Shown here in pieces: positions 1 to 64,000 of a stretch of 64,000 bases of DNA (position 1 is its first letter; each line of letters starts with the position of its first letter). Under the pieces are notes generated by a model, which worked only from the letters and a program-made list of their open reading frames with translations, made no database searches and was not told the DNA's origin. Both the position numbers and the translations under genes were made by a program. The stretch comes from Psychrilyobacter atlanticus DSM 19335 (GTDB lineage Bacteria > Fusobacteriota > Fusobacteriia > Fusobacteriales > Fusobacteriaceae), in the NCBI RefSeq assembly GCF_000426625.1, contig NZ_KE384548.1:744001-808000 (forward strand), read 5' to 3'.

Positions 1-492
1 CATAGATGCTTCTAACATATTTTGATGTTCAATAGAGAACGGATTACTAAATTCAAAAGTTAAAAAATATCCTGCTGTTAAAGCTAACATAGCCCATACC
101 ACAAATTTTTTAGCAATTTTCTCTTTGAGGATAAACCTAGCTAAAACAATGGCAAATACCGGCTGTAATTTTTGTAGAAGTGTTACTATTGTCAGATGCT
201 GAAAATTTAATAAAAACAGTGCTTTTACAATGGATAATGTCCCTATGACTCCTCCAAAGAGTGCAACTAATGTCATAAATATATAGTCATACTTAGTAAA
301 CTTTTTTAATGCTTTATATTCCTTATAAAATATAAAGTTCATTCCTATAAATGGCAGCAGGTGAAGCATAAACACCACAAATTTTGTATCCAGGTTATAT
401 AGACGAGGTGTCAGTACTATCCCATCTAATCCCCATAAACTTGCTGCTATAACTATTGCCAATCCACCTATTTTGCTTTTTCTTTCGTCCAT
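1..492 (-). CDS. EamA/DMT-family transporter, probable riboflavin importer (partial, C-terminus off window)
   Basis: Reading from the ATG at 492 gives 164 residues before the window edge. They include an EamA-type first helix (A-S-L-W-G-L-D-G) and further hydrophobic segments; family members are usually about 290 residues, so roughly half is missing. The start is set by an AGGAGG just upstream. The gene lies directly behind an FMN riboswitch with a terminator, so it should be repressed when FMN is plentiful. Known FMN-riboswitch-controlled DMT transporters (RibN- and ImpX-type) import riboflavin, and that is the inferred role. The fold is seen in the sequence; the substrate is inferred from the riboswitch. 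Confidence 0.8.
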   Translation of the reverse strand, partial: MDERKSKIGGLAIVIAASLWGLDGIVLTPRLYNLDTKFVVFMLHLLPFIGMNFIFYKEYKALKKFTKYDYIFMTLVALFGGVIGTLSIVKALFLLNFQHLTIVTLLQKLQPVFAIVLARFILKEKIAKKFVVWAMLALTAGYFLTFEFSNPFSIEHQNMLEASM

Positions 493-510
493 TTCTTTCT
501 TCCTCCTAAT

Positions 511-538
511 AAAAAATACCCCAAGTAAACTTAGGGCA
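511..538 (-). terminator. Rho-independent terminator, expression platform of FMN riboswitch
   Basis: A 7-bp stem (519-525 with 530-536, one G-U pair) and a 4-nt loop are followed on the minus strand by six T (511-516). It lies between the FMN aptamer and the transporter ribosome-binding site, as expected for a transcription-attenuating riboswitch. Confidence 0.8.
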
Positions 539-573
539 TTAAAATTTAGGATATTTATTCCGATTTTTTTAAT

Positions 574-678
574 AACTTCTATCATCCAGACTATACTGTC
601 GGTATCAGAATTTCACTGATTCAGCCTAAGCTCGCGGACTATCACCGCCGGTAGGGAATCAAACCCTGCCCCGAAGTT
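574..678 (-). promoter_or_regulatory. FMN riboswitch (RFN element)
   Basis: The minus strand carries the conserved RFN blocks: GGGGCAGGG near the 5' end, CCGGCGGTGATAGTCCGCGAG in the middle, and GAAATTCTGATACCGACAGT before the 3' end. P1 is closed by 673-678 pairing with 574-579. The aptamer is followed by an intrinsic terminator and then the EamA transporter gene. It senses flavin mononucleotide and is expected to turn the transporter off. Confidence 0.95.
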
Positions 679-696
679 TTATATAATTTATAATTG

Positions 697-726
697 ATTA
701 TAAACCATATCAATTTACTCTGTCAA
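697..726 (-). promoter_or_regulatory. Sigma-70 promoter of the FMN riboswitch leader
   Basis: A perfect TTGACA (721-726) and perfect TATAAT (697-702) are separated by 18 bp on the minus strand. Transcription would start just upstream of the RFN element. Confidence 0.8.
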
Positions 727-728
727 CA

Positions 729-1514
729 TTATTTATTGTAATAGGTCATAGCCTCCGGAAGATATCTCTCAATATCTGCTATCCTGTGTTCATGGGATGG
801 GTGAGTGCTCATAAATTCATTTCCCTCATTTTTACTAAGTTCTGACATTCTTTTCCAAAATTCTATTGCTTCCTTGGGATCATATCCTGCCATAGCCATG
901 AATATAAGTCCCAACCTATCTGCTTCTAATTCATGTTTTCTGGAATAACTCAAGATTCCCAAGTTGGTTCCTACTCCATACGCCTGAAGTGCTAAATCAC
1001 TTGAAACAGGTATCTCCACATTGGATAAACCTAAATTTAAAAGGTTAGCGCCTGTTTGTACAGCCATTTGATGACTCAACCTTTCAGAACCATGTCTAGC
1101 CACTGCATGTGCTACCTCATGCCCCATAACCACTGCTATTCCAAGTTCATCTTCTGTTATAGGCAGGATTCCAGTATAAAAAGCAACTTTTCCTCCAGGC
1201 ATACACCAAGCATTTACCTCTTTCCCCTCAACCAGATTAAATTTCCATTCATATCCCTCAAGAAGTTCTTCCTGTCCTTTCCCTTTAAAGTATAACTCCA
1301 CAGCTGCAGATATATTTTTTCCAACTTTTTTTACCAATTCAGAATTTTTATTGTTTAAAGGTCTATTTTCCTTTAAAAAATCCTGATATTGTTTTTCACT
1401 GGATACAATGATCTCACTTTCATCTACCAGCATCAATTGATTCCTTTCTGTAACAGGAACATTACTACAAGATATTATAAACATTAAACTAAATAATAAC
1501 ATTAATTTCTTCAT
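729..1514 (-). CDS. M48-family zinc metalloprotease, lipoprotein
   Basis: The 261-residue protein has a lipoprotein signal ending at Cys16 (I-I-S-C). The HEVAH zinc motif at residues 132-136 and the E-x-x-A-D segment near 195-199 supply the metal ligands and catalytic Glu. A conserved S-T-H-P-S-H-E-H-R stretch sits near 236-244. This is the layout of periplasmic M48 proteases of the LoiP/BepA type, which act in outer-membrane protein quality control. It starts 32 bp after cbiA on the same strand behind a GGGAGG site and is probably co-transcribed, though nothing suggests a cobalamin role. The substrate is unknown. Confidence 0.88.
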   Translation of the reverse strand: MKKLMLLFSLMFIISCSNVPVTERNQLMLVDESEIIVSSEKQYQDFLKENRPLNNKNSELVKKVGKNISAAVELYFKGKGQEELLEGYEWKFNLVEGKEVNAWCMPGGKVAFYTGILPITEDELGIAVVMGHEVAHAVARHGSERLSHQMAVQTGANLLNLGLSNVEIPVSSDLALQAYGVGTNLGILSYSRKHELEADRLGLIFMAMAGYDPKEAIEFWKRMSELSKNEGNEFMSTHPSHEHRIADIERYLPEAMTYYNK

Positions 1515-1546
1515 TTTCTTCCTCCCTAGTTCTCTTTTTCTTCTGA

Positions 1547-2863
1547 TTATCTATCAAATAATTTTACAAATATTTCTAAATTCCCATAGAAATGGATGTG
1601 TGGGTATCCTGCAATGATCTTATCCTTTTTATAGCCGCACGACCACATCCTACCGTTCTTTTTCTTCAGCTCAAAATATAAATCTTTTTCATCTATATCA
1701 TAGAGGTCTGAATAGTGAAATTCATGGCATCTCCCGGTTACTCCATCTTTACTCTCATAATCTACATATCCAAATCTTTTGATATTGAGTCTAGATTTCA
1801 TCTCTACCTTTATATCTAGCAATCCACACATAGGATCAAAGTCACCATCTAACTGCTTTATTCCCTTTGTAAGGTACATGAACCCCCCACACTCAGCATA
1901 GATAGGTATCTTCTTGGAAGCTTTGCTTATATCATCCATCATAGAGATATTCTCATATAGTTTTTTACTGAATATCTCTGGATATCCTCCACCTAAATAT
2001 ATATAATCTAAATCAGGGGGCAGATGTGAATCATTTGTAGGAGAAAATTCTACTATCTCCATACCTGTATATTCCATAAGTTTTAAGTTTTCAGAGTAAT
2101 AAAATGAAAATGCTCTGTCCTTTGCTACTCCTACCCTTTTCCCTTTGAATCTATCTTTTAGGTATTCTGCTGGATTTTTAAACTCCTGGGCCTCATTCCC
2201 GTCTTCTGCAATCTCTAATATCTTGTCTAAATCTATATATTTTCTTGCCATATCCTTTAATATCTCTATCTTTTCATTCAAGTCCTCTATCTCGCTGGCC
2301 TGCTGCAACCCAAGATGACGTTCCCCTATAGATACCCTTTCATCCTTTGGAAAGTATCCTACACATGCTATTTCAGTATATCTCTCTATCCCTTCCTTTA
2401 AAAGGTTATACAATGCCTCACTTCCGACATTATTTAATATAACTCCCCTTATCTTTACTCTGGGATCCAGATGTTTAAATCCAAGTACCGTAGCTGCAAT
2501 ACTAGTAGAAGTCCCCTTCCCGCTGACTACTAATATTACAGGGATATCCAAGACACGGGATAGGTGGGCACTGCTATAGTTATCCAGCTCATGGTTCAAA
2601 CCATCATAAAGGCCCATAACTCCCTCTATTACACTGATATTTTTAGTATTTTTAGAAAATATATATTTTACTGCATCTTCACCCATCATAAAAAGGTCCA
2701 AGTTATTAGATGGGTTTTTAGTTATAAATTCATGAAATTTTGGATCGATATAATCAGGCCCTGCCTTAAATGGAGAGACTCCTTCTAAAGCACCCATTAT
2801 AGCTGTACTGATTGTTGTTTTCCCGGCTCCACTGGATGTTCCTGCAATAAGTATTTTTTTCAT
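1547..2863 (-). CDS. cbiA: Cobyrinic acid a,c-diamide synthase
   Basis: This glutamine amidotransferase amidates the a and c side chains of cobyrinic acid using ATP. The N-terminal dethiobiotin-synthetase-like domain has the Walker A G-T-S-S-G-A-G-K-T-T at residues 8-17. The C-terminal class I amidotransferase domain has G-G-G-Y-P-E, the nucleophile Cys in Y-A-E-C-G-G-F, and a final H-F-Y-G. An upstream in-frame start at 2893 exists, but the ATG at 2863 is preferred: it has GGGGG at good spacing and begins the conserved M-K-K-I-L-I-A-G. It lies about 8 kb from the main cobalamin cluster, with its own promoter and no visible cobalamin riboswitch. Confidence 0.93.
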   Translation of the reverse strand: MKKILIAGTSSGAGKTTISTAIMGALEGVSPFKAGPDYIDPKFHEFITKNPSNNLDLFMMGEDAVKYIFSKNTKNISVIEGVMGLYDGLNHELDNYSSAHLSRVLDIPVILVVSGKGTSTSIAATVLGFKHLDPRVKIRGVILNNVGSEALYNLLKEGIERYTEIACVGYFPKDERVSIGERHLGLQQASEIEDLNEKIEILKDMARKYIDLDKILEIAEDGNEAQEFKNPAEYLKDRFKGKRVGVAKDRAFSFYYSENLKLMEYTGMEIVEFSPTNDSHLPPDLDYIYLGGGYPEIFSKKLYENISMMDDISKASKKIPIYAECGGFMYLTKGIKQLDGDFDPMCGLLDIKVEMKSRLNIKRFGYVDYESKDGVTGRCHEFHYSDLYDIDEKDLYFELKKKNGRMWSCGYKKDKIIAGYPHIHFYGNLEIFVKLFDR

Positions 2864-2914
2864 TTTTCCCCCTATTCTAAAAAGATATCTCACTTTCTAA
2901 ATTTTAATACTAAA

Positions 2915-2943
2915 ATTATACAATTCCTTGGAAATTTTTGCAA
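2915..2943 (-). promoter_or_regulatory. Promoter of cbiA-M48 operon
   Basis: TTGCAA (2938-2943), a 17-bp spacer and a perfect TATAAT (2915-2920) lie on the minus strand about 50 bp upstream of the cbiA start. Confidence 0.7.
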
Positions 2944-3019
2944 AGATAATAATAAAAAGCAAATGACGTTCCATTTATGTAAGCATAATTTAGTTCTTGT
3001 AGGTATCACTTCTTATACA

Positions 3020-3060
3020 ATAAAAAATGAAGGACAATCAGCCCTTCATTTTAATTTTCT
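3020..3060 (-). terminator. Intrinsic terminator after pepA
   Basis: AATGAAGG pairs with CCTTCATT around an 8-9-nt loop, flanked by A-rich and T-rich tracts on either side. It lies just downstream of pepA on the minus strand and could work in both directions. Confidence 0.75.
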
Positions 3061-3081
3061 TATTTTAACACACTTATTAAT

Positions 3082-4506
3082 CTACTTCTTTAAATAGTAG
3101 TTATAAAGAGTTCTTACTATTTGTCCAGTACCACCATGAGTATAATAACCATATGGTGCATCTGCACACGATGTTCCTGCAATATCAAGATGCATCCAAG
3201 GAGTCTCTCCTACAAATTCCTCTATAAACATTCCTGCTGTAATACTTCCGGCAAATCTTCCACCTGTATTTTTTAGGTCTGCTATCTTAGATTTATAAAG
3301 TTCTTTATACTCAGGGAAGTTAGGTAATCTCCATACCCTTTCACCTGCTGTCTCAGAAGCTCTCTCTAAGTCTTTATACATCTCATCATTGTTAGCTAGT
3401 ACACCTGTCGTAGACATCCCTAGAGCCACCAATACAGCTCCTGTAAGTGTAGCTACATCTATTACTTCCTTTACATTTTCATGGTTGATGATATAGTGTA
3501 CTGCATCGATAAGAGTTAATCTTCCTTCAGCATCTGTGTTATCCACCTCTATAGTCTTTCCACCCATAGATCCAATGATATCTCCCGGTCTATAAGCATT
3601 CCCTCCAATTGAGTTCTCACACGCAGCAACTACAGTTACTATGTTTTTCTTTACTTTCATTCTAGAAAGAGCACACATAGCTCCTATAACAGTAGCAGCT
3701 CCACCCATATCTGTTTTCATATTAGCCATCCCTGCACTAGGTTTCAATGATAATCCACCTGTATCATATGTTAATCCTTTTCCTACCAGTCCATGAATCT
3801 CTGTAGGATTTGAAGGATCTCCTAAATGTCTCATAACTATAAATTTAGGTCTTTTTTCAGCAGCTCTAGCTACCGATAAAAATGCTTCCATCTTTAATTC
3901 TGTTATCTTTTCTTCATCAAATATTTCCACTTCAAACTCATATTTTTTTCCTAGGGTTTTAACTTCATGAGCTAAGCTCTCAGGGAAAATAACATTTGCA
4001 GGTTCATTTACTAAGTCTCTAGTTAACATTACTGCTTCTGCTAAAGCTACCCCTTCACAGATAGCATCTGTATCTTCCTCTACAAAGATATCAAAGTTAG
4101 ATTCTTTCTTCTCTTTTTTATCTGTTTTATATTTATCGAAATCATATTTAGCATAGTGTACAGCTTCTACTACCTGGGTAACTTCTACACCATGAGTTCC
4201 TACTAATATCTCTCCCTCTAAACCTTTAAGTTCCTTATAGAAAGCTTCTATTACATCATAGGTCTTTAATTTATCCCTTTTTCCAAGACCAATATAAGTT
4301 ATGTTAACTAATTTCCCTTTATGCATCAATTCACAGCTAATAGATGTTTTCTTTTTACCTGTAAACTCTTTTTTTTCAATCAATCTTTCTAAAACTATCT
4401 TTTCCTCATCGGTTAATCCGTCGTAGATGTGTACCTCTCCTTCGAATTTTGGCATTACATATGCATCGTAGATCTTGTTAAAATCCTTTACTAAGTTAAT
4501 ATTCAT
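3082..4506 (-). CDS. pepA: Leucyl aminopeptidase (M17)
   Basis: This cytoplasmic dizinc/dimanganese exopeptidase of 474 residues removes N-terminal residues from peptides. The C-terminal catalytic domain shows K-G-L-T-Y-D-T-G-G-L (Lys243, Asp248) and the signature N-T-D-A-E-G-R-L at 323-330, with the metal-binding Asp/Glu and catalytic Arg. Length and domain order match the family. It has its own promoter upstream and a terminator downstream, so it is a single-gene unit. Confidence 0.95.
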   Translation of the reverse strand: MNINLVKDFNKIYDAYVMPKFEGEVHIYDGLTDEEKIVLERLIEKKEFTGKKKTSISCELMHKGKLVNITYIGLGKRDKLKTYDVIEAFYKELKGLEGEILVGTHGVEVTQVVEAVHYAKYDFDKYKTDKKEKKESNFDIFVEEDTDAICEGVALAEAVMLTRDLVNEPANVIFPESLAHEVKTLGKKYEFEVEIFDEEKITELKMEAFLSVARAAEKRPKFIVMRHLGDPSNPTEIHGLVGKGLTYDTGGLSLKPSAGMANMKTDMGGAATVIGAMCALSRMKVKKNIVTVVAACENSIGGNAYRPGDIIGSMGGKTIEVDNTDAEGRLTLIDAVHYIINHENVKEVIDVATLTGAVLVALGMSTTGVLANNDEMYKDLERASETAGERVWRLPNFPEYKELYKSKIADLKNTGGRFAGSITAGMFIEEFVGETPWMHLDIAGTSCADAPYGYYTHGGTGQIVRTLYNYYLKK

Positions 4507-4537
4507 AATCCCCTCCAGTTTTTATTTCTCTATCCCT

Positions 4538-4566
4538 AGTATAGTATATCTAAACTGTATAAGCAA
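4538..4566 (-). promoter_or_regulatory. Promoter of pepA
   Basis: TTGCTT (4561-4566), a 17-bp spacer and TATACT (4538-4543) lie on the minus strand, with about 30 nt of leader before the pepA start and its GGAGGGG site. Confidence 0.65.
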
Positions 4567-4666
4567 GTTATTTGTAATGATTATAAAAAATAATATAATT
4601 TTATGAATTTCCATTGTTTAAAGTAATAAAATTATATACAAAGTAGTCAAAGTAATGATCAATAAC

Positions 4667-4697
4667 TAAAAAAAGCTCCAGTATTTAAACTGAAGCT
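4667..4697 (-). terminator. Intrinsic terminator of the asr operon
   Basis: A 9-bp stem (4674-4682 with 4689-4697, one G-U pair) is followed on the minus strand by a run of T (4668-4674). It lies immediately after the cbiX-like gene. Confidence 0.85.
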
Positions 4698-4703
4698 CTT
4701 AAC

Positions 4704-5060
4704 CTAACTATTATTAATCTTTTCCTCTACAGCTTTTATTACAAGTGAATTAAGTAATAATGAACTTTCCAATAAAAAACTTAAATTTTCTAAGTCTGAT
4801 TCCAACTCTTTCAAAATTCTAGGAATATGTTCTGTCACATGTGATCCATTGGATAGGAAATAAGGAATTACTGTGATCTCTCTAAATCCTTCCGAATACA
4901 TAGACCTTATAACTTCTTCCAGTCTTGGATCAGCCAGAGTTAAATTTGCTCCCCTAACATCTTCTCCTGTGTTTTTTCTTAAAATTTTAATCAACTCTTT
5001 AAATTTTTCATTTACTTCTAAAACTTTACTTCCATGTCCTACTACTAAGATTCCTCTCAT
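4704..5060 (-). CDS. Short CbiX-type sirohydrochlorin chelatase (ferro- or cobaltochelatase)
   Basis: The 118-residue protein has the single-domain CbiX(S) form, which works as a homodimer. It has the metal-binding His9 in G-H-G-S and His74 in S-N-G-S-H-V-T-E-H-I-P. It inserts a divalent metal into sirohydrochlorin. Following asrC, its likely job is Fe insertion to make siroheme for AsrC. It is also the only chelatase in the window without an export signal, so it may additionally supply cobalt-sirohydrochlorin. A GTG at 5069 is possible, but the ATG at 5060 sits better behind AGTAGGTG, which overlaps the asrC stop. Confidence 0.85.
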   Translation of the reverse strand: MRGILVVGHGSKVLEVNEKFKELIKILRKNTGEDVRGANLTLADPRLEEVIRSMYSEGFREITVIPYFLSNGSHVTEHIPRILKELESDLENLSFLLESSLLLNSLVIKAVEEKINNS

Positions 5061-5069
5061 GCAAATCAC

Positions 5070-6044
5070 CTACTTTATTCCAGGATATTTCATACCAGAC
5101 CAATATACATTATTTTTCATAACAGAATATTCAGGCAGATCCACACCTTTAAGAGCCCATTTTTTAAACTCCATAAATCCTGTCCTATCTACTATATACC
5201 CTATATGCTCTTTTGGCAACCTTCTATCGATATATTTATCTACATAATCGTAAGTATTCTTAATTATCTTTATAATGCTTGCTTCATCAGCCCAGATAAT
5301 CCAGTCTTCAGCTAAACGAGGATTTCTTTTCCCTGTTCTTCCCATTATAGCCAATCTATAATATTTTTTAGGATCTCTAGTCCAGGCAGATGTAGGGCAG
5401 TTTAAAACACATTCTCCACACCCGATACACCTGTCATGATCTCTTTGAGGTTTATAGTTAACAGATGTTAATGCACCTGTAGACAACCCTTTACATTTTT
5501 TTACACATCTTCCACAAGATACACATTTTGATGTATCCAGTTTAGGCAGTGTCATCCCGATTATTCCAAAGTCATGCATTCTTACTTTCTGGCAGTCATT
5601 AGGACAGCCTGTAAGTGCTACTTTAAAGTGAAAGTCATTTGGGAATATAGCTTTTTCTATTTTCTTAGCAAACTCAGTTGTATTATATTGTGCTTTAGGA
5701 CAGACCTTATTACCTATACAGGCAGCTATATTTCTTGTTCCTGCGGCTGGATAACCTGCATTGGCATCGATATGATTTATCTCTAATTTTTCCATTAGAG
5801 GAGCTACCATCTCATTTACTTTATCCATATCGTTCCAGTCTATACCTAGAATTTCAAACCCCTGTCTTGTAGTCAGGTGGATCCTTCCATCTCCGTAGGT
5901 ATTAGCTATTTTAGACACTATCTCTACTAGGTCTCCTGTAATTTCTCCACCAGGAACTCTTACTCTCAGGGCAGTTTTATCTCTTACTTTTGTTAATCTA
6001 TAAGCATTCTTTGTGACTTTTTTTCTATTTATATCTAAAATCAT
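5070..6044 (-). CDS. asrC: Anaerobic sulfite reductase subunit C (siroheme subunit)
   Basis: This catalytic subunit reduces sulfite to sulfide. The siroheme-[4Fe-4S] ligands appear as C109-x5-C115 and C147-x3-C151 (G-C-P-N-D-C). Two ferredoxin-type clusters follow: C174, C177, C180, C184 and C206, C209, C212, C216. The 324-residue length is normal. It is third in the asrABC operon, 10 bp after asrB, with a GGGGGATAAG site. Electrons come from NADH through AsrB and AsrA. Confidence 0.96.
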   Translation of the reverse strand: MILDINRKKVTKNAYRLTKVRDKTALRVRVPGGEITGDLVEIVSKIANTYGDGRIHLTTRQGFEILGIDWNDMDKVNEMVAPLMEKLEINHIDANAGYPAAGTRNIAACIGNKVCPKAQYNTTEFAKKIEKAIFPNDFHFKVALTGCPNDCQKVRMHDFGIIGMTLPKLDTSKCVSCGRCVKKCKGLSTGALTSVNYKPQRDHDRCIGCGECVLNCPTSAWTRDPKKYYRLAIMGRTGKRNPRLAEDWIIWADEASIIKIIKNTYDYVDKYIDRRLPKEHIGYIVDRTGFMEFKKWALKGVDLPEYSVMKNNVYWSGMKYPGIK

Positions 6045-6054
6045 CTTATCCCCC

Positions 6055-6873
6055 TTAATCTAAAAGTTTTTTTCCTTTTGTATAGTTAAATACAGGCCCT
6101 TCTAAACATACATACGTTTCATCTATCTTACAGTGACCGCATTTTCCTACAGCACACGACATCTTTCTTTCAAAGGATAACCATATTTTATCTTCAGGTA
6201 CTCCATGTTTTTCAAATTCAATAGCTGCAAACTTCATCATCATAGGAGGTCCTACAATTACCACTTCTAAATCATCTATATTTGAAAGGTCTAATTTATC
6301 CACATGTTGCGTTACAAGTCCCTCATTGACTCCTAAATCACAACTATCTCCCTCACACATCTTATCTACAGTAAGTACTAAGTTGTTTTCTTCCTGCCAG
6401 CTTGTAATCTCATCTTTAAAAATTATACAATTAGTATCTTTAAATCCTAAAATAAGTTCCATTTTTTTAACAGATTTAAACTTTTTATGAACTGCATTGA
6501 TCATAGATCTTACCGGCCCGCATCCAGACCCTCCTGCTACGATTACCAGGTGTTTATCCTTATACTTTTCATCAAATGGGAATCCATTTCCATAAGGTCC
6601 TCTCAAGAATAGTGTATCTCCTGCTTTTAAATCAAATAAAACATCTGTAACTTTTCCAACTTTTCTGATTAAAAATTCTATCCATCCCTCTTCTGCATTG
6701 AATTCTGTCACCGAAATAGGAGCTTCTCCAACTTTAGGAATTGATATTTGAATAAACTGGCCGTAGTTGATCTCATCAGCTCTATCAAATTCAACCTTAA
6801 AAAGCCATTCTATATTTGTTACCTGTTGAATATCCAAAATTTTATAAGGACTGGGCATATAAATATTATTCAT
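6055..6873 (-). CDS. asrB: Anaerobic sulfite reductase subunit B (FAD/NADH, 2Fe-2S)
   Basis: The 272-residue protein belongs to the ferredoxin-NADP reductase/PyrK family. It contains a flavin-binding R-G-P-Y-G-N-G-F, a nucleotide-binding V-A-G-G-S-G-C-G-P stretch, and a C-terminal [2Fe-2S] site at Cys240, 245, 248 and 256 (C-x4-C-x2-C-x7-C). It passes electrons from NADH to AsrA and AsrC. The start overlaps the asrA stop by 8 nt and has AGGAGGAG in front, so translation is probably coupled. Confidence 0.96.
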   Translation of the reverse strand: MNNIYMPSPYKILDIQQVTNIEWLFKVEFDRADEINYGQFIQISIPKVGEAPISVTEFNAEEGWIEFLIRKVGKVTDVLFDLKAGDTLFLRGPYGNGFPFDEKYKDKHLVIVAGGSGCGPVRSMINAVHKKFKSVKKMELILGFKDTNCIIFKDEITSWQEENNLVLTVDKMCEGDSCDLGVNEGLVTQHVDKLDLSNIDDLEVVIVGPPMMMKFAAIEFEKHGVPEDKIWLSFERKMSCAVGKCGHCKIDETYVCLEGPVFNYTKGKKLLD

Positions 6874-7876
6874 CTTCTCCTCCTAGTACTGCTGTTAATT
6901 TTTTTATACAATTTGAAAAAGAAATATATTCAGGACAGGCATCGTCACATCTTCCACAACCTGTACACATGTGATATCCAAACCTCTTTTTAAAATCTCC
7001 AATTTTATGCATAGTTTTAAATCTCATTCTGTCACCATGTTTCTTTCTAAATTCATGACCTCCTGCCATATCTGTAAACCCGTCTACATGACACGATGCC
7101 CATACTCTTCTTCTTTCACCTGTGTTCTCATTCTCACTGTAGAAGATATCTTGAGTTGTTGTACAAGTACATGTTGGACAGACAAAATTACATTTACCAC
7201 ATGCTACGCATCTTTTATCATATTCTCTCCATAGATCCAAATTGATTACATCCTCTAAATTTATCTCCTCTGGAACGTTTAATTCAATTTTATTCATAGC
7301 AACTTTATCTATTTCAAATTCTTTATCTTGTCCCTGGAAATTAGCCTTTAACCCTTCATCTAAGATCTCTAACTCCACTTCATCTTCTCTTATGTTTATT
7401 CCCATATGATAGTCTTCAGGAATGTTAGTCCCCATGCTTACACAGAAACAACTATCAAAACCTGTTTTACACCCTACAATCACAAATTTTATCTTGTCTC
7501 TTCTTTGGCTATAATAGATATCAGAAAATTTATTTTTTAAGTAGATCTCATCAAATCTTTTTACACTGTGAAGATCACAAGATTTTAAAAATACTAAAGT
7601 CCCCTTTTCCTCTACATCTGGTTCCTTGTATTCCTTCTCGGTAAAATAAAACATCGTTTCCGATTGTGGCAATAATATTTCTTTAGGTGAGAAATCTGAT
7701 TTTTTATCAAATACCATCTCCTCTATAGTAGATACCTCTGCATATCTTACTAAATCTGTATCAGAAAATCTTCCTGCATACGGGAAAAGTTTAGGCGCAT
7801 ATATCTTGTATTTCTCTTCTAATTTTTTCAAACTTTCATTAAAATTCATCTTACTCATTGAAATTTTCAAATTCAT
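6866..7876 (-). CDS. asrA: Anaerobic sulfite reductase subunit A (iron-sulfur)
   Basis: The 336-residue electron-transfer subunit carries two [4Fe-4S] sites: Cys223, 226, 229, 233 and Cys304, 307, 310, 314. The start is not settled. The ATG at 7876 lies only 1 nt after GGAGG. The in-frame TTG at 7870 has an ideal 7-nt spacing. The next ATG at 7858 is too far away. The function is not affected. It lies 33 bp downstream of the FNT channel gene, in the same operon. Confidence 0.95.
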   Translation of the reverse strand: MNLKISMSKMNFNESLKKLEEKYKIYAPKLFPYAGRFSDTDLVRYAEVSTIEEMVFDKKSDFSPKEILLPQSETMFYFTEKEYKEPDVEEKGTLVFLKSCDLHSVKRFDEIYLKNKFSDIYYSQRRDKIKFVIVGCKTGFDSCFCVSMGTNIPEDYHMGINIREDEVELEILDEGLKANFQGQDKEFEIDKVAMNKIELNVPEEINLEDVINLDLWREYDKRCVACGKCNFVCPTCTCTTTQDIFYSENENTGERRRVWASCHVDGFTDMAGGHEFRKKHGDRMRFKTMHKIGDFKKRFGYHMCTGCGRCDDACPEYISFSNCIKKLTAVLGGEDE

Positions 7877-7909
7877 CCCTCCAGCTTCTATTTTTTTTAC
7901 TTTTAAAAT

Positions 7910-8674
7910 CTATTTAGATTTTCTACCCATATACCAATATACCAATCCTATAGCTCCTCCACCTACAACATTACCTAAAGTTACCCAAAGCATGTTATGT
8001 CCATACCCGGCTAAAGATACTTCAGGCCCATGATTAAGTAGTAAACCAGCAGTAAATATAGACATATTAGCTATACTATGCTCATATCCAGATGTAATAA
8101 ATGCAAATAGACACCAAAATATCATAATTAATTTTCCTGATTCACTCTTCATCTTGATATAAGCTAATACCGCTAAACAAACTAAGATATTACATAAAAC
8201 ACCTTTAAAAAATAAAGATGTAGGGTCTCCAGACATCTTAGCCTTTGAAAGAGCTACAATAAATTCTCCTACCTTACCTTTAGGAGCACCACTGAATACA
8301 TATAACATACCAATGATAGTAGACCCCACTAAGTTCCCTACATAACTTGTTCCCCATACTTTCAACGTATCCTTTAAAGATACTTTTTTGTTTGCAAGTC
8401 CAGCAGTCATGATCATATTATTTCCTGTAAAAAGCTCAGATCCAATAACTAAAACAAGACTCAGTGCAATTCCAAAACCTAAACCTATAAATATTTTAAA
8501 ATGTGGACCCATTCCTTTGGTTAACCCACCAATAGTCATAATAAGAAATATTCCCAGTCCTACATAAAGTCCTGCCATAACAGATGCTAAAAAATATTTA
8601 CCCTTACTCTCTTCTATCAGTTTCTTTTTTCCAAATGCCGCATTAGATAATTTTTCCAGTGTTTCTGCATACAT
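7910..8674 (-). CDS. Formate/nitrite-transporter family channel, likely hydrosulfide channel
   Basis: The 254-residue membrane protein has six hydrophobic segments and the FNT-type glycine-rich half-helices (for example G-S-E-L-F-T-G-N-N-M and S-G-Y-E-H-S-I-A-N-M). The start at 8674 is fixed by AGGAGG at ideal spacing; the longer frame to 8728 has no ribosome site. It is the first gene of the asr operon. In Clostridioides difficile an FNT protein encoded beside asrABC was shown to be a hydrosulfide (HS-) channel. By that precedent this one should release the sulfide made by AsrABC. Formate or nitrite transport is the alternative. Confidence 0.85.
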   Translation of the reverse strand: MYAETLEKLSNAAFGKKKLIEESKGKYFLASVMAGLYVGLGIFLIMTIGGLTKGMGPHFKIFIGLGFGIALSLVLVIGSELFTGNNMIMTAGLANKKVSLKDTLKVWGTSYVGNLVGSTIIGMLYVFSGAPKGKVGEFIVALSKAKMSGDPTSLFFKGVLCNILVCLAVLAYIKMKSESGKLIMIFWCLFAFITSGYEHSIANMSIFTAGLLLNHGPEVSLAGYGHNMLWVTLGNVVGGGAIGLVYWYMGRKSK

Positions 8675-8746
8675 ATTTTTTCCTCCTAAATATAATATTT
8701 TCACCATAGTAAATATCAAAAATATCATGTCAGATCAAATATATTT

Positions 8747-8788
8747 GTCCAAAATATGATTCTTGGATTCCAAATAAGACCAAAATAT
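8747..8788 (-). promoter_or_regulatory. Operator-like repeats upstream of the asr operon
   Basis: Two copies of an 11-bp sequence, G-[T/A]-C-C-A-A-A-A-T-A-T on the plus strand (8747-8757 and 8778-8788), are spaced 31 bp apart, about three helix turns. The palindrome TTGGATTCCAA (8763-8773) lies between them. They are in the only sizeable non-coding stretch upstream of the channel-asrABC genes. Binding by the adjacent Crp/Fnr-like regulator is conjecture. Confidence 0.4.
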
Positions 8789-8828
8789 TTTTTTCACTAT
8801 AAATTCTAATTGTATTCTAACAAAATAT

Positions 8829-8860
8829 AAAAAAAAATAACGTGATACTCATCACGCTAT
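8829..8860 (-). terminator. Intrinsic terminator after the Crp/Fnr-like gene
   Basis: CGTGAT pairs with ATCACG around a 4-nt loop, followed on the minus strand by a long T tract. It separates the tetrapyrrole cluster from the asr operon. Confidence 0.8.
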
Positions 8861-8862
8861 TC

Positions 8863-9564
8863 TTACTTTCTATAAAATTGTCTTAATTCCTTTCTTTTTA
8901 CAAAAATTCTTTTATCAATCCATTTAATGTAACCATATCCCTCTAGTTTTTTTAATTCTCTAGATATGGTTTCCCTGGTACTACCTAGCATATCAGCGAG
9001 GTATGTTATACTTATTTTAAATTCTAACCCTATCCAGCAATCATTCTTGCAAGATATACAATGATTTTCTTCTATCTCACAAATCACACCATAATCCTTT
9101 GATAACTTCCATAATTTAGAGGCTACCTTTTTATCTAGACTGATGGGGACGGTATTCTTTAACTGCCTGTACAGCCTTCTGACCTTTCGCCCTGTAGATT
9201 GTATGATTCTATATGCCAGTTCAAAATCTTGAGACATTATTTGTTTTAATTCAGCAGCTGAATATTCTAATATCATAGCATTTTCAAAGACTTCAGCATT
9301 TATACTTGCAGGGAGTTTATCAAAAATTACTTCATTTATAACTTCTCCGCTCCCCAGTATATATATTATTTTTTTCTGTGCTTTTTGAGTATATCTATGG
9401 AGGGTAACTTTTCCAGAGACTATTATATATATCTTTTCAACTTGATCTTTCTCAAAAAAAACAAATTCACCTTTTTTATATTTCTTGACTTTTAATTTTT
9501 TCTCTAACAAATCTATAGTTTCTGGATTTAGACCTTTAAATATTGCTAGTTGATCTATTTTCAT
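8863..9564 (-). CDS. Crp/Fnr-family regulator with a four-cysteine motif before the HTH
   Basis: The 233-residue protein has an N-terminal cyclic-nucleotide-binding-like barrel (about 10-115), a long dimer helix, and a C-terminal winged helix with recognition helix S-T-R-E-T-I-S-R-E near 195-203. Cys162, 169, 172 and 176 form C-x6-C-x2-C-x3-C just before the DNA-binding helices. The N-terminal cysteines of classical FNR are absent. The cluster could hold an iron-sulfur cluster or metal and sense oxygen or redox state. The gene follows sirC by 29 bp and lies upstream of the asr operon, so siroheme and sulfite genes are plausible targets. The ligand and targets are inferred. Confidence 0.85.
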   Translation of the reverse strand: MKIDQLAIFKGLNPETIDLLEKKLKVKKYKKGEFVFFEKDQVEKIYIIVSGKVTLHRYTQKAQKKIIYILGSGEVINEVIFDKLPASINAEVFENAMILEYSAAELKQIMSQDFELAYRIIQSTGRKVRRLYRQLKNTVPISLDKKVASKLWKLSKDYGVICEIEENHCISCKNDCWIGLEFKISITYLADMLGSTRETISRELKKLEGYGYIKWIDKRIFVKRKELRQFYRK

Positions 9565-9592
9565 GATCTACCCCCATATAATACTCTGTATT

Positions 9593-10048
9593 TTATTTTT
9601 CTAAACTTTTTTCAATCTGCTTTTTTAATTCCAATGCTCTTTTAGGGTCCCCTTCATCTGTAGAAATGGCTACCTGGAAATCTTCTCCCTTATGAACAGC
9701 ACAAAACCTTGCATTGAGGTCTTCCTTAGTCGTTATATTGTTAACTAAAATATTTTTAGAGTCTCCTAATTCATAGATCTTTTTATTTAACTTCTTGTTG
9801 TTAGTCGCACCTACAACTAAAAATCTATTCTCAAGATCACTATCTTTAAATTCTCTCAGTGTAATATTAATTTTTTTTTCCTCAAATAAAAGATCAATCT
9901 TTTTTTCTACAATTTGAGGAGTTATAACCTCGATCTCAGCTCCGTAATTTAAAAGTGTCTTTATCTTACGGTAAGCTATCTTTCCCCCTCCAACCACAAG
10001 GATATCTTTTTTTTCTAAATCCAATAATATTGGAAAATATTTTTTCAT
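9593..10048 (-). CDS. Precorrin-2 dehydrogenase (siroheme synthase N-terminal type)
   Basis: The 151-residue protein oxidises precorrin-2 to sirohydrochlorin with NAD+. It shows the Rossmann motif V-V-G-G-G-K-I-A-Y-R-K near 18-28 and the family segment F-L-V-V-G-A-T-N-N. It is a stand-alone SirC/Met8-like form without a chelatase or methyltransferase domain. It comes last among the biosynthetic genes, so sirohydrochlorin is available for Fe (siroheme) or Co (cobalamin) insertion. Confidence 0.92.
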   Translation of the reverse strand: MKKYFPILLDLEKKDILVVGGGKIAYRKIKTLLNYGAEIEVITPQIVEKKIDLLFEEKKINITLREFKDSDLENRFLVVGATNNKKLNKKIYELGDSKNILVNNITTKEDLNARFCAVHKGEDFQVAISTDEGDPKRALELKKQIEKSLEK

Positions 10049-10071
10049 TTTGACTCCTATTTTTGTTTATT

Positions 10072-10118
10072 AAAAAATTAATTTTGCCACCAAATCATTG
10101 TAGATTGGTGGCAAAATT
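10072..10118 (-). terminator. Hairpin after hemL with GCCACCAA/TTGGTGGC stem
   Basis: A 14-bp perfect stem (10080-10093 with 10105-10118) and an 11-nt loop are followed on the minus strand by AATTTTTTAAT. It lies between hemL and sirC and could act as a partial terminator. The stem core matches the hairpin upstream of hemL at 11480-11512. Confidence 0.65.
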
Positions 10119-10166
10119 TTCTTTATTGATTAAATATAAGATATTAACCTTACAAATTATTTAATA

Positions 10167-11459
10167 TTACTTTGAAATTTCAATAAAAGCTTTTTCCATT
10201 GCAGATAAAGTTTCATTTAAGATCTCTTCACTATGAGTTGCTCCCATAAAGTGTGCTTCAAATTTAGAAGGTGGTACTACTACTCCACTTTCTAACATAG
10301 TATTAAAGTATTTAGAGTATTTACTGGTGTCACTAGCCATTACATCTTCTAATGTTTCAACTTTTTTCTTATCTGTAAAGAATATAGTGAATAGTGAGCC
10401 TGCCTTATTAACACACACTGGTACATCATATTTTTCAGATAATTTATATATCCCTTCTACAATATAATTTACTTTGGCTTCTAAATCTGTGTATAGAGAT
10501 GGAGTATTTTTTAATATACTCAAAGTTTCAAATCCAGCTGTTACTGAGATAGGATTTCCTGAGAGTGTTCCTGCATGATATACATCTCCTACAGGTGCAA
10601 TCATATCCATTATTTCTCTCTTTCCACCAAATGCTCCGACTGGATATCCTCCACCAATTATCTTTCCTAATGTAGTAAGATCAGGAGTAATTCCATAATG
10701 CTGTTGTGCTCCACCAGATGCAATTCTAAATCCACTAATAACTTCATCAAAGATCAATATAGTATTATGCTCAGTACATAACTTTCTCAATCCTTCTAAA
10801 TACTCCTTTTTAGTTTCAATAAGACCCATATTAGCAGGAATAGGCTCTACTATGATACAAGCTATCTCTTCTTTTTTCATTAAATCTTCCACTTTTTCTA
10901 AGTTTCCAAATGGCAGTGTTAATGTATCTTTTAATACACCCTCTGTAAGACCGTTACTATCTTGGTAACCTTCAGTTAATAATCCAGATCCAGCTGCTAC
11001 TAACAATGAATCTGAATGACCATGATAACATCCTTCAAATTTTAATATCTTATTTTTCTTTGTATATGCACGGGCTACCCTTACTGCTGCCATTGTAGCC
11101 TCTGTACCTGATGTAGTTAATCTTACTTTTTCAATAGAAGGAACCATAGATATGATTAGTTCAGCCAGCTCCACTTCTTTTTTAGTAGGTAATCCAAATG
11201 AACATCCATCTAAGATAGCAGCTTGAACAGCCTTTATTACCCTTTCATCATTGTGTCCTAAGATCATAGGCCCCCACGACTGGATAAAATCTATATATTT
11301 ATTCCCATCTTCATCTATAACATGAGCTTTATTTGCTGATTTTACAAAGATAGGAAATTCTTTTTCCACTGATTTAAATGCTCTAACCGGGCTATTTACT
11401 CCTCCTGGAATTATATTTACTGCTTTTTCGAATATATCTTTAGAATTTTTGTAATTCAT
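10167..11459 (-). CDS. hemL: Glutamate-1-semialdehyde 2,1-aminomutase
   Basis: This PLP enzyme converts glutamate-1-semialdehyde to 5-aminolevulinate. Its 430 residues match the family, with PLP Lys266 in L-T-T-L-G-K-I-I-G-G-G-Y and F-D-E-V-I-S-G-F-R near 237-245. It has a GGGGAG ribosome site. With hemA upstream it completes the C5 pathway. Closely similar hairpins lie on each side of the gene. Confidence 0.97.
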   Translation of the reverse strand: MNYKNSKDIFEKAVNIIPGGVNSPVRAFKSVEKEFPIFVKSANKAHVIDEDGNKYIDFIQSWGPMILGHNDERVIKAVQAAILDGCSFGLPTKKEVELAELIISMVPSIEKVRLTTSGTEATMAAVRVARAYTKKNKILKFEGCYHGHSDSLLVAAGSGLLTEGYQDSNGLTEGVLKDTLTLPFGNLEKVEDLMKKEEIACIIVEPIPANMGLIETKKEYLEGLRKLCTEHNTILIFDEVISGFRIASGGAQQHYGITPDLTTLGKIIGGGYPVGAFGGKREIMDMIAPVGDVYHAGTLSGNPISVTAGFETLSILKNTPSLYTDLEAKVNYIVEGIYKLSEKYDVPVCVNKAGSLFTIFFTDKKKVETLEDVMASDTSKYSKYFNTMLESGVVVPPSKFEAHFMGATHSEEILNETLSAMEKAFIEISK

Positions 11460-11479
11460 AATTTCTCCCCTTTTATTTT

Positions 11480-11512
11480 TTTAGCCACCAAATTTTACAA
11501 TTGGTGGCTAAA
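11480..11512 (-). repeat. Hairpin upstream of hemL, related to the one downstream
   Basis: A 12-bp stem (11480-11491 with 11501-11512) and a 9-nt loop lie between hemB and hemL. The core GCCACCAA...TTGGTGGC is the same as at 10086-10112. On the minus strand it is followed by an A-rich tract and the hemL ribosome site, so it is not a terminator for hemB. An RNA-processing or regulatory role is possible. Confidence 0.6.
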
Positions 11513-11530
11513 TATTTTATTTTAATTTTT

Positions 11531-12502
11531 TTACTTCTCTTCTTTTAACCATCTAGCTATATCTTTTGCAAAATACGTAATGATTATATTTGCTCCTGCT
11601 CTTTTCATTGCATATGTTTTTTCCATAACTATATTTTTTTCATCTATCCATCCATTTAATGCTCCTGCTTTTATCATTGCATATTCTCCACTTACACTGT
11701 ATGCAACTACTGGAACTTCAAATGTATCTCTTATTTTTCTAATTACATCTAGGTATGATAGAGCCGGTTTCACTATTACCATATCTGCTCCTTCTTCCAG
11801 GTCAGATCTGGCTTCAGATACTGCATCTATACTAAATCTATAGTCCATTTGATATTGCTTTCTATCTCCATGTGTAGGAGCTGAATCAGCAGCTTCTCTG
11901 AATGGTCCGTAGAATGATGATGCATATTTTACACTGTAACTCATAATAGCTAGTTCTTTGAATCCGTTTTCATCTAAGATATCTCTTATTGCTTTTATTC
12001 TACCATCCATCATATCTGAAGGAGCTACTATATCTGCACCAGCTTTTGCATGTGATAAAGCAATCTTTGCCATATATTCAATGGTAGTATCGTTTATAAC
12101 CCCAGATTCATCTATGATACCACAGTGACCATGAGAAGTATACTCACACATACAAACATCAGTTATAACTACCATCTCAGGTGAATGTTTCTTGATCTGT
12201 CTAACTCCCTCTTGTACAATACCAGTATCATTATAAGCTTCTTTTCCAACACAGTCCTTTTCCAAAGGAATTCCAAACAATAATACCGAATTAACTCCTA
12301 ATTCATTCAATGTATCTAACTCTGCATCTAACATATCCAGTGACATTCTGTATTGTCCTGGCATAGAAGAGATCTCAGTTCTTATTCCAGTACCTTCCTC
12401 TAAAAATATTGGATATACCAAATCATCCACACTTATATATACATCTCTCACTAATTTTCTAATTCCAGCTGTTTTTCTTAAATTTCTGTGTCTTTTAAAC
12501 AT
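11531..12502 (-). CDS. hemB: Delta-aminolevulinic acid dehydratase (porphobilinogen synthase)
   Basis: The enzyme joins two 5-aminolevulinate molecules into porphobilinogen. Its 323 residues match the family. Schiff-base lysines are Lys192 (S-V-K-Y-A-S-S-F-Y-G-P) and Lys245 (V-I-V-K-P-A). Cys117, Cys119 and Cys127 form the zinc-binding cysteine motif, indicating a zinc-type enzyme. It lies 16 bp after cobA-hemD. Confidence 0.97.
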   Translation of the reverse strand: MFKRHRNLRKTAGIRKLVRDVYISVDDLVYPIFLEEGTGIRTEISSMPGQYRMSLDMLDAELDTLNELGVNSVLLFGIPLEKDCVGKEAYNDTGIVQEGVRQIKKHSPEMVVITDVCMCEYTSHGHCGIIDESGVINDTTIEYMAKIALSHAKAGADIVAPSDMMDGRIKAIRDILDENGFKELAIMSYSVKYASSFYGPFREAADSAPTHGDRKQYQMDYRFSIDAVSEARSDLEEGADMVIVKPALSYLDVIRKIRDTFEVPVVAYSVSGEYAMIKAGALNGWIDEKNIVMEKTYAMKRAGANIIITYFAKDIARWLKEEK

Positions 12503-12518
12503 TTACTCTTCTCCTCTG

Positions 12519-13976
12519 TTATAAGTTAGTATAATAATTTTTAACCTCTGTTAATAAACCCTGTGCTGTAGAAGTCTTTGCTTCGATCTCTACTTCCAAA
12601 CCATAACTTTCAATGCTTTTTGTCGTCATCTTTCCTATAGATGCTATCTTTATGTCAGGGTTATGTTTTTTATCTCCTAAACTCTCTATATATGCATCTA
12701 CTGCTGATGAACTTAAAAAAGTAATCATGTCCACTTCTTTTATTTTATCATCTATATCAGTTGTTATTACCTTTTCTGTTTTAAATATTCTGGTAGCTAC
12801 AAATCTTCTATCCATCTTTTCAGACCATTCCTCTGTCTTGACAGGTGAAATATCCGACGTTATAAATAAGATCTTATCTCCATCCTTTGTAAAATTAACA
12901 CTCTCTTCTGCTAACCTTTCTCCCAGATACTTTTCAGGCATAAAATCAGGTTTAATCCTATGTTTTAACAGCTCCTCATAGGTTTTTATCCCCACAACAC
13001 CTATTTTTTTATCCCCTAACACACGTACATCATCTAACTTTTCAAAGAAAGTTTTTACTCCATTTTGGCTGTTAAATAATATTGCTTTAGCATCTTTTAT
13101 ATCCAATTCAATATCTAAAGGCTCTATATTTATAAGAGGCAGGACTGTAGCTTTACCGCCTAATTTTTCTATTTCGTAGGCAAACTCTACAGATTTTTTA
13201 TAATCTCTTGTAGTTAATATATTCTTACCGAATAATGGTAATTTTTCAAACCAATTGAATTCAGATCTCAAGTTAACTACTTCTCCAATAATTATAATTG
13301 CAGGTGGTACAACTTTTTCTTCCTTTGCTATCTCAACAATGGTTTCTAATGTTCCCTCTACTACCCTCTGTTTACTTGTGCTACCTTTTTCTATTATAGC
13401 CACAGGAGTTGTAGGAGATTTTCCATATTTAATCAAATCACCAGCTATCAGGTCTAAATTTTTAATTCCCATTAAAAACACTAAGGTCCCTTCTAATTTA
13501 GCAATGGCATCAAAATTATGCCAAGTTCCCTCTTTAGAGGTATGTCCTGTAAACACATGAAATGAACGAGCTATATTTCTATGAGTAACAGGTATTCCAG
13601 AATAAGATGGTACAGATATAGAAGATGTAATCCCAGGAACTACTTCAAACTCTATCTCAGCTTCATTTAGAGCTAATATCTCCTCTCCTCCACGACCAAA
13701 TACAAAAGGATCTCCTCCCTTTAATCTTGTAACTGTTTTACCCTCAAGAGCTTTTTCTACAATAGTTCTATTTATTTCATCCTGAATAACTCCGCCTTCG
13801 GTATTACCCTTCCCTAAATATATCAATTCACACTCTGTTTGAGCTAAAGAAAGTATCTGAGGATTTACCAGTCTGTCATAGACAATACAATCGGCTTCTT
13901 CTACACATCTTTTACCCTTTAATGTCAATAACTCTAAATCTCCAGGGCCTGCTCCTACTATATAAACCTTACCCAT
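12519..13976 (-). CDS. Uroporphyrinogen-III C-methyltransferase fused to uroporphyrinogen-III synthase
   Basis: This 485-residue bifunctional protein has an N-terminal SAM-dependent methyltransferase domain (about 1-240). Its motifs include V-Y-I-V-G-A-G-P-G-D and V-T-R-L-K-G-G-D-P-F-V-F-G-R-G-G-E; it makes precorrin-2. The C-terminal HemD domain (about 250-485) cyclises hydroxymethylbilane to uroporphyrinogen III. The fusion channels flux to precorrin-2, the branch leading to siroheme and cobalamin. The start overlaps the hemC end by 8 nt. Confidence 0.95.
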   Translation of the reverse strand: MGKVYIVGAGPGDLELLTLKGKRCVEEADCIVYDRLVNPQILSLAQTECELIYLGKGNTEGGVIQDEINRTIVEKALEGKTVTRLKGGDPFVFGRGGEEILALNEAEIEFEVVPGITSSISVPSYSGIPVTHRNIARSFHVFTGHTSKEGTWHNFDAIAKLEGTLVFLMGIKNLDLIAGDLIKYGKSPTTPVAIIEKGSTSKQRVVEGTLETIVEIAKEEKVVPPAIIIIGEVVNLRSEFNWFEKLPLFGKNILTTRDYKKSVEFAYEIEKLGGKATVLPLINIEPLDIELDIKDAKAILFNSQNGVKTFFEKLDDVRVLGDKKIGVVGIKTYEELLKHRIKPDFMPEKYLGERLAEESVNFTKDGDKILFITSDISPVKTEEWSEKMDRRFVATRIFKTEKVITTDIDDKIKEVDMITFLSSSAVDAYIESLGDKKHNPDIKIASIGKMTTKSIESYGLEVEIEAKTSTAQGLLTEVKNYYTNL

Positions 13977-14868
13977 ATATCTGCCCCCTAATCATCTCAG
14001 CTAATTTTACAGCCAATTCTTTTCCATTTTTTTTATCTCCAACTATCTCATCTTTGTAGATCTTATCCCCATGGAAGTACATTCCTTGTATCTTGATACT
14101 TTCACCATCTATAATTGCATGACATCCCATAGGAGTAGTACATCCTCCACCGAATATCTTGGAAAACTCCCTCTCTGCATCAATAACTAAGCTGGTCTCT
14201 TTATGATTTATCTTATCTAATAGTTCCAATGTAAACTTATCATCTTCCCTGCACTGGATACATAGGGCTCCCTGAGCCGGTGCTGGCATTATTCTAGATG
14301 AATCAAATATTTCAGTAGCCACTCCTTTTAATCCAACTCTTTTTAATCCTGCGTAAGCAAGGATGATTCCGTCAAAGTTCTCATTTTTTAATTTTTCTAT
14401 CCTGGTATGGATATTTCCACGGATGGGTTCTATTACCAGGTCAGGTCTCAAGCTTCTGATACTCTCTACCCTTCTCAAACTACTGGTTCCAATTATTGAG
14501 CCTTGTGGTAACTCATCTAAAGTAACCCCTGAATTAGTTATTATAATGTCCCTGTTATCTTCTCTCATTGGAACTGCTCCTATTGTAAGGCCCTTAGGAG
14601 ATACCGCAGGCATGTCTTTCATAGAGTGTACAGCCAAGTGGATCTCACCATCTAAAAGTGCTCTTTCAATCTCCTTTACAAACATGTCCTTAAGGGATTT
14701 ATTATCTTTATTCCAATTGGTCCTTTGATCTTTATCTCCACTGGTAATAATTTTTTTTATTTCCACTTCCAAATTATCACAGCTATCTAACAACATCTTT
14801 TTAGTCAGTTCTGCCTGAGCTACCGCTAAAATACTTGCTCTAGTTCCAATAACTATCTTTTTTTGCAT
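13969..14868 (-). CDS. hemC: Hydroxymethylbilane synthase (porphobilinogen deaminase)
   Basis: The 299-residue enzyme polymerises four porphobilinogens. Cys243 in G-G-G-C-T-T-P-M-G-C is the attachment site for the dipyrromethane cofactor. The segments H-S-M-K-D-M-P and S-S-L-R-R are substrate-binding family hallmarks. Its start lies inside the end of hemA (16-nt overlap), which suggests translational coupling. Confidence 0.97.
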   Translation of the reverse strand: MQKKIVIGTRASILAVAQAELTKKMLLDSCDNLEVEIKKIITSGDKDQRTNWNKDNKSLKDMFVKEIERALLDGEIHLAVHSMKDMPAVSPKGLTIGAVPMREDNRDIIITNSGVTLDELPQGSIIGTSSLRRVESIRSLRPDLVIEPIRGNIHTRIEKLKNENFDGIILAYAGLKRVGLKGVATEIFDSSRIMPAPAQGALCIQCREDDKFTLELLDKINHKETSLVIDAEREFSKIFGGGCTTPMGCHAIIDGESIKIQGMYFHGDKIYKDEIVGDKKNGKELAVKLAEMIRGQIYG

Positions 14869-15851
14869 CTTAAATCCCCTTTATATTCGCAATATTTTAA
14901 TAAATTTCTTATCTGATCCTCTAATATGTATTTATATTCCTTTAGAAGTTTTTCTCGTTTTTCTTCATTTCCTCTGACTACTGCCCATAGATGATCTAGA
15001 TTATAGAGGTTTATATTTGGATAGTCTTCGATAGACGGTTCTATATCCCTTGGGACTGCTAGATCTAAAAATATTCTTTCCTTCTCCATATCTAATCCCT
15101 TTATCTCTTCTTCTAATAATACAGCATGAGGCGCAGAGGTTGCACTTATAATTATATCTGATTTTTCTACCTCAGAGTATCTGTCTTCAAAGTCAACTAT
15201 ATCAATATCATATTTTTCTTTTAATTCCAAAACTCTTATACGGCTTCTATTTGTCATAACAATATTATTTATGTTATTTCTAGTAAATATATTGAGTATA
15301 GCTACAGCCATCTCTCCCGTTCCTACGATGAATATTCTCTTATCACCTAAGTTCTCAAAGTGTCCCTTTATAAACTTTAGGGCTATAGCTTCTAAAGACA
15401 TAGCATTCTTTGAAACTTGGCTTCTATGACGGAACTTCTTCCCTACCTCAATAGCTTTATTAAAAATAACATTTAAAGTTTTTGTAGTACGTTTTTCCTC
15501 TAGTCCCTTTAAAAAACTATTTCTTACTTGGGATAAGATAGAATCTTCCCCCTTAATAATAGAATTAAAACCACAGACTACATCAAATAAATATTTCACA
15601 GCTTCTATCCCACTTTTTTTAACAAACAGGGGACCGATATTAAATTTTTCTTTTACCAGCTCTATATTTTCAGATTCCATATAGATTTCAACTCTAAGAC
15701 AAGTCTCTAGCAAAACATAACCTTTAACAACTTCATCTTCTACAAGACTCTCCATTATTTTTTTAGGCCCACCCTTTATAAATGCTTCTCTCTCTTTTAA
15801 AGTAAGATCCTTATGGGTAACTCCTAATATATAAAATTTATTTAATTGCAT
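14853..15851 (-). CDS. hemA: Glutamyl-tRNA reductase, short form
   Basis: The enzyme reduces glutamyl-tRNA(Glu) to glutamate-1-semialdehyde with NADPH. Catalytic Cys51 sits in L-L-E-T-C-L-R-V-E-I-Y; most family members have T-C-N-R there, so the Asn is replaced by Leu. The NADPH domain has I-V-G-T-G-E-M-A near 175. At 332 residues it is about 80-100 shorter than usual: the spinal helix is present but the C-terminal dimerisation domain is missing or much reduced. The stop is read normally and no frameshift is seen. It overlaps hemC and cobD. Confidence 0.92.
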   Translation of the reverse strand: MQLNKFYILGVTHKDLTLKEREAFIKGGPKKIMESLVEDEVVKGYVLLETCLRVEIYMESENIELVKEKFNIGPLFVKKSGIEAVKYLFDVVCGFNSIIKGEDSILSQVRNSFLKGLEEKRTTKTLNVIFNKAIEVGKKFRHRSQVSKNAMSLEAIALKFIKGHFENLGDKRIFIVGTGEMAVAILNIFTRNNINNIVMTNRSRIRVLELKEKYDIDIVDFEDRYSEVEKSDIIISATSAPHAVLLEEEIKGLDMEKERIFLDLAVPRDIEPSIEDYPNINLYNLDHLWAVVRGNEEKREKLLKEYKYILEDQIRNLLKYCEYKGDLRCKKR

Positions 15852-16902
15852 CTTCTACACACCTCAAGACTTTTATATTGTTAACTCTATCCTTTATAGC
15901 CAGTCTAAAATATTTGTCATCTAAATAGTTAAAATTACTGGCGTCTCTGACCAAAACACCCAATGAAATCATTTTTTCTCTAAAATCTTTTACTCCCATA
16001 CCAGTCATTAATTTTACCAGGATAAAATTTGTTTCTGTAATATAGGGTTTTATACCTTTTATTTTTTCTAATTCCTCATACATGAATCTTTTTTCTTCCC
16101 TGATCCAATTCTCTGACTTGGCTATATACTCTCTGTCTTCTAACAAAACTTTAGTAGCTAATTCAGCTATTGCATTAACACTCCAAGGCTCCCTGTTCCC
16201 TTCTATCTTACCTTTTAATTTCTCATCAAAGGTTATCCCATATCCCAAACGTAATCCAGGTATAGCAAAGAACTTAGTAAGAGCTCTCACAATAAATACA
16301 TTTTTATGCTTGTATTCTACCAGTGACCTATCCATACTTCCATCTACAAACTCTATAAAAGCTTCATCTAAAAGGATACTTATTCCTTTCTCTTTACAAG
16401 ATAGAGACAATTCATCTAAGATAACCTTGTCTATAAATTTTCCTGTAGGATTATTAGGATTACATACTACCAATAGATCATATTCATTATCCAAAGTTTT
16501 CTTTAATCTTGGGATATTTAATATAAAATTTTCTTCCTCTTCTAATTGGAAATAATCAATTTTACAATCTACAGTTTTTAATGCTCTTTCATATTCTGCA
16601 AAGGTAGGAGAGATGATCAGAACTTTTTTAGGTTTTAGGTTTTTAGCATATAAAAACATAATCTCTGTGGCACCGTTTCCTACGATTATATTTTCAACCT
16701 CTACTTTGTTGTGTTTCGCTATTACCTCTTTCATCTCCAAATAATCTGGATCGGGATATTTTTCCAGAAGATCTAAGTTTTTACCTATCTCCTCCTTGAG
16801 TCTGTCAGACAGACCCATTGGGTTTATGTTAGCACTGTAATCCAATACCTCTAAACCTTTTTCCCGTTTCAATTTGTATATGTTTCCCCCATGTAGTTCC
16901 AT
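15838..16902 (-). CDS. cobD: Threonine-phosphate decarboxylase (CobD-type aminotransferase fold)
   Basis: This PLP enzyme makes (R)-1-aminopropan-2-ol phosphate from L-threonine phosphate for the cobalamin nucleotide arm. The N-terminal H-G-G-N-I-Y and D-Y-S-A-N-I-N-P-M-G are typical of CobD rather than HisC. The PLP Lys is near residue 210 in R-A-L-T-K-F-F-A-I-P-G-L-R-L-G-Y-G. ATGs at 16923, 16908 and 16902 are in frame; 16902 has the best spacing (9 nt) from GGGAG. It lies between cbiB and hemA in the operon. A histidinol-phosphate aminotransferase is the less likely alternative. Confidence 0.87.
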   Translation of the reverse strand: MELHGGNIYKLKREKGLEVLDYSANINPMGLSDRLKEEIGKNLDLLEKYPDPDYLEMKEVIAKHNKVEVENIIVGNGATEIMFLYAKNLKPKKVLIISPTFAEYERALKTVDCKIDYFQLEEEENFILNIPRLKKTLDNEYDLLVVCNPNNPTGKFIDKVILDELSLSCKEKGISILLDEAFIEFVDGSMDRSLVEYKHKNVFIVRALTKFFAIPGLRLGYGITFDEKLKGKIEGNREPWSVNAIAELATKVLLEDREYIAKSENWIREEKRFMYEELEKIKGIKPYITETNFILVKLMTGMGVKDFREKMISLGVLVRDASNFNYLDDKYFRLAIKDRVNNIKVLRCVEDAIK

Positions 16903-16936
16903 ACTCATCTTCTCCCTTACCATTAATTATAATTTT

Positions 16937-17884
16937 TTAGTTTAAACCATTTAATATAAGTACAGCATAAGCCATTCCCATACCTAGTATAGATGACCCA
17001 TACATCAATTTAATATTTCTCTTTATATCCATTAATTCAAACTCTTTTTTCTTATCTCCTATTGTAGGCTTCTCCTTCAGTCTACCAAAATAACTGGTAG
17101 CTCCTCCAAATTGAACCCCCAATGCTCCTGCCACAGCTGATTCAGATTGTGCTGAATTTGGGCTGGCATGATTATATCTATCTCTAAAGAATACCTTCCA
17201 TGAATTTTTAAAGTCATATCTAAGGAAAAGTGCCGATATAGGAATGAGTATTCCTCCAGTTAATCTGGCAGGAATCACGTTAGCTACATCATCTACACGA
17301 GCTGAAAACCATCCAAAATCTTTATACTTTTCATTTTTATACCCTACCATAGAATCCAATGTATTAATAGCTTTATATCCCATTGCAAGGGCCACTCCAA
17401 GGGGAGTTGCAGGTGCTATTAAATATCCTACTACCATAAAAAATAATGGCGATATTATTCCATCTACTGTATTTTCAGAGATAGTTTCCATAACACTTCT
17501 AACAATATCCTTCTCCTGCATATAGCCAGTGTCACGGCTGACTAAGTAGGAGAGTTCCTTTCTTGCCAACTGCATATCTTTTTTCTTTAATATATTAAAT
17601 ACTTTCACTCCTTCAAGAGCCAGTGATCTAGTAGCAAATATAGTGTATATCAGATAGATCTCAATTATCTCCAGATAACCTGAAATTAGGTATGTTATAC
17701 CAACAGTTAATCCTACTACTATCAAATTTAATATTATCCCGCCTATTTTTTTATATTTATATAATATTTTTTCTAAAAAAGTAATGATTCTCCCGATTAC
17801 TACCACTGGGTGTAATAAACTCCTAGGATCTCCAAATACCAGATCTAAAATAAATCCAGTCAATATTATATCTTCAACTCTCAT
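16937..17884 (-). CDS. cbiB: Adenosylcobinamide-phosphate synthase
   Basis: This integral membrane protein of 315 residues attaches aminopropanol phosphate to adenosylcobyric acid. The N-terminus F-I-L-D-L-V-F-G-D-P and the motif S-E-N-T-V-D-G-I-I-S-P are family hallmarks, as are R-D-R-Y-N-H-A-S-P-N-S-A-Q-S-E and several hydrophobic helices. Its start overlaps the cbiJ stop by 4 nt (ATGA), and cobD, which supplies its co-substrate, follows. Confidence 0.96.
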   Translation of the reverse strand: MRVEDIILTGFILDLVFGDPRSLLHPVVVIGRIITFLEKILYKYKKIGGIILNLIVVGLTVGITYLISGYLEIIEIYLIYTIFATRSLALEGVKVFNILKKKDMQLARKELSYLVSRDTGYMQEKDIVRSVMETISENTVDGIISPLFFMVVGYLIAPATPLGVALAMGYKAINTLDSMVGYKNEKYKDFGWFSARVDDVANVIPARLTGGILIPISALFLRYDFKNSWKVFFRDRYNHASPNSAQSESAVAGALGVQFGGATSYFGRLKEKPTIGDKKKEFELMDIKRNIKLMYGSSILGMGMAYAVLILNGLN

Positions 17885-18618
17885 TTAATCGCTCCTATCA
17901 AATCATCTATCTCATTATAAAGGTTTCTATACTGAACTACCGGTCTTTTTAAAACTACTACTTTTACTCCTAAATTTGAAGCTGCTTCTACTTTTTCCAA
18001 CTCCCCACCTGTGGCACCACTCTCTTTGGTCACGACATATTTTATATCATAATTTCCGTAGATAGCCTCGTTAAAGGTTGTGTTAAAAGGGCCTTGAAGA
18101 CCTAATATCTGTGAGGGCCTAAACCCTGCATCCTCACATTTTTTTATGGCATATTCAGTAGGTAGTACCCTGATATAGATAGACTTTTTGTTTTTTAAAT
18201 CTTTAAATAGATGGATATTATTACTTCCTAAAGTAAGTAATATATTTCCCCTTACACCTTCTAAAAAATTAATTAATTTCTCTAAACTATAAAAACTATT
18301 TTCTTTTTTATATTCTAACATACTTCTTTCATATCGATAATAGGGTACACCTAAAATTGTTGACAATTTAAGTAAATTATTAGAAATCTCTATGGCATAG
18401 GGATGAGTAGCATCTACAATGCAACTTACATCCATCTCATTAGCCAAATTTTCAAGACCTTCTAAATCTAGTTTTGCTACTCTGACTTCTAAATCTAAGT
18501 GAGAGATCAACTGTCCACCATACTCTGTAGCTGTAGTCACTATGATCTTATGTTTATCTATTAAAAGCTTTTCAGCTATTATTCTAGAATCTTTAGTTCC
18601 TCCAGCAAGCAAGATCAA
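17881..18618 (-). CDS. cbiJ: Cobalt-precorrin-6A reductase
   Basis: The 245-residue NAD(P)H-dependent enzyme reduces the corrin ring. It has the N-terminal Rossmann-like L-L-A-G-G-T-K-D-S-R and the family motifs D-A-T-H-P-Y-A and T-K-E-S-G-A-T-G-G. The start codon is TTG, overlapping the TGA stop of cbiH, with AGAGG nine bases upstream; this implies coupled translation. Confidence 0.93.
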   Translation of the reverse strand: MILLAGGTKDSRIIAEKLLIDKHKIIVTTATEYGGQLISHLDLEVRVAKLDLEGLENLANEMDVSCIVDATHPYAIEISNNLLKLSTILGVPYYRYERSMLEYKKENSFYSLEKLINFLEGVRGNILLTLGSNNIHLFKDLKNKKSIYIRVLPTEYAIKKCEDAGFRPSQILGLQGPFNTTFNEAIYGNYDIKYVVTKESGATGGELEKVEAASNLGVKVVVLKRPVVQYRNLYNEIDDLIGAIK

Positions 18619-19343
18619 AGTTTATATCCTCTTGGTGTTATCATTTTCCCATTTTTTACATAAGTTTTAGAATTTCCTACTATTACCACAGTAAACATAT
18701 TTATCTCGTGGTTCAGCATATCTTCTAATGTAGTTAGAACATATTCTTCTCCGTTTCTTTTTGCATTTCTTACTATTGCTACAGGCGTATCTTTCTTTTT
18801 ATGTCTTAGCATGATCTCTCTTGCTTCTACAATTTGAGTAGTTCTAGAAAAACTCTTAGGGTTATAGTATGAGATTACAAAATCACCTTGAGAAGCTAGA
18901 TCTATTCTCTTCGTTATTAATTCCCAGTCAGTTAACAGATCACTCAAACTAATCGTTGCATGATCGTGCATTATAGGTGCTCCTACAACACTTGCTCCAG
19001 CATTAGAAGCTGTAATTCCAGGTACTATCTCTACCTCGATATCGCTGTCTAAAGCTACTTCCAGCATAATTCCTGCCATTCCATAGACACCTGATTCACC
19101 ACTACTGATTAGAGATATAGTTTTTCCACTTTCAGCTAGTTTTAATGTTTCGTTGCATCTGTCTATCTCTTTTTTCATAGCAGATCTAATTAATTCCTTT
19201 TCAGGGAACATATCTTCTACCAATGAAATATATGTCTTATGTCCAATTAATATATCTGATTTTTTCATAGAATCAAAGGCTTTAAAACTCATATTGTCCT
19301 TATTTCCAGGCCCCATTCCAACTACATATATTTTTCCTTTCAT
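18615..19343 (-). CDS. cbiH: Cobalt-precorrin-3 C17-methyltransferase
   Basis: The 242-residue SAM-dependent tetrapyrrole methylase also performs ring contraction in the anaerobic pathway. Motifs include V-V-G-M-G-P-G-N near the N-terminus, S-S-G-E-S-G-V-Y-G-M-A-G, and V-P-G-I-T-A-S-N-A. It lacks the extra C-terminal iron-sulfur domain found in some CbiH60 forms. It sits between cbiG and cbiJ with a GGAGGG ribosome site. Confidence 0.93.
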   Translation of the reverse strand: MKGKIYVVGMGPGNKDNMSFKAFDSMKKSDILIGHKTYISLVEDMFPEKELIRSAMKKEIDRCNETLKLAESGKTISLISSGESGVYGMAGIMLEVALDSDIEVEIVPGITASNAGASVVGAPIMHDHATISLSDLLTDWELITKRIDLASQGDFVISYYNPKSFSRTTQIVEAREIMLRHKKKDTPVAIVRNAKRNGEEYVLTTLEDMLNHEINMFTVVIVGNSKTYVKNGKMITPRGYKL

Positions 19344-19358
19344 TATTTCCCTCCAAGT

Positions 19359-20393
19359 CTATTCTTCATATATTGATACTGTCACACCATTATATCTCTT
19401 CTTCTCTTTTATAAATTTACCAACTTTATTACTAGATAGATACGCTACAGGAGCAGAAACACATCTCACTCCTATAGTTTTTTCTACAAAGTCAGATCCT
19501 TCATAGTTATTTTGGATAAGCTTTATCTGCTTCCTATCTATAACTATCAATTCTTTGCCTAACTTCTCACAGACTTCTAATAATCCAACCTCATCTGCTT
19601 TTACATCTACAGTGGCAATATGTTTTATGCTATCCATATGCAGGTTACACTCTTTCATAGTTAACTCTATACCATCTAGTATAGTTTCAGCAGGTGTATC
19701 CCTCCTGCATCCAATCCCCAGTATTATATTTTCAGGAATTATTTGTGTTACCTCAATGTTTAGCCTGTTAGACATAACCACTATACCTGATATACCTTTT
19801 TTTATCCCTTTTGTTTTATTACAAACAGGGGAATTAGAATTTAAGTTTACCGACATGTTACTCGGTAACCTTAGCTCTACCCTTTCTCCATTAACTATAA
19901 GAGCAGTTACATCTTTAGCACTCTCAAGGTCTCTCAGGTGGGCTTTTAACTTCATAGCTATAGTATCTACTGCTATACTTCCAGACACATCTGAAGCTGT
20001 GGAAATAACCGGTATTCCACCTATATTTTCTGCAATCATAGAAGCTAATTCATTAGCTCCTCCTAAATGACCAGAAAGTAGTGATGTGATAAACTTACCA
20101 TCTTCATCACTTGTAATTATAGCAGGATCTACATCTTTGCTTTTTAGGAGGGGAGCTATAGTTCTCACTACTATCCCGCTTGCCATGATAAAATATAAAC
20201 TGTCATAACTATCAAATATCTTAGAGATGGTGTCTTTAAACCCATTCTCCATAGGGATGGTTTTATCATCACTGTATTTTGATAATGTAAATACATCTAT
20301 AGTTTTAAATCTATTTGTAGGAGTAAGCAGGTCTTTTATCTCAATACCTTTTCTAGTAGCCTTTTTAGTTAATGTGATAATAGCTAACCTCAT
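19359..20393 (-). CDS. cbiG: Cobalt-precorrin-5A hydrolase
   Basis: This 344-residue enzyme opens the delta-lactone and expels acetaldehyde. It has an N-terminal domain with F-I-M-A-S-G-I-V-V-R and L-L-S-G-H-L-G-G-A-N-E-L-A, and a C-terminal domain with G-I-G-C-R-R-D-T-P near 225. The ATG at 20393 is chosen because AAGGAGGG precedes it; an in-frame extension to 20426 has no ribosome site. A palindromic repeat lies between this gene and the upstream cbiF. Confidence 0.93.
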   Translation of the reverse strand: MRLAIITLTKKATRKGIEIKDLLTPTNRFKTIDVFTLSKYSDDKTIPMENGFKDTISKIFDSYDSLYFIMASGIVVRTIAPLLKSKDVDPAIITSDEDGKFITSLLSGHLGGANELASMIAENIGGIPVISTASDVSGSIAVDTIAMKLKAHLRDLESAKDVTALIVNGERVELRLPSNMSVNLNSNSPVCNKTKGIKKGISGIVVMSNRLNIEVTQIIPENIILGIGCRRDTPAETILDGIELTMKECNLHMDSIKHIATVDVKADEVGLLEVCEKLGKELIVIDRKQIKLIQNNYEGSDFVEKTIGVRCVSAPVAYLSSNKVGKFIKEKKRYNGVTVSIYEE

Positions 20394-20461
20394 AAAACCC
20401 TCCTTGTTGTATATTTCTTGATGCAACCTTACCCTCTCTCTTTGTCTCTCTCCCTGATTAT

Positions 20462-20568
20462 GACCCTCATCCTCCTACGTTGCTCCCTCGTAGGGAGTAA
20501 CAAAGTAGAGGTAATTACTATAGGTTTCTCCCTACAAGGGAGAAATCCGATAAAAAGGGAAGAGGGTC
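20462..20568. repeat. Palindromic dispersed repeat between cbiF and cbiG (copy 1)
   Basis: The 107-bp element has 7-bp terminal inverted repeats (GACCCTC at 20462-20468, GAGGGTC at 20562-20568) and two internal hairpins: CTCCCT-cgt-AGGGAG (20483-20497) and a 9-bp TTTCTCCCT/AGGGAGAAA stem (20525-20545). Its ends resemble those of the element at 42742-42793. Its higher GC and patterned sequence differ from the flanking genes. It has no coding capacity. Confidence 0.7.
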
Positions 20569-20569
20569 T

Positions 20570-21328
20570 TTACTTTATTCCTTCTCTGTATTCATGGGTA
20601 AAGTGCTTGTCATATAATTTTGATTTTGAGTATTCATCCCCCATAAATCTACCTACTAAAATTTGAGCTGTTTTCGTGATATTTGCCTTTTCTACTTTTT
20701 CTGCAATATTTTCTAATGTTCCCATTACTATCTTCTGATCTTCCCAGGTAGCTCTTTGGATTACCGCTACTGGTGTATCTAGATCATAGTGGGATAATAA
20801 TTGATCTACTACCTTGTCTATCATCTGTACCGATAAGAAGATTGCCATAGATGTCTTGTGAGACGCTAATAACTCTAACTTTTCTAATTCTGGAACTGGT
20901 GTTCTTCCTTCCATCCTAGTACAAATAACAGTTTGAGAAACATCTGGAAGTGTAAACTCTTTTTTTATAGCAGCGGCTGATGCTAGGAAAGAACTTACCC
21001 CTGGGATAACTTCAAATTCTATATTGTGGCTGGCTAATATATCCATTTGTTCCCTATGAGCTCCATAGATAGCAGGGTCTCCTGTATGTACTCTAGCTAC
21101 CATCTTCCCATCATTTATAGCTTTTACTGTTACTTCTATCACTTCGTCTAAATTCATAGATGCACTATTGTATACCTCTGCTCCATCTTTATGGCACTCA
21201 ATTACCTGTCTTGGTACTAATGATCCTGCATAGATAATAACATCAGCTTCCTTTACTAGTCTTTGTCCCTTTACTGTGATTAATTCTGGATCTCCAGGGC
21301 CTGCTCCTATGAAAAATACTTTTGCCAT
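20570..21328 (-). CDS. cbiF: Cobalt-precorrin-4 C11-methyltransferase
   Basis: The 252-residue SAM-dependent tetrapyrrole methylase has F-I-G-A-G-P-G-D-P-E-L at the N-terminus, I-Y-A-G-S-L-V-P, H-T-G-D-P-A-I-Y-G-A and V-P-G-V-S-S-F-L-A-S-A-A; these identify the CbiF/CobM subfamily. Its start overlaps the end of cbiL by 22 nt. Confidence 0.95.
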   Translation of the reverse strand: MAKVFFIGAGPGDPELITVKGQRLVKEADVIIYAGSLVPRQVIECHKDGAEVYNSASMNLDEVIEVTVKAINDGKMVARVHTGDPAIYGAHREQMDILASHNIEFEVIPGVSSFLASAAAIKKEFTLPDVSQTVICTRMEGRTPVPELEKLELLASHKTSMAIFLSVQMIDKVVDQLLSHYDLDTPVAVIQRATWEDQKIVMGTLENIAEKVEKANITKTAQILVGRFMGDEYSKSKLYDKHFTHEYREGIK

Positions 21329-22026
21329 TGTCTTACACCACCCTTTTTAAGTAATATAGTCGTGAAGTATGAGATATCATCACGAGTGATATTTTCTAAA
21401 TCATAATAGATTTTTTCTGAATCTTTCCCGCAGTTAGAGATTAAAACTACATTATCCATATTTCCAGTTTCTCTAAAAGCTTCCTTTAATCTCTCTAAAT
21501 TTCTAGTGACTTTCATAAAGACTAAATTATCTGCCGACTCTATCTCTTTTACTAAATTTGTTTCTTTAGCAATAGGGATAACTTTTAGTGTTTCGTCTCC
21601 CATAAGTAAAGGTGTTCTCAGTCTTGAAGTTATAGAAGCAAATGAAGTGATTCCAGGGATAGATTCAACCTCTATCTTATCCTCTAATAACTCCATTGCA
21701 TATACAAATGTACTGAGGGTCATAGGGTCTCCAATAGTTATAAATGCTATATTTTTCCCTTCTTTTACCAATTTATTTACAATCTTTGAGTATTCTAATC
21801 TATCATCTTCACGTATTTTATCGTTATCTACAGTTGTGAAGTCTAAAAATACCTTTTCGATATCTTCTTTCATATATCCCTTTGCAATTTCAAATGCTGT
21901 ACTATAGTTTTTTGTATTTGCACGGGGTAAGATTACTACATCTGATTCTCCCAGGGCTCTTACAGCTTTCATTGTTAACATCTCCGGATCTCCTACACCT
22001 ACACCTATTCCATATAATTTTGCCAT
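21307..22026 (-). CDS. cbiL: Cobalt-precorrin-2 C20-methyltransferase
   Basis: The 239-residue SAM-dependent methylase acts on cobalt-sirohydrochlorin, the first committed methylation after cobalt insertion. Motifs are Y-G-I-G-V-G-V-G-D-P-E-M-L-T near the N-terminus, V-V-I-L-P-R-A-N, I-G-D-P-M-T-L-S-T and I-P-G-I-T-S-F-A-S, as in CbiL/CobI. It lies 3 bp after cbiT. Confidence 0.95.
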   Translation of the reverse strand: MAKLYGIGVGVGDPEMLTMKAVRALGESDVVILPRANTKNYSTAFEIAKGYMKEDIEKVFLDFTTVDNDKIREDDRLEYSKIVNKLVKEGKNIAFITIGDPMTLSTFVYAMELLEDKIEVESIPGITSFASITSRLRTPLLMGDETLKVIPIAKETNLVKEIESADNLVFMKVTRNLERLKEAFRETGNMDNVVLISNCGKDSEKIYYDLENITRDDISYFTTILLKKGGVRQWQKYFS

Positions 22027-22029
22027 TTT

Positions 22030-22599
22030 TTATTTACTCCTTTTGGCCGATATAATATATATCGGGTTTTCACCCATCATCATATTATATCTACCTATTT
22101 TTTTATTTCTTGCTATATTTATATTAACTACTTCTATCTCACAAAATTTAAGTTTTTCTAATCCTTTCATAGCTTCACCCAAACTTTCTAAAGTTATAGT
22201 ATTTATAACCACTTTTGCGTTTTCTCTAGAATGACTCAAGAACCATTCCAAAATAGTTTCTAAGTTTCCCTTAGATCCTCCTATAAACATCCTGTCTACT
22301 TCTATTTCAGGGATATCACTTGGAGCTAATCCTTCCACCAGTTCATAATTTGTCACATTAAACTTTTCTATGTTTTGATGGATCACTTCTATTCCATCAG
22401 GGTTTACCTCTATTCCAAAAACTTTACCTTTTGGTGTAAAGTTAGCGGCCTCTATTCCAACACTGCCGGACCCTGCTCCTACATCGATTAAGACACTATC
22501 TTCTTTTAGGTCTAGCTTTGCTACAGATATACACCTAACTTCCTGCTTAGTCATAGGTACTTTGCCGCGGATAAATTCTTTATCTTCTATATGAACCAT
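22030..22599 (-). CDS. cbiT: Cobalt-precorrin-6B C15-methyltransferase (decarboxylating)
   Basis: The 189-residue class I SAM methyltransferase has S-K-Q-E-like entry residues T-K-Q-E-V-R, the SAM-binding D-V-G-A-G-S-G-S-V-G-I-E-A near 38-50, and M-F-I-G-G-S-K-G. It methylates C15 and decarboxylates the C12 acetate, while the separate CbiE acts at C5. It has an AGGAGG ribosome site. Confidence 0.94.
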   Translation of the reverse strand: MVHIEDKEFIRGKVPMTKQEVRCISVAKLDLKEDSVLIDVGAGSGSVGIEAANFTPKGKVFGIEVNPDGIEVIHQNIEKFNVTNYELVEGLAPSDIPEIEVDRMFIGGSKGNLETILEWFLSHSRENAKVVINTITLESLGEAMKGLEKLKFCEIEVVNINIARNKKIGRYNMMMGENPIYIISAKRSK

Positions 22600-22649
22600 T
22601 ATCTTCTCCTCCTTTTCCTATTGTATTGCCTATAAGGCTCCTTCTTTCA

Positions 22650-23285
22650 TTAGGAAGAAAGATTGTCGGGTATTACTATCACTACATTTATATCAAAAAT
22701 AATCTTTAACTCTGCCATCTCTTTCAAACTAAGTTTTGTTATTCTTTCATCATCATAACTTAATCTTTCTCCTACAAATATAGTCCCTTTCACTTCATTT
22801 TTTAATAAAATCTGTGCTATTACCTGGGGAGTCATTTTATTATCTGTAAGAAGTCCTGCTTTTTTACCATCCTTTATAGGAGTAATATAGTCACATTCCC
22901 TGCCGTGAACACTACCTATAAAAGTATCTTCATAGGAATAACCTATTGCCGAAAACATATACTGCATGGAGGAGATACCTGAAATAATATTTAAATCTTC
23001 TATCTCAAAATACCTTTTCATAAAGGGAATCATACTATAAAATCCTGTATCCCCTGAGACTATAAGGGAAATTCTTTTCTCTCTATTTTCTTTAATATAG
23101 ACGGCTAACTGATCTAAATACCTGTCTATATATCTTATCTCTTTTCCCTGCGCAAGGGTTCCTAAAGATTCTATATTTCTCTTGCCTCCGATCAATATAT
23201 CAGATTTTGTTATATATTCTTTAGTGATAGGAAGGATATATTTTTTATTCCCAGGGCCTAGCCCCAGTATATTAATTTTTTTCAT
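22650..23285 (-). CDS. cbiE: Cobalt-precorrin-7 C5-methyltransferase
   Basis: This tetrapyrrole methylase of 211 residues has I-L-G-L-G-P-G-N-K near the N-terminus, S-G-D-T-G-F-Y-S-M and I-S-G-I-S-S-M-Q-Y. The ATG at 23285 begins the conserved part behind GGTGG, inside the end of cbiD (14-nt overlap). The in-frame extension to 23312 only mirrors cbiD. Confidence 0.93.
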   Translation of the reverse strand: MKKINILGLGPGNKKYILPITKEYITKSDILIGGKRNIESLGTLAQGKEIRYIDRYLDQLAVYIKENREKRISLIVSGDTGFYSMIPFMKRYFEIEDLNIISGISSMQYMFSAIGYSYEDTFIGSVHGRECDYITPIKDGKKAGLLTDNKMTPQVIAQILLKNEVKGTIFVGERLSYDDERITKLSLKEMAELKIIFDINVVIVIPDNLSS

Positions 23286-24447
23286 AGTTATCCACCATCC
23301 TGTTAAATCCATCTGTTCTGGCTAATTCTCCATGATCAAAGGAAAAAGTCAACACCTCAACCTCTACTTCATCGAAAACTCTCTTTTCACATTTCTGTTT
23401 AATTTTTTTTGCAATTGTTTTGTTGGTTTCCTTTAATTTTAGATAAGACAATCCCTCTTCTGTAGTATTAGCCTCTATAATTTTAATTACATCTTCTGGG
23501 GCTTCTCCTGCTAATAGAGCATTGGCTCCTAATATTTCCATTCGTCCATCGGATATCTTTGAATGAGTATGAAATATTCCTCCGGCCACCTTGATGAGTT
23601 TTCCTATATGTCCCACTAAAACTATTTTTTTATATCCTAATACTTTTATGTTATCTAGGATAAATCCCATAAAATTACTGATGATGATGATCTTTTTAGG
23701 ATCTACCTTCAGTTCTTCTACCAAAAACTTCTTCCCGTAGTTTCCAGGAGTAATAATTACCGTGTCTTCTGAGTATTCTTCTAAAAGCATCTTCAATTCT
23801 ATGACTATAGAGTCCCGCCAAGATTCTTCTGACATCGGTTTTACTATACCAGTAGTTCCTAATATCGATATCCCGCCTAATATTCCTAGTTTAGGATTAA
23901 AGGTCTTTTTCCCTACTTCAACTCCCATTGGAATATCTATAGTAACCTCGACCTTTTTTCCCTTAGGTAAGACCTTTTCTATCTCATAAAATATAGTCCG
24001 GACAGGCACAGGGTTTATTGCCGGCTTTCCTATAGCTACCTGCAATCCCTTTTTAGTGACTCTTCCTACACCTATCCCGCCACATAGGGATATATTCTTT
24101 TTATCATTGATAAAGTTATCTCCCCTGTCTTCTATCTTCTCATCCTCTAAAATTTCTTTGAGAGTTGCAAATATTTCTATTTTGTCAGTAGCATCGGGGT
24201 CATCCCCACCATCTTTTATAATACTAGTTTTAACATATCTATAGTTATCGATAACCCCTATTTCAATACTGTTTATATCTAGATTTAAATTCCATCCCTT
24301 AGGAGTTTCTATCTCTATAGTAGATAGGTCTTCTTTTTGAAAATATATTTCCACTGCGCTCTTACAGGCTCCTGCTGCAGTTGACCCAGTAGTATATCCA
24401 TATCTCATCTTTTTTCCGTTTTGGACGGTATATTTATCTAATTTCAT
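23272..24447 (-). CDS. cbiD: Cobalt-precorrin-5B C1-methyltransferase
   Basis: The 391-residue protein methylates C1 in the anaerobic pathway. Family hallmarks are the N-terminal R-Y-G-Y-T-T-G-S-T-A-A-A-A-like segment (here T-T-G-S-T-A-A-G-A-C-K-S-A), K-D-G-G-D-D-P-D-A-T, I-G-V-G-R-V-T-K-K-G-L and G-H-I-G-K-L-I-K-V-A-G-G. CbiD is diagnostic for oxygen-independent cobalamin synthesis. Confidence 0.97.
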   Translation of the reverse strand: MKLDKYTVQNGKKMRYGYTTGSTAAGACKSAVEIYFQKEDLSTIEIETPKGWNLNLDINSIEIGVIDNYRYVKTSIIKDGGDDPDATDKIEIFATLKEILEDEKIEDRGDNFINDKKNISLCGGIGVGRVTKKGLQVAIGKPAINPVPVRTIFYEIEKVLPKGKKVEVTIDIPMGVEVGKKTFNPKLGILGGISILGTTGIVKPMSEESWRDSIVIELKMLLEEYSEDTVIITPGNYGKKFLVEELKVDPKKIIIISNFMGFILDNIKVLGYKKIVLVGHIGKLIKVAGGIFHTHSKISDGRMEILGANALLAGEAPEDVIKIIEANTTEEGLSYLKLKETNKTIAKKIKQKCEKRVFDEVEVEVLTFSFDHGELARTDGFNRMVDNYEKN

Positions 24448-24455
24448 AATTAAAA

Positions 24456-25103
24456 TTATTCTCCTAAAAATCCTTTTCTATCATACATATCATATAAAAT
24501 ACCGTGGAATGTAGCTACAGCTACTGTACTTCCACCCTTTCTTCCCCTAGTTACAATATAAGGAATATCCAATTCTCTCAGCCTTTCTTTGGAATCTTCA
24601 GCTCCTACAAATCCAACTGGCACTCCTACTACAAGATTAGGTCTATACCCTTTTTCAATAGCTTCCATCAATGTAAATAGAGCTGTAGGAGCGTTTCCGA
24701 TCAAGAATATCTTTGTTTTTGCATCTTTTATTGCTTTTTCCATCCCCACTATCGAACGAGTCAATCCTCTTTCCTTTGCTTCTATTACCACCTTCTCATC
24801 TGAAACCAGACAATAAGCACCTACATCCCATTTTTCCATAGTTTTCTTACTCAGACCATTTACGATCATATTGGTGTCACAATAGATCTTACTTCCCTCT
24901 TCAATGGCTTTTTTTCCGCTTTCTATCGCATCTTTTGATATCTCTACTATGTCAGCATATTCAAAGTCAGCAGTAGTATGAATAAGTCTCTTTACAATTT
25001 TTAACTCACCTTCGGTAAATTGCATTGCTTTTTCACCTAATTCATTAGTGATTATCTCAAAACTCTTATTTTCAATTGCCATAGGCTTTTTTACATAACT
25101 CAT
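24456..25103 (-). CDS. cbiC: Cobalt-precorrin-8 methylmutase
   Basis: The 215-residue enzyme moves a methyl group from C11 to C12 to give cobyrinic acid. It has the segment R-L-I-H-T-T-A-D-F-E-Y-A with the catalytic His near residue 41, V-G-V-P-V-G-F-V-G-A, and R-G-R-K-G-G-S. A GGGGGAT ribosome site precedes the ATG. It is the first cbi ring-modifying gene after the importer genes. Confidence 0.95.
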   Translation of the reverse strand: MSYVKKPMAIENKSFEIITNELGEKAMQFTEGELKIVKRLIHTTADFEYADIVEISKDAIESGKKAIEEGSKIYCDTNMIVNGLSKKTMEKWDVGAYCLVSDEKVVIEAKERGLTRSIVGMEKAIKDAKTKIFLIGNAPTALFTLMEAIEKGYRPNLVVGVPVGFVGAEDSKERLRELDIPYIVTRGRKGGSTVAVATFHGILYDMYDRKGFLGE

Positions 25104-25115
25104 TTTATCCCCCTG

Positions 25116-26015
25116 TTAAAAATATTTTGGATAGACAACATGTCCAATTTCATTTATCCCATCTAATAATCCATTTGTTGGTCTCGATACATTATATTCA
25201 TCTATTATATAGATTTCATCTTCCCTTACTGCTCTTATTGCTTTGTAACCAGGTGCTTTTTTTATTATATCCACAGTGGGCCTATTCATAGCTCCATACT
25301 GTGCTAAATATACATCTATCTTTTCCCCTCGTGCTAACAATAATTCTTTGGGAAAATCAGCCACACTGGACCCTTTTTTTGTAGGAGTAGCATCATAAGC
25401 TATATTCTCTATATCCAATACTCCTAAAATATAAGCTGGTATCCCATCTAGGGAGGTTGTTTGATTGGTTTTATGTCTAGCCTCAAAGAACACTGTTTTC
25501 CTTTCATTAGTAGGTATTGAATCGGCCTTTTTCTTTAATTTCGCTAAGTTCATATGAAAATCATCTGTATATTGGACCGCTTCCTTTTCATAACCGCTTA
25601 GTTTACCTAGTGTCAGCCAATAGTTATCTAATTCTTCAAATTTTGTAGGCTTTATAGTTACTACAGTCAAATTTGCATTCTTTAATGATCTTATTAATCC
25701 GCTGAACCTGTCTCTAATCATAGGTCTTATTAAGATCAAATCCGGTTTCGCAGATATAAATTTTTCTACACTGTCTTTATACGAAAAAACCTCTATCCCC
25801 AGATCAGCATTACTTTTTTCTACTCCTACCAAGTTCTTCTCAGCACCTATATTTACTAAAACATCTGTATGAGCTCCATAGAGGGAGATTATCCTAGTGT
25901 GAGGTTTAGTCAGATCTATTATTTTCCCAGATTCACTTATTATCTCTGTATTAGAAGGAAAACATAACTGTGTCATAAAAATAAAGATCGATAATAATTT
26001 TATTATTTTAATCAT
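25116..26015 (-). CDS. ABC importer substrate-binding protein (BtuF/FepB-like)
   Basis: The 299-residue exported protein has an N-terminal signal segment and the TroA/BtuF two-lobe fold signatures: R-I-I-S-L-Y-G-A-H-T-D, D-L-I-L-I-R-P and a late P-G-Y-K-A-I-R-A-V. The signal sequence contains a Cys but no canonical lipobox, so it may be soluble. It is encoded with an ATPase and a FecCD-type permease behind a cobalamin riboswitch, so corrinoid uptake is the first guess; heme, iron-siderophore or cobalt-chelate uptake remain possible given the exported CbiK beside it. Confidence 0.85.
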   Translation of the reverse strand: MIKIIKLLSIFIFMTQLCFPSNTEIISESGKIIDLTKPHTRIISLYGAHTDVLVNIGAEKNLVGVEKSNADLGIEVFSYKDSVEKFISAKPDLILIRPMIRDRFSGLIRSLKNANLTVVTIKPTKFEELDNYWLTLGKLSGYEKEAVQYTDDFHMNLAKLKKKADSIPTNERKTVFFEARHKTNQTTSLDGIPAYILGVLDIENIAYDATPTKKGSSVADFPKELLLARGEKIDVYLAQYGAMNRPTVDIIKKAPGYKAIRAVREDEIYIIDEYNVSRPTNGLLDGINEIGHVVYPKYF

Positions 26016-26791
26016 TCTAAATCATCTCCTAGTCTTGGGAATACAAATGTGTTCTTTTCTGTTTTATATTTCTCCCATCCGATTTTAAATACTTCTTCTA
26101 ATTTTTTTGAATTAAGCACATCTTGGGTTTTTCCGCTGGTTACAATCCTTCCCTTCTCCAATAAGAGGATTTCATCACAATAAAGTGAAGCTAAATTAAA
26201 GTCGTGAAATACCCCTATCACTGTGGTTTGTTCCTCTACCACTCTTTTTCTTACAAGGCTCAGTAAAGTATGGGAATAATAAGGATCCAAATTCGAAGTT
26301 GACTCATCTAGAAATAAAATAGGTGTTGTCTGAATCAATGCCTTTCCAAATATTACCCTTTGTTCCTCTCCGCCACTTAGAGTAGTTATTTCCTTATCTA
26401 AAAATTCTTCTAACCCTATTTCTTTTATTACTTTGTCGATAATCTCATAATCTTTTTTCTGAAGACTAAAAAACTTTTTCTTATAGGGATATCTTCCCAT
26501 CTCCAATATGTCAGAAACAGAGAAAGGAAAAACTATATCAAATTTTTGCGGTACTATTGCAATTTTTTTTGCTAACTTTAAATGAGAATATTCCTTTAAT
26601 TCCTTTTTTTCAATATAAATTTCAGATTCTGTGGCATTCTTATATCCACTTAAGATATCCAAAAAAGTAGTTTTTCCACTTCCATTGGGTCCTAATATTC
26701 CATAAAATTTACCCTTCTCAAATTTGAAAGACAGGTCATCTAAGATTTGAGTTCCATCTATAGAATAGTTTATTTTTTTTATATCTATCAT
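26012..26791 (-). CDS. ABC importer ATP-binding protein (BtuD/FecE-like)
   Basis: The 259-residue cytoplasmic ATPase has Walker A G-P-N-G-S-G-K-T-T near 34-42, the Q-loop region V-P-Q-K-F, signature L-S-G-G-E-E-Q-R and Walker B I-L-F-L-D-E-S-T-S-N-L-D. It powers the FecCD-type permease encoded next to it. Starts and stops of permease, ATPase and binding protein overlap by 4 nt each, a tightly coupled unit. Confidence 0.92.
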   Translation of the reverse strand: MIDIKKINYSIDGTQILDDLSFKFEKGKFYGILGPNGSGKTTFLDILSGYKNATESEIYIEKKELKEYSHLKLAKKIAIVPQKFDIVFPFSVSDILEMGRYPYKKKFFSLQKKDYEIIDKVIKEIGLEEFLDKEITTLSGGEEQRVIFGKALIQTTPILFLDESTSNLDPYYSHTLLSLVRKRVVEEQTTVIGVFHDFNLASLYCDEILLLEKGRIVTSGKTQDVLNSKKLEEVFKIGWEKYKTEKNTFVFPRLGDDLE

Positions 26792-27786
26792 CTCAGATTT
26801 CCTCCTCCCATCTTTTTCCTAAAAATCAGAGCAAAGAAAGGTGCTCCTAGTAGTGATGTGATTACTCCTACAGGAATATCATTAGGTAATACTACTCGGA
26901 CTACATTATCAGCAGCTCCCATAATAACTCCACCCCATATAGCACAGCCTATAATTAATTTTTTATTGTCTGTTCCCATGATGAATCGGAGAAGATGAGG
27001 TACTACAAGTCCTACAAATCCTATTATTCCACAGGTAGAAACTGCTACAGCTGATAAGATCGAACTGACAACCAATAATATCCTCCTGATCCTGCTGGGG
27101 TTTATCCCCAACGAGATAGCACTTTTTTCTCCCAATGCTAGTATATTTAAATCTTCTGCATAATAACAAAAAAATACGAATCCAAAGACCCATATTGCAC
27201 TCAAGATACTGACTTCCATCCATGATTTCCCGGTAAAGCTCCCAAGCAGCCAAAATATAATAGCCCCTACACCCTCGTCAGCTAAATACTTTAAAAAACT
27301 TAATCCTGCAGAGAAGAAAGCTCCAATTATTATTCCTCCTAATATTATAGAAGTAGGATTCATCTTCCTCTCAAAAGATCCCATCTTGATAACAACTGCC
27401 AAACAGAGTATTGCAAATATAAATGAAACTATATGTGTGCTGAAAATTCCAAAAACTGTTATGTTTAGAACTATAGCAAGAGCAGCACCAAATGAAGCAC
27501 CACTTGAGATCCCCAATGTATATGGATCAGCCAAGGGGTTTAATAAAACCCCTTGAAATACCAATCCGCACATGGATAAAATTGAACCTATTAAGATCGA
27601 AGTGAGAATCCTCGGTAATCTCACTTCATGGATAATATACCAATTAGGAGCTCCCTCCCCGCCTTTTATACTCTCTATCACTTCCTTTAATGGAATTTTT
27701 ATATATCCCATTTGAAGGTAGAAGAATACTGAAAGAATTAATAGTATTATTCCAATTATTGTCCACAATTTAAAATGTTTTTTCAT
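26788..27786 (-). CDS. ABC importer permease, FecCD/BtuC family
   Basis: The 332-residue polytopic protein has about nine to ten hydrophobic segments. Family motifs include R-L-P-R-I-L-T-S-I-L-I-G, G-L-V-F-Q-G-V-L-L-N-P-L-A-D-P-Y-T-L-G-I-S-S-G-A, and the cytoplasmic coupling region near G-F-V-G-L-V-V-P-H. Such permeases import vitamin B12, iron-siderophores or heme. It follows cbiK by 6 bp. Confidence 0.92.
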   Translation of the reverse strand: MKKHFKLWTIIGIILLILSVFFYLQMGYIKIPLKEVIESIKGGEGAPNWYIIHEVRLPRILTSILIGSILSMCGLVFQGVLLNPLADPYTLGISSGASFGAALAIVLNITVFGIFSTHIVSFIFAILCLAVVIKMGSFERKMNPTSIILGGIIIGAFFSAGLSFLKYLADEGVGAIIFWLLGSFTGKSWMEVSILSAIWVFGFVFFCYYAEDLNILALGEKSAISLGINPSRIRRILLVVSSILSAVAVSTCGIIGFVGLVVPHLLRFIMGTDNKKLIIGCAIWGGVIMGAADNVVRVVLPNDIPVGVITSLLGAPFFALIFRKKMGGGNLR

Positions 27787-27792
27787 AAATTT

Positions 27793-28713
27793 CTACGGTT
27801 GCATCCCATTTGCATACTCTTTCTTTTTAGCTAACATATTTTCTTTTTCATGAGTCAACCCAAATTCTGCATGTTTAACATATATCTTTCTGATCCCTTC
27901 ATTCTCTCCTAAACCAACCATGTGAGCTTTTACAGTAAACCCATTTTTTTCTAATTCTTCCTTCATCTCTCCAGCTATATCGTTGTGTGCATGATCTCCA
28001 GCAACTATCATAAATGGATATAAATTTACATGTTTAATTTTCTTTGTTTTTAATTGTTTAATTATTGTATCTAATGTAGGGTACCCTTCTACAGTTCCAA
28101 AGAATACATTTTCAGAATAATACTCATGGAATACATTTTCGATCATAGAATATGCAGAATTTGCTGGATGGTGAGTACCATGCCCGATAAATACAGTTGC
28201 TTCATCTTTCTTTAAAACTTTATAAGTAGGAGCTAATGCTGATGCAGTATCTTTATAATCAGCTAACAATGTTAATAAGGGGTCACTAACTTTTAATACT
28301 TTAAAATCTCCCTCATGTAAGGCAACTTCTTTCTTTAAAGTTTCAGATTCTAATCCGTTCATAATATGTGTTCCTTGGACTAACACATGTGTATATCCTT
28401 CTTTTTTTAATATATCTAGTGCCTCACTTGGATTATTAAAAGTAATCCCTTCATTCTTTTTAATTCTTCTCATGATAATTCTAGATGTAAAAGCAGTTAC
28501 TACTTTAAAATCTGGATATGAATTTTTAAATTCTTTCTCTAAAGCCATAATCGTTTTTGCTCTTGTTTCTGGATATGTTGTCCCAAAACTTACTAATACA
28601 ATAGCTTTTTTTTCTGCCTTAAACAGATCCTTTGATGGTTCATGTACTGCTCCCTTTGCTAATAATGTTACACCCATTACCAACATCACTAATACTACTA
28701 ACACTTTTTTCAT
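27793..28713 (-). CDS. cbiK: Sirohydrochlorin cobaltochelatase CbiK with an export signal
   Basis: This 306-residue class II chelatase has metal-binding histidines in F-I-G-H-G-T-H-H-P-A-N-S and A-G-D-H-A-H-N-D-I, matching CbiK. The first 20 residues are K-K followed by a hydrophobic stretch ending L-L-A-K-G, a clear Sec signal peptide with no lipobox. The conserved domain begins only near residue 37, so export is intended; AGGAGG precedes the single usable ATG. Desulfovibrio has a comparable periplasmic CbiK next to a transporter. It is the first gene behind the cobalamin riboswitch and is followed directly by an ABC importer. Confidence 0.92.
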   Translation of the reverse strand: MKKVLVVLVMLVMGVTLLAKGAVHEPSKDLFKAEKKAIVLVSFGTTYPETRAKTIMALEKEFKNSYPDFKVVTAFTSRIIMRRIKKNEGITFNNPSEALDILKKEGYTHVLVQGTHIMNGLESETLKKEVALHEGDFKVLKVSDPLLTLLADYKDTASALAPTYKVLKKDEATVFIGHGTHHPANSAYSMIENVFHEYYSENVFFGTVEGYPTLDTIIKQLKTKKIKHVNLYPFMIVAGDHAHNDIAGEMKEELEKNGFTVKAHMVGLGENEGIRKIYVKHAEFGLTHEKENMLAKKKEYANGMQP

Positions 28714-28775
28714 TTTTTTCCTCCTGAGTTTAATTTTGAGAATAAAAAATAAGATGAAATTGTCTCTTTTTTCGT

Positions 28776-28805
28776 AAAAAAAAGTCCCCTAAAACTTAGG
28801 GAACT
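28776..28805 (-). terminator. Rho-independent terminator of the cobalamin riboswitch
   Basis: A G-U-C-C-C-C-T-type stem (28784-28803 region) is followed on the minus strand by eight T (28776-28783). It lies between the aptamer and the cbiK ribosome site and is the probable off-switch. Confidence 0.85.
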
Positions 28806-28868
28806 AGAACATTTTATACAGCAAAAGCTACAAATGTCTACATCCTTGTCCTCGCAAGTTCGTAAAAA

Positions 28869-29024
28869 TAATCTGGCAGGTCTCCTGACTTGACTTCACC
28901 TTACTCATAGCCCTTCCCGAATTGCTTCAGTGGTATACTATTTTCATCTGTCTTACAGTGGCGGGACCGTGTAGGATTTTCACCCACTTCCCTTTTAATC
29001 GATACAAATCGAACCAAGATTATA
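28869..29024 (-). promoter_or_regulatory. Cobalamin (AdoCbl) riboswitch
   Basis: The minus strand has the conserved B12-box GCCACTG, a G-G-G-A-A-N-N-N-G-G-T-G-A-A-A-like segment (GGGAAGTGGGTGAAAATCC), and the 3' part with AGTCAGGAGACCTGCC. P1 is closed by 29018-29024 with 28869-28875. It leads into a terminator and then cbiK, so the whole cbi-hem cluster should be down-regulated by cobalamin. Confidence 0.95.
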
Positions 29025-29045
29025 TTTTATTAAATTGTCATTAAC

Positions 29046-29074
29046 TTTATACCATGTTTACTTTTTTTTTACAA
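29046..29074 (-). promoter_or_regulatory. Promoter of the cobalamin riboswitch leader
   Basis: TTGTAA (29069-29074), a 17-bp spacer and TATAAA (29046-29051) lie on the minus strand. The predicted start site is about 15 nt before the aptamer. The rest of 29075-29247 is AT-rich with no gene. Confidence 0.6.
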
Positions 29075-29247
29075 CGTATTTCTTTTAATTCAACATTAAT
29101 TTTTTTAATTTAAAATTAATATTTTTTAATAAAAAGTAACTGTTTTTTATACAGATTAAAAATTGAATGTATGCCGTGAGTTATATTACTTTCCTTTTTT
29201 ATGTCAAAATTGGAAAACTGTCATAAAGAGAGTTACTAGTTACTCGT

Positions 29248-30954
29248 CTAACGATAAAGTTTAGCATAGGATCCTTCTAATTTTAATAGTTCCTCATGGG
29301 TTCCAGTTTCTACCACACCTTCTTTATCCATAACTACAATTCTGTCAGAATTTATGATAGTTGAAAGCCTGTGAGCTATAGTTATAGTAGTTCTGTTTTT
29401 GGATAGTGTCGTAAGGGCTTCCTGGATTAATTTTTCTGTAATATTATCTAAAGATGCAGTAGCTTCATCCAATATCAATATCTTTGGATTTTTTAAAAAT
29501 ATCCTGGCTATAGATATCCTTTGCTTTTGCCCTCCGGAAAGTTTGACTCCTCTTTCTCCTACCAAAGTATCAAATCCCTTTGGTAAACTAATTATAAATT
29601 CATATATGTTGGCGTTCTTAGATGCTTCTACAAGGTCTTCTTCAGCTGCACCTAACTTACCATAGCTTATATTCTCCCTTATCGTTCCCCCAAATAAAAA
29701 TGCCTCCTGAGGGACAATCCCTATATTCCCTCGAAGAGAAGTTAATTTTATCTTACTTATATCTGTTCCATCTATAGTTATCCTTCCAGAATCAATATCA
29801 TAGAACCTTGGAATCAAATTTGAAATAGTTGATTTTCCTACACCACTAGATCCTACTATGGCTATATTTTCTCCAGATTTTATTTTCAAATTAAATTCAT
29901 TTAAAATTAAAGATGATTTTTTATAGGAGAAATTTACATCCTGCAGCTGTATCTCTCCTTTTATTTCCTTTAAAATTATTGGATTTTCCACCTCTTTTAT
30001 CTGTGGAGTTATTTCCATCATCTCCTGAAACCTTCTATATCCTGCCATTCCTTTTTGATAACTTTGAACCAAGATCATCATCTTTCTGATAGGCTCCATA
30101 AATCTATAGGAATACAAGAGAAAACTAATTAAGATACCATAGGTTAACTCTCCGTGCAATATTAAATATCCTCCATAAAATATTACTATAAACTGCATAA
30201 GGTTCATAAATATATGGATTCCTGAGAAAAAAACAGCAGTAGTTTTATAAGTTTCTTTTTTAGCTTCTTGAAATTCCTGGTTTTTTTCCTCGAATTTATC
30301 TATCTCATAATTTTCATTATTGAATTGCTTTACTATCCTAATCCCACCAATGCTTTCCTCAGCACAGGAATTTATATCTGCTATTTTTTTTCTGGTTTTA
30401 CCAAATGCCATCTTCATCTTCCATTTTTGAGTGATAGAAAAGTAGATCATAAAGGGTAAAACTGAAAATATAACCAAGGTTAATTTTACATTTAAAGTGA
30501 TCATTAATGCAAAAGCTCCTGCTAATCTGATTACAGCAATAAATAGGTCTATAGGGCCATGATTGGCTAACTCCGATATCCCGCTCAGATCATTTACTAA
30601 TTTTGACATAATTACTCCGGTTTTATTGTTATCAAAATAACCAAAAGATAACTTTTGAATATGAGTAAATAATTCCTTTCTCATCTTGGTCTCTATCTTA
30701 ATTCCTAGAACATTTCCATAGTACAGCTGACAGTAACTGACAGCATATCTCATTAAATACATAAATATTAATCCAACAGATATATAATAAAATGTTTTCA
30801 GATCTTTTGCCGGAATTACTTTATCTATTACTATTTGAATCACTTTTGGAAAAATTAAATCCAGTGATGCAAGTAGTACAGCACAGGCTAATGTAAACAT
30901 TAATAATTTAATATGGGGTCTATAATATTTTATAAATGATTTTAATTCGTTCAT
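29248..30954 (-). CDS. ABC exporter half-transporter (MsbA/multidrug type)
   Basis: The 568-residue protein has a six-helix exporter domain (about 1-320) fused to an ATPase domain with Walker A G-S-S-G-V-G-K-S-T, signature L-S-G-G-Q-K-Q-R and Walker B I-L-I-L-D-E-A-T-A-S-L-D, plus the switch His in I-A-H-R-L-S-T. It should form a homodimer and export lipids or drugs; the substrate is not evident. It stands alone with its own promoter. Confidence 0.93.
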   Translation of the reverse strand: MNELKSFIKYYRPHIKLLMFTLACAVLLASLDLIFPKVIQIVIDKVIPAKDLKTFYYISVGLIFMYLMRYAVSYCQLYYGNVLGIKIETKMRKELFTHIQKLSFGYFDNNKTGVIMSKLVNDLSGISELANHGPIDLFIAVIRLAGAFALMITLNVKLTLVIFSVLPFMIYFSITQKWKMKMAFGKTRKKIADINSCAEESIGGIRIVKQFNNENYEIDKFEEKNQEFQEAKKETYKTTAVFFSGIHIFMNLMQFIVIFYGGYLILHGELTYGILISFLLYSYRFMEPIRKMMILVQSYQKGMAGYRRFQEMMEITPQIKEVENPIILKEIKGEIQLQDVNFSYKKSSLILNEFNLKIKSGENIAIVGSSGVGKSTISNLIPRFYDIDSGRITIDGTDISKIKLTSLRGNIGIVPQEAFLFGGTIRENISYGKLGAAEEDLVEASKNANIYEFIISLPKGFDTLVGERGVKLSGGQKQRISIARIFLKNPKILILDEATASLDNITEKLIQEALTTLSKNRTTITIAHRLSTIINSDRIVVMDKEGVVETGTHEELLKLEGSYAKLYR

Positions 30955-30975
30955 TTTAGCTCCTTTGATTTTAAT

Positions 30976-31005
30976 TTTATATTAATAAATTATCGGTCTT
31001 TTCAA
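30976..31005 (-). promoter_or_regulatory. Candidate promoter of the ABC exporter gene
   Basis: TTGAAA (31000-31005), an 18-bp spacer and TATAAA (30976-30981) lie on the minus strand just upstream of the AAGGAG ribosome site. Confidence 0.5.
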
Positions 31006-31081
31006 GGATCGTATGAAATTTCCCTTTAAAATCATCTTATCATATCTTTTCAAATAAAACTATATCCTCCATTTACAGAAT

Positions 31082-31110
31082 AAAAAAAGGGAGAAATTTC
31101 TCCCTAAGAT
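31082..31110 (-). terminator. Intrinsic terminator after the acetyltransferase gene
   Basis: The perfect palindrome AGGGAGAAATTTCTCCCT (31088-31105) is followed on the minus strand by seven T. Confidence 0.8.
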
Positions 31111-31195
31111 TTTTACTATACTCATCAGCTATGTGACATTAGATCCAAATCTGTCATAACCCAAATTTTTATAAACTTTAATTCATCTATAAACT

Positions 31196-31747
31196 TTATA
31201 TTTTTTTTATGATTTTACAAGGATTCCCTCCAGCAAACACATTTTCCGGAAGATCTTTGGTTACGACACTTCCTGCTCCTATAGTGGTATTCTTCCCAAT
31301 GGTTACACCTGGTAGAAGGATAGCTCCTCCTCCAATCCAAACATTGTCACCTATTGTTATGGGTTTAGAAGATTCCAGCCCTTTTACCCTCTCTTTGGCA
31401 TCTAATGGATGTGTTGCTGTATACACCTGGACATTTGGTCCAAACATCACATTGTCACCAATGATTACTCTATTTACATCCAATATAGTGCATGAAAAAT
31501 TGGCATAAAAGTTTTTTCCTATCTCTATATTATACCCATAGTCACAATAAAATGGAGGTTCTATTTTTATCCCACCCTTTACAACAACTAATCTTTTCAG
31601 GATTTCTTTTCTTTCCTCTTCTTCTATTGGTTTGGTAGAATTATACTCAGAAATTAACATCCTTGCCATAAGCCTATCATCCATCAGATTCTGATCTCCA
31701 GAAAAATATAACTCCCCAGCCAGCATCTTTTCTTTTTCACTCTTCAT
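31196..31747 (-). CDS. Sugar O-acetyltransferase, left-handed beta-helix (Maa/LacA type)
   Basis: The 183-residue protein has the N-terminal M-L-A-G-E-L-Y of maltose/galactoside acetyltransferases, then hexapeptide repeats (for example I-G-D-N-V-W-I-G-G-G-A-I-L-L-P-G-V and I-G-K-N-T-T-I-G-A-G-S-V-V). The catalytic His lies in T-A-T-H-P-L. It transfers acetyl from acetyl-CoA to a sugar hydroxyl; the acceptor is not known. It is a single-gene unit with a terminator. Confidence 0.92.
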   Translation of the reverse strand: MKSEKEKMLAGELYFSGDQNLMDDRLMARMLISEYNSTKPIEEEERKEILKRLVVVKGGIKIEPPFYCDYGYNIEIGKNFYANFSCTILDVNRVIIGDNVMFGPNVQVYTATHPLDAKERVKGLESSKPITIGDNVWIGGGAILLPGVTIGKNTTIGAGSVVTKDLPENVFAGGNPCKIIKKI

Positions 31748-31852
31748 ACATCTTCTCCTCTATTACTTAAATTAGTTTAATTATTGATAACTATAAAACA
31801 ATTTTTTCAGTTTAAGTATACTACATTTACCATCTAAAACAATTTTTTATCA

Positions 31853-31876
31853 AAAAAAGAGGCCTCAGCCTCTTAT
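31853..31876 (-). terminator. Intrinsic terminator after the MscS-type gene
   Basis: A GC-rich stem (AAGAGGC with GCCTCTT) is followed on the minus strand by seven T. It overlaps the stop codon of the channel gene. Confidence 0.85.
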
Positions 31877-33102
31877 TTCCTTAACATCCTCAGATCATTC
31901 CCCGTAGGATTTTGAAATACTGCCAGATCAAATGCATGGATTGTCGGTATGAGATGTTCAAAGAGATCCGATTGAATCCCTTCATACTCCTGCCATACAA
32001 TAGTTTTGGCAAAACAGTATATCTCAAGGGGAATCCCCTGAAATGTAGGTTCTTGCTGCCTAACTAATAGAGTTAAATTTTGATTGATATATGGACTACT
32101 TTTTAGATATAGTTCTACATAAGCTCTGAACATTCCAATATTTGTAAGTCTTCTACCGTTGATAGGAGTAGACATAATATTTTTATCCCTATTGGAATCA
32201 TCTATCTCCCTTTCCTTCTTTTCAATATAATCCTTTAAAAGGTCTATTTTTTTATACTCTTTAACTTCTTCCAAAGATAAAAATTTTACACTATTACTGT
32301 CTAAAAATATAGATCTTTTTATCCTTCTGCTTCCTGTAGACTGCATTCCCTTCCAATTTCGAAAAGAGTTGCTGACAAGGGCATAACTGGGAATAGTTGT
32401 AATAGTCTTATCAAAATTTTGAACCTTTACATTGGTTAGATTGATCTCTATAACATCTCCATCAGCCAGTTGATTCGGCATCTCGATCCAGTCTCCTATC
32501 CCGACCATATTGTTAGCCGCTAATTGAATACTGGCAACAAACCCCAAAATAGCATCTTTGAAAATCAACATAATCACAGCTGTCATTGCACCTATCCCAC
32601 TTAAAATTTTAAGGGGTGATTTATCCATAATTATTCCTACAGATATTGTCGCAGCTACAACCACTAAAAATAAACTCATAACCTGGAGGTAACTCTTAAT
32701 AGGTCGCCTTTTAGAAATACTGTATGTACTATAAATATCACTGAATACCGACAAAATCCCATTTGCAATAAGGGTAAATATTATTACCATCCCAATATCT
32801 ATAGTCTTTTCAAAAAAAGATTTAAAAAAATTTAATTTTCTTATCATAATTTCAAAAACAATTAACGGTACTAAAGCATTCAAATACTTAAAAACATTAT
32901 TTTCAATTAAAAAGTCATCCCATTTGGTTTCACTTTTTTCAATCAATTTAATCAAATGGTTTTTTATTATGTAGCTTGTAATATAATGCATAATGATAGC
33001 TATTATTAAGGTGAGTACCATTATTATCCCTACAATAAAAATCCTTTGATAATGTCCGCTTACATTTAAATATTCAGTGATTGTATTATAAAATTCATTC
33101 AT
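31873..33102 (-). CDS. MscS-family mechanosensitive channel (YbdG-like)
   Basis: The 409-residue membrane protein has about five hydrophobic segments. The pore-helix region I-L-S-G-I-G-A-M-T-A-V-I-M-L-I-F-K-D is followed by the MscS beta-domain with I-G-D-W-I-E-M-P and D-G-D-V-I-E-I-N-L. Length and the C-terminal insertion resemble the YbdG/MscM subfamily, which protects against osmotic downshock. It is last in an operon with an OYE-like reductase and a HAD phosphatase; no functional link is apparent. Confidence 0.9.
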   Translation of the reverse strand: MNEFYNTITEYLNVSGHYQRIFIVGIIMVLTLIIAIIMHYITSYIIKNHLIKLIEKSETKWDDFLIENNVFKYLNALVPLIVFEIMIRKLNFFKSFFEKTIDIGMVIIFTLIANGILSVFSDIYSTYSISKRRPIKSYLQVMSLFLVVVAATISVGIIMDKSPLKILSGIGAMTAVIMLIFKDAILGFVASIQLAANNMVGIGDWIEMPNQLADGDVIEINLTNVKVQNFDKTITTIPSYALVSNSFRNWKGMQSTGSRRIKRSIFLDSNSVKFLSLEEVKEYKKIDLLKDYIEKKEREIDDSNRDKNIMSTPINGRRLTNIGMFRAYVELYLKSSPYINQNLTLLVRQQEPTFQGIPLEIYCFAKTIVWQEYEGIQSDLFEHLIPTIHAFDLAVFQNPTGNDLRMLRK

Positions 33103-33138
33103 AGCATTTCTCCTATTTTTTTTACTGTTAAGTCTAAC

Positions 33139-34107
33139 TTATAAGAGTTTTCCCCCTGTATTTTTCCTAAACCTATATTTTTTTTTAGCCCAAGAGATCC
33201 AGTGGGGTCTAGATATCATGGCTCTTCCAACAGCCACTAAATCTACCAGGTTATTTTCAATTAAATAACTGGCTTCAACTTCTTTTTTAATAGCTCTTAC
33301 AGCTATTACAGGTGTTTTAACATGTTTTTTTATCTCTACTCCCAGATATACTACCCAGTCCAGAGGAAAGTCTGATGGCATATCTACCTTCCTATCCTGC
33401 TTGAACGCAGGGTCAGGGACTCCACTAGATACATGGATTAGATCCACCCCTGCTTTTTCAACTTCTTTTGCAATATAGATTCCCTCTTCTAAGGTAGGCT
33501 CATTTCCTCCTATCCTAATCCCCAAAATAAAGTTGTCATCAAAAATATCCTTTGTTCTCTTTATCAATTCACGGGTAAAATAAAGTCTCTCACCGTACTT
33601 ATCTGTCCTTTTATTCCAAAGTTTAGAATGAAGCTGAGATATAAGGTAAGTATGTGCTCCATGGATCTCTATCCCATCAAATCCACATTTTTTTGCCCTG
33701 TGAAAAGCTGAGATAAATTCTTCTAAGATTTCATCTAGTTTTTCCTCAGATACAGTAGCTATCTCATCCTTAAAACCAGCATGGTGCAGCTGGATAAGGG
33801 TAGGGGTTTTATGCTTCCTGCATATATCTGCTACCTTAGTCAGACCTTCTATAAAGGTATCGTCCCATATTCCGATTTGATTATCCCTTAATTTCCCATC
33901 TTTGGCAACACAACAGGCTTCCAAGATGATCATCCCGACTCCTCCAAGAGCAATATCCTCATACCATTTCACCAATTCATCGGTAACATGTCCATCCTTA
34001 CCAATAAGGCTAAACCTTACCATAGGCGGTAAAACTACCCTGTTTTTAAGCGTTATTCCCTTTATCTTAAATTCCGTAAACAGATCCACTTTTTCTTTCA
34101 TTTCCAT
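33139..34107 (-). CDS. NADH:flavin oxidoreductase, Old Yellow Enzyme family
   Basis: The 322-residue FMN-binding TIM barrel starts with L-K-N-R-V-V-L-P-P-M-V-R-F. It has L-I-Q-L-H-H-A-G, the H-G-A-H-T-Y-L-I-S-Q-L motif and A-V-G-R-A-M-I-S-R-P near the end. It lacks the C-terminal iron-sulfur and FAD domains of 2,4-dienoyl-CoA reductases, so it is the short YqjM-like form reducing activated alkenes. The physiological substrate is unknown. Confidence 0.9.
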   Translation of the reverse strand: MEMKEKVDLFTEFKIKGITLKNRVVLPPMVRFSLIGKDGHVTDELVKWYEDIALGGVGMIILEACCVAKDGKLRDNQIGIWDDTFIEGLTKVADICRKHKTPTLIQLHHAGFKDEIATVSEEKLDEILEEFISAFHRAKKCGFDGIEIHGAHTYLISQLHSKLWNKRTDKYGERLYFTRELIKRTKDIFDDNFILGIRIGGNEPTLEEGIYIAKEVEKAGVDLIHVSSGVPDPAFKQDRKVDMPSDFPLDWVVYLGVEIKKHVKTPVIAVRAIKKEVEASYLIENNLVDLVAVGRAMISRPHWISWAKKKYRFRKNTGGKLL

Positions 34108-34125
34108 ATCTTTCTCCTAATTTTT

Positions 34126-34875
34126 TTATTCCTCTTCCCATTCCTCAATAAATGAGCACTCATATATATCTACATTTGAATTAAGTTTATAAATTACATC
34201 TTTTCTTTCTACAATAATTTGAATTTTTTCCTTTAAACTTTCATTCTCCTGGATATTCTTTAAAAGACCCTTAGCCGGATTTATTGTAATTGGATGTCCC
34301 ACTGATTTCATCATAGTAAGGTCACCATTGGTGTCTCCATAAGCATAAGATTCATCTAGATGTATATCATATTTTTCTACAAATTCATCTATAGCTCTCT
34401 GTTTGCTGACAGAATCCCACATAGGTGTAGTTTCACCGGTAAATTTTTCCCCGTCATAGTGGTAGATAGTCCCGCAGTAATCATCTGCACCATATTTTTT
34501 AGCCATCTTAGATACTAAAAATTCCGGACTTCCAGATATAAATATAACTTTATGTCCCTGAGCTTTATGCCATTTTATCCTATCTCTAGTATATTTATAT
34601 ACTCTTCCTGCCTTTACATCCATTACCTGGTTAGCAACAAACTCATTTTGTTCCACCGTTATATTTTGAATAGCTTCTACATAACTCTCTACCAGACCTA
34701 GAAGATATGCATCATAGCCCCCTTCTCTCATGTCCCACTGGGTATAGAGGTCTTTCACCTTATTTTCCCACTGTCTAGGGTCTATCAACTCATATTTTAT
34801 CAACCTTTTAAAATGCTCTGTTAAAAGAGAATCTCTGTATATAGTTCCATCAATATCAAAAAATGCTGCTTTCAT
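34126..34875 (-). CDS. HAD-superfamily IB hydrolase (SerB-like phosphatase)
   Basis: The 249-residue protein has nucleophile motif I, D-I-D-G-T-I-Y-R-D at the N-terminus, motif II I-S-G-S-P near 127, and motif IV Y-G-D-T-N-G-D near 193. The helical cap is of the subclass I type. It probably hydrolyses a small phosphomonoester. It is the first gene of a three-gene unit with an extended -10 promoter element (TGTTATAAT at 34910-34918) upstream. Confidence 0.88.
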   Translation of the reverse strand: MKAAFFDIDGTIYRDSLLTEHFKRLIKYELIDPRQWENKVKDLYTQWDMREGGYDAYLLGLVESYVEAIQNITVEQNEFVANQVMDVKAGRVYKYTRDRIKWHKAQGHKVIFISGSPEFLVSKMAKKYGADDYCGTIYHYDGEKFTGETTPMWDSVSKQRAIDEFVEKYDIHLDESYAYGDTNGDLTMMKSVGHPITINPAKGLLKNIQENESLKEKIQIIVERKDVIYKLNSNVDIYECSFIEEWEEE

Positions 34876-35032
34876 AATCTCCTCCTTTTATTCCACTAGT
34901 ATACTTAGCATTATAACATAATTTTATTTATATCCTACTTTTTCTTTTAATCCAGCCCATTCTTAACTTGTTATTAAAGTAGAGTTTTAAATAGATTTTT
35001 TCTATAATTAAATTTAATTAATAATATGAGAA

Positions 35033-35061
35033 TTAAACTCCTATATGTGTTACAATATAAA
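35033..35061 (+). promoter_or_regulatory. Promoter of the hemolysin-III-like gene
   Basis: TTAAAC (35033-35038), a 17-bp spacer and TATAAA (35056-35061) lie 42 bp before the ATG. Confidence 0.5.
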
Positions 35062-35102
35062 TATAAAAACAAGTGTTATTTTGAAGTGTTAAAGGAGGAA
35101 AA

Positions 35103-35735
35103 ATGAAGGTTATTAATCCATATTCAAAATTAGAGGAATACATGAGCTCAATAACTCATCTGTTAGGAGCTGGGATGGCGATAAGCGGCTTAGCTTTTTT
35201 AATTATCCATGCTGTAAAAGTGGGAGGAGTAAAGCAGATTATAGGCTTTAGTATCTTCGGTCTTTCAGCCATATTTTTATATCTTATGTCGGGAATATAC
35301 CATATCCTTCCCATGGGAAAATATAGAAAAATTTTTAAAATATTAGATCATTCAGCTATCTATGTACTTATATCCGGATCATATACACCATTTTTATTGA
35401 TATTAGGGGGAATTACAGGCTGGGTAATCTTGGTTATTCAATGGACTCTAACTAGTTTAGGAGTTTTATTTAAAATTAAATTTGCAGGTAAATTTCAATT
35501 ACTATCCACTCTGATCTATTTATTTATGGGATGGATGATAGTTTTTGTCTTCGGAAATTTAAAGAGTAGTTTAAACTCTGTGTCACTGACCCTATTGATA
35601 GTCGGAGGTATTTCTTATTCTGTAGGAGCGATCTTTTACTCCATGAAAAAAGTTAAATACACTCATGTTATATGGCACTTTTTTGTCATTGCAGGAACCA
35701 CTCTTCACTATTTGTCTATCTATAATTCCATATAA
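35103..35735 (+). CDS. Hemolysin III / PAQR-family membrane protein
   Basis: The 210-residue protein has seven hydrophobic segments. Family motifs are E-Y-M-S-S-I-T-H-L-L-G-A near the N-terminus, S-G-I-Y-H-I-L, D-H-S-A-I-Y-V-L-I-S-G-S-Y-T-P-F near 90-107, and a C-terminal H-V-I-W-H-F-F. The conserved His and Asp residues could bind zinc as in adiponectin receptors. The physiological role is uncertain; hemolysis is not implied. The gene stands alone on the plus strand behind AAAGGAGG. Confidence 0.9.
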   Translation: MKVINPYSKLEEYMSSITHLLGAGMAISGLAFLIIHAVKVGGVKQIIGFSIFGLSAIFLYLMSGIYHILPMGKYRKIFKILDHSAIYVLISGSYTPFLLILGGITGWVILVIQWTLTSLGVLFKIKFAGKFQLLSTLIYLFMGWMIVFVFGNLKSSLNSVSLTLLIVGGISYSVGAIFYSMKKVKYTHVIWHFFVIAGTTLHYLSIYNSI

Positions 35736-35757
35736 ATATTTAATAAATATATTCATA

Positions 35758-35805
35758 TAAAAAAGAGGCTCCCAGTAAAATCCGGGAAGCCTCTTTTTTA
35801 TATAG
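35758..35805. terminator. Bidirectional terminator between hemolysin-III gene and histidine kinase
   Basis: AAAAAAGAGGCTtCCC-type arms pair across a 10-nt loop, with A and T tracts on opposite sides. It can end both the plus-strand gene and the minus-strand two-component operon. Confidence 0.85.
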
Positions 35806-35818
35806 TTAATCTTATCTT

Positions 35819-37177
35819 TTATTTAAATTTCGGCAGATATACCGTAAATGAACTCCCTACTCCTTCTGTACTCTCTATTTCCAGCGTTCCTTTATGTACT
35901 TCTACTAGATGAGATACAATAGATAGGCCCAGTCCTGAACCAGATTTTTTAGTAGTTCTAACCTTATCTTCCCTAAAAAATCTTTCTGTTATTTTCTTTA
36001 AATTATTCTTTTTAATCCCAATCCCTGTATCTGAGATCCGAATCCCAATTTTGTCTTGAGTCATAAAAGAGGTAACTTTAATCTCTCCTCCAGTCTTATT
36101 ATATTTAATAGCATTGGAGATTATGTTTAAAAATACATCCCTAAGCAACGATTCATCACCCAAAATTTCCCTCTCATGATCTTTTAAGGCACACTTTAAG
36201 GTTATCTCTTTTTCTAGAGTGAGAACATCCATAAATTCACATAATTCCATGGTCATCCTTTCAACATTTACAGGTCTGAAATGCTCCTCCAATGCTTCTG
36301 GATTTTTAGTAAAGATTAATAATTTCTGGATGATACTGTTTAACCAGTTGACTTCATCCAATACTTTCCCTAAATCCTCCTGGTACTCCTCTATAGTCCT
36401 CTCATTGCTAAGTTCCACTTCTATCATACTTCTTATAGACATTATAGGTGTCTTCAATTCATGACTGACATTATCTGTAAATTCACTTATCTGAATAAAA
36501 CTATTTTCCACCCTGTCTAGCATAGAGTTCAGGGTGGATATCAAATTAGCTATACTCTTATTTGTACATGTAGTTTCAATCCTTTCAGATAAATTTTTAA
36601 CTTTAATGTCATTAGTCGACTTAGTTATCTCATCTATTCCTACCAAAAGGGTATCAACTATATTGTTGGTATTATAGTAGTTCCAAACTATAGCCAAAAT
36701 ACTTATTATAGCAAAGGTTATGGTCAGCCACGAAAGGTAGAGCTTTACATCTGATATATCTCTAATAAGAGCATAGATGTACGGTTTCTCTCCATTGGTA
36801 AAATTCCCTATGAGGAGTCTTTTGTTTTCAACTGTAGCATATAAATTTTTCTTCAAATCTATATTTTTTATAAGCTTTGTCAAAGCCTTTGAATTACTGA
36901 AAAGAAATGAATCATCGCTTATTTCCACATATACAGGTTTTTTAGCTTCTGCATCTATTACTACCATATCTAAACGTACAGGGAGAAGATCCAGGTAATC
37001 TATCATGGTATTAGCTTCAAAGATTACCCCTTCCTCCTTTAGAAGATATTGAAATACCGCAGCTTCAGTAGCTAACTCTTTATCCACATAGTTCTTGAAT
37101 AGACTTGAAGTTAAGAAAAAGACTCCTGTAAAGATAATACCCAAGGCAATAAAGTTCCGAACACTACTCTTAACCAA
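35819..37177 (-). CDS. Sensor histidine kinase
   Basis: The 452-residue protein has two membrane segments (about 10-30 and 148-168) bounding an extracytoplasmic sensor region of about 115 residues, then a HAMP-like linker. The HisKA box is V-S-H-E-L-K-T-P near 238-245. The HATPase_c domain has N-A-I-K-Y-N, D-T-G-I-G-I and G-S-G-L-G-L-S. It pairs with the OmpR-type regulator encoded 36 bp upstream. The signal is unknown. Confidence 0.94.
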   Translation of the reverse strand: MVKSSVRNFIALGIIFTGVFFLTSSLFKNYVDKELATEAAVFQYLLKEEGVIFEANTMIDYLDLLPVRLDMVVIDAEAKKPVYVEISDDSFLFSNSKALTKLIKNIDLKKNLYATVENKRLLIGNFTNGEKPYIYALIRDISDVKLYLSWLTITFAIISILAIVWNYYNTNNIVDTLLVGIDEITKSTNDIKVKNLSERIETTCTNKSIANLISTLNSMLDRVENSFIQISEFTDNVSHELKTPIMSIRSMIEVELSNERTIEEYQEDLGKVLDEVNWLNSIIQKLLIFTKNPEALEEHFRPVNVERMTMELCEFMDVLTLEKEITLKCALKDHEREILGDESLLRDVFLNIISNAIKYNKTGGEIKVTSFMTQDKIGIRISDTGIGIKKNNLKKITERFFREDKVRTTKKSGSGLGLSIVSHLVEVHKGTLEIESTEGVGSSFTVYLPKFK

Positions 37178-37212
37178 AGTTACAAATATTAAATTATTTT
37201 TTTTAAATTTAG

Positions 37213-37881
37213 TTAATCTTTTAATATATACCCCACTCCTCTAACAGTATGGATTAATTTTTTATCAAATGCTTTGTCAATTTTTTTTCTTAAATGATTT
37301 ATATATACATCTACTACATTTGTATCGGAGATAAAGTTGATATTCCATACTTTTTCCGTTATCATCATACGAGTTAAAACAGTATTTTTATTCTCTATAA
37401 AATACTCCAAAAGATTAAATTCTCTAGTTGTCAGCTCTATTACCTGGTCATCTCTAGAAACAATTCTCTTTACTAAGTCCATCTTTAGGTTTTGGGCTGT
37501 TAAAATATTGTCGTTCCCCTCGCTATTTCTTCTGAATATAGCTCTTATTCTAGCTAACAGCTCAGAAAAAGCGAATGGTTTTACTAAATAATCGTCTGCT
37601 CCTGCATCTAACCCCACAACTTTATCCTGGATTTGATCCTTTGCTGATATAAGGATTATATGAGTACTGTCTTTTTGTTTTTTAAGATATTTCACCACTT
37701 CTATCCCACTCTTTTTAGGAATCATGATATCAAGTAATATTAAACTATAGTCGTAATTTGTAGCATAACTTATAGCATCTTCCCCATTATCTACAGTATC
37801 TACATCGTATCCTGCTTCTAAAAGTCCCTTGCTTATATAGTCCGATATCTGTTTTTCATCTTCTACTAATAATATTTTCAT
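37213..37881 (-). CDS. OmpR/PhoB-family response regulator
   Basis: The 222-residue protein has a receiver domain with phospho-acceptor Asp51 (L-I-L-L-D-I-M-I-P) and Lys near 103 in the L-V-K-P-F-A motif. A winged-helix DNA-binding domain follows, with L-T-T-R-E-F-N-L-L-E and V-D-V-Y-I-N-H-L-R-K-K. It is co-transcribed with the downstream kinase gene. Confidence 0.95.
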   Translation of the reverse strand: MKILLVEDEKQISDYISKGLLEAGYDVDTVDNGEDAISYATNYDYSLILLDIMIPKKSGIEVVKYLKKQKDSTHIILISAKDQIQDKVVGLDAGADDYLVKPFAFSELLARIRAIFRRNSEGNDNILTAQNLKMDLVKRIVSRDDQVIELTTREFNLLEYFIENKNTVLTRMMITEKVWNINFISDTNVVDVYINHLRKKIDKAFDKKLIHTVRGVGYILKD

Positions 37882-37924
37882 TCTTTCACTCCTCTGTATA
37901 CCCTCAACAAATCAAATATTTGTA

Positions 37925-39214
37925 TTAAAGGGAATAATAATTTTTAAGTAACTTTTTTAAATTCATAAGATCTTGCACACCACATAGTTCACGAATGGAA
38001 TGCATTCCAATCATTGCTAACCCTAAATCTACAGCATTTATATCTAGATGTGTCGAAGAAATCGGCCCTATTGTAGACCCTCCTGGTGTATCTGATCTAT
38101 TTACAAAGTATTGATATGGAATCCCATTAGGTTCTAATATTTGTTTTACTACAGCCAATGAATGCGCATCTGAAGTATAAGATTGATTAGCAGTAACTTT
38201 AAGTGCCACACCATGATTCATCTTAGGTCTTATAATTGGATCTGTCTTTTGATTTTGAGCTGGATGAACTGCATGAGCCCCGTCTACAGAAAGCATAAAT
38301 GAATTTGATAGTGCACAAAAGAACTCCTCTCTATCTAGTCCTAAAGATAGAGATATCCTATCTAGAGCATTTAAAAGCATATTTGAGTCCGCTCCCTGCT
38401 TCGTACTACTTCCTACCTCTTCATTATCAAAACAAGCTAATATATTTACTCCATTAAAGTCTTTAGCTTCGATAAAAGCATCTAAACCAACATAGAGCGC
38501 TCCTAAATTATCTATTTTGGCAGCAGAGATCATCTCTTCATTTAATCCTACAAGAGTTCCCTTCTCAAATTCATAAAGATATAGGTCGAAATCTAAAATA
38601 TCAGCTATATCAATATTATTTTCTTCAGCAATTATTTTCAATAAGAAATTTTCTTTTTCTAACTCCTCATTTACCAATGTTAAGATAGGTAGAGTATCGT
38701 TTTGTTTGTTCAATTCAACCCCTTTATTAACCTCTCTATTTTGGTGGATTGCAAGGTTTGGGATGATTAAACATGGCTTGTCTATATTCACTAAGACTGT
38801 TTTAGGTTTGAAAACATTTTCTGATTTCATAACTACCCTTCCTGCAATACTTAGAGGTCTGTCTAGCCATGTATTCAAAATAGGCCCCCCATATACCTCT
38901 GTATTCAATCTAAGGTATGAATCTCCTACCATCTCTGGATTAGGTTTTATCCTAAACCCTGGAGAATCTGTATGATTTCCTGATATTTTAAATCCACATT
39001 CATTTAACTTTCCATTTCCAATAGAGAATGCAATCAATGAAGAATGATTTTTTTTGAAGAAATATTTCCCATCGGCCTCTAGATTCCATTTTTCAGATTC
39101 GAAGATCTCTTTGTATCCATTGTCCATCAATATATCCGCAGTATTTTTTACTGCATGAAATACAGATTTTGAAGAGTGGGAAAAGTTAATAAAGTCATTT
39201 GCAAGTTTTTTCAT
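37925..39214 (-). CDS. M18-family aminopeptidase (aspartyl aminopeptidase type)
   Basis: The 429-residue dizinc peptidase has the metal-binding segments G-N-H-T-D-S-P-G-F (His, Asp) near 81 and D-N-E-E-V-G-S with the catalytic Glu pair near 266. The C-terminal S-S-T-H-L-D-I-N-A-V-D is followed by M-I-G-M-H-S-I-R-E. Members form large tetrahedral dodecamers and remove N-terminal acidic or neutral residues from peptides. It lies alone, with no terminator seen on either side. Confidence 0.93.
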   Translation of the reverse strand: MKKLANDFINFSHSSKSVFHAVKNTADILMDNGYKEIFESEKWNLEADGKYFFKKNHSSLIAFSIGNGKLNECGFKISGNHTDSPGFRIKPNPEMVGDSYLRLNTEVYGGPILNTWLDRPLSIAGRVVMKSENVFKPKTVLVNIDKPCLIIPNLAIHQNREVNKGVELNKQNDTLPILTLVNEELEKENFLLKIIAEENNIDIADILDFDLYLYEFEKGTLVGLNEEMISAAKIDNLGALYVGLDAFIEAKDFNGVNILACFDNEEVGSSTKQGADSNMLLNALDRISLSLGLDREEFFCALSNSFMLSVDGAHAVHPAQNQKTDPIIRPKMNHGVALKVTANQSYTSDAHSLAVVKQILEPNGIPYQYFVNRSDTPGGSTIGPISSTHLDINAVDLGLAMIGMHSIRELCGVQDLMNLKKLLKNYYSL

Positions 39215-39299
39215 TTTATTCCTCCTAAAATTATATATATTTATACTTATTTTATCCTTAATATTAGTTATACAATATTATTCATGAAATTAAAATATC

Positions 39300-40424
39300 T
39301 TAATTCTTAAAATTATTAATTTTATCTTTTAATTCTTGTATTTTTCTTTCCTTCTTTATTTCCCCTACATCTTTAAAAGACAATTGATACTCCTTATTTT
39401 CACTCAAATTCCCTAGATTTACCCCCAATAATTTTATTTTATTTTCTAAATTAATCTCCTCGAATAGCTCAACCATCAACTTTTTTAAATTTTCTATACT
39501 TTGAGTGGATATATAGATACTTTTAGATCTGGTGATAGTTTTTCTATCCAAATACCTCACCTTTAAAGTCAGAGTTTTGGTATGAAATTTCTGCTGTTTC
39601 AACCTCTTATGAGTTTTTACCAACAGATTTAAAAATTCAGACCATATAAATTCCCTGTCTTCTAAGGGAGTCGAATAAGTTCTCTCATTACTGATAGAAT
39701 GTGTTTTAGATTCTATAGATACTTTCCTATTGTCAATCCCCCTGCAATATTCATATATCATCTCACCTCTGTTATATCCCAATATACTCCTAAGTTCCTG
39801 CAGTGACATTTTTAAAACATCCGATACCTGTGTAATACTTTTCCGACCTAAGATCTCCTGGGTTTTCTTTCCTACCCCCGGTATGAGTTTTACCCCTTTA
39901 TCCGACATAAAATCAGCAAATTCACCTAGATTTTTGATAAATGTTACTCCTCCAGGTTTTTTAGCATCACTGGCTAATTTTGCACTGAGTTTGTTATATC
40001 CTATACCAATAGAACATGTCAATCCCGTGTTTTTTAATATGCCCCTTTGAAATTTATCGGCAAAGATTTCATAGGATGGGTAGTTTTTTATAATCTCTGT
40101 AATATCTACAAATCCTTCATCCAAAGCTATAAACTCTACCTTGTTGGTCAATTTTAAAACCAAGTTTTTTATCTGTTTTGAAACTCTGCTATACTTTTCT
40201 TTATCAACTTTCAGATATATCCCATAGGGGCAGAGTCCCCTGGCTTTCGTTACACTCATTGCAGAATGTAAGCCGTATTTTCTGGCTTCATAGTTACAAG
40301 TAGTTATAACACTGGTTCCTACAATTACAGGTTTACCACTAAGATTAGGCTGATCCCTTATCTCTATAGATGCATAAAATGCGTCCATATCGTAGTGAAG
40401 GATAACTCTTTTACTTTTTTTCAT
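39300..40424 (-). CDS. dinB: DNA polymerase IV (Y-family)
   Basis: The 374-residue translesion polymerase has the catalytic segment H-Y-D-M-D-A-F-Y-A-S-I-E near 10-21, with the second acidic site A-L-D-E-G-F-V-D-I. The usual form of that site is S-x-D-E-A-Y-x-D; here Ala replaces Ser, but both acids remain. Helix-hairpin-helix L-I-P-G-V-G-K-K-T and a little-finger domain follow. The C-terminus has no clear beta-clamp peptide. No SOS box was recognised. Confidence 0.94.
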   Translation of the reverse strand: MKKSKRVILHYDMDAFYASIEIRDQPNLSGKPVIVGTSVITTCNYEARKYGLHSAMSVTKARGLCPYGIYLKVDKEKYSRVSKQIKNLVLKLTNKVEFIALDEGFVDITEIIKNYPSYEIFADKFQRGILKNTGLTCSIGIGYNKLSAKLASDAKKPGGVTFIKNLGEFADFMSDKGVKLIPGVGKKTQEILGRKSITQVSDVLKMSLQELRSILGYNRGEMIYEYCRGIDNRKVSIESKTHSISNERTYSTPLEDREFIWSEFLNLLVKTHKRLKQQKFHTKTLTLKVRYLDRKTITRSKSIYISTQSIENLKKLMVELFEEINLENKIKLLGVNLGNLSENKEYQLSFKDVGEIKKERKIQELKDKINNFKN

Positions 40425-40509
40425 ACCCTTTCCTCCTGCTCAACACTATAAAATTATTGATAAATATAGAAATATTATAACATATGACCGGTTACAATGG
40501 AAATATACA

Positions 40510-40538
40510 AAAAAAACACCTGTAATAGGTGTTTTTTT
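40510..40538. terminator. Bidirectional terminator after nrdG
   Basis: AAAAAAACACCT pairs with AGGTGTTTTTTT around a 5-nt loop. It ends the minus-strand nrdG and separates it from dinB. Confidence 0.85.
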
Positions 40539-41034
40539 AAAATTCTAAGGTAATTATTTGATCATTCTCCAAACTTTCCCTTATGTCTATAATTCTTTGG
40601 TTACTGCTGCCTCTAAAATATAAATCTGGATCATAGTCAGCTTTTTGAAATTTACCATCGACCAATACGTCAATATAGTCCAAACATTCCCTCATGGTAG
40701 GATCTTTCAATAGAGTTTCAAAGGTATACCCGGTATAAGACCATATGTTTTTATGAGTTCTGGCTTTTATCTCCTTTAGAAACTCTAAAAGTTCTGCCGG
40801 ATTAAAAAATGGATCTCCTCCAGAGAGAGTTATCCCATCTAACATATAGTTAGAATTTATCTCTTCCACTATTTCATCCATATATTCCTCATCTAAGGCT
40901 CTTCCTATGTCACCCTTCCACGTATCATGGTTATGACACCCTTCACAGTAGTGGGTGCATCCAGAGAAGTATATGGAGTATCTAAATCCGAATCCATCGG
41001 AGATTGTTTCTTTAAATATTTTTATTATCTTCAA
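40537..41034 (-). CDS. nrdG: Anaerobic ribonucleoside-triphosphate reductase activating protein
   Basis: The 165-residue radical-SAM enzyme generates the glycyl radical on NrdD. The iron-sulfur cluster motif C-x3-C-x2-C is in S-G-C-T-H-Y-C-E-G-C-H-N near 25-36, and the SAM-contacting G-G-D-P-F is near 72. The start codon is TTG at 41034 with AAGGA 7 nt upstream. nrdG is usually just after nrdD; here a KAP NTPase gene and repeats separate them. Confidence 0.94.
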   Translation of the reverse strand: MKIIKIFKETISDGFGFRYSIYFSGCTHYCEGCHNHDTWKGDIGRALDEEYMDEIVEEINSNYMLDGITLSGGDPFFNPAELLEFLKEIKARTHKNIWSYTGYTFETLLKDPTMRECLDYIDVLVDGKFQKADYDPDLYFRGSSNQRIIDIRESLENDQIITLEF

Positions 41035-41120
41035 TTTTATTCCTTCTTTCTTCTTATTTTTGTCATAAAATTTATAAATTAACTTTTATAACATTTAGCG
41101 TTTTAGTCTCCTTAATTTCT

Positions 41121-41243
41121 GATACTTTCTCTTGAAAAAAAGTATCCAAAGTTCAAGACTGTATAAAAATTACTATTCCATAATCAAAGGAATTTGAAAG
41201 AATCGAAACTCGCTTCGCTCAAACAGTCGAATATCTTTCTAAA
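41121..41243. repeat. Inverted-repeat-rich intergenic segment between nrdG and the KAP gene
   Basis: GATACTT (41121-41127) pairs with AAGTATC (41140-41146), and CTTGAA (41131-41136) with TTCAAG (41152-41157); the two hairpins exclude one another. A further imperfect inverted repeat (GAAAGAATCGA with TCGAATATCTTTC) spans about 41191-41243 around the CTCGCTTCGCTC core. No gene is seen. It looks like a repeat-element remnant. Confidence 0.5.
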
Positions 41244-41292
41244 TCTCTTTTTCCTATTTCATTTGCATAATTTTTATAATGTCATTTCTTAG

Positions 41293-42675
41293 TTAAAAAT
41301 TATTTATAAATTCAATATGATCTTTAATTATAAAACGTTCACTATTGAAAAGCATATTCATCGGTAATCTATTTCCTCTAGTCATTAATCCATCTTTAAT
41401 TGTAAAATCAACAAATTCTATTTTTTTAACTCCATTACAGTTTTCATTTATCACTTTTAACATTTTTAATATTTCATTTTGAGATATTCTTTTTTCAAAA
41501 ATCAGCCATTTTAAACTTTTTTCAAAATTTTCAAAATTATTATTTTGAAGTGGATCGTTAAATCCTTTAGAAGTTGATGTATAACTTGAATACCTTGATA
41601 AAACTTTCGATTTACCGCTAACTAACTCTTTATAAAGTTCATTATATTTTTGATTCAGACAAATAAAATATCCATATACCATCCAATAAATATCAATTGA
41701 ATCACACATTTCATCTGTTCCTACTTTATGATATTCCAATTTAGATAGTGGTAATATTAGCTTAATTCTGTAAAATAACTTTTCTAAATCCCTTAAACTT
41801 ATATCTTCCATTTTTGCAAAATTACTTATAACTTTCCAAAAATGCTTGGTATTTTCCATATTCTCGTCTAAATTATGTTTTTCCATTAGATACTTTAAAT
41901 AATTTTCTTTACTTGGATTAGGTAGCGAATAGTCTAAATCTATAAATCTCCTCAAATAACCTTCTGAATCCATTCCGCTTCCATAAATTGTAGATACAGA
42001 ATGAGATAGTTGCTCTTTGTCTAAAGATAAAACATATATATAATCATCTACTCCAAATAAATGCTTTATCTTCTCTAAGGTTTCAATGGCGTAGTCAGGT
42101 CTGCACCTATCCAATTCGTCTATAAAGAAAATAACTTTTTCTACTCCGAGTTTTTCTTTAATCTTAGTTAGATCTTCTTTTATTCTTTCTTTTAAATCCT
42201 TATACTCTTTATAATTATTAAAAAGACCTCTTTTTTTCGTCCCATCTAGCTCCTTATAGAGTTCTTTTGGATTAATTATTCCTAGAGTCATAAAATTAAC
42301 AACACTGCTTGCAATATTCCCTGTAACTTTTTTTAAATCTTCTTTATCTACATCCTTATTGGAATTATCTAAATATTTATCTAATTCTCCAATCAACGAT
42401 AAAAGAACATTTCCATAAAAATCATTTTCCCAAGCATTAAAGTGGATTGTAAAAATCTTATCTGATTTTTCTAACTCTAGTTTTTTCTGCCACATCTTAA
42501 TAAAAGTAGTCTTTCCAGTACCCCAAGGTGAATCTATTCCGAGAACAAAACTTCCCTTCCCCCCTAGATTTTCAATAATCTTAGTCAAATTATCTGCTAT
42601 GGGTTCCCTTTCAAGTTTACAGTTTTTAAATAAATATTCCATATCATCTGATTTCTCAAGTATTAGATTAGACAT
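41293..42675 (-). CDS. KAP-family P-loop NTPase
   Basis: The 460-residue STAND-like NTPase has Walker A D-S-P-W-G-T-G-K-T-T at 48-57 and the KAP-typical F-N-A-W-E-N-D near 79-85. Walker B is V-I-F-F-I-D-E-L-D-R at 181-190, with a downstream Y-L-R-R-F-I-D-L-D-Y-S-L-P. Many KAP proteins have membrane helices inserted in the NTPase domain; here only one weakly hydrophobic stretch (about 120-135) is seen. The family includes the F-plasmid phage-exclusion protein PifA, so a defence role is possible but unproven. It is transcribed with nrdD and nrdG yet looks like an insertion between them. Confidence 0.88.
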   Translation of the reverse strand: MSNLILEKSDDMEYLFKNCKLEREPIADNLTKIIENLGGKGSFVLGIDSPWGTGKTTFIKMWQKKLELEKSDKIFTIHFNAWENDFYGNVLLSLIGELDKYLDNSNKDVDKEDLKKVTGNIASSVVNFMTLGIINPKELYKELDGTKKRGLFNNYKEYKDLKERIKEDLTKIKEKLGVEKVIFFIDELDRCRPDYAIETLEKIKHLFGVDDYIYVLSLDKEQLSHSVSTIYGSGMDSEGYLRRFIDLDYSLPNPSKENYLKYLMEKHNLDENMENTKHFWKVISNFAKMEDISLRDLEKLFYRIKLILPLSKLEYHKVGTDEMCDSIDIYWMVYGYFICLNQKYNELYKELVSGKSKVLSRYSSYTSTSKGFNDPLQNNNFENFEKSLKWLIFEKRISQNEILKMLKVINENCNGVKKIEFVDFTIKDGLMTRGNRLPMNMLFNSERFIIKDHIEFINNF

Positions 42676-42701
42676 TAAATCACCCCTATAGTCTAAACTA
42701 A

Positions 42702-42726
42702 AGAGGGAATTATCAAAATTCCCTCT
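42702..42726 (-). terminator. Hairpin between nrdD and the KAP gene
   Basis: A 10-bp stem (42702-42711 with 42717-42726) and 5-nt loop are followed on the minus strand by a weak T-rich TTTAGTTTAG. It may be a weak terminator or part of the neighbouring repeat. Confidence 0.45.
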
Positions 42727-42741
42727 CTACAATAAATATTT

Positions 42742-42793
42742 TACCTCTTCCACTATCCCTTCTCCTAATCTAGGAGAAGGCTAGGATGAGGTC
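42742..42793. repeat. Palindromic dispersed repeat downstream of nrdD (copy 2)
   Basis: The central 10-bp stem CCTTCTCCTA/TAGGAGAAGG (42758-42780) is flanked by ACCTCTTCC on one side and GGATGAGGTC on the other. The flanks match the ends of the element at 20462-20568 read in reverse complement. It is non-coding. Confidence 0.6.
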
Positions 42794-42802
42794 TAGGTTT
42801 TT

Positions 42803-45148
42803 CTAGTTATGTTTTACTCTATCTTGCTCTTCAGCTTGCTTATATGAGTTCCAACCATCTAAATCTCCAGTTAAGTAACCTGTGATTCTTCTAGTTCTAG
42901 ATATTTCCTTACTTCCACATACAGGACAAGTACACTCTATTATCCCCTTGTGTCCACATAATCTACATCTGTCTACAGGATGGTTGATAGATCCATATCC
43001 AATTCCCTCTTTTTGCATAGCTTTTACGATTTTCATAATAGCCATTACATTCTTTTTAGCTTCTCCATCTAACTCTACATAAGTGATATGTCCACCACGA
43101 GTAAGTTCATGGAATGGAGCTTCTCTCTTTATTTTTTCGATAGAAGAGATGTTTTCTTTAACATCTACATGGAATGAATTGATATAATAATCTCTGTCAT
43201 TTACCCCTTCAATAACTCCAAACTTCTCACAATCTATCTTTGTAAATCTTCCAGATAACCCTTCAGCAGGAGTTGCTAATGCTGAGAAGTTTAAGTTGTG
43301 TTCCTTACTCTTTTCTGTAGCAATATCCTTCATATCCGATACAGCCTTATACAGCGTGTTATACGCCTTATCGTTCTTTCCATGACCTTCACCATAGAGA
43401 GCCATCATTGCGTTATGCCCACCGATAAATCCTATACCTAGTGTTCCTGAGGCAAATGTATCTCTAACGTCATCGTTAGGACCTAAGTTTTGCCCTCCAT
43501 CCCAAATACCATTTTCCATCATAAATGGAAATTGTCTAGCTACTGCTGACCCTTGGAATTCAAATCTGTCTTTTAATTGAGACGCTACAAAGTAAGACAT
43601 CTCCTTTACATTTTCATGGAATAACTCTACCGCTAGTGTTTCTACTTCTGATGAGTCTGCTCCTAATCTTTCTATAGCTTCCTTTCTAGCTTTAATAGCT
43701 AGTCTAGGCATGTTGATAGATGTAAATGATACATTTCCACGACCAATAGAAGTTTTGTCTCCTCTGACATTTTCAAATACTCTCGTTCTACATCCCATTG
43801 TAGCTACTTCATATAAGTATCTATCAGGGTCATTTATATCCCACTTCTCATGGAAGTTAAATGGTGTATCTAAGAATACAAAGTTAGGGAATAATCTCTT
43901 TGAAGTAACTTCACATGCTCTGATAAAAAGATCAAAGTTAGGAGTTTCAAATTCTAATTCTCCCTTAGATGCTTTTGCCCAGTTATTTACAGCTAATTCA
44001 AAGTCTTTTTCAGAGAAAGATATTCCTGTCTTCACTTTGAATATTTGAATAGGGAATACAGGTGTCTCAGAATCTCCTAACCCCTCTTCAGTAGCTTTGA
44101 ATAGTTCCTCTATAACCATTCTACCCTCAGGAGAGAAATCAGTACCATAGTTGATAGAACTAAAGACTACCTGGTTTCCACCTCTAGAATGCATTGTGTT
44201 TAAGTTATGGATAAATCCTTCCATAGCTTGATGTGTTTCATTCTTCGTATCTGCATAGGCAATTTTAATTAATTTCTCGACAGTTTTCATGTCCATACCT
44301 AATTTTTCAGATAGTGTATTTTTAATCTCCTCACTGACAGATATAGTAGTGATAGAGTTATTTATAATCTCTTTTAATTCCTTGTTTTTATTCTCAATAT
44401 AGTCTGCATCTAAAAATGTCAATGATCTATATCTAAGATGTCTTCTAAATGATTTCAATACTCCTGGAGCCATGAAAAAGTCAAATGCCGGTATAGCTTG
44501 TCCTCCATGCTGCTCGTTTTGGTTTGTTTGAAATATTATAGTTGCTAGTGTAGCATATGTTGAGATAGATTTAGGTTCACGGATCTTTCCATGTTTTGAC
44601 TTAAATCCTTTTGAAAATAATTTTTTCAAATCATACTGCACACACGTAGAAGTTTTTGTAGGATAGTAATCTAAATCATGGATATGAATATCCCCGGCCA
44701 TATGAGCACTTGAATATTCAGGATTTAATAGATATTTATGTGTATAATCCTTTGTTGTTTCACTTGCAAATGTCATCATTTGACCAGCAGGAGTATCTCC
44801 AGCCATATTTGCATTTTCATTATTTATATTATTTTTTTCCACAGTAACTATACCGTCGAAAGATTTTTTTATAGTTGTTCTCTTGTGTCTCTCTATATTC
44901 CTCATATCTCTATACAAGATATAGTTTTTAGCCATATCTGGATATGTTTTCATCAATTCTTTTTCTACAAGATCTTGTATCTCTTCTACCTTTAAATCTT
45001 TATTTAAATCTACGATTTTATTTACAACTTCCAATGCAAATTTTGTGCTAACATCCTCTTTAGAAGCAATAGCCGCCTTGTTTATAGCACAAACTATCTT
45101 ATTTGCATCAAAGTTAACTTTTTGTCCATCTCTCTTAACTACTTTCAT
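42803..45148 (-). CDS. nrdD: Anaerobic ribonucleoside-triphosphate reductase (class III)
   Basis: The 781-residue glycyl-radical enzyme makes dNTPs without oxygen. An N-terminal ATP-cone (about 1-90, V-V-K-R-D-G) gives allosteric control. The zinc site is C-R-L-C-G...C-T-C-P-V-C-G near the C-terminus. The radical Gly lies in R-R-I-T-G-Y-L-T-G close to the end. The ATG at 45148 is preferred, behind GGAGTGGTG; an in-frame start at 45163 lacks a site. Activation needs NrdG, encoded 1.8 kb downstream. Confidence 0.96.
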   Translation of the reverse strand: MKVVKRDGQKVNFDANKIVCAINKAAIASKEDVSTKFALEVVNKIVDLNKDLKVEEIQDLVEKELMKTYPDMAKNYILYRDMRNIERHKRTTIKKSFDGIVTVEKNNINNENANMAGDTPAGQMMTFASETTKDYTHKYLLNPEYSSAHMAGDIHIHDLDYYPTKTSTCVQYDLKKLFSKGFKSKHGKIREPKSISTYATLATIIFQTNQNEQHGGQAIPAFDFFMAPGVLKSFRRHLRYRSLTFLDADYIENKNKELKEIINNSITTISVSEEIKNTLSEKLGMDMKTVEKLIKIAYADTKNETHQAMEGFIHNLNTMHSRGGNQVVFSSINYGTDFSPEGRMVIEELFKATEEGLGDSETPVFPIQIFKVKTGISFSEKDFELAVNNWAKASKGELEFETPNFDLFIRACEVTSKRLFPNFVFLDTPFNFHEKWDINDPDRYLYEVATMGCRTRVFENVRGDKTSIGRGNVSFTSINMPRLAIKARKEAIERLGADSSEVETLAVELFHENVKEMSYFVASQLKDRFEFQGSAVARQFPFMMENGIWDGGQNLGPNDDVRDTFASGTLGIGFIGGHNAMMALYGEGHGKNDKAYNTLYKAVSDMKDIATEKSKEHNLNFSALATPAEGLSGRFTKIDCEKFGVIEGVNDRDYYINSFHVDVKENISSIEKIKREAPFHELTRGGHITYVELDGEAKKNVMAIMKIVKAMQKEGIGYGSINHPVDRCRLCGHKGIIECTCPVCGSKEISRTRRITGYLTGDLDGWNSYKQAEEQDRVKHN

Positions 45149-45187
45149 CAAACACCACTCCACTATATTTAGTTGATTCCGATAAAA

Positions 45188-45239
45188 ATATTACCACATA
45201 TAGTAGAAACTGTCTAATTCATTTTTCAAGATATAGGTA
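45188..45239 (-). promoter_or_regulatory. nrdD promoter with two NrdR-box-like sites
   Basis: On the minus strand two 16-bp sites resemble the NrdR consensus ACACTATATCTTGTGT: TACCTATATCTTGAAA (45239-45224) and CTACTATATGTGGTAA (45206-45191). Their centres are 33 bp apart, about three helix turns. The -10 hexamer TAATAT (45188-45193) overlaps the second site; TAGACA lies 17 bp upstream as a weak -35. The layout fits repression by NrdR. Confidence 0.6.
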
Positions 45240-45349
45240 TATAAAATTTATATATTTAGGTTTAAGATTGATAAATAAGGGGTTGAAAAAGATAAAAAAA
45301 CATAAAAAAATTCTTACTTGACATTGGATTTTTTTGTTTTATGAAAATT

Positions 45350-46126
45350 TTAAAAAAAACTTACATTATTTCCATATTTTTCTAGAATAAATAATTTAGT
45401 TTCTTTACTTTGAATCAGCTTAGAAAATCGAACAACTTTTTTGTTTTCAAGCATTTCTTCCCTAGAAGCTATTATATTTATATATTTTTTATTGAAGTCT
45501 TCTAAAAATAATGAATCTATTTCTGGAGTGTATCCTACACTAAAAGCCATTCCACCATTTAGGATCACATAATCAGCAACTTCTAAAAACCTAGGCAGTA
45601 TAGAAGCATCTACACCTACAATCTCTATTTTAAATGGATTCGAAAGAATTCTGTCTATTGTGATTTGTTTTCTATGATCTAGTTTTATAAGTCCCATCTT
45701 CTCTAAAAAAATCAACGACCTTTTCTTGTTAGAGGGATCATTAGGAACAGCTATGATATCTCCTGCCACCATACTTTTGATAGTGCTATGTTTATCGGAA
45801 TAAATTCCTATAGGCTCTGTATAGGTCTCTCCTATGGACTCAAGAGAACTATCATTTAAGTCATTATATGAATTTAAATAATCTAAGGTCTGAAAGATAT
45901 TAACATCAATTTTTTCATCTAAAAGCTCTCTATTTAAATTCTTATTCTTTTCATACCTGACCAGTTCTATATCCAGGGTTTTATCCTGTTCCATTATGAA
46001 ATTCACTAATTCAGCATTAAAATCCGAACTCACTCCTATTTTTAAAGGAGCAGAAAATAAAGACAAACTAAGGAGAAAGAACAAACTAATCCTTTGTATA
46101 AAAACTGACTTCTTTAAATTTATCAC
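45350..46126 (-). CDS. MetQ/NlpA-like substrate-binding protein
   Basis: The 258-residue exported protein has a signal segment ending L-S-L-F-S-A and the NlpA-family features L-K-I-G-V-S-S-D, D-V-N-I-F-Q-T-L-D-Y-L, and I-A-V-P-N-D-P-S-N-K-K-R-S-L. Members bind methionine or related compounds for MetNI transporters. No lipobox Cys is visible and no ABC partner genes are in the window. The start is GTG at 46126 with AGGAGTGG ahead, inside the end of the TetR gene (41-nt overlap). Confidence 0.8.
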   Translation of the reverse strand: MINLKKSVFIQRISLFFLLSLSLFSAPLKIGVSSDFNAELVNFIMEQDKTLDIELVRYEKNKNLNRELLDEKIDVNIFQTLDYLNSYNDLNDSSLESIGETYTEPIGIYSDKHSTIKSMVAGDIIAVPNDPSNKKRSLIFLEKMGLIKLDHRKQITIDRILSNPFKIEIVGVDASILPRFLEVADYVILNGGMAFSVGYTPEIDSLFLEDFNKKYINIIASREEMLENKKVVRFSKLIQSKETKLFILEKYGNNVSFF

Positions 46127-46697
46127 TTATACCACTCCTAAAAAAACAATCAAATTTAATTAAATAGTTTCTCAATAATTTTTCATTGTTACTGTATTTT
46201 TTACATATATCAATGATACTGGTAATAGCTGATTTCATTAAGATCATAATGAAATCTTCATCAATATTTCCATATTCAACACTACTTTCCCTCTTATATT
46301 CCAGATATTTCTTTCCTCTGATCTCTACCAGTTCCTCTAAAAAATTCTCATATTTCGTTCCTGAAGAAGCGTCGAAGAGGATAGAAAATTCCATAGGCTT
46401 AGAAGTAGCCAGGTTTATATAGTTATTTAAAAAGTTTTTCGGTCTTTGATCACACTCAGAAGATACTCTCTCTAATTTCTCATGGATATGATTATATTTA
46501 AGACTTGAGTAGAGTTCAAATACTATTTCATCAAAAAGTACTTCTTTATTTTGATAATATCGATATATATTACCGATAGGAACTTTAGATTTTTTGGATA
46601 TATCTTTCATAGTTGCTCCCCTATATCCTTTCTCTTTAAATACTTCCATAGCTCCTTGATAGATCTTATTCTGAACCTCTTTCTTCTTGATTTGCAT
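46086..46697 (-). CDS. TetR-family transcriptional regulator
   Basis: The 203-residue protein has a TetR-type HTH in residues about 8-55: F-K-E-K-G-Y-R-G-A-T-M-K-D-I-S, then I-G-N-I-Y-R-Y-Y. The all-helical ligand domain shows no recognisable subfamily. It starts within the 3' end of the SEDS gene (32-nt overlap, AGGAGGG site) and ends inside the NlpA-like gene, so all three are co-transcribed. It may control this operon through the palindrome at 47943-47970. Confidence 0.9.
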   Translation of the reverse strand: MQIKKKEVQNKIYQGAMEVFKEKGYRGATMKDISKKSKVPIGNIYRYYQNKEVLFDEIVFELYSSLKYNHIHEKLERVSSECDQRPKNFLNNYINLATSKPMEFSILFDASSGTKYENFLEELVEIRGKKYLEYKRESSVEYGNIDEDFIMILMKSAITSIIDICKKYSNNEKLLRNYLIKFDCFFRSGISDKFKEVSFYTKD

Positions 46698-47931
46698 CTT
46701 TTGTTCCCTCCTTTAAAGAGTGCTTATTAATATTATAAAGTACACCAATAGAAAACAGGGTGGTCCACAGAGAAGTCCCCCCATAGCTCATAAGAGGCAG
46801 CGGTATCCCCGTAACCGGCATAAGTCCTGTAACTACATATACATTCATTATTATTTGGCTGAATAAGTAACCTGTAATTCCAATGGCTAAGTACTTACCA
46901 AAATGATCTTTTGTTGATTTTGCAATGGTTATTCCAATCTGCAAGATAATTATATAGGTTAAAAACATGATGGCAACTCCTACAAATCCCCACTCCTCTC
47001 CTACCGAGGCCATTATAAAATCCGTATGAATTTCTGGAAGATAACTATATTTCTGTGTTCCATTCCCTAATCCCTTACCAATAAGCCCACCATTTCCTAC
47101 AGCGATCAGAGACTGTTTTATTTGATACCCATCTCCATTGTCATAATCATCATATATTACACCGTTTACATAGGCTCTTATCCTCCTGTTTCTATAGGAA
47201 GTATCATCTCCTAAAAAATATGCGTAACTACCATAGGTAACTCCTATCACAACAATTACAGCAATAAATTTAAAAATATGTTTTAGCTCTATATCTGAAA
47301 AAAATATCATTATAAATGAGATCGCTATATAGTGAAGTGCAGTTCCAAGGTCTCTTTGAAAAAAAACAGATAGAACAAAGAACATTACAAATGGAAATAT
47401 AGTTAAGATTACATCCATATCTTTATATTTCCTCTTCTTACAGGCATTAAGTCCCTTGGCTATCAAGATAATATATGCAATTTTTAATAGTTCTGACGGC
47501 TGAAGCCTGATAATTTTAAAATCTATCCAACGTCTACTTCCATTAATGATTGGAACTATAGAGTTTATTCCAAAAGCTGTTCCTATAGCAACAACTCCAA
47601 ATAAAATAAATGTAAGTATGACGATCAATTTAATCGCCTGTTTTTTTTCATACCATCTATAATTGATCCCTAATCCCATAAATAAAGGGATTATTCCAGC
47701 TAAAAGAAATAAAAACTGTCTCTTCACAAAAAAATACTCTGTTTTATAAAATCTCATAGAGGTATAAAAACTTGCACTGGCTATATTTAAAAGACTGAAT
47801 ATCGCCAACCCTAAAGTAGCTATGATCAATATCCATCCTCTGACCTTAACAAATGAATCTATGGACCTGTCTCCTATTTTTTCCTCTATCTCAGAATCTT
47901 GTCCATACAAACTTTGATTTTTTATCTTCAT
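46666..47931 (-). CDS. SEDS-family peptidoglycan glycosyltransferase (RodA/FtsW)
   Basis: The 421-residue integral membrane protein has about ten helices. Family motifs include I-N-G-S-R-R-W-I-D, L-Q-P-S-E-L-L-K-I, Q-R-D-L-G-T-A-L-H-Y and the C-terminal P-V-T-G-I-P-L-P-L-M-S-Y-G-G-T-S. SEDS proteins polymerise lipid II; RodA elongates and FtsW divides. Without a neighbouring PBP gene the choice is open. The ATG at 47931 follows AGGAGG; the in-frame extension to 47958 is not needed. Confidence 0.92.
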   Translation of the reverse strand: MKIKNQSLYGQDSEIEEKIGDRSIDSFVKVRGWILIIATLGLAIFSLLNIASASFYTSMRFYKTEYFFVKRQFLFLLAGIIPLFMGLGINYRWYEKKQAIKLIVILTFILFGVVAIGTAFGINSIVPIINGSRRWIDFKIIRLQPSELLKIAYIILIAKGLNACKKRKYKDMDVILTIFPFVMFFVLSVFFQRDLGTALHYIAISFIMIFFSDIELKHIFKFIAVIVVIGVTYGSYAYFLGDDTSYRNRRIRAYVNGVIYDDYDNGDGYQIKQSLIAVGNGGLIGKGLGNGTQKYSYLPEIHTDFIMASVGEEWGFVGVAIMFLTYIIILQIGITIAKSTKDHFGKYLAIGITGYLFSQIIMNVYVVTGLMPVTGIPLPLMSYGGTSLWTTLFSIGVLYNINKHSLKEGTKDANQEERGSE

Positions 47932-47942
47932 AAATTTCCTCC

Positions 47943-47977
47943 TAAAATACACCTTCAATAATGTATTTTACATTATA
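47943..47977 (-). promoter_or_regulatory. Palindrome at the SEDS-TetR-NlpA promoter, candidate operator
   Basis: TAAAATACA (47943-47951) and TGTATTTTA (47962-47970) form a perfect 9-bp inverted repeat with a 10-bp gap. The -10 hexamer TATAAT (47972-47977, minus strand) lies directly next to it, placing the predicted start inside the palindrome. This is a classic repressor position, and a TetR protein is encoded in the same operon. Confidence 0.5.
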
Positions 47978-48058
47978 CCTTATAAAAAACTAGAAGAAAA
48001 CAAAAAAAAAGTGCTATATTTAATTGTAAGCTAAAAAATAAAAAATTTGGAGGGTTTT

Positions 48059-48610
48059 ATGAAAGCAGATAATATTCGAAAAGCTAAAAAAGAGGACAAA
48101 GTTGTAGATCTCATTATGAGTGCAGCAGGGGAGATATTCCTACCTATGGATCCATCTTTTAAAAACGAAAAAGCAAGGGAGGTATGCAAATTTTTATTTC
48201 AAAGTGAATATAATAAATTAAGTTTTGAAAATTGTTTTGTCTATGAAAAAAATAATACTATTATGGGAATGGTCATCGTCTACGATCAAAACTTAGAGAT
48301 AAGTTTGGGAGAAAATCAGAGTTCTATATTATTAGAGGAATATAATGTGGATGTAAATTTTCCAATCGAAGGGATCAAGAACTCTTATTATATAGATAGT
48401 ATCGCTGTAGGAGATAAGTACCAAGGACAAGGAATAGGCAAGTCCCTCCTGCAGTTTATCACCGATAAATTTAACCCTTGTGGATTAATTGTAGATGTAG
48501 AAAAAACATCTGCAAGATCACTCTATGAAAAAATGGGGTTCAAAATTTTAAATAATATCGACCTCTTTGGAAATCATTACTATCAGATGAAAACAAACGA
48601 AAAAATATAA
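48059..48610 (+). CDS. GNAT-family N-acetyltransferase
   Basis: The 183-residue protein has the acetyl-CoA-binding A motif V-G-D-K-Y-Q-G-Q-G-I-G-K-S-L-L, preceded by the strand Y-Y-I-D-S-I-A, and a C-terminal A-R-S-L-Y-E-K-M-G-F-K. The acceptor is unknown. The ATG at 48059 follows TTGGAGGG; an in-frame TTG at 48047 overlaps that site and is rejected. It is a single gene on the plus strand. Confidence 0.9.
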   Translation: MKADNIRKAKKEDKVVDLIMSAAGEIFLPMDPSFKNEKAREVCKFLFQSEYNKLSFENCFVYEKNNTIMGMVIVYDQNLEISLGENQSSILLEEYNVDVNFPIEGIKNSYYIDSIAVGDKYQGQGIGKSLLQFITDKFNPCGLIVDVEKTSARSLYEKMGFKILNNIDLFGNHYYQMKTNEKI

Positions 48611-48621
48611 AGATATATAAA

Positions 48622-48646
48622 AAAACCAGCTTTTAAAAGCTGGTTT
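48622..48646 (+). terminator. Intrinsic terminator after GNAT gene
   Basis: AAACCAGCTTTT pairs with AAAAGCTGGTTT, followed by a short T-rich tail. It may also end the minus-strand tRNA operon. Confidence 0.7.
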
Positions 48647-48656
48647 GTATTTTAAT

Positions 48657-48733
<77 letters not shown>

Positions 48734-48779
48734 ACATGGATTTCTTTTAACTTTAGTATAATCTGGTTTATGTTTTTGT

Positions 48780-48856
<77 letters not shown>

Positions 48857-48902
48857 ACATGGATTTCTTTTAACTTTAGTATAATCTAGTTTATGTTTTT
48901 GT

Positions 48903-48979
<77 letters not shown>

Positions 48980-49002
48980 ACATGGATTTCTTTTTTAATC
49001 TT

Positions 49003-49078
<76 letters not shown>

Positions 49079-49102
49079 AACATATATGGTTATTCAATTT
49101 TT

Positions 49103-49179
<77 letters not shown>

Positions 49180-49202
49180 GCATGGATTTCTTTTAAAGTC
49201 TT

Positions 49203-49278
<76 letters not shown>

Positions 49279-49296
49279 ACTTTCAAAGACAGGATC

Positions 49297-49325
49297 AGTA
49301 TACATCAACTTCTAAACAATGTCAA
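49297..49325 (-). promoter_or_regulatory. Strong promoter of the tRNA operon
   Basis: A perfect TTGACA (49320-49325), a 17-bp spacer and TATACT (49297-49302) lie on the minus strand directly upstream of the first tRNA-Gly. Confidence 0.85.
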
Positions 49326-49346
49326 CTTTTTTTGAAGTTTTATTTC

Positions 49347-49378
49347 AAAAAAAATAAAATGGAGGTTAAAACCTCCAC
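49347..49378 (-). terminator. Intrinsic terminator after the AGCS symporter gene
   Basis: The palindrome GGAGGTTAAAACCTCC (49361-49376) is followed on the minus strand by a T-rich ATTTTATTTTTTTT tract. Confidence 0.8.
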
Positions 49379-49390
49379 TCTATTTTTTAA

Positions 49391-50734
49391 TTAATCTTCA
49401 TAGTCTTTTAGCTTTTCTTTGACTAATTTAGACATGAGTAAAATCGCAATTAAGTTGGGGAAGATCATAAGTCCATTAAAGAAATCTGCGACTTCCCAAA
49501 CAACTGAAACTTCTATCCCTGTTCCAATAACAATACAGATCAATACAATAGCTGTATAAACATTTGTAGCTTTATCACTTCCAAACAAAAACCTGATATT
49601 TGCTTCCCCGAAGAAATACCATCCAACAATAGTTGAAAAAGCAAAGAAAAACAAGGAAACCGCAATAAATACTCCACCGACAGAACCAAGAGACGCTATG
49701 AAAGCCTGTTGAGTAAGAGCAATTCCTATCAATCCTCCCCCTCCTAAAGGTGTATTAGCGATTATTACAAGAGAAGTTAACGTAAGTATAACAAATGTAT
49801 CAAAGAAAACTCCAAACATAGCTACTAACCCCTGATCACAAGGATGTTTAACTTTTGCAATTGCATGGGCATGAGGTGTAGAACCCATTCCGGCTTCATT
49901 GGAGAAGAGTCCACGTGCAACTCCATATCTAACAGCCTGTTTAACTGTAACACCTAGAACTCCACCAGCAGCAGCTTTAGGAGAGAAAGCACATACAAAA
50001 ATTAATTTGAAAGCTTCCATGGTACCCTGAGGATTTTTAAATAAAATTATTAATGCTCCAACAATATAAAGAACGGACATAATTGGAATAACTTTTTCTG
50101 TAAATGAAGCGATACTCTTTACCCCACCCTTAAAAATTAATCCAGCTAAAATTGCTACAATTACACCAATAATAATAGGGTTCACATCAAAAGATTCTTT
50201 AAACGCATTTCCTATGGAATTGGCTTGAACCATATTACCTACAAAACCAAGCGCTATAATAATACTAATTGAGAAGAAACTAGCTAAAAATTTGGCTAGT
50301 TTTTTATTTTTAATACCTTCCTGTATGTAGAAAGCAGGTCCTCCTCTCATCTTACCATTTACTTCTTTTTTAAACATTTGAGCTAATACAGCCTCTGCAA
50401 AGACAGTAGACATACCGAAAAATGCAGTAATCCACATCCAAAAGATTGCTCCTGGTCCACCAGATACAATTGCTGTAGCTGCTCCGGCTAAGTTTCCTGT
50501 ACCTACCTGTGCTGCAATTGCTGTAGTTAAAGATTGGAATGAGTTCATCCCTTTATCTCCAGCTTCCTCACCTATGCTAGCACCACCTATGGCTTTTTTT
50601 ATACTGTCGAAAAATCTTCTGACTTGGACAAATTTTAATATAAAGGTATAGTAAATCCCTGTACCTGCCAGCAGAAAAATCAATAGATAGCCCCAAAACA
50701 AATTGTTCATACTTTTTACAAGATCAAATAACAT
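49391..50734 (-). CDS. Alanine/glycine:cation symporter (AGCS family)
   Basis: The 447-residue protein has about eleven membrane segments. Family motifs include S-F-Q-S-L-T-T-A-I-A-A-Q-V-G-T-G-N-L-A-G-A near 64-84, G-G-P-G-A-I-F-W-M-W and F-S-N-E-A-G-M-G-S-T-P. It takes up alanine or glycine with Na+ or H+. It is a single gene with a GGGGG ribosome site and its own terminator. Confidence 0.95.
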   Translation of the reverse strand: MLFDLVKSMNNLFWGYLLIFLLAGTGIYYTFILKFVQVRRFFDSIKKAIGGASIGEEAGDKGMNSFQSLTTAIAAQVGTGNLAGAATAIVSGGPGAIFWMWITAFFGMSTVFAEAVLAQMFKKEVNGKMRGGPAFYIQEGIKNKKLAKFLASFFSISIIIALGFVGNMVQANSIGNAFKESFDVNPIIIGVIVAILAGLIFKGGVKSIASFTEKVIPIMSVLYIVGALIILFKNPQGTMEAFKLIFVCAFSPKAAAGGVLGVTVKQAVRYGVARGLFSNEAGMGSTPHAHAIAKVKHPCDQGLVAMFGVFFDTFVILTLTSLVIIANTPLGGGGLIGIALTQQAFIASLGSVGGVFIAVSLFFFAFSTIVGWYFFGEANIRFLFGSDKATNVYTAIVLICIVIGTGIEVSVVWEVADFFNGLMIFPNLIAILLMSKLVKEKLKDYED

Positions 50735-51097
50735 TTTTATTCCCCCTTTTAATATTGTTAAAAAATTAATTGAAAATTTAGAGTATTAAGTGCAAAAGAT
50801 GAATAATTTTTTTAATAAAAAAGGTTTCTCATCTAACTTTAAATTTCTAATCTTGGTTTTAAATACCTAGTTAAAGTATTTATTCACAACATCTTAAAAA
50901 TAAAAAAGTTAAGTGCCTTAACATGTTTCAATATAACTATACCTCAAAAAAATAGAAAAACAAACTATTTTTTGTTGTTTTTTTAACCATAATTTAAGTT
51001 TATTTTTAGAAAACTTCTATAGTAAGTGAAAAAAAATATCAAATTTTTTTAAGATTAGATCTCAATATCTTTATTTTTTTAATTATTGAGTCAATGA
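50735..51097. other. AT-rich intergenic region, no gene seen
   Basis: This stretch holds the upstream region of the AGCS gene. It is very AT-rich, with long T and A tracts, and contains the inverted repeat CTCAAT...ATTGAG at 51061-51090. No open frame with a ribosome site was found. Confidence 0.5.
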
Positions 51098-51187
51098 AAA
51101 AAGCAACGTGACGTTGCATCCAATTAGGTATAATCAAAATTTATCCACCACTAATTCACCTAATATTTCTACCTTTCTCTATACAAT
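51098..51187 (-). ncRNA. Possible small structured RNA ending in a second terminator
   Basis: Reading on the minus strand after the ABC operon terminator, about 65 nt contain an ATTAGGT...ACCTAAT stem. They end in a GCAACG-TCA-CGTTGC hairpin with six T (51098-51117). A second terminator with its own structured segment suggests a small RNA, but no clear promoter was found, and a backup terminator would explain it too. Confidence 0.25.
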
Positions 51188-51222
51188 AAAAAAAGAGGAG
51201 ATTATATAATCTCCTCTCTTAT
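51187..51222 (-). terminator. Intrinsic terminator of the Fe-type ABC operon
   Basis: AGAGGAGATTAT pairs with ATAATCTCCTCT, followed on the minus strand by seven T. Confidence 0.85.
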
Positions 51223-51225
51223 TTC

Positions 51226-52290
51226 TTATATTATGTGTATTGACTCTTCATCAAAAACAAAGGTTAACTTTTCTCCGACTTTTCTAATCTCTTTTCCGTG
51301 AGGATTATTTAAAGATACCTCAATTTTTTCATCTTCTACCATAATTTCATATTCATGGTTCTCTCCCATAAAGACACTTTTTATAACTTCTCCGTGATGC
51401 TTATCCGAATTAAATTTAATAGATTCAGGTCTTATCACTACTTCTACAACCTCTCCTACACCATAGTCAGCTTCACCAGCTACTATATATTCAGAATCTA
51501 ATAATTTTATTTTTGTCTTTCCATCCTCTTTTGAAACTATTGTCGCTTTTAAAATATTGGCTCTCCCTATAAACTTAGCAATAAATTCACTGTTTGGTTT
51601 TTGATATATTTCTATTGGAGATCCTACCTGCATTATCTCTCCATCCTTCATTATTACTACCTTATCAGACAATGACATGGCTTCTGCCTGATCATGTGTT
51701 ACATAGATTGAAGTTATCCCAACATCCTGCTGAAGTTTTCTGATCTCATCTCTCATGTGCAATCTTAATTTAGCATCTAAATTTGACAGCGGTTCATCAA
51801 ATAATAATACCCCTGAATTCATGATCAATGCTCTTGCAAGGGATACCCTCTGCTGCTGTCCCCCAGACATCTCCGAAGGTGTTCTCTCAGCAAAGGTTTC
51901 CATCTTCATTAATTTTAAAATTTTGTTTACTCTTTCATCTATTTCTTTTTTAGATTTTTTTTGTATTTTAAGTCCATATGCAATATTATCATATACATTC
52001 ATATGTGGAAATAGTGCATAGTTTTGAAATACCATGGCAGTATCTCTCTTATCTGGAGTAAGGTTTGCTACATCTTTATCCCCTATAAATATACTTCCTG
52101 AAGTAGGTATTTCAAATCCTGCCAACATTCTAAGCATCGTTGTTTTTCCACATCCAGAAGGCCCTAATAAACATATAAATTCCCCAGGTTCTACAATTAA
52201 ATTAATATCATTAACTGCCTTTACTTTATTTTTCCCTGATATAAATGTTTTTGTTAAATTCTTTATCTCTACTCTTTTAGATTCTTTCAT
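51226..52290 (-). CDS. ABC importer ATP-binding protein (FbpC/PotA type)
   Basis: The 354-residue ATPase has Walker A G-P-S-G-C-G-K-T-T near 43-51, signature M-S-G-G-Q-Q-Q-R and Walker B G-V-L-L-F-D-E-P-L-S-N-L-D. A C-terminal TOBE-like regulatory domain lies at about 240-354. It energises the fused permease encoded just upstream. The family covers Fe3+, polyamine, thiamine and phosphonate importers. Confidence 0.92.
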   Translation of the reverse strand: MKESKRVEIKNLTKTFISGKNKVKAVNDINLIVEPGEFICLLGPSGCGKTTMLRMLAGFEIPTSGSIFIGDKDVANLTPDKRDTAMVFQNYALFPHMNVYDNIAYGLKIQKKSKKEIDERVNKILKLMKMETFAERTPSEMSGGQQQRVSLARALIMNSGVLLFDEPLSNLDAKLRLHMRDEIRKLQQDVGITSIYVTHDQAEAMSLSDKVVIMKDGEIMQVGSPIEIYQKPNSEFIAKFIGRANILKATIVSKEDGKTKIKLLDSEYIVAGEADYGVGEVVEVVIRPESIKFNSDKHHGEVIKSVFMGENHEYEIMVEDEKIEVSLNNPHGKEIRKVGEKLTFVFDEESIHII

Positions 52291-52302
52291 TAAAATACTC
52301 CC

Positions 52303-54015
52303 CTAATTTGCTTTATTTTTTACACCTATTTTTGAGATGAAAATTTTCATAGCTATCATTACCGTCGATACGATTATGATTAATATTGTACAATAAGCCG
52401 ATGCTATTCCTATCCTTCCAGTATCTATATTATCCATTACTGTTGGTGTCAATAACTTCCATTTAGCCGATATTAAAAAGATAATCGTACTAACCAAGGT
52501 CATACTTCTTGCAAATGAATAGATCAATCCACTGAAAAACGCTTCTTTTATCATTGGTATAGTTACACTTGAAAAAACTTTACTACTTGAAGCTCCTAAT
52601 ATACTCGCTGCTTCTTCTATAGAAGGGTCAATTTGTTGAAGGGAACTCATTCCACTTCTAACTCCTACAGGTAAACTTCTGATGATAAAGGCTATAACAA
52701 TAATAAGTGCCGTTCCTGTAAGGGGCGGTATCAATGTTATATTTGTAAATGGTATCTTATAAGTAATATTATAACTGATTACATATCCTAGACCTATTAT
52801 TGTCCCAGGGATAGCTAGAGCCATAATCGTTGTAAACTCTATAAATGTTTTCCCTATGAATTTTTTCCTTACAATTAAAAACGCAAGAACCATAGAGAAA
52901 ATACTCGTTATTATAGTTGCTATTATTGCTAATACAGTAGTCTGTATTATAGGATCCATACCAAAATCAAAAATATACTTATAGTGATCTAGGGTAGGAG
53001 TGTAATTAATTCCCCATAATTTTACAAATGACCCTATAGGGATCAAGATATACATCAATATTACAAATAAAGTAAGGGTAATTAAAGTTATAAATACAGG
53101 TATTGTTACCGCTTTATCCTTTATTAAGTCCCTTGCTCTGGAAACCTTTCCAGTTACAGTTATATAAGATTTCTTATTTATATAAAATCTTTGTACTACA
53201 AACATCGAGATAGACATTGAAAGCAGTATCATTGCAAGAGCAGTTGCTATTCCCAATTGGAAATTCCCTATCCCTTCCTGGTAAATTTTTACAGAAATTG
53301 TTGTGAAATTTCCACCAATTACTACAGGGTTGGCAAAATCTGCAATAGATTGTATAAAAACTAATAAAAAAGCATTTGCTATCCCTGGAATAACCAATGG
53401 AAATGTTACACTTGTAAATACTTTTAGTTTAGATGCTCCTAAATCTCTAGAGGCTTCCTCTACAGATGGATCGATCCCCTGTAATAAACCAACTAACATT
53501 AAATATGCTATTGGAAAAAAACTTAAAACCTGTACTAAGACTAATCCATGAAATCCATAGATTTCAAAATCTTTAATTCCTAAAATCCCACGGGTGATAA
53601 GCCCCTGTCTTCCAAATAATAATATTGCTGATAATGCTACAACAAAAGGGGGTGATATAATAGGCAGCATTGCTATAAAATCAAATATTTTTTTCCCTTT
53701 AATCTTCATATAAGACGTACTATATGCAAAGAAAAATCCAATAATCAGCGATAATGTTGCAGTTATAAAACCTAATTTTAAAGTATTTAAAATTATCGCG
53801 ACATTTCCACTTCTTCCAAAAGCATTTTTATAATTTTCAAAACTAAATACATCTTTAAAAGTGAAACTTTCCTTCAATACATTGTAAAGTGGTACCAGTA
53901 CAAAGAAAGACACAACTATCAATGAAAATATTATTGTTAAAAATAATGTCGGATCATTCGTTAATTTTTTCATATGTTTTAATTCTTGATTTATTTTTAA
54001 TTTAAGGTTGTTCAT
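52303..54015 (-). CDS. ABC importer permease, fused double domain (FbpB type)
   Basis: The 570-residue protein is a tandem fusion of two permease domains, each with about six helices and an E-A-A loop: E-A-S-R-D-L-G-A-S near 195 and E-A-A-S-I-L-G-A-S near 478. This is the Fe3+ (FbpB/SfuB) arrangement. The ATG at 54015 follows TTGGAGGAAC; an upstream in-frame TTG overlaps that site and is rejected. A hairpin separates it from the binding-protein gene. Confidence 0.92.
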   Translation of the reverse strand: MNNLKLKINQELKHMKKLTNDPTLFLTIIFSLIVVSFFVLVPLYNVLKESFTFKDVFSFENYKNAFGRSGNVAIILNTLKLGFITATLSLIIGFFFAYSTSYMKIKGKKIFDFIAMLPIISPPFVVALSAILLFGRQGLITRGILGIKDFEIYGFHGLVLVQVLSFFPIAYLMLVGLLQGIDPSVEEASRDLGASKLKVFTSVTFPLVIPGIANAFLLVFIQSIADFANPVVIGGNFTTISVKIYQEGIGNFQLGIATALAMILLSMSISMFVVQRFYINKKSYITVTGKVSRARDLIKDKAVTIPVFITLITLTLFVILMYILIPIGSFVKLWGINYTPTLDHYKYIFDFGMDPIIQTTVLAIIATIITSIFSMVLAFLIVRKKFIGKTFIEFTTIMALAIPGTIIGLGYVISYNITYKIPFTNITLIPPLTGTALIIVIAFIIRSLPVGVRSGMSSLQQIDPSIEEAASILGASSSKVFSSVTIPMIKEAFFSGLIYSFARSMTLVSTIIFLISAKWKLLTPTVMDNIDTGRIGIASAYCTILIIIVSTVMIAMKIFISKIGVKNKAN

Positions 54016-54044
54016 AAGTTCCTCCAATTTCCCTTTATATAAAG

Positions 54045-54074
54045 ACTTCCCTTAGCCAAAGAACTAAGGGAAGT
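54045..54074 (-). terminator. Intercistronic hairpin between binding protein and permease
   Basis: An 11-bp stem (ACTTCCCTTAG with CTAAGGGAAGT) and 8-nt loop are followed by a weak T-rich tract. It probably attenuates downstream transcription or stabilises the binding-protein mRNA, giving more binding protein than permease. Confidence 0.6.
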
Positions 54075-54081
54075 ATCTTAA

Positions 54082-55116
54082 TTATTTTTTTGGGGCTGTA
54101 GTACTTGTCTCAGTACTAAATCTTTCCACTAATCTTATTCTATTTTTTCCTGCCCAATCAAAATCATATTTAATTAATTTTGTATTTTTTATTGGGTCTG
54201 CTTCTGATGGCGGCATTGCATCTTTATTAGTTAAAAATTGGAACGATCCTACTGTTTGTCCCATTTCTTGAACTCTTTTAGTTAATACCCAGTCAATGAA
54301 TTTTTTAGCTGTTTCTTGATCTGGTCCATTTTTCAATAGTGCCACTCCACCAATTTCGTATCCTGTTCCTTCAGACGGTGCAGAGATTACGATATCTTTA
54401 TATCCTTCTTTTTTATATTTTATTGCGTCATGTAAGAATGTTATTCCAATTGTTGTTTCCCCTTGTCCTGCCATTCTTCCTGGAGCAGTACCAGATTTAG
54501 TGTATTGTCTAACCTGCCCGTTAAATTTTTTCAAATATTCCATAGCTTCATCTTCACCCATAAGCTGAACTAGAGTAGCTAACATTGTATAAGCAGTTCC
54601 TGATGACCCAGGATGAGCTACTACGATCTCTCCCTTATACTCAGGTTTTAATAGATCTGCCCATGATGTAGGCATTTTTAATCCTTTTTCATCTAACATT
54701 TGCTGGTTTCCAACAAATCCTAAATATCCTACATATATTCCTGTCCAGTATCCTTCAGGTCCTTTTAATCCCTCTTTAATATTAGCCGCTTCAGGAGACA
54801 TATATGGTTCGATTAAATCAGCTTCCTTTGCTGCTACAAACGCATCTAAAGGTCCGCCGTACCATACAGACGCAGACATGTTATTTCTTTCTGCTTTTAA
54901 TCTAGCCAAAACTTCTCCACTACTCATTCTTACAAAATTTGTCTCAATTCCTGTCTCTTTTTCAAATTCCTTAGCAACCATTGCTGCATGATCTTCCTGT
55001 AATCCTGCGTAGAATGTCAAAGTTTGACCTGTTTTTTCAGCTGTAACTTCAGATTCTTTCTTTCCACAAGATATAACGAAGAGTAAAACTGATAATAATA
55101 ATAATATTTTTTTCAT
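54082..55116 (-). CDS. Fe3+-type ABC substrate-binding lipoprotein
   Basis: The 344-residue lipoprotein has acylated Cys17 (F-V-I-S-C) and a class II periplasmic-binding fold: L-T-F-Y-A-G-L-Q-E-D-H near 33, then T-G-I-E-T-N-F-V-R-M-S-S-G-E, and a late W-V-L-T-K. It resembles FbpA/AfuA-type proteins that bind ferric iron, but related proteins bind sugar phosphates or aminoethylphosphonate, so the ligand is open. The ATG at 55116 has no adjacent ribosome site; a perfect one lies beyond a hairpin. Confidence 0.87.
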   Translation of the reverse strand: MKKILLLLSVLLFVISCGKKESEVTAEKTGQTLTFYAGLQEDHAAMVAKEFEKETGIETNFVRMSSGEVLARLKAERNNMSASVWYGGPLDAFVAAKEADLIEPYMSPEAANIKEGLKGPEGYWTGIYVGYLGFVGNQQMLDEKGLKMPTSWADLLKPEYKGEIVVAHPGSSGTAYTMLATLVQLMGEDEAMEYLKKFNGQVRQYTKSGTAPGRMAGQGETTIGITFLHDAIKYKKEGYKDIVISAPSEGTGYEIGGVALLKNGPDQETAKKFIDWVLTKRVQEMGQTVGSFQFLTNKDAMPPSEADPIKNTKLIKYDFDWAGKNRIRLVERFSTETSTTAPKK

Positions 55117-55123
55117 GTTGTTT

Positions 55124-55162
55124 AAACTTTAAATATTTATATTTAAAGTTTATTCACCTCCT
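55124..55162 (-). promoter_or_regulatory. Shine-Dalgarno separated from the start codon by a perfect hairpin
   Basis: AGGAGGTG (55162-55155 on the minus strand) lies 38 nt from the ATG at 55116. Between them is a perfect 12-bp inverted repeat with a 4-nt loop (55124-55151). If the hairpin forms, the effective spacing falls to about 10 nt. No closer ribosome site exists. Phage T4 gene 25 is a known case of such a looped spacer. Confidence 0.65.
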
Positions 55163-55181
55163 ATTTTGTTGTCTATATCTG

Positions 55182-55210
55182 AGTATACAACATTAAGTCC
55201 ATGATTTCAA
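55182..55210 (-). promoter_or_regulatory. Promoter of the Fe-type ABC operon
   Basis: TTGAAA (55205-55210), a 17-bp spacer and TATACT (55182-55187) lie on the minus strand. The predicted leader is about 58 nt and contains the structured ribosome-binding region. Confidence 0.75.
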
Positions 55211-55465
55211 CAGTTATTCTTAAATTCGAATAAAAAAATCACAAGAAATTCTAACATTTTAATAAATTTTTTCATAAATTTTAATTTTTCAATAAATTTT
55301 ATCGTAAATTTCTATGTCTAAAAGATAAACTATTATCTCAAGGATCTTAAATTATATAATAGTATTTATCTCAAATTTCTTAATTCACATCGTGAATTTA
55401 TGATACTTTGGTGATACTTTTGTAGTATTTTATTGATTCCACTAAGTAGTATCATTTCCTGGATA
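55211..55465. other. AT-rich intergenic region, no gene seen
   Basis: It contains several near-repeats of ATAAATTTT (55260-55315) and short GATAC/GTATC repeats (55399-55453). No coding frame, RNA gene or Fur-box-like palindrome was recognised. Confidence 0.5.
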
Positions 55466-55503
55466 ATAAAAAAAATAGAATTTCATAAGAAATTCTATTT
55501 TAA
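55466..55503 (-). terminator. Intrinsic terminator of the esterase gene
   Basis: AATAGAATTTC pairs with GAAATTCTATT around a 4-nt loop, followed on the minus strand by a T tract. It overlaps the stop codon. Confidence 0.75.
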
Positions 55504-56520
55504 ATATTTCCAGCTATACTTTAAAAACCTGCCTATATCCTTGGCTATATAATCCCAAGTATGAGTTTCACCTTTATAGATATAAGCTTCAAAAGGAAGG
55601 TTGAATCTTTTTATCCTTCCTACCATGTCTACCCATTGGTGAACCATATAATAAGGCTCTTTATCTTCCGAACCAACTGAAAGATAAAAATGTTTTCCCT
55701 GTTGTTTTGTAGTATCCAATTGTTTTATAAGAGTATAGGGGTCTTCTTTGATAATTCCCTTTCCCCACGATCCGAATATATTAATAAACCTCTCCTTATC
55801 CTGATCTTTAAACAAAAATTCAGGCAAGTAGATAAACTTAACTATTCTCGTTATCCTCTTATTGATAGTAAGTCTTACCAGGCTGACAGCTCCTGCAAAA
55901 CTACCAATCACTTTAAATAACTCCAGATGCTTTAAGCCTAATTTAAAAGCACCATATCCCCCCATAGAAAACCCAGATATCCCGGCATTGTCTACATTAA
56001 ATCTATTTTTAACATCTAACATCAATTCATCTATAAAATATGATTCATATTTTTTATTTTTTACTTTTTTAAAATCACTATACCAAGATTCACCGCAAAA
56101 TCCTGAATTAGGAAGGATAATTATCATCTTCCCTATATCTTTTTTCTCCAGTAGAAGTTCAAAGTTATCCAAAAGCCTTCCTTTTTCTATCCAGTCATGG
56201 GCATTATCCCGTAACCCATGAAGCAAGTAAAGCACTGGATAACTTTTTTCAGGAGTATAAGATTTGGGTACTACTGCTAAATATGCCATCTCTTCATCTA
56301 CGTTTTTACTCTTTATCTTTAAACTCTGAACAATAAAATTTTTACTTTCAAGGGTCAGATCCTCCAAAGATTCCAAATTCTCCTCACTTTTACTTTCAGG
56401 AATGATGTTAACATTCTTATAAGTTATAGTTCTTTTTATCTTGATTTTCATCCTCTGTTTTCTGCTGCCTGTTATAACAAATACTGTATAGAATATAAAT
56501 ATACCTATTAAATAATACAT
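55495..56520 (-). CDS. Membrane-anchored esterase, alpha/beta-hydrolase (EstA/esterase D-like)
   Basis: The 341-residue protein has one N-terminal membrane segment (about 3-18), then an alpha/beta-hydrolase domain. The oxyanion segment Y-P-V-L-Y-L-L-H-G-L-R-D and nucleophile elbow G-F-S-M-G-G-Y-G (Ser near 188) are visible, with a late His in G-E-T-H-T-W-D. This matches the family of feruloyl/acetyl-xylan and mycolyl-type esterases; the substrate is unknown. It is downstream of the potassium channel gene by 17 bp. Confidence 0.87.
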   Translation of the reverse strand: MYYLIGIFIFYTVFVITGSRKQRMKIKIKRTITYKNVNIIPESKSEENLESLEDLTLESKNFIVQSLKIKSKNVDEEMAYLAVVPKSYTPEKSYPVLYLLHGLRDNAHDWIEKGRLLDNFELLLEKKDIGKMIIILPNSGFCGESWYSDFKKVKNKKYESYFIDELMLDVKNRFNVDNAGISGFSMGGYGAFKLGLKHLELFKVIGSFAGAVSLVRLTINKRITRIVKFIYLPEFLFKDQDKERFINIFGSWGKGIIKEDPYTLIKQLDTTKQQGKHFYLSVGSEDKEPYYMVHQWVDMVGRIKRFNLPFEAYIYKGETHTWDYIAKDIGRFLKYSWKYLK

Positions 56521-56537
56521 AAACTCTCCTCAAGTCA

Positions 56538-57548
56538 TTAATTCGAAGCTATCTCTATTAATTTTTTTATTTGATCCTTTGTCCCCAGCACCAATAATTT
56601 TTCATTCTTTCTGAGTAACTCATGGGACATAGGGTTTATCTTCATGATTCCATCCACTTCGTGACCAATAACTATTAGATTGGTTTTAGCAGGTATCTTT
56701 GCTTTCATCAAAGTTGTGTTCTCCAGCTGGGATCCTTTTTTTATCTCAACCAGTTCAAATGTTAATCCCTCTATCTTTGATTTTTTACTAAAAACATCTA
56801 CGAAACTAATTAAATTAGTCTGTGTAGCTGTGGCAATTATTCTATCAGCAGCTATCTCAAAAGGCGAGATTATAAAATCAGCTCCCCCTCTCTTTAATTT
56901 TTTTTCACTGCTTGCATCTACAGCCCTTGTAATCACCTGTATTTTTTCATTCAAATCTTTTGTAGTAAGGGTTAAAAAAAGATTGTCAGCGTCTGTTGAT
57001 AATACCGATATCAATACTTTAGCACTTTTTACATTGGCCTGGAGGAGGGTTTCATCTTTAGTTGCATCTCCTATTACATAGAGTATTTTTTCCCTATATA
57101 TCTCCTTTAGTTTTTCAATAGTCTTTTCATCATTTTCCACAACTACAAAATTTAGATCTTTTTTTAAAAAATCGCTTATAATCTTAGTTCCGGTTCTACC
57201 AGCCCCACATACTATATAGTGGTCATTTAATTTAGCTATTTTTTTATCCATTTTTCTCCACCTCAAATAAGATCTTAGTTCCCCTTCAATAAAAAATTTA
57301 GTAATATTTCCCAATGTATAAACAACTACAGTTATTCCAGAGAATATCAGGATCGATGTAAAGATTTTCCCATTAGGGCTGAGTGCCTGAACCTCTCCAA
57401 ATCCTACTGTAGAAAGGGTAATAGAGGTCATGTATAGTGCATCTATTAAATTGTAGTTTTCTATATATATATATCCAAAAACACCTATAAAAAATATTAA
57501 AAATAATATAATTCCAGGTATCAATATTTTTTTTATTTCAGATTTCAT
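56538..57548 (-). CDS. Potassium channel with RCK (TrkA-N) domain
   Basis: The 336-residue protein has two membrane helices (about 8-28 and 62-85) flanking the selectivity filter T-V-G-F-G-E at 47-52. It continues with an RCK nucleotide-binding domain (V-C-G-A-G-R-T-G near 113) and a C-terminal TrkA-C domain. The filter is F-containing (GFG rather than GYG), which is known in this class. It resembles MthK/YugO-type channels gated by ligand binding. Confidence 0.93.
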   Translation of the reverse strand: MKSEIKKILIPGIILFLIFFIGVFGYIYIENYNLIDALYMTSITLSTVGFGEVQALSPNGKIFTSILIFSGITVVVYTLGNITKFFIEGELRSYLRWRKMDKKIAKLNDHYIVCGAGRTGTKIISDFLKKDLNFVVVENDEKTIEKLKEIYREKILYVIGDATKDETLLQANVKSAKVLISVLSTDADNLFLTLTTKDLNEKIQVITRAVDASSEKKLKRGGADFIISPFEIAADRIIATATQTNLISFVDVFSKKSKIEGLTFELVEIKKGSQLENTTLMKAKIPAKTNLIVIGHEVDGIMKINPMSHELLRKNEKLLVLGTKDQIKKLIEIASN

Positions 57549-57729
57549 CTGTCCTCCACTTTTTCTGCTTTGTAAAGATACATTTTATCACAATATTTTC
57601 TATAATACTATATCTGTAAAACCTTTCAACAATTTAAATTTTAAAGGATTTAATTGACCTCTCCAGTAATATATTCAACAGGAAATAATTATAGTTGAAT
57701 ATTAAGACCTTTTATTACTTATATATAAA

Positions 57730-57758
57730 TTGTAACTTTTTCCTTTATCTATTAAAAT
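57730..57758 (+). promoter_or_regulatory. Promoter of the flavin disulfide oxidoreductase gene
   Basis: TTGTAA (57730-57735), a 17-bp spacer and TAAAAT (57753-57758) lie about 30 bp before the ATG. Confidence 0.5.
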
Positions 57759-57789
57759 AAACTAAAACTTAACACTTGGAGGTAAAACT

Positions 57790-59157
57790 ATGTATGACTT
57801 AATAATAATAGGAGCCGGAGCTGCAGGACTAACCTGTGCATATACAGCTAACGGATTGAGAAAAAAAATTCTCTTAGTAGATAAGGGTTTACCAGGAGGG
57901 ACTTGTACTTGGTCAGGATGTATGCCTAGTAAAGCCCTTATAAACATAGCTAAGGATGTTCATACAGCCAAAAAGTATTCATCTATAGAGGTAGATACTG
58001 CGAAAGTTATGAGAGATGTCAGAGGTGTGATAGACGAGGTCTATTCCCATGAATCTCCAGAAGTCTTAGCTAACGATGGAATAACATTCAAACAAGGAAA
58101 ATCAATTAAACTGATAGAACCAAAAATTGTATCGATAGACGGGGTAGAATATCATGGAAAAAACATAGTTATCTCCACTGGTACTTCTCCATTCATCCCC
58201 CCTTTAGAGGGACTGGATAAGATAGATTACCTGACCAATAAAAACCTTTTTCAATTAGAAAACCTTCCTAAATCCATGATAATTTTAGGTGGAGGAGCTA
58301 TAGGAGTAGAGATGGCTCAATGCTTAAACAGATTGGGGACAAAAGTTCACATAATAGAAAGATCTTCTCGGATTTTTAATCGTGAAAATGAAGAATTAGT
58401 AAATATTTTGTCCAAAACTTTAATAAAAGAAGGAGTCAATATCCATGTCAATACCACTGCTTCCTCTGTGACTCAGAATGAAGGGATCATTACTCTCAAT
58501 GTGGAAACTAATGGAGAAGCAAAAAAAATTGAAGCTGAAGCTCTTCTGGTTTCTATCGGGAGAGTTCCAAATATAGAAGATCTTGGATTGGATGAATTGG
58601 GATTAAAATATAATCGAAAGGGGTTAGAAGTAGACGATTATCTAAGGACAAATATACATAATATCTATGGTGTAGGAGACGTAGCAGGTCCATATCAGTT
58701 TTCACATATGGCTAATTATCAAGGAATTTTGGCAGTTAAAAATATGTTTTTACCTCTGAAAAAAAAGGTGGATTATTCTAATATAAGCTGGTGTACATTT
58801 ACCTCTCCTGAACTGGCATCTCGAGGACTCCCCGATCCAAAGAGAAAGGGAACTAAGATATATTCCTATGGACGGAGTGACTCCGAGAGAACTATAACAA
58901 AAAAAGATGATATTTTTGAGATGAGAGTAGAGACTAACCACAAAAAAGAAATATTAGAAGTAAAACTCTTAGCCGAAAGAGCAGGAGAGATGATCTCCTC
59001 ATTTCAAATAGCAGCAGAAAACCACCTTACTCTGGATAAATTTTCATCGGTTATCTTCCCCCACCCAAGTTATAGCGAAATTTTAGGAAGTTTAGGTAAG
59101 AAAGCATATGTTGATAAATTATTAGAAAACCCACTCATAAATATCTTTACAAAATAA
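57790..59157 (+). CDS. FAD-dependent pyridine nucleotide-disulfide oxidoreductase (dihydrolipoyl dehydrogenase/MerA-like)
   Basis: The 455-residue class I flavoprotein has FAD motif G-A-G-A-A-G at 8-13, redox-active Cys39 and Cys44 (G-G-T-C-T-W-S-G-C-M-P-S-K), NAD motif G-G-G-A-I-G near 172, and the C-terminal H425/E430 pair (P-H-P-S-Y-S-E). This fits dihydrolipoyl dehydrogenase, mercuric-reductase-like or related enzymes. The disulfide has W-S where lipoamide dehydrogenases usually have L-N. No 2-oxoacid dehydrogenase genes are nearby, so the partner is unclear. Confidence 0.88.
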   Translation: MYDLIIIGAGAAGLTCAYTANGLRKKILLVDKGLPGGTCTWSGCMPSKALINIAKDVHTAKKYSSIEVDTAKVMRDVRGVIDEVYSHESPEVLANDGITFKQGKSIKLIEPKIVSIDGVEYHGKNIVISTGTSPFIPPLEGLDKIDYLTNKNLFQLENLPKSMIILGGGAIGVEMAQCLNRLGTKVHIIERSSRIFNRENEELVNILSKTLIKEGVNIHVNTTASSVTQNEGIITLNVETNGEAKKIEAEALLVSIGRVPNIEDLGLDELGLKYNRKGLEVDDYLRTNIHNIYGVGDVAGPYQFSHMANYQGILAVKNMFLPLKKKVDYSNISWCTFTSPELASRGLPDPKRKGTKIYSYGRSDSERTITKKDDIFEMRVETNHKKEILEVKLLAERAGEMISSFQIAAENHLTLDKFSSVIFPHPSYSEILGSLGKKAYVDKLLENPLINIFTK

Positions 59158-59173
59158 ACAAAGATCCTAAAAT

Positions 59174-59202
59174 TTGACATTTCCATATATAAATTATATA
59201 CT
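59174..59202 (+). promoter_or_regulatory. Promoter of the first DAACS symporter gene
   Basis: A perfect TTGACA (59174-59179), a 17-bp spacer and TATACT (59197-59202). The leader of about 85 nt contains an 8-bp hairpin TTTTGCTA/TAGCAAAA at 59242-59265. Confidence 0.75.
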
Positions 59203-59295
59203 ACTTTATAAGTTTAATTATTTATTTATATACTTAAAATCTTTTGCTACGACTGAATAGCAAAATTTAATATTATTTTATGGGAGTGTGGTAGG

Positions 59296-60558
59296 ATGAA
59301 AAAAATGACTTTAACAACAAAAATTTTTATTGGATTAATTAGTGGGATAATATTAGGATTGATTTTATACCCAATGAGAGAGGTTCCCTTTGTAGCAAAT
59401 TACATTATCGGATTTTTCCTAAAACTGGGAGGATCGGTATTTATAAATGCCATTAAGATGATGGTAGTTCCATTGGTCTTTGTTTCGTTGACTGTGGGAA
59501 GTTCAGCCATGGGAGATATTAAAAAATTAGGAAGAATAGGAGTGAAAACTTTAAGCTTTTACCTATTTACTACAGCTGTAGCGATTGTTATAGCCCTTAC
59601 TCTGGCAAATGTAATTAACCCAGGAGCAGGACTGTCCGCTGACAGTATTCAAAAAACTACCAAAACCATCAAAAGTTCAAAACCATTTGTAGATGTACTT
59701 ATTGATATAATACCATCTAACCCTATAGCATCCATGGCTAAAGGAAATATGCTGCAAATTATAGCTTTTGCACTTTTAACAGGGGCTGGATTGACTATCT
59801 TAGGTGATAAAGTCAGCAAAGTAAAAGATCTATTTGACCAAGCCAATGACCTTGTTTTAGAGATGGTTAACCTTATTATGAAAGTTGCTCCATTTGGTGT
59901 GTTTTGTCTTATTGCTAAAACATTTTCATCTCTTGGATATACGGCAATGGTACCGCTGTTAAAATATATGCTTACAGTAGTTGGAGCTTTATTTATCCAC
60001 GGTTTATTCACTTACCAAGGCCTTTTAGTTGCTACGGTTAAGATGAATCCATTGACTTTTTTAAAGAAATTTTTACCTGCTATCTCTGTAGCGTTCTCTA
60101 CATCTAGTAGTGGGGCTACACTTCCTGTTACTTTAGAAACAGTTCAAGAGGAATTTGGAGTATCTAAAAGTGTTAGTTCATTTACAATACCACTAGGAGC
60201 TACTATCAATATGGACGGAACTGCTATCATGCAGGGAGTTGCAGTAGTATTTATTGCTTCTGTATACGGCGTTGATTTAACAATGGGTGACTATATAGCA
60301 GTAATCTTAACAGCTACACTAGCATCTATAGGTACAGCCGGCGTTCCTGGAGTAGGACTGATCATGCTGTCAATGGTATTAACTCAGGTTGGACTACCAA
60401 TCGAAGGAATTGCTCTTATAATGGGTGTAGATAGAATTTTAGATATGACTAGAACAGCTGTAAACATAACAGGAGATGCTGTATGTACTCTAATCATAGC
60501 AAAAACAGAAGGGGAAGAATTGAATATTTCTTCCGATAAAGAAATAGAAATAGTATAG
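59296..60558 (+). CDS. Dicarboxylate/amino acid:cation symporter (DAACS), paralog 1
   Basis: The 420-residue membrane protein has eight helices and two re-entrant loops. The serine-rich loop A-F-S-T-S-S-S-G-A-T-L-P near 271-282 and N-M-D-G-T near 310 bind Na+ and substrate; the second loop lies near A-S-I-G-T-A-G-V-P-G. It imports glutamate, aspartate, serine or dicarboxylates with Na+ or H+. It is closely similar to the second copy at 61481 and shares its GGAGTGTGG ribosome region. Confidence 0.94.
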   Translation: MKKMTLTTKIFIGLISGIILGLILYPMREVPFVANYIIGFFLKLGGSVFINAIKMMVVPLVFVSLTVGSSAMGDIKKLGRIGVKTLSFYLFTTAVAIVIALTLANVINPGAGLSADSIQKTTKTIKSSKPFVDVLIDIIPSNPIASMAKGNMLQIIAFALLTGAGLTILGDKVSKVKDLFDQANDLVLEMVNLIMKVAPFGVFCLIAKTFSSLGYTAMVPLLKYMLTVVGALFIHGLFTYQGLLVATVKMNPLTFLKKFLPAISVAFSTSSSGATLPVTLETVQEEFGVSKSVSSFTIPLGATINMDGTAIMQGVAVVFIASVYGVDLTMGDYIAVILTATLASIGTAGVPGVGLIMLSMVLTQVGLPIEGIALIMGVDRILDMTRTAVNITGDAVCTLIIAKTEGEELNISSDKEIEIV

Positions 60559-60593
60559 TAAATTATTATTAAAATAATTTAAATTACATTAAC

Positions 60594-60631
60594 TAAAAAA
60601 GGGATATTAATAATTAATATCCCTTTTTTTA
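60594..60631 (+). terminator. Intrinsic terminator after DAACS paralog 1
   Basis: GGGATATTAA pairs with TTAATATCCC around a 3-nt loop, followed by seven T. Confidence 0.85.
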
Positions 60632-60751
60632 TTACCCTTTAGCTTTTTTAAGATAGCAAAGTTCCTCTAATCTCTTTCTATATAAAAAATCAATGAATTA
60701 TCGAATATCTATCAAATGAATTATTTCACCATTAATTATAAATTAATTATA

Positions 60752-60780
60752 TTGACATTTTTGATTAAATACTGTAAATT
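60752..60780 (+). promoter_or_regulatory. Promoter of the small orphan gene
   Basis: A perfect TTGACA (60752-60757), a 17-bp spacer and TAAATT (60775-60780) lie 40 bp before the ATG. Confidence 0.6.
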
Positions 60781-60820
60781 TAGGAGGCTATCATAACATT
60801 AATTGAAAAGGAGTACTAAT

Positions 60821-61105
60821 ATGAATGTGCATAATAAGTCGAGTATGATTTATAAAGATTACTCATGGAAAACTTATGCCGAGGGAGATCCAAAAGTAAC
60901 AGGGAAATTAGATTCTACAATATTTGATAAAAAAGAAGGTTATGAGGTCCTTTACCTTATAGAAAAAATGACAGAAATATGGAAATTAGGAGACAGAGGC
61001 AGCAGAAGAAAGATTGAAAAAATGATCTATAAATTTTTGCCATCTGATCTAAAAAAACAGGAAGAGATTAAAAATTGGGTGCGTGATAACTGGGACTATT
61101 ACTAG
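60821..61105 (+). CDS. Hypothetical 94-residue protein
   Basis: I do not recognise this protein. It is small, charged and soluble, with no signal or membrane segment. A lysine-rich helical centre is followed by aromatic residues at the C-terminus (N-W-V-R-D-N-W-D-Y-Y). The ATG at 60821 follows AAGGAG; an in-frame TTG at 60803 overlaps that site and is rejected. It has its own promoter and lies between the two DAACS symporter genes, which may be coincidence. Confidence 0.75.
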   Translation: MNVHNKSSMIYKDYSWKTYAEGDPKVTGKLDSTIFDKKEGYEVLYLIEKMTEIWKLGDRGSRRKIEKMIYKFLPSDLKKQEEIKNWVRDNWDYY

Positions 61106-61120
61106 TATTAAATAAAATTA

Positions 61121-61146
61121 TGGCGGGTACAAGGTATGAAATTTTA
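61121..61146 (-). pseudogene. Possible tRNA 3'-end remnant
   Basis: TGGCGGGTACAAGGTATGAA and the following bases match the 3' end of the tRNA-fMet genes at 48657-49179 (TGGCGGGAGCAAGATTTGAA) at most positions. No other tRNA part is present. It may be a decayed copy or chance similarity. Confidence 0.3.
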
Positions 61147-61480
61147 ACTATAGCTGCTATAATTTTTTTTATGTCTATTAATTGATTTAATATATATTAA
61201 AATATAATTTTTTAAATTTCTTTTTACAATTACTTTAATTCCGTAAAAAATATAAAATATTTATAATTAATTCTTGGAGGTTTAAAAACCTCCTTTTTTT
61301 TATAAAAAAATATTAAACTATTAAAAATTAGGATTCTCTTACCAAACTTATACTTTTTTCATATCAATACAATACTATTTAGATATTTTTATTAATTGTT
61401 GTTTTTTAGTATAATCATACAGTATTAAGTTTGATAGAAATTAACAAAATTACATATAATATCAATAGGAGTGTGGAAGT
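61147..61480. other. Intergenic region before DAACS paralog 2
   Basis: Very AT-rich, with no gene. It contains a terminator at 61276-61301 and candidate -10 hexamers (TATAAT near 61410 and 61455), but no promoter placement stands out. Confidence 0.5.
61276..61301 (+). terminator. Intrinsic terminator downstream of the small orphan gene
   Basis: GGAGGTTTAAAAACCTCC is followed by eight T. It lies about 170 nt after the orphan gene stop. Confidence 0.75.
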
Positions 61481-62737
61481 ATGAAAAAAATGACGTTAAC
61501 AAGTAAAATTTTAATCAGTTTAATAGGTGGAATAATAGTTGGTTTGCTGTTATTTCCCTTAAAGAATATACCATTTGTAGAACACTATATAATTGGATTT
61601 TTCCTTAAATTAGGTGGTTCTGTATTTATTAAATCAATTAAAATGCTGGTAGTTCCCCTAGTATTCATTTCTTTAACAGTGGGAAGTTCTGCAATAGGCG
61701 ATACAAAAAAACTTGGAAGAATTGGAATAAAAACTTTAAGTTTTTATCTATTTACAACAGCTATTGCAATAACTATAGCCCTTGTCTTAGCTAACATAAT
61801 AGACCCAGGAAATGGTTTAGTAATTGAAAATATCAGTAAAAGTGATACTGTTGTCAGCGAATCTAAATCTTTTGTAGATGTCTTAATCGATATTGTGCCA
61901 TCTAACCCTATATCAGCCATGGCAAAGGGAAATATGTTACAAGTAATATTCTTTGCCCTTCTTACAGGTATGGGATTGACTATCTTAGGAGATAAAGTCA
62001 GTAAGATAAAAGATCTATTTGATCAATCTAATGATCTAATTTTAGAATTAGTAAACCTTATTATGCAGTTCGCTCCCATTGGTGTCTTCTGCCTTATTGC
62101 TACAACATTTTCTACACTGGGATATCAAGCTATGATTCCTCTATTTAAATATATAGGAACTACACTTTTAGCACTATTAATCCATGTTTTAATTACATAT
62201 CAAGGCCTTTTATGCCTGGTAGCTAAAATAAATCCAATTGTATTTATAAAAAAATTCATTCCTGCTATCTCTGTAGCATTTTCTACATCAAGCAGTGGAG
62301 CCACTATACCTGTTAACTTAGAGATCCTTAGGGAAAAATTTGGTGTTTCAAAATCTACAAGTTCATTTACAATACCCCTTGGAGCTTCTATTAATATGGA
62401 CGGAACTTCTATTATGCAGGGGGTCGCTGTGGTATTTATAGCTACTGCTTATGGGATTCAATTAGATATGGGTGATTATATGATGGTTATTTTAACTGCT
62501 ACACTGGCATCTATAGGTACAGCAGGTGTTCCAGGAGCTGGTCCAATAATGCTTTCAATGGTCCTTACCCAAGTTGGTCTTCCTATCGAAGGAATAGCTC
62601 TTATCATGGGAGTAGATAGGATAATAGATATGAATAGAACTGCTGTAAACATAACTGGAGACGCTGTCTGCACCCTGATTATTGCCAAAACTGAGGGTGA
62701 AGATATCGGAAAAGAGATTAAAGCAGAATTAATTTAA
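61481..62737 (+). CDS. Dicarboxylate/amino acid:cation symporter (DAACS), paralog 2
   Basis: The 418-residue protein aligns along its full length with paralog 1 with few gaps, including the serine-rich loop A-F-S-T-S-S-S-G-A-T-I-P and N-M-D-G-T. Differences concentrate in the loop near 130-150 and the C-terminal tail. Both copies are intact, so substrate specialisation or dosage is likely rather than decay. It has an AGGAGTGTGG ribosome region and its own terminator. Confidence 0.94.
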   Translation: MKKMTLTSKILISLIGGIIVGLLLFPLKNIPFVEHYIIGFFLKLGGSVFIKSIKMLVVPLVFISLTVGSSAIGDTKKLGRIGIKTLSFYLFTTAIAITIALVLANIIDPGNGLVIENISKSDTVVSESKSFVDVLIDIVPSNPISAMAKGNMLQVIFFALLTGMGLTILGDKVSKIKDLFDQSNDLILELVNLIMQFAPIGVFCLIATTFSTLGYQAMIPLFKYIGTTLLALLIHVLITYQGLLCLVAKINPIVFIKKFIPAISVAFSTSSSGATIPVNLEILREKFGVSKSTSSFTIPLGASINMDGTSIMQGVAVVFIATAYGIQLDMGDYMMVILTATLASIGTAGVPGAGPIMLSMVLTQVGLPIEGIALIMGVDRIIDMNRTAVNITGDAVCTLIIAKTEGEDIGKEIKAELI

Positions 62738-62749
62738 AGGAAATTTCAT

Positions 62750-62803
62750 AAAAAAAGCCAATTTATTAAGTAGTAACTTTACTTTAGAATTGGCTTTTTT
62801 TAT
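62750..62803 (+). terminator. Intrinsic terminator after DAACS paralog 2
   Basis: AAAAAGCCAATT pairs with AATTGGCTTTTT across a 24-nt loop, followed by T. Confidence 0.7.
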
Positions 62804-62853
62804 TATTTCAAAATTCATACAACTACATGTTATTTTCATTGAAGGAGGTTATT

Positions 62854-64000
62854 ATGAATAACTTATCTGAATTTATAGATGTTTTAACTAAGAGAAAAAA
62901 ATCGGATCTAGTTTTTAAAAATGCAAAAATTATAAATGTATTCAGTCATGAAATTATAGAGGGGGACTTAGCTGTCCATGGAGACCAGATCGTAGGAATC
63001 GGTGATTTCTCTGGAATTTCTGAGATAGATCTTTATGGTGCCTATATTTCACCAGGTCTAATGGATGCCCATGTTCATATAGAATCCTCCATGCTGACCC
63101 CTGAAAATATGGCAAATTTAATCCTCCCCCGAGGGACTACGACTATTATAGCTGATCCTCATGAGATAGCTAACGTTTCTGGGATGAAAGGTATAGAATA
63201 TATGTTAAAAGCCACTGAAAACATTCCCTTAAATGTTTTTATCAACCTCCCATCCTGTGTTCCTGCTACGACCTTTGAATCTTCAGGGGCTATTTTAGGA
63301 GCAGATGATCTAAAAAAACTTATTCACCATAAAAGAGTTTTGGGTCTGGCAGAATTTATGGATTTCCCAGGGATTTTAAAAAAAGATCCTGCGGTTTTAA
63401 AAAAATTAGATCTAGCTCAGAAAAATAATAAAATTATCGATGGTCATGCACCGAATATGAAGGCCAAAGATATTCGTACCTACGCAGGAATAGGTGTATC
63501 CACCGATCATGAATCTGAAACCTACAAGGAATTATTAGATAAAATAAGAAACGGAATTTATGTATTGATGAGAGAGGGATCAGGAGCTAAAAATTTAGAA
63601 GCCTTAGCTAATGGTGTTTCTACTAACCTCTCCCTTGCAAGATGGTGCTGCCTGTGTACAGATGATTCTCATCCAGAAACTCTGATCAGACAGGGACATA
63701 TAGACCACCTCTTAAAAAAATTAGTGAAATTAAATATAGATCCCATTACTGCTGTCCAAATGGCAACTATAAATACTGCAAAATGCTATGGTTTAAGTAA
63801 ATTAGGAGCTATAGCTCCTGGCTATAAAGCCGATTTAGTTATTTTCCAGGATCTCGTTGACTTCAAAGTATTAAAAACCTATAAAGGCGGCAGAGAAATC
63901 TATAACGGTATAGATGAGGTGAAAATCCAAAATACCTATATAGACAAAAGTTTACTCTCCACTGTAAATATCAATATAGATAAAAAGGATCTAAAAATAC
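62854..64000 (+). CDS. ade: Adenine deaminase (partial, C-terminus off window)
   Basis: The open frame runs 382 codons to the window edge with no stop. The amidohydrolase metal site is D-A-H-V-H-I-E-S-S (His73, His75), followed by A-D-P-H-E-I-A-N-V-S-G, D-G-H-A-P, S-T-D-H-E-S and L-C-T-D-D-S-H-P. These are the AdeC-type adenine deaminase motifs, converting adenine to hypoxanthine and ammonia. Family length is about 570-600, so roughly a third is missing. A GAAGGAGG site precedes the ATG. Confidence 0.93.
   Translation, partial: MNNLSEFIDVLTKRKKSDLVFKNAKIINVFSHEIIEGDLAVHGDQIVGIGDFSGISEIDLYGAYISPGLMDAHVHIESSMLTPENMANLILPRGTTTIIADPHEIANVSGMKGIEYMLKATENIPLNVFINLPSCVPATTFESSGAILGADDLKKLIHHKRVLGLAEFMDFPGILKKDPAVLKKLDLAQKNNKIIDGHAPNMKAKDIRTYAGIGVSTDHESETYKELLDKIRNGIYVLMREGSGAKNLEALANGVSTNLSLARWCCLCTDDSHPETLIRQGHIDHLLKKLVKLNIDPITAVQMATINTAKCYGLSKLGAIAPGYKADLVIFQDLVDFKVLKTYKGGREIYNGIDEVKIQNTYIDKSLLSTVNINIDKKDLKI

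Follow-up and report, generated by a model that had tools for sequence, protein, structure and literature searches.

The question raised by this locus is why a gene for a KAP-family P-loop ATPase lies between nrdD and nrdG, which encode the anaerobic ribonucleoside-triphosphate reductase and its activating protein. The 64-kb stretch of DNA that was analyzed (hereafter the window) comes from an organism placed in the Fusobacteriaceae, near Ilyobacter; its genome is referred to below as G000. The first-pass annotation of the window had regarded the gene as an insertion and had offered two readings of it, as an accessory defense gene or as a novel partner of the reductase. From sequence comparison we consider it likely that KAP is an accessory, single-gene candidate ATPase for anti-phage defense or superinfection exclusion, of the class PDC-S20, carried in a variable nrdD-nrdG cargo slot (Table 1). 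KAP would be a further member of an already described candidate family, with a putative activity.

Table 1. Features of the nrdD-nrdG junction (positions in the window)
Feature	Position	Strand	Remark
nrdG, reductase-activating radical-SAM protein	40537..41034	-	TIGR02491, 178.6 bits (cut-off, 126.1)
nrdG leader containing AAATAAGAAGAAAGAAGGAATAA	41035..41061	-	also in KAP-bearing G002, and in G005
Dispersed hairpin repeat between KAP and nrdG	about 41116..41289	.	13 more matches in genome; G005 likewise has it upstream of nrdG
KAP-family P-loop ATPase gene, intact, PDC-S20-like	41293..42675	-	460 aa
Hypervariable C-terminal region, residues 311-440	41356..41745	-	29% identical to G002 ortholog
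Walker B FFIDELD, residues 183-189, inside signature IDELDRCRP	42109..42129	-	homologue alignments
Walker A GTGKTT, residues 52-57	42505..42522	-	homologue alignments
Hairpin 3' of nrdD, 13-bp stem, no canonical U-tract	42699..42729	-	kept in genus also without inserted gene
Palindrome CCTTCTCCTAATCTAGGAGAAGG	42758..42780	.	one other copy in genome
nrdD, anaerobic ribonucleoside-triphosphate reductase	42803..45163	-	NF005497, 1042.8 bits (cut-off, 764)

Family, predicted fold, and sequence conservation of the KAP ATPase

The first-pass annotation had placed a KAP NTPase gene between nrdD and nrdG, about 1.8 kb apart, and this identification stands: the gap measures 1.77 kb, KAP is on the same strand as its neighbors, and both neighbors are equivalog-grade assignments by NCBIfam. 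The KAP protein matches PF07693 at 140.3 bits (E = 9.9e-41), above the gathering cut-off of 20, and together with the Walker A and Walker B motifs this score places it in the KAP family. Within Walker A, G52, G54, and K55 are invariant among 22 aligned homologues, and GTGKTT and FFIDELDRCRP are kept across the homologue alignments. The PADLOC model for PDC-S20 (PDLC04959) is matched over nearly its full length (E = 1.8e-97; residues 13 to 406 of 460 on model positions 13 to 411 of 464), and the setting is likewise that of a single gene, KAP being the sole insert at nrdD-nrdG, with no partner gene. Length and single-gene organization are thus shared with PDC-S20, which is itself only a candidate class of single-gene phage defense; the window's KAP differs by sitting inside a housekeeping operon. 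We found no paper that names PDC-S20 and none that joins nrdD or nrdG with a defense hotspot.

Typically, although not universally, KAP family NTPases carry transmembrane segments within the NTPase domain. The earlier impression that this protein lacks obvious membrane helices is in line with its Kyte-Doolittle profile, in which the highest 19-residue mean is 1.16 (residues 117 to 135); hydropathy therefore argues against a membrane helix, and the protein is predicted to be soluble. The GC content of the gene (26.7%, compared to 34.4% for nrdD and 32.7% for the window) is a weak pointer to its origin, because many kinds of acquired genes fit such a value. A genome_contigs scan returned three distant relatives only.

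Several named defense systems share the KAP domain with this protein. Tmn, a KAP NTPase of E. coli, defends against several phages and has two transmembrane domains (PMC11846954), whereas the window's KAP has no hydropathy-supported helix and gave no match to Tmn in the PADLOC search. PifA of the F plasmid is matched over KAP residues 25 to 256 (PADLOC E = 1e-28), but the match spans only model positions 23 to 258 of 720, and the remainder of PifA is absent from the window's KAP. QatA, the KAP ATPase of an anti-phage system, gives a partial match of 68.8 bits against an NCBIfam cut-off of 600; no qatB, qatC, or qatD lies beside KAP, and the flanking 64 kb are collinear with the sister species G007.

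A sequence search of solved structures returned nothing useful for KAP. In an AlphaFold2 model built from 22 sequences (mean pLDDT, 72.5), residues 20 to 130 and 150 to 310 are good and residues 358 to 437 poor. The best PDB match to the model is RdrA of RADAR (Foldseek E = 3e-6), which VIA-align superposes on model residues 1 to 360 with a Z score of 19.6 (312 residues; RMSD, 4.2 Å; 16% identity), followed by archaeal ORC2/Cdc6 (Z = 14.8). RdrA, an AAA+ ATPase, is a heptamer (PMC9994260), and by analogy KAP may assemble into a ring as well. The likeness to this nearest solved structure is one of shared fold, not of family membership: KAP is about half the length of RdrA, and its adjacent genes are nrdD and nrdG, with no rdrB adenosine deaminase beside it.

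Conservation is distributed very unevenly along the protein. Compared with its ortholog in the congener G002, KAP is 86% identical over residues 166 to 310, and far less so over the C-terminal region that follows (Table 1), which is also its least conserved part among the 22 homologues. The ratio ω between these two orthologs is 0.15 (0.09 to 0.22) for residues 1 to 310 and 1.05 (0.64 to 1.62) for residues 311 to 460; both values come from a single ortholog pair with a weak C-terminal alignment (34% identity) and were unchanged under three alignment settings. By this measure purifying selection acts on the ATPase core, and the C terminus evolves almost freely. Since the interval for the C terminus includes 1, relaxed constraint could account for this value equally well. 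The pattern fits a motor joined to a fast-changing recognition or effector part and suggests which part of the protein could recognize phage or act against it. A swapped C-terminal domain was ruled out, as the C termini of the two orthologs still align (34%; E = 8e-20).

Occupants and age of the nrdD-nrdG slot

The premise that nrdD and nrdG are normally adjacent held in a survey of 50 related genomes of the order with both genes in tandem: the median gap is 57.5 bp, with 41 genomes having a gap of no more than 160 bp and 43 a gap below 300 bp. Gaps of more than 1.4 kb occur in four genomes (G000, its congeners G002 and G003, and G011 of another genus), which makes nrdD-KAP-nrdG an uncommon order and not the ancestral state. 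An ancient operon with this order conserved across the family was looked for in these 50 genomes and not found, so that this explanation is rejected.

Intact nrdDG with no gene between them is found at this site in two close relatives. In the sister species G007, whose NrdD and NrdG are 98% and 96% identical to those of G000, the gap is 0.3 kb; gene order across the 64-kb window is identical in the two species, G000 simply having KAP in addition. The site is likewise empty in G006 (0.2 kb). Other relatives carry various genes there. G002 has a DUF559 gene and then a KAP gene whose product is 63% identical to that of G000. G003 has DUF559 and then a run of short frames. Two of the frames match consecutive stretches of Abi_alpha (PF14337; PADLOC PDC-S47); we read these as a broken gene, with an assembly error possible because the assembly is 62% complete. 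In G011 the site holds genes for two unknown proteins (230 and 247 aa) and a membrane transporter, and in Ilyobacter genomes one small hypothetical gene. Because close relatives have either nothing or other cargo at the site, we regard the junction, on this comparative evidence, as a variable slot and KAP as swappable accessory cargo, not as part of the reductase enzyme. Filled and empty alleles in species with 98% identical NrdD offer a clean natural experiment for a candidate defense family, and the locus shows that suspected defense genes can be housed in a small slot of a housekeeping operon, outside classical islands.

The DUF559 genes at this site in two species (L055:5741-6115 and L056:6340-6699) show a pS of 0.26, compared to 0.41 for their nrdD, a difference that suggests transfer of DUF559 between the two. 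In Ilyobacter polytropus DSM 2926 (G031), nrdDG lies on the 0.96-Mb megaplasmid pILYOP01, at 882099 (G031:C2). An apparent solute-binding protein gene beside its ABC permease and ATPase (window positions 54082 to 55116) is unmatched in G007, where the gap is 185 bp, and G007 has an extra ~10.8 kb between window positions 2893 and 3082 that includes a gene for a 1,485-aa autotransporter-like protein (L156:5602-10059).

Between G000 and G002, the pS of KAP (0.53) falls within the range of neighboring core genes (0.43 to 0.59), and its pN is 0.23, compared to 0.027 to 0.108 for the neighbors. The value of pS suggests that the common ancestor of G000 and G002 already had KAP at the site. Its absence from G007, a nearer relative of G000 (dS of 0.23 to 0.47) than G002 (0.63 to 1.15), would then reflect loss or replacement. 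As a check on saturation, pS was 0.80 to 0.84 for nrdD against other genera, with divergence computed from the true start codon of nrdD, and 0.74 for KAP residues 166 to 310 against the homologue in G049. The insertion thus seems to be old in the genus, predating the split of G000 and G002; the same pS comparison disfavors a recent insertion in this species. Alternatively, a KAP allele could have passed between species at about the time of that split.

Hairpins, repeats, and expression

Palindromic repeats had been noted at both edges of the KAP gene. Their presence was confirmed, but not their role as insertion borders. On the nrdD side, the hairpin GAGGGAATT-TTGAT-AATTCCCTC follows nrdD in all five congeners examined, both empty-site species included, and as judged from this conservation it is a 3' element of nrdD. 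The nrdG-side repeat is dispersed (copy numbers in the G000 genome, given in Table 1, are from sequence searches). No matching inverted or direct repeats were found at both ends of the KAP insert, and a transposon or integron cassette ended by palindromes was rejected: the edge repeats are unrelated, and the nrdD hairpin also stands at empty sites.

The leader of nrdG is of one type in G000, G002, and G005 and of others in the empty-site species. G005 has the nrdG-side repeat and leader as in G000, and its contig ends there. Exchange of whole intergenic alleles through conserved flanks fits these repeat and leader data best, and cargo would probably come and go by homologous exchange in the conserved genes on either side. 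In some species dispersed repeats beside the cassettes may serve instead, and palindromes acting as transposon ends would have no part in it. A dispersed repeat of ~90 bp (L055:5598-5712 and other copies) has 22 matches in G002, 19 in G005, and 8 in G000. It flanks and separates the nrdD-nrdG cargo genes in G002 and G003; as this arrangement is absent in G000, exchange driven by repeats is at most a possibility for the window.

The terminator scan did not list the nrdD hairpin, because it lacks a U-tract, nor did the scan for promoter-like sites list any in the short stretch between this hairpin and the KAP start codon. With neither a U-tract terminator nor a promoter-like site of its own, KAP is probably transcribed, and so expressed, by read-through from nrdD.

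Putative role in phage exclusion and competing explanations

Among IMG/VR viral contigs, 24 loci were found in which a gene for a KAP protein of the same type (~465 aa) stands alone, with no link to nrdDG, and one homologue adjoins an S24 repressor in the record of a prophage hosted by Helicobacter, where terL and capsid genes are also present. In G049, AbiH is the second gene downstream of the KAP homologue, and the homologue in L108 lies beside a type III restriction-modification pair and an HD protein. This company of prophages and known defense genes, to which a second KAP of G000 near Thoeris genes (see below) can be added, supports a defense role, as does the presence of Abi-alpha, a suspected (broken) defense gene, at the same site in G003. 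Together with the match to PDC-S20 and the empty or differently filled sites, it favors the accessory defense gene over the reductase partner among the two readings of the first-pass annotation. We propose that the N-terminal AAA+/KAP domain (residues about 20 to 310) assembles and hydrolyzes ATP in the manner of RdrA, that the fast-evolving C-terminal part recognizes a phage trigger or carries an effector, and that activation halts the growth of phage, possibly at the expense of the host cell.

The finding of homologues as single genes on viral contigs and next to a prophage repressor is also what one would expect if KAP were a prophage-type moron left after phage or plasmid exchange, once used for superinfection exclusion and now retained or drifting. 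Superinfection immunity has been proposed as the role of KAP morons in Campylobacter prophages (PMC3995785), a published hypothesis that lends itself to such an origin. We nevertheless consider it rather unlikely here: the ω of the core in its chromosomal setting indicates purifying selection, so that KAP is not simply drifting, and its surroundings in the 64-kb window are free of phage genes. A soluble ATPase that serves housekeeping or the stress response and has nothing to do with phage, in a role such as protein or nucleic-acid remodeling, would accord with an AAA+ fold that is also close to ORC/Cdc6, and the defense role is itself a prediction. Such a role is decidedly unlikely given the patchy presence of KAP, with matches in 19 of 149 relatives' genomes, its fast-evolving C terminus, and the defense-gene neighborhoods of its homologues.

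We consider it very improbable that KAP regulates the anaerobic reductase or acts as its partner, and stays in the operon because it uses ATP to modulate NrdD or NrdG. KAP is tightly packed on the strand of nrdD and nrdG, the hairpin without a U-tract allows co-transcription, and synonymous divergence places the linkage before the separation of G000 and G002, but only position speaks for a role in the reductase. Most tandem nrdD-nrdG gaps (those below 300 bp) are too short to hold a KAP gene, G007 does without one despite its nearly identical NrdD, other genes fill the same site elsewhere, and homologues in viral contigs stand apart from nrdDG.

An extension of the preferred reading, that of an accessory defense ATPase, is speculative and on the whole unlikely. 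The junction in this genus, Ilyobacter, and another genus would be a dedicated slot in which homologous exchange swaps single-gene defense cassettes, and KAP an RdrA-like, partnerless ring with a diversifying C-terminal sensor, co-expressed with the enzyme for anaerobic dNTP synthesis. If true, defense would be coupled to a metabolic state that phage replication needs.

G000 encodes a second, divergent KAP of 508 aa (L063:4547-6073; PADLOC PDC-S20, E = 1.5e-63), with Thoeris ThsA about 2 kb and ThsB 3.6 kb after it. The stretch L063:4547-10366 (G000:C3, about 818546-824365), just past the end of the window, comprises this second KAP, a nuclease-like gene, a DUF4062-like gene, ThsA of the macro-domain type, and ThsB (the nuclease-like and DUF4062-like genes assigned by eye) and is likely a Thoeris defense island.
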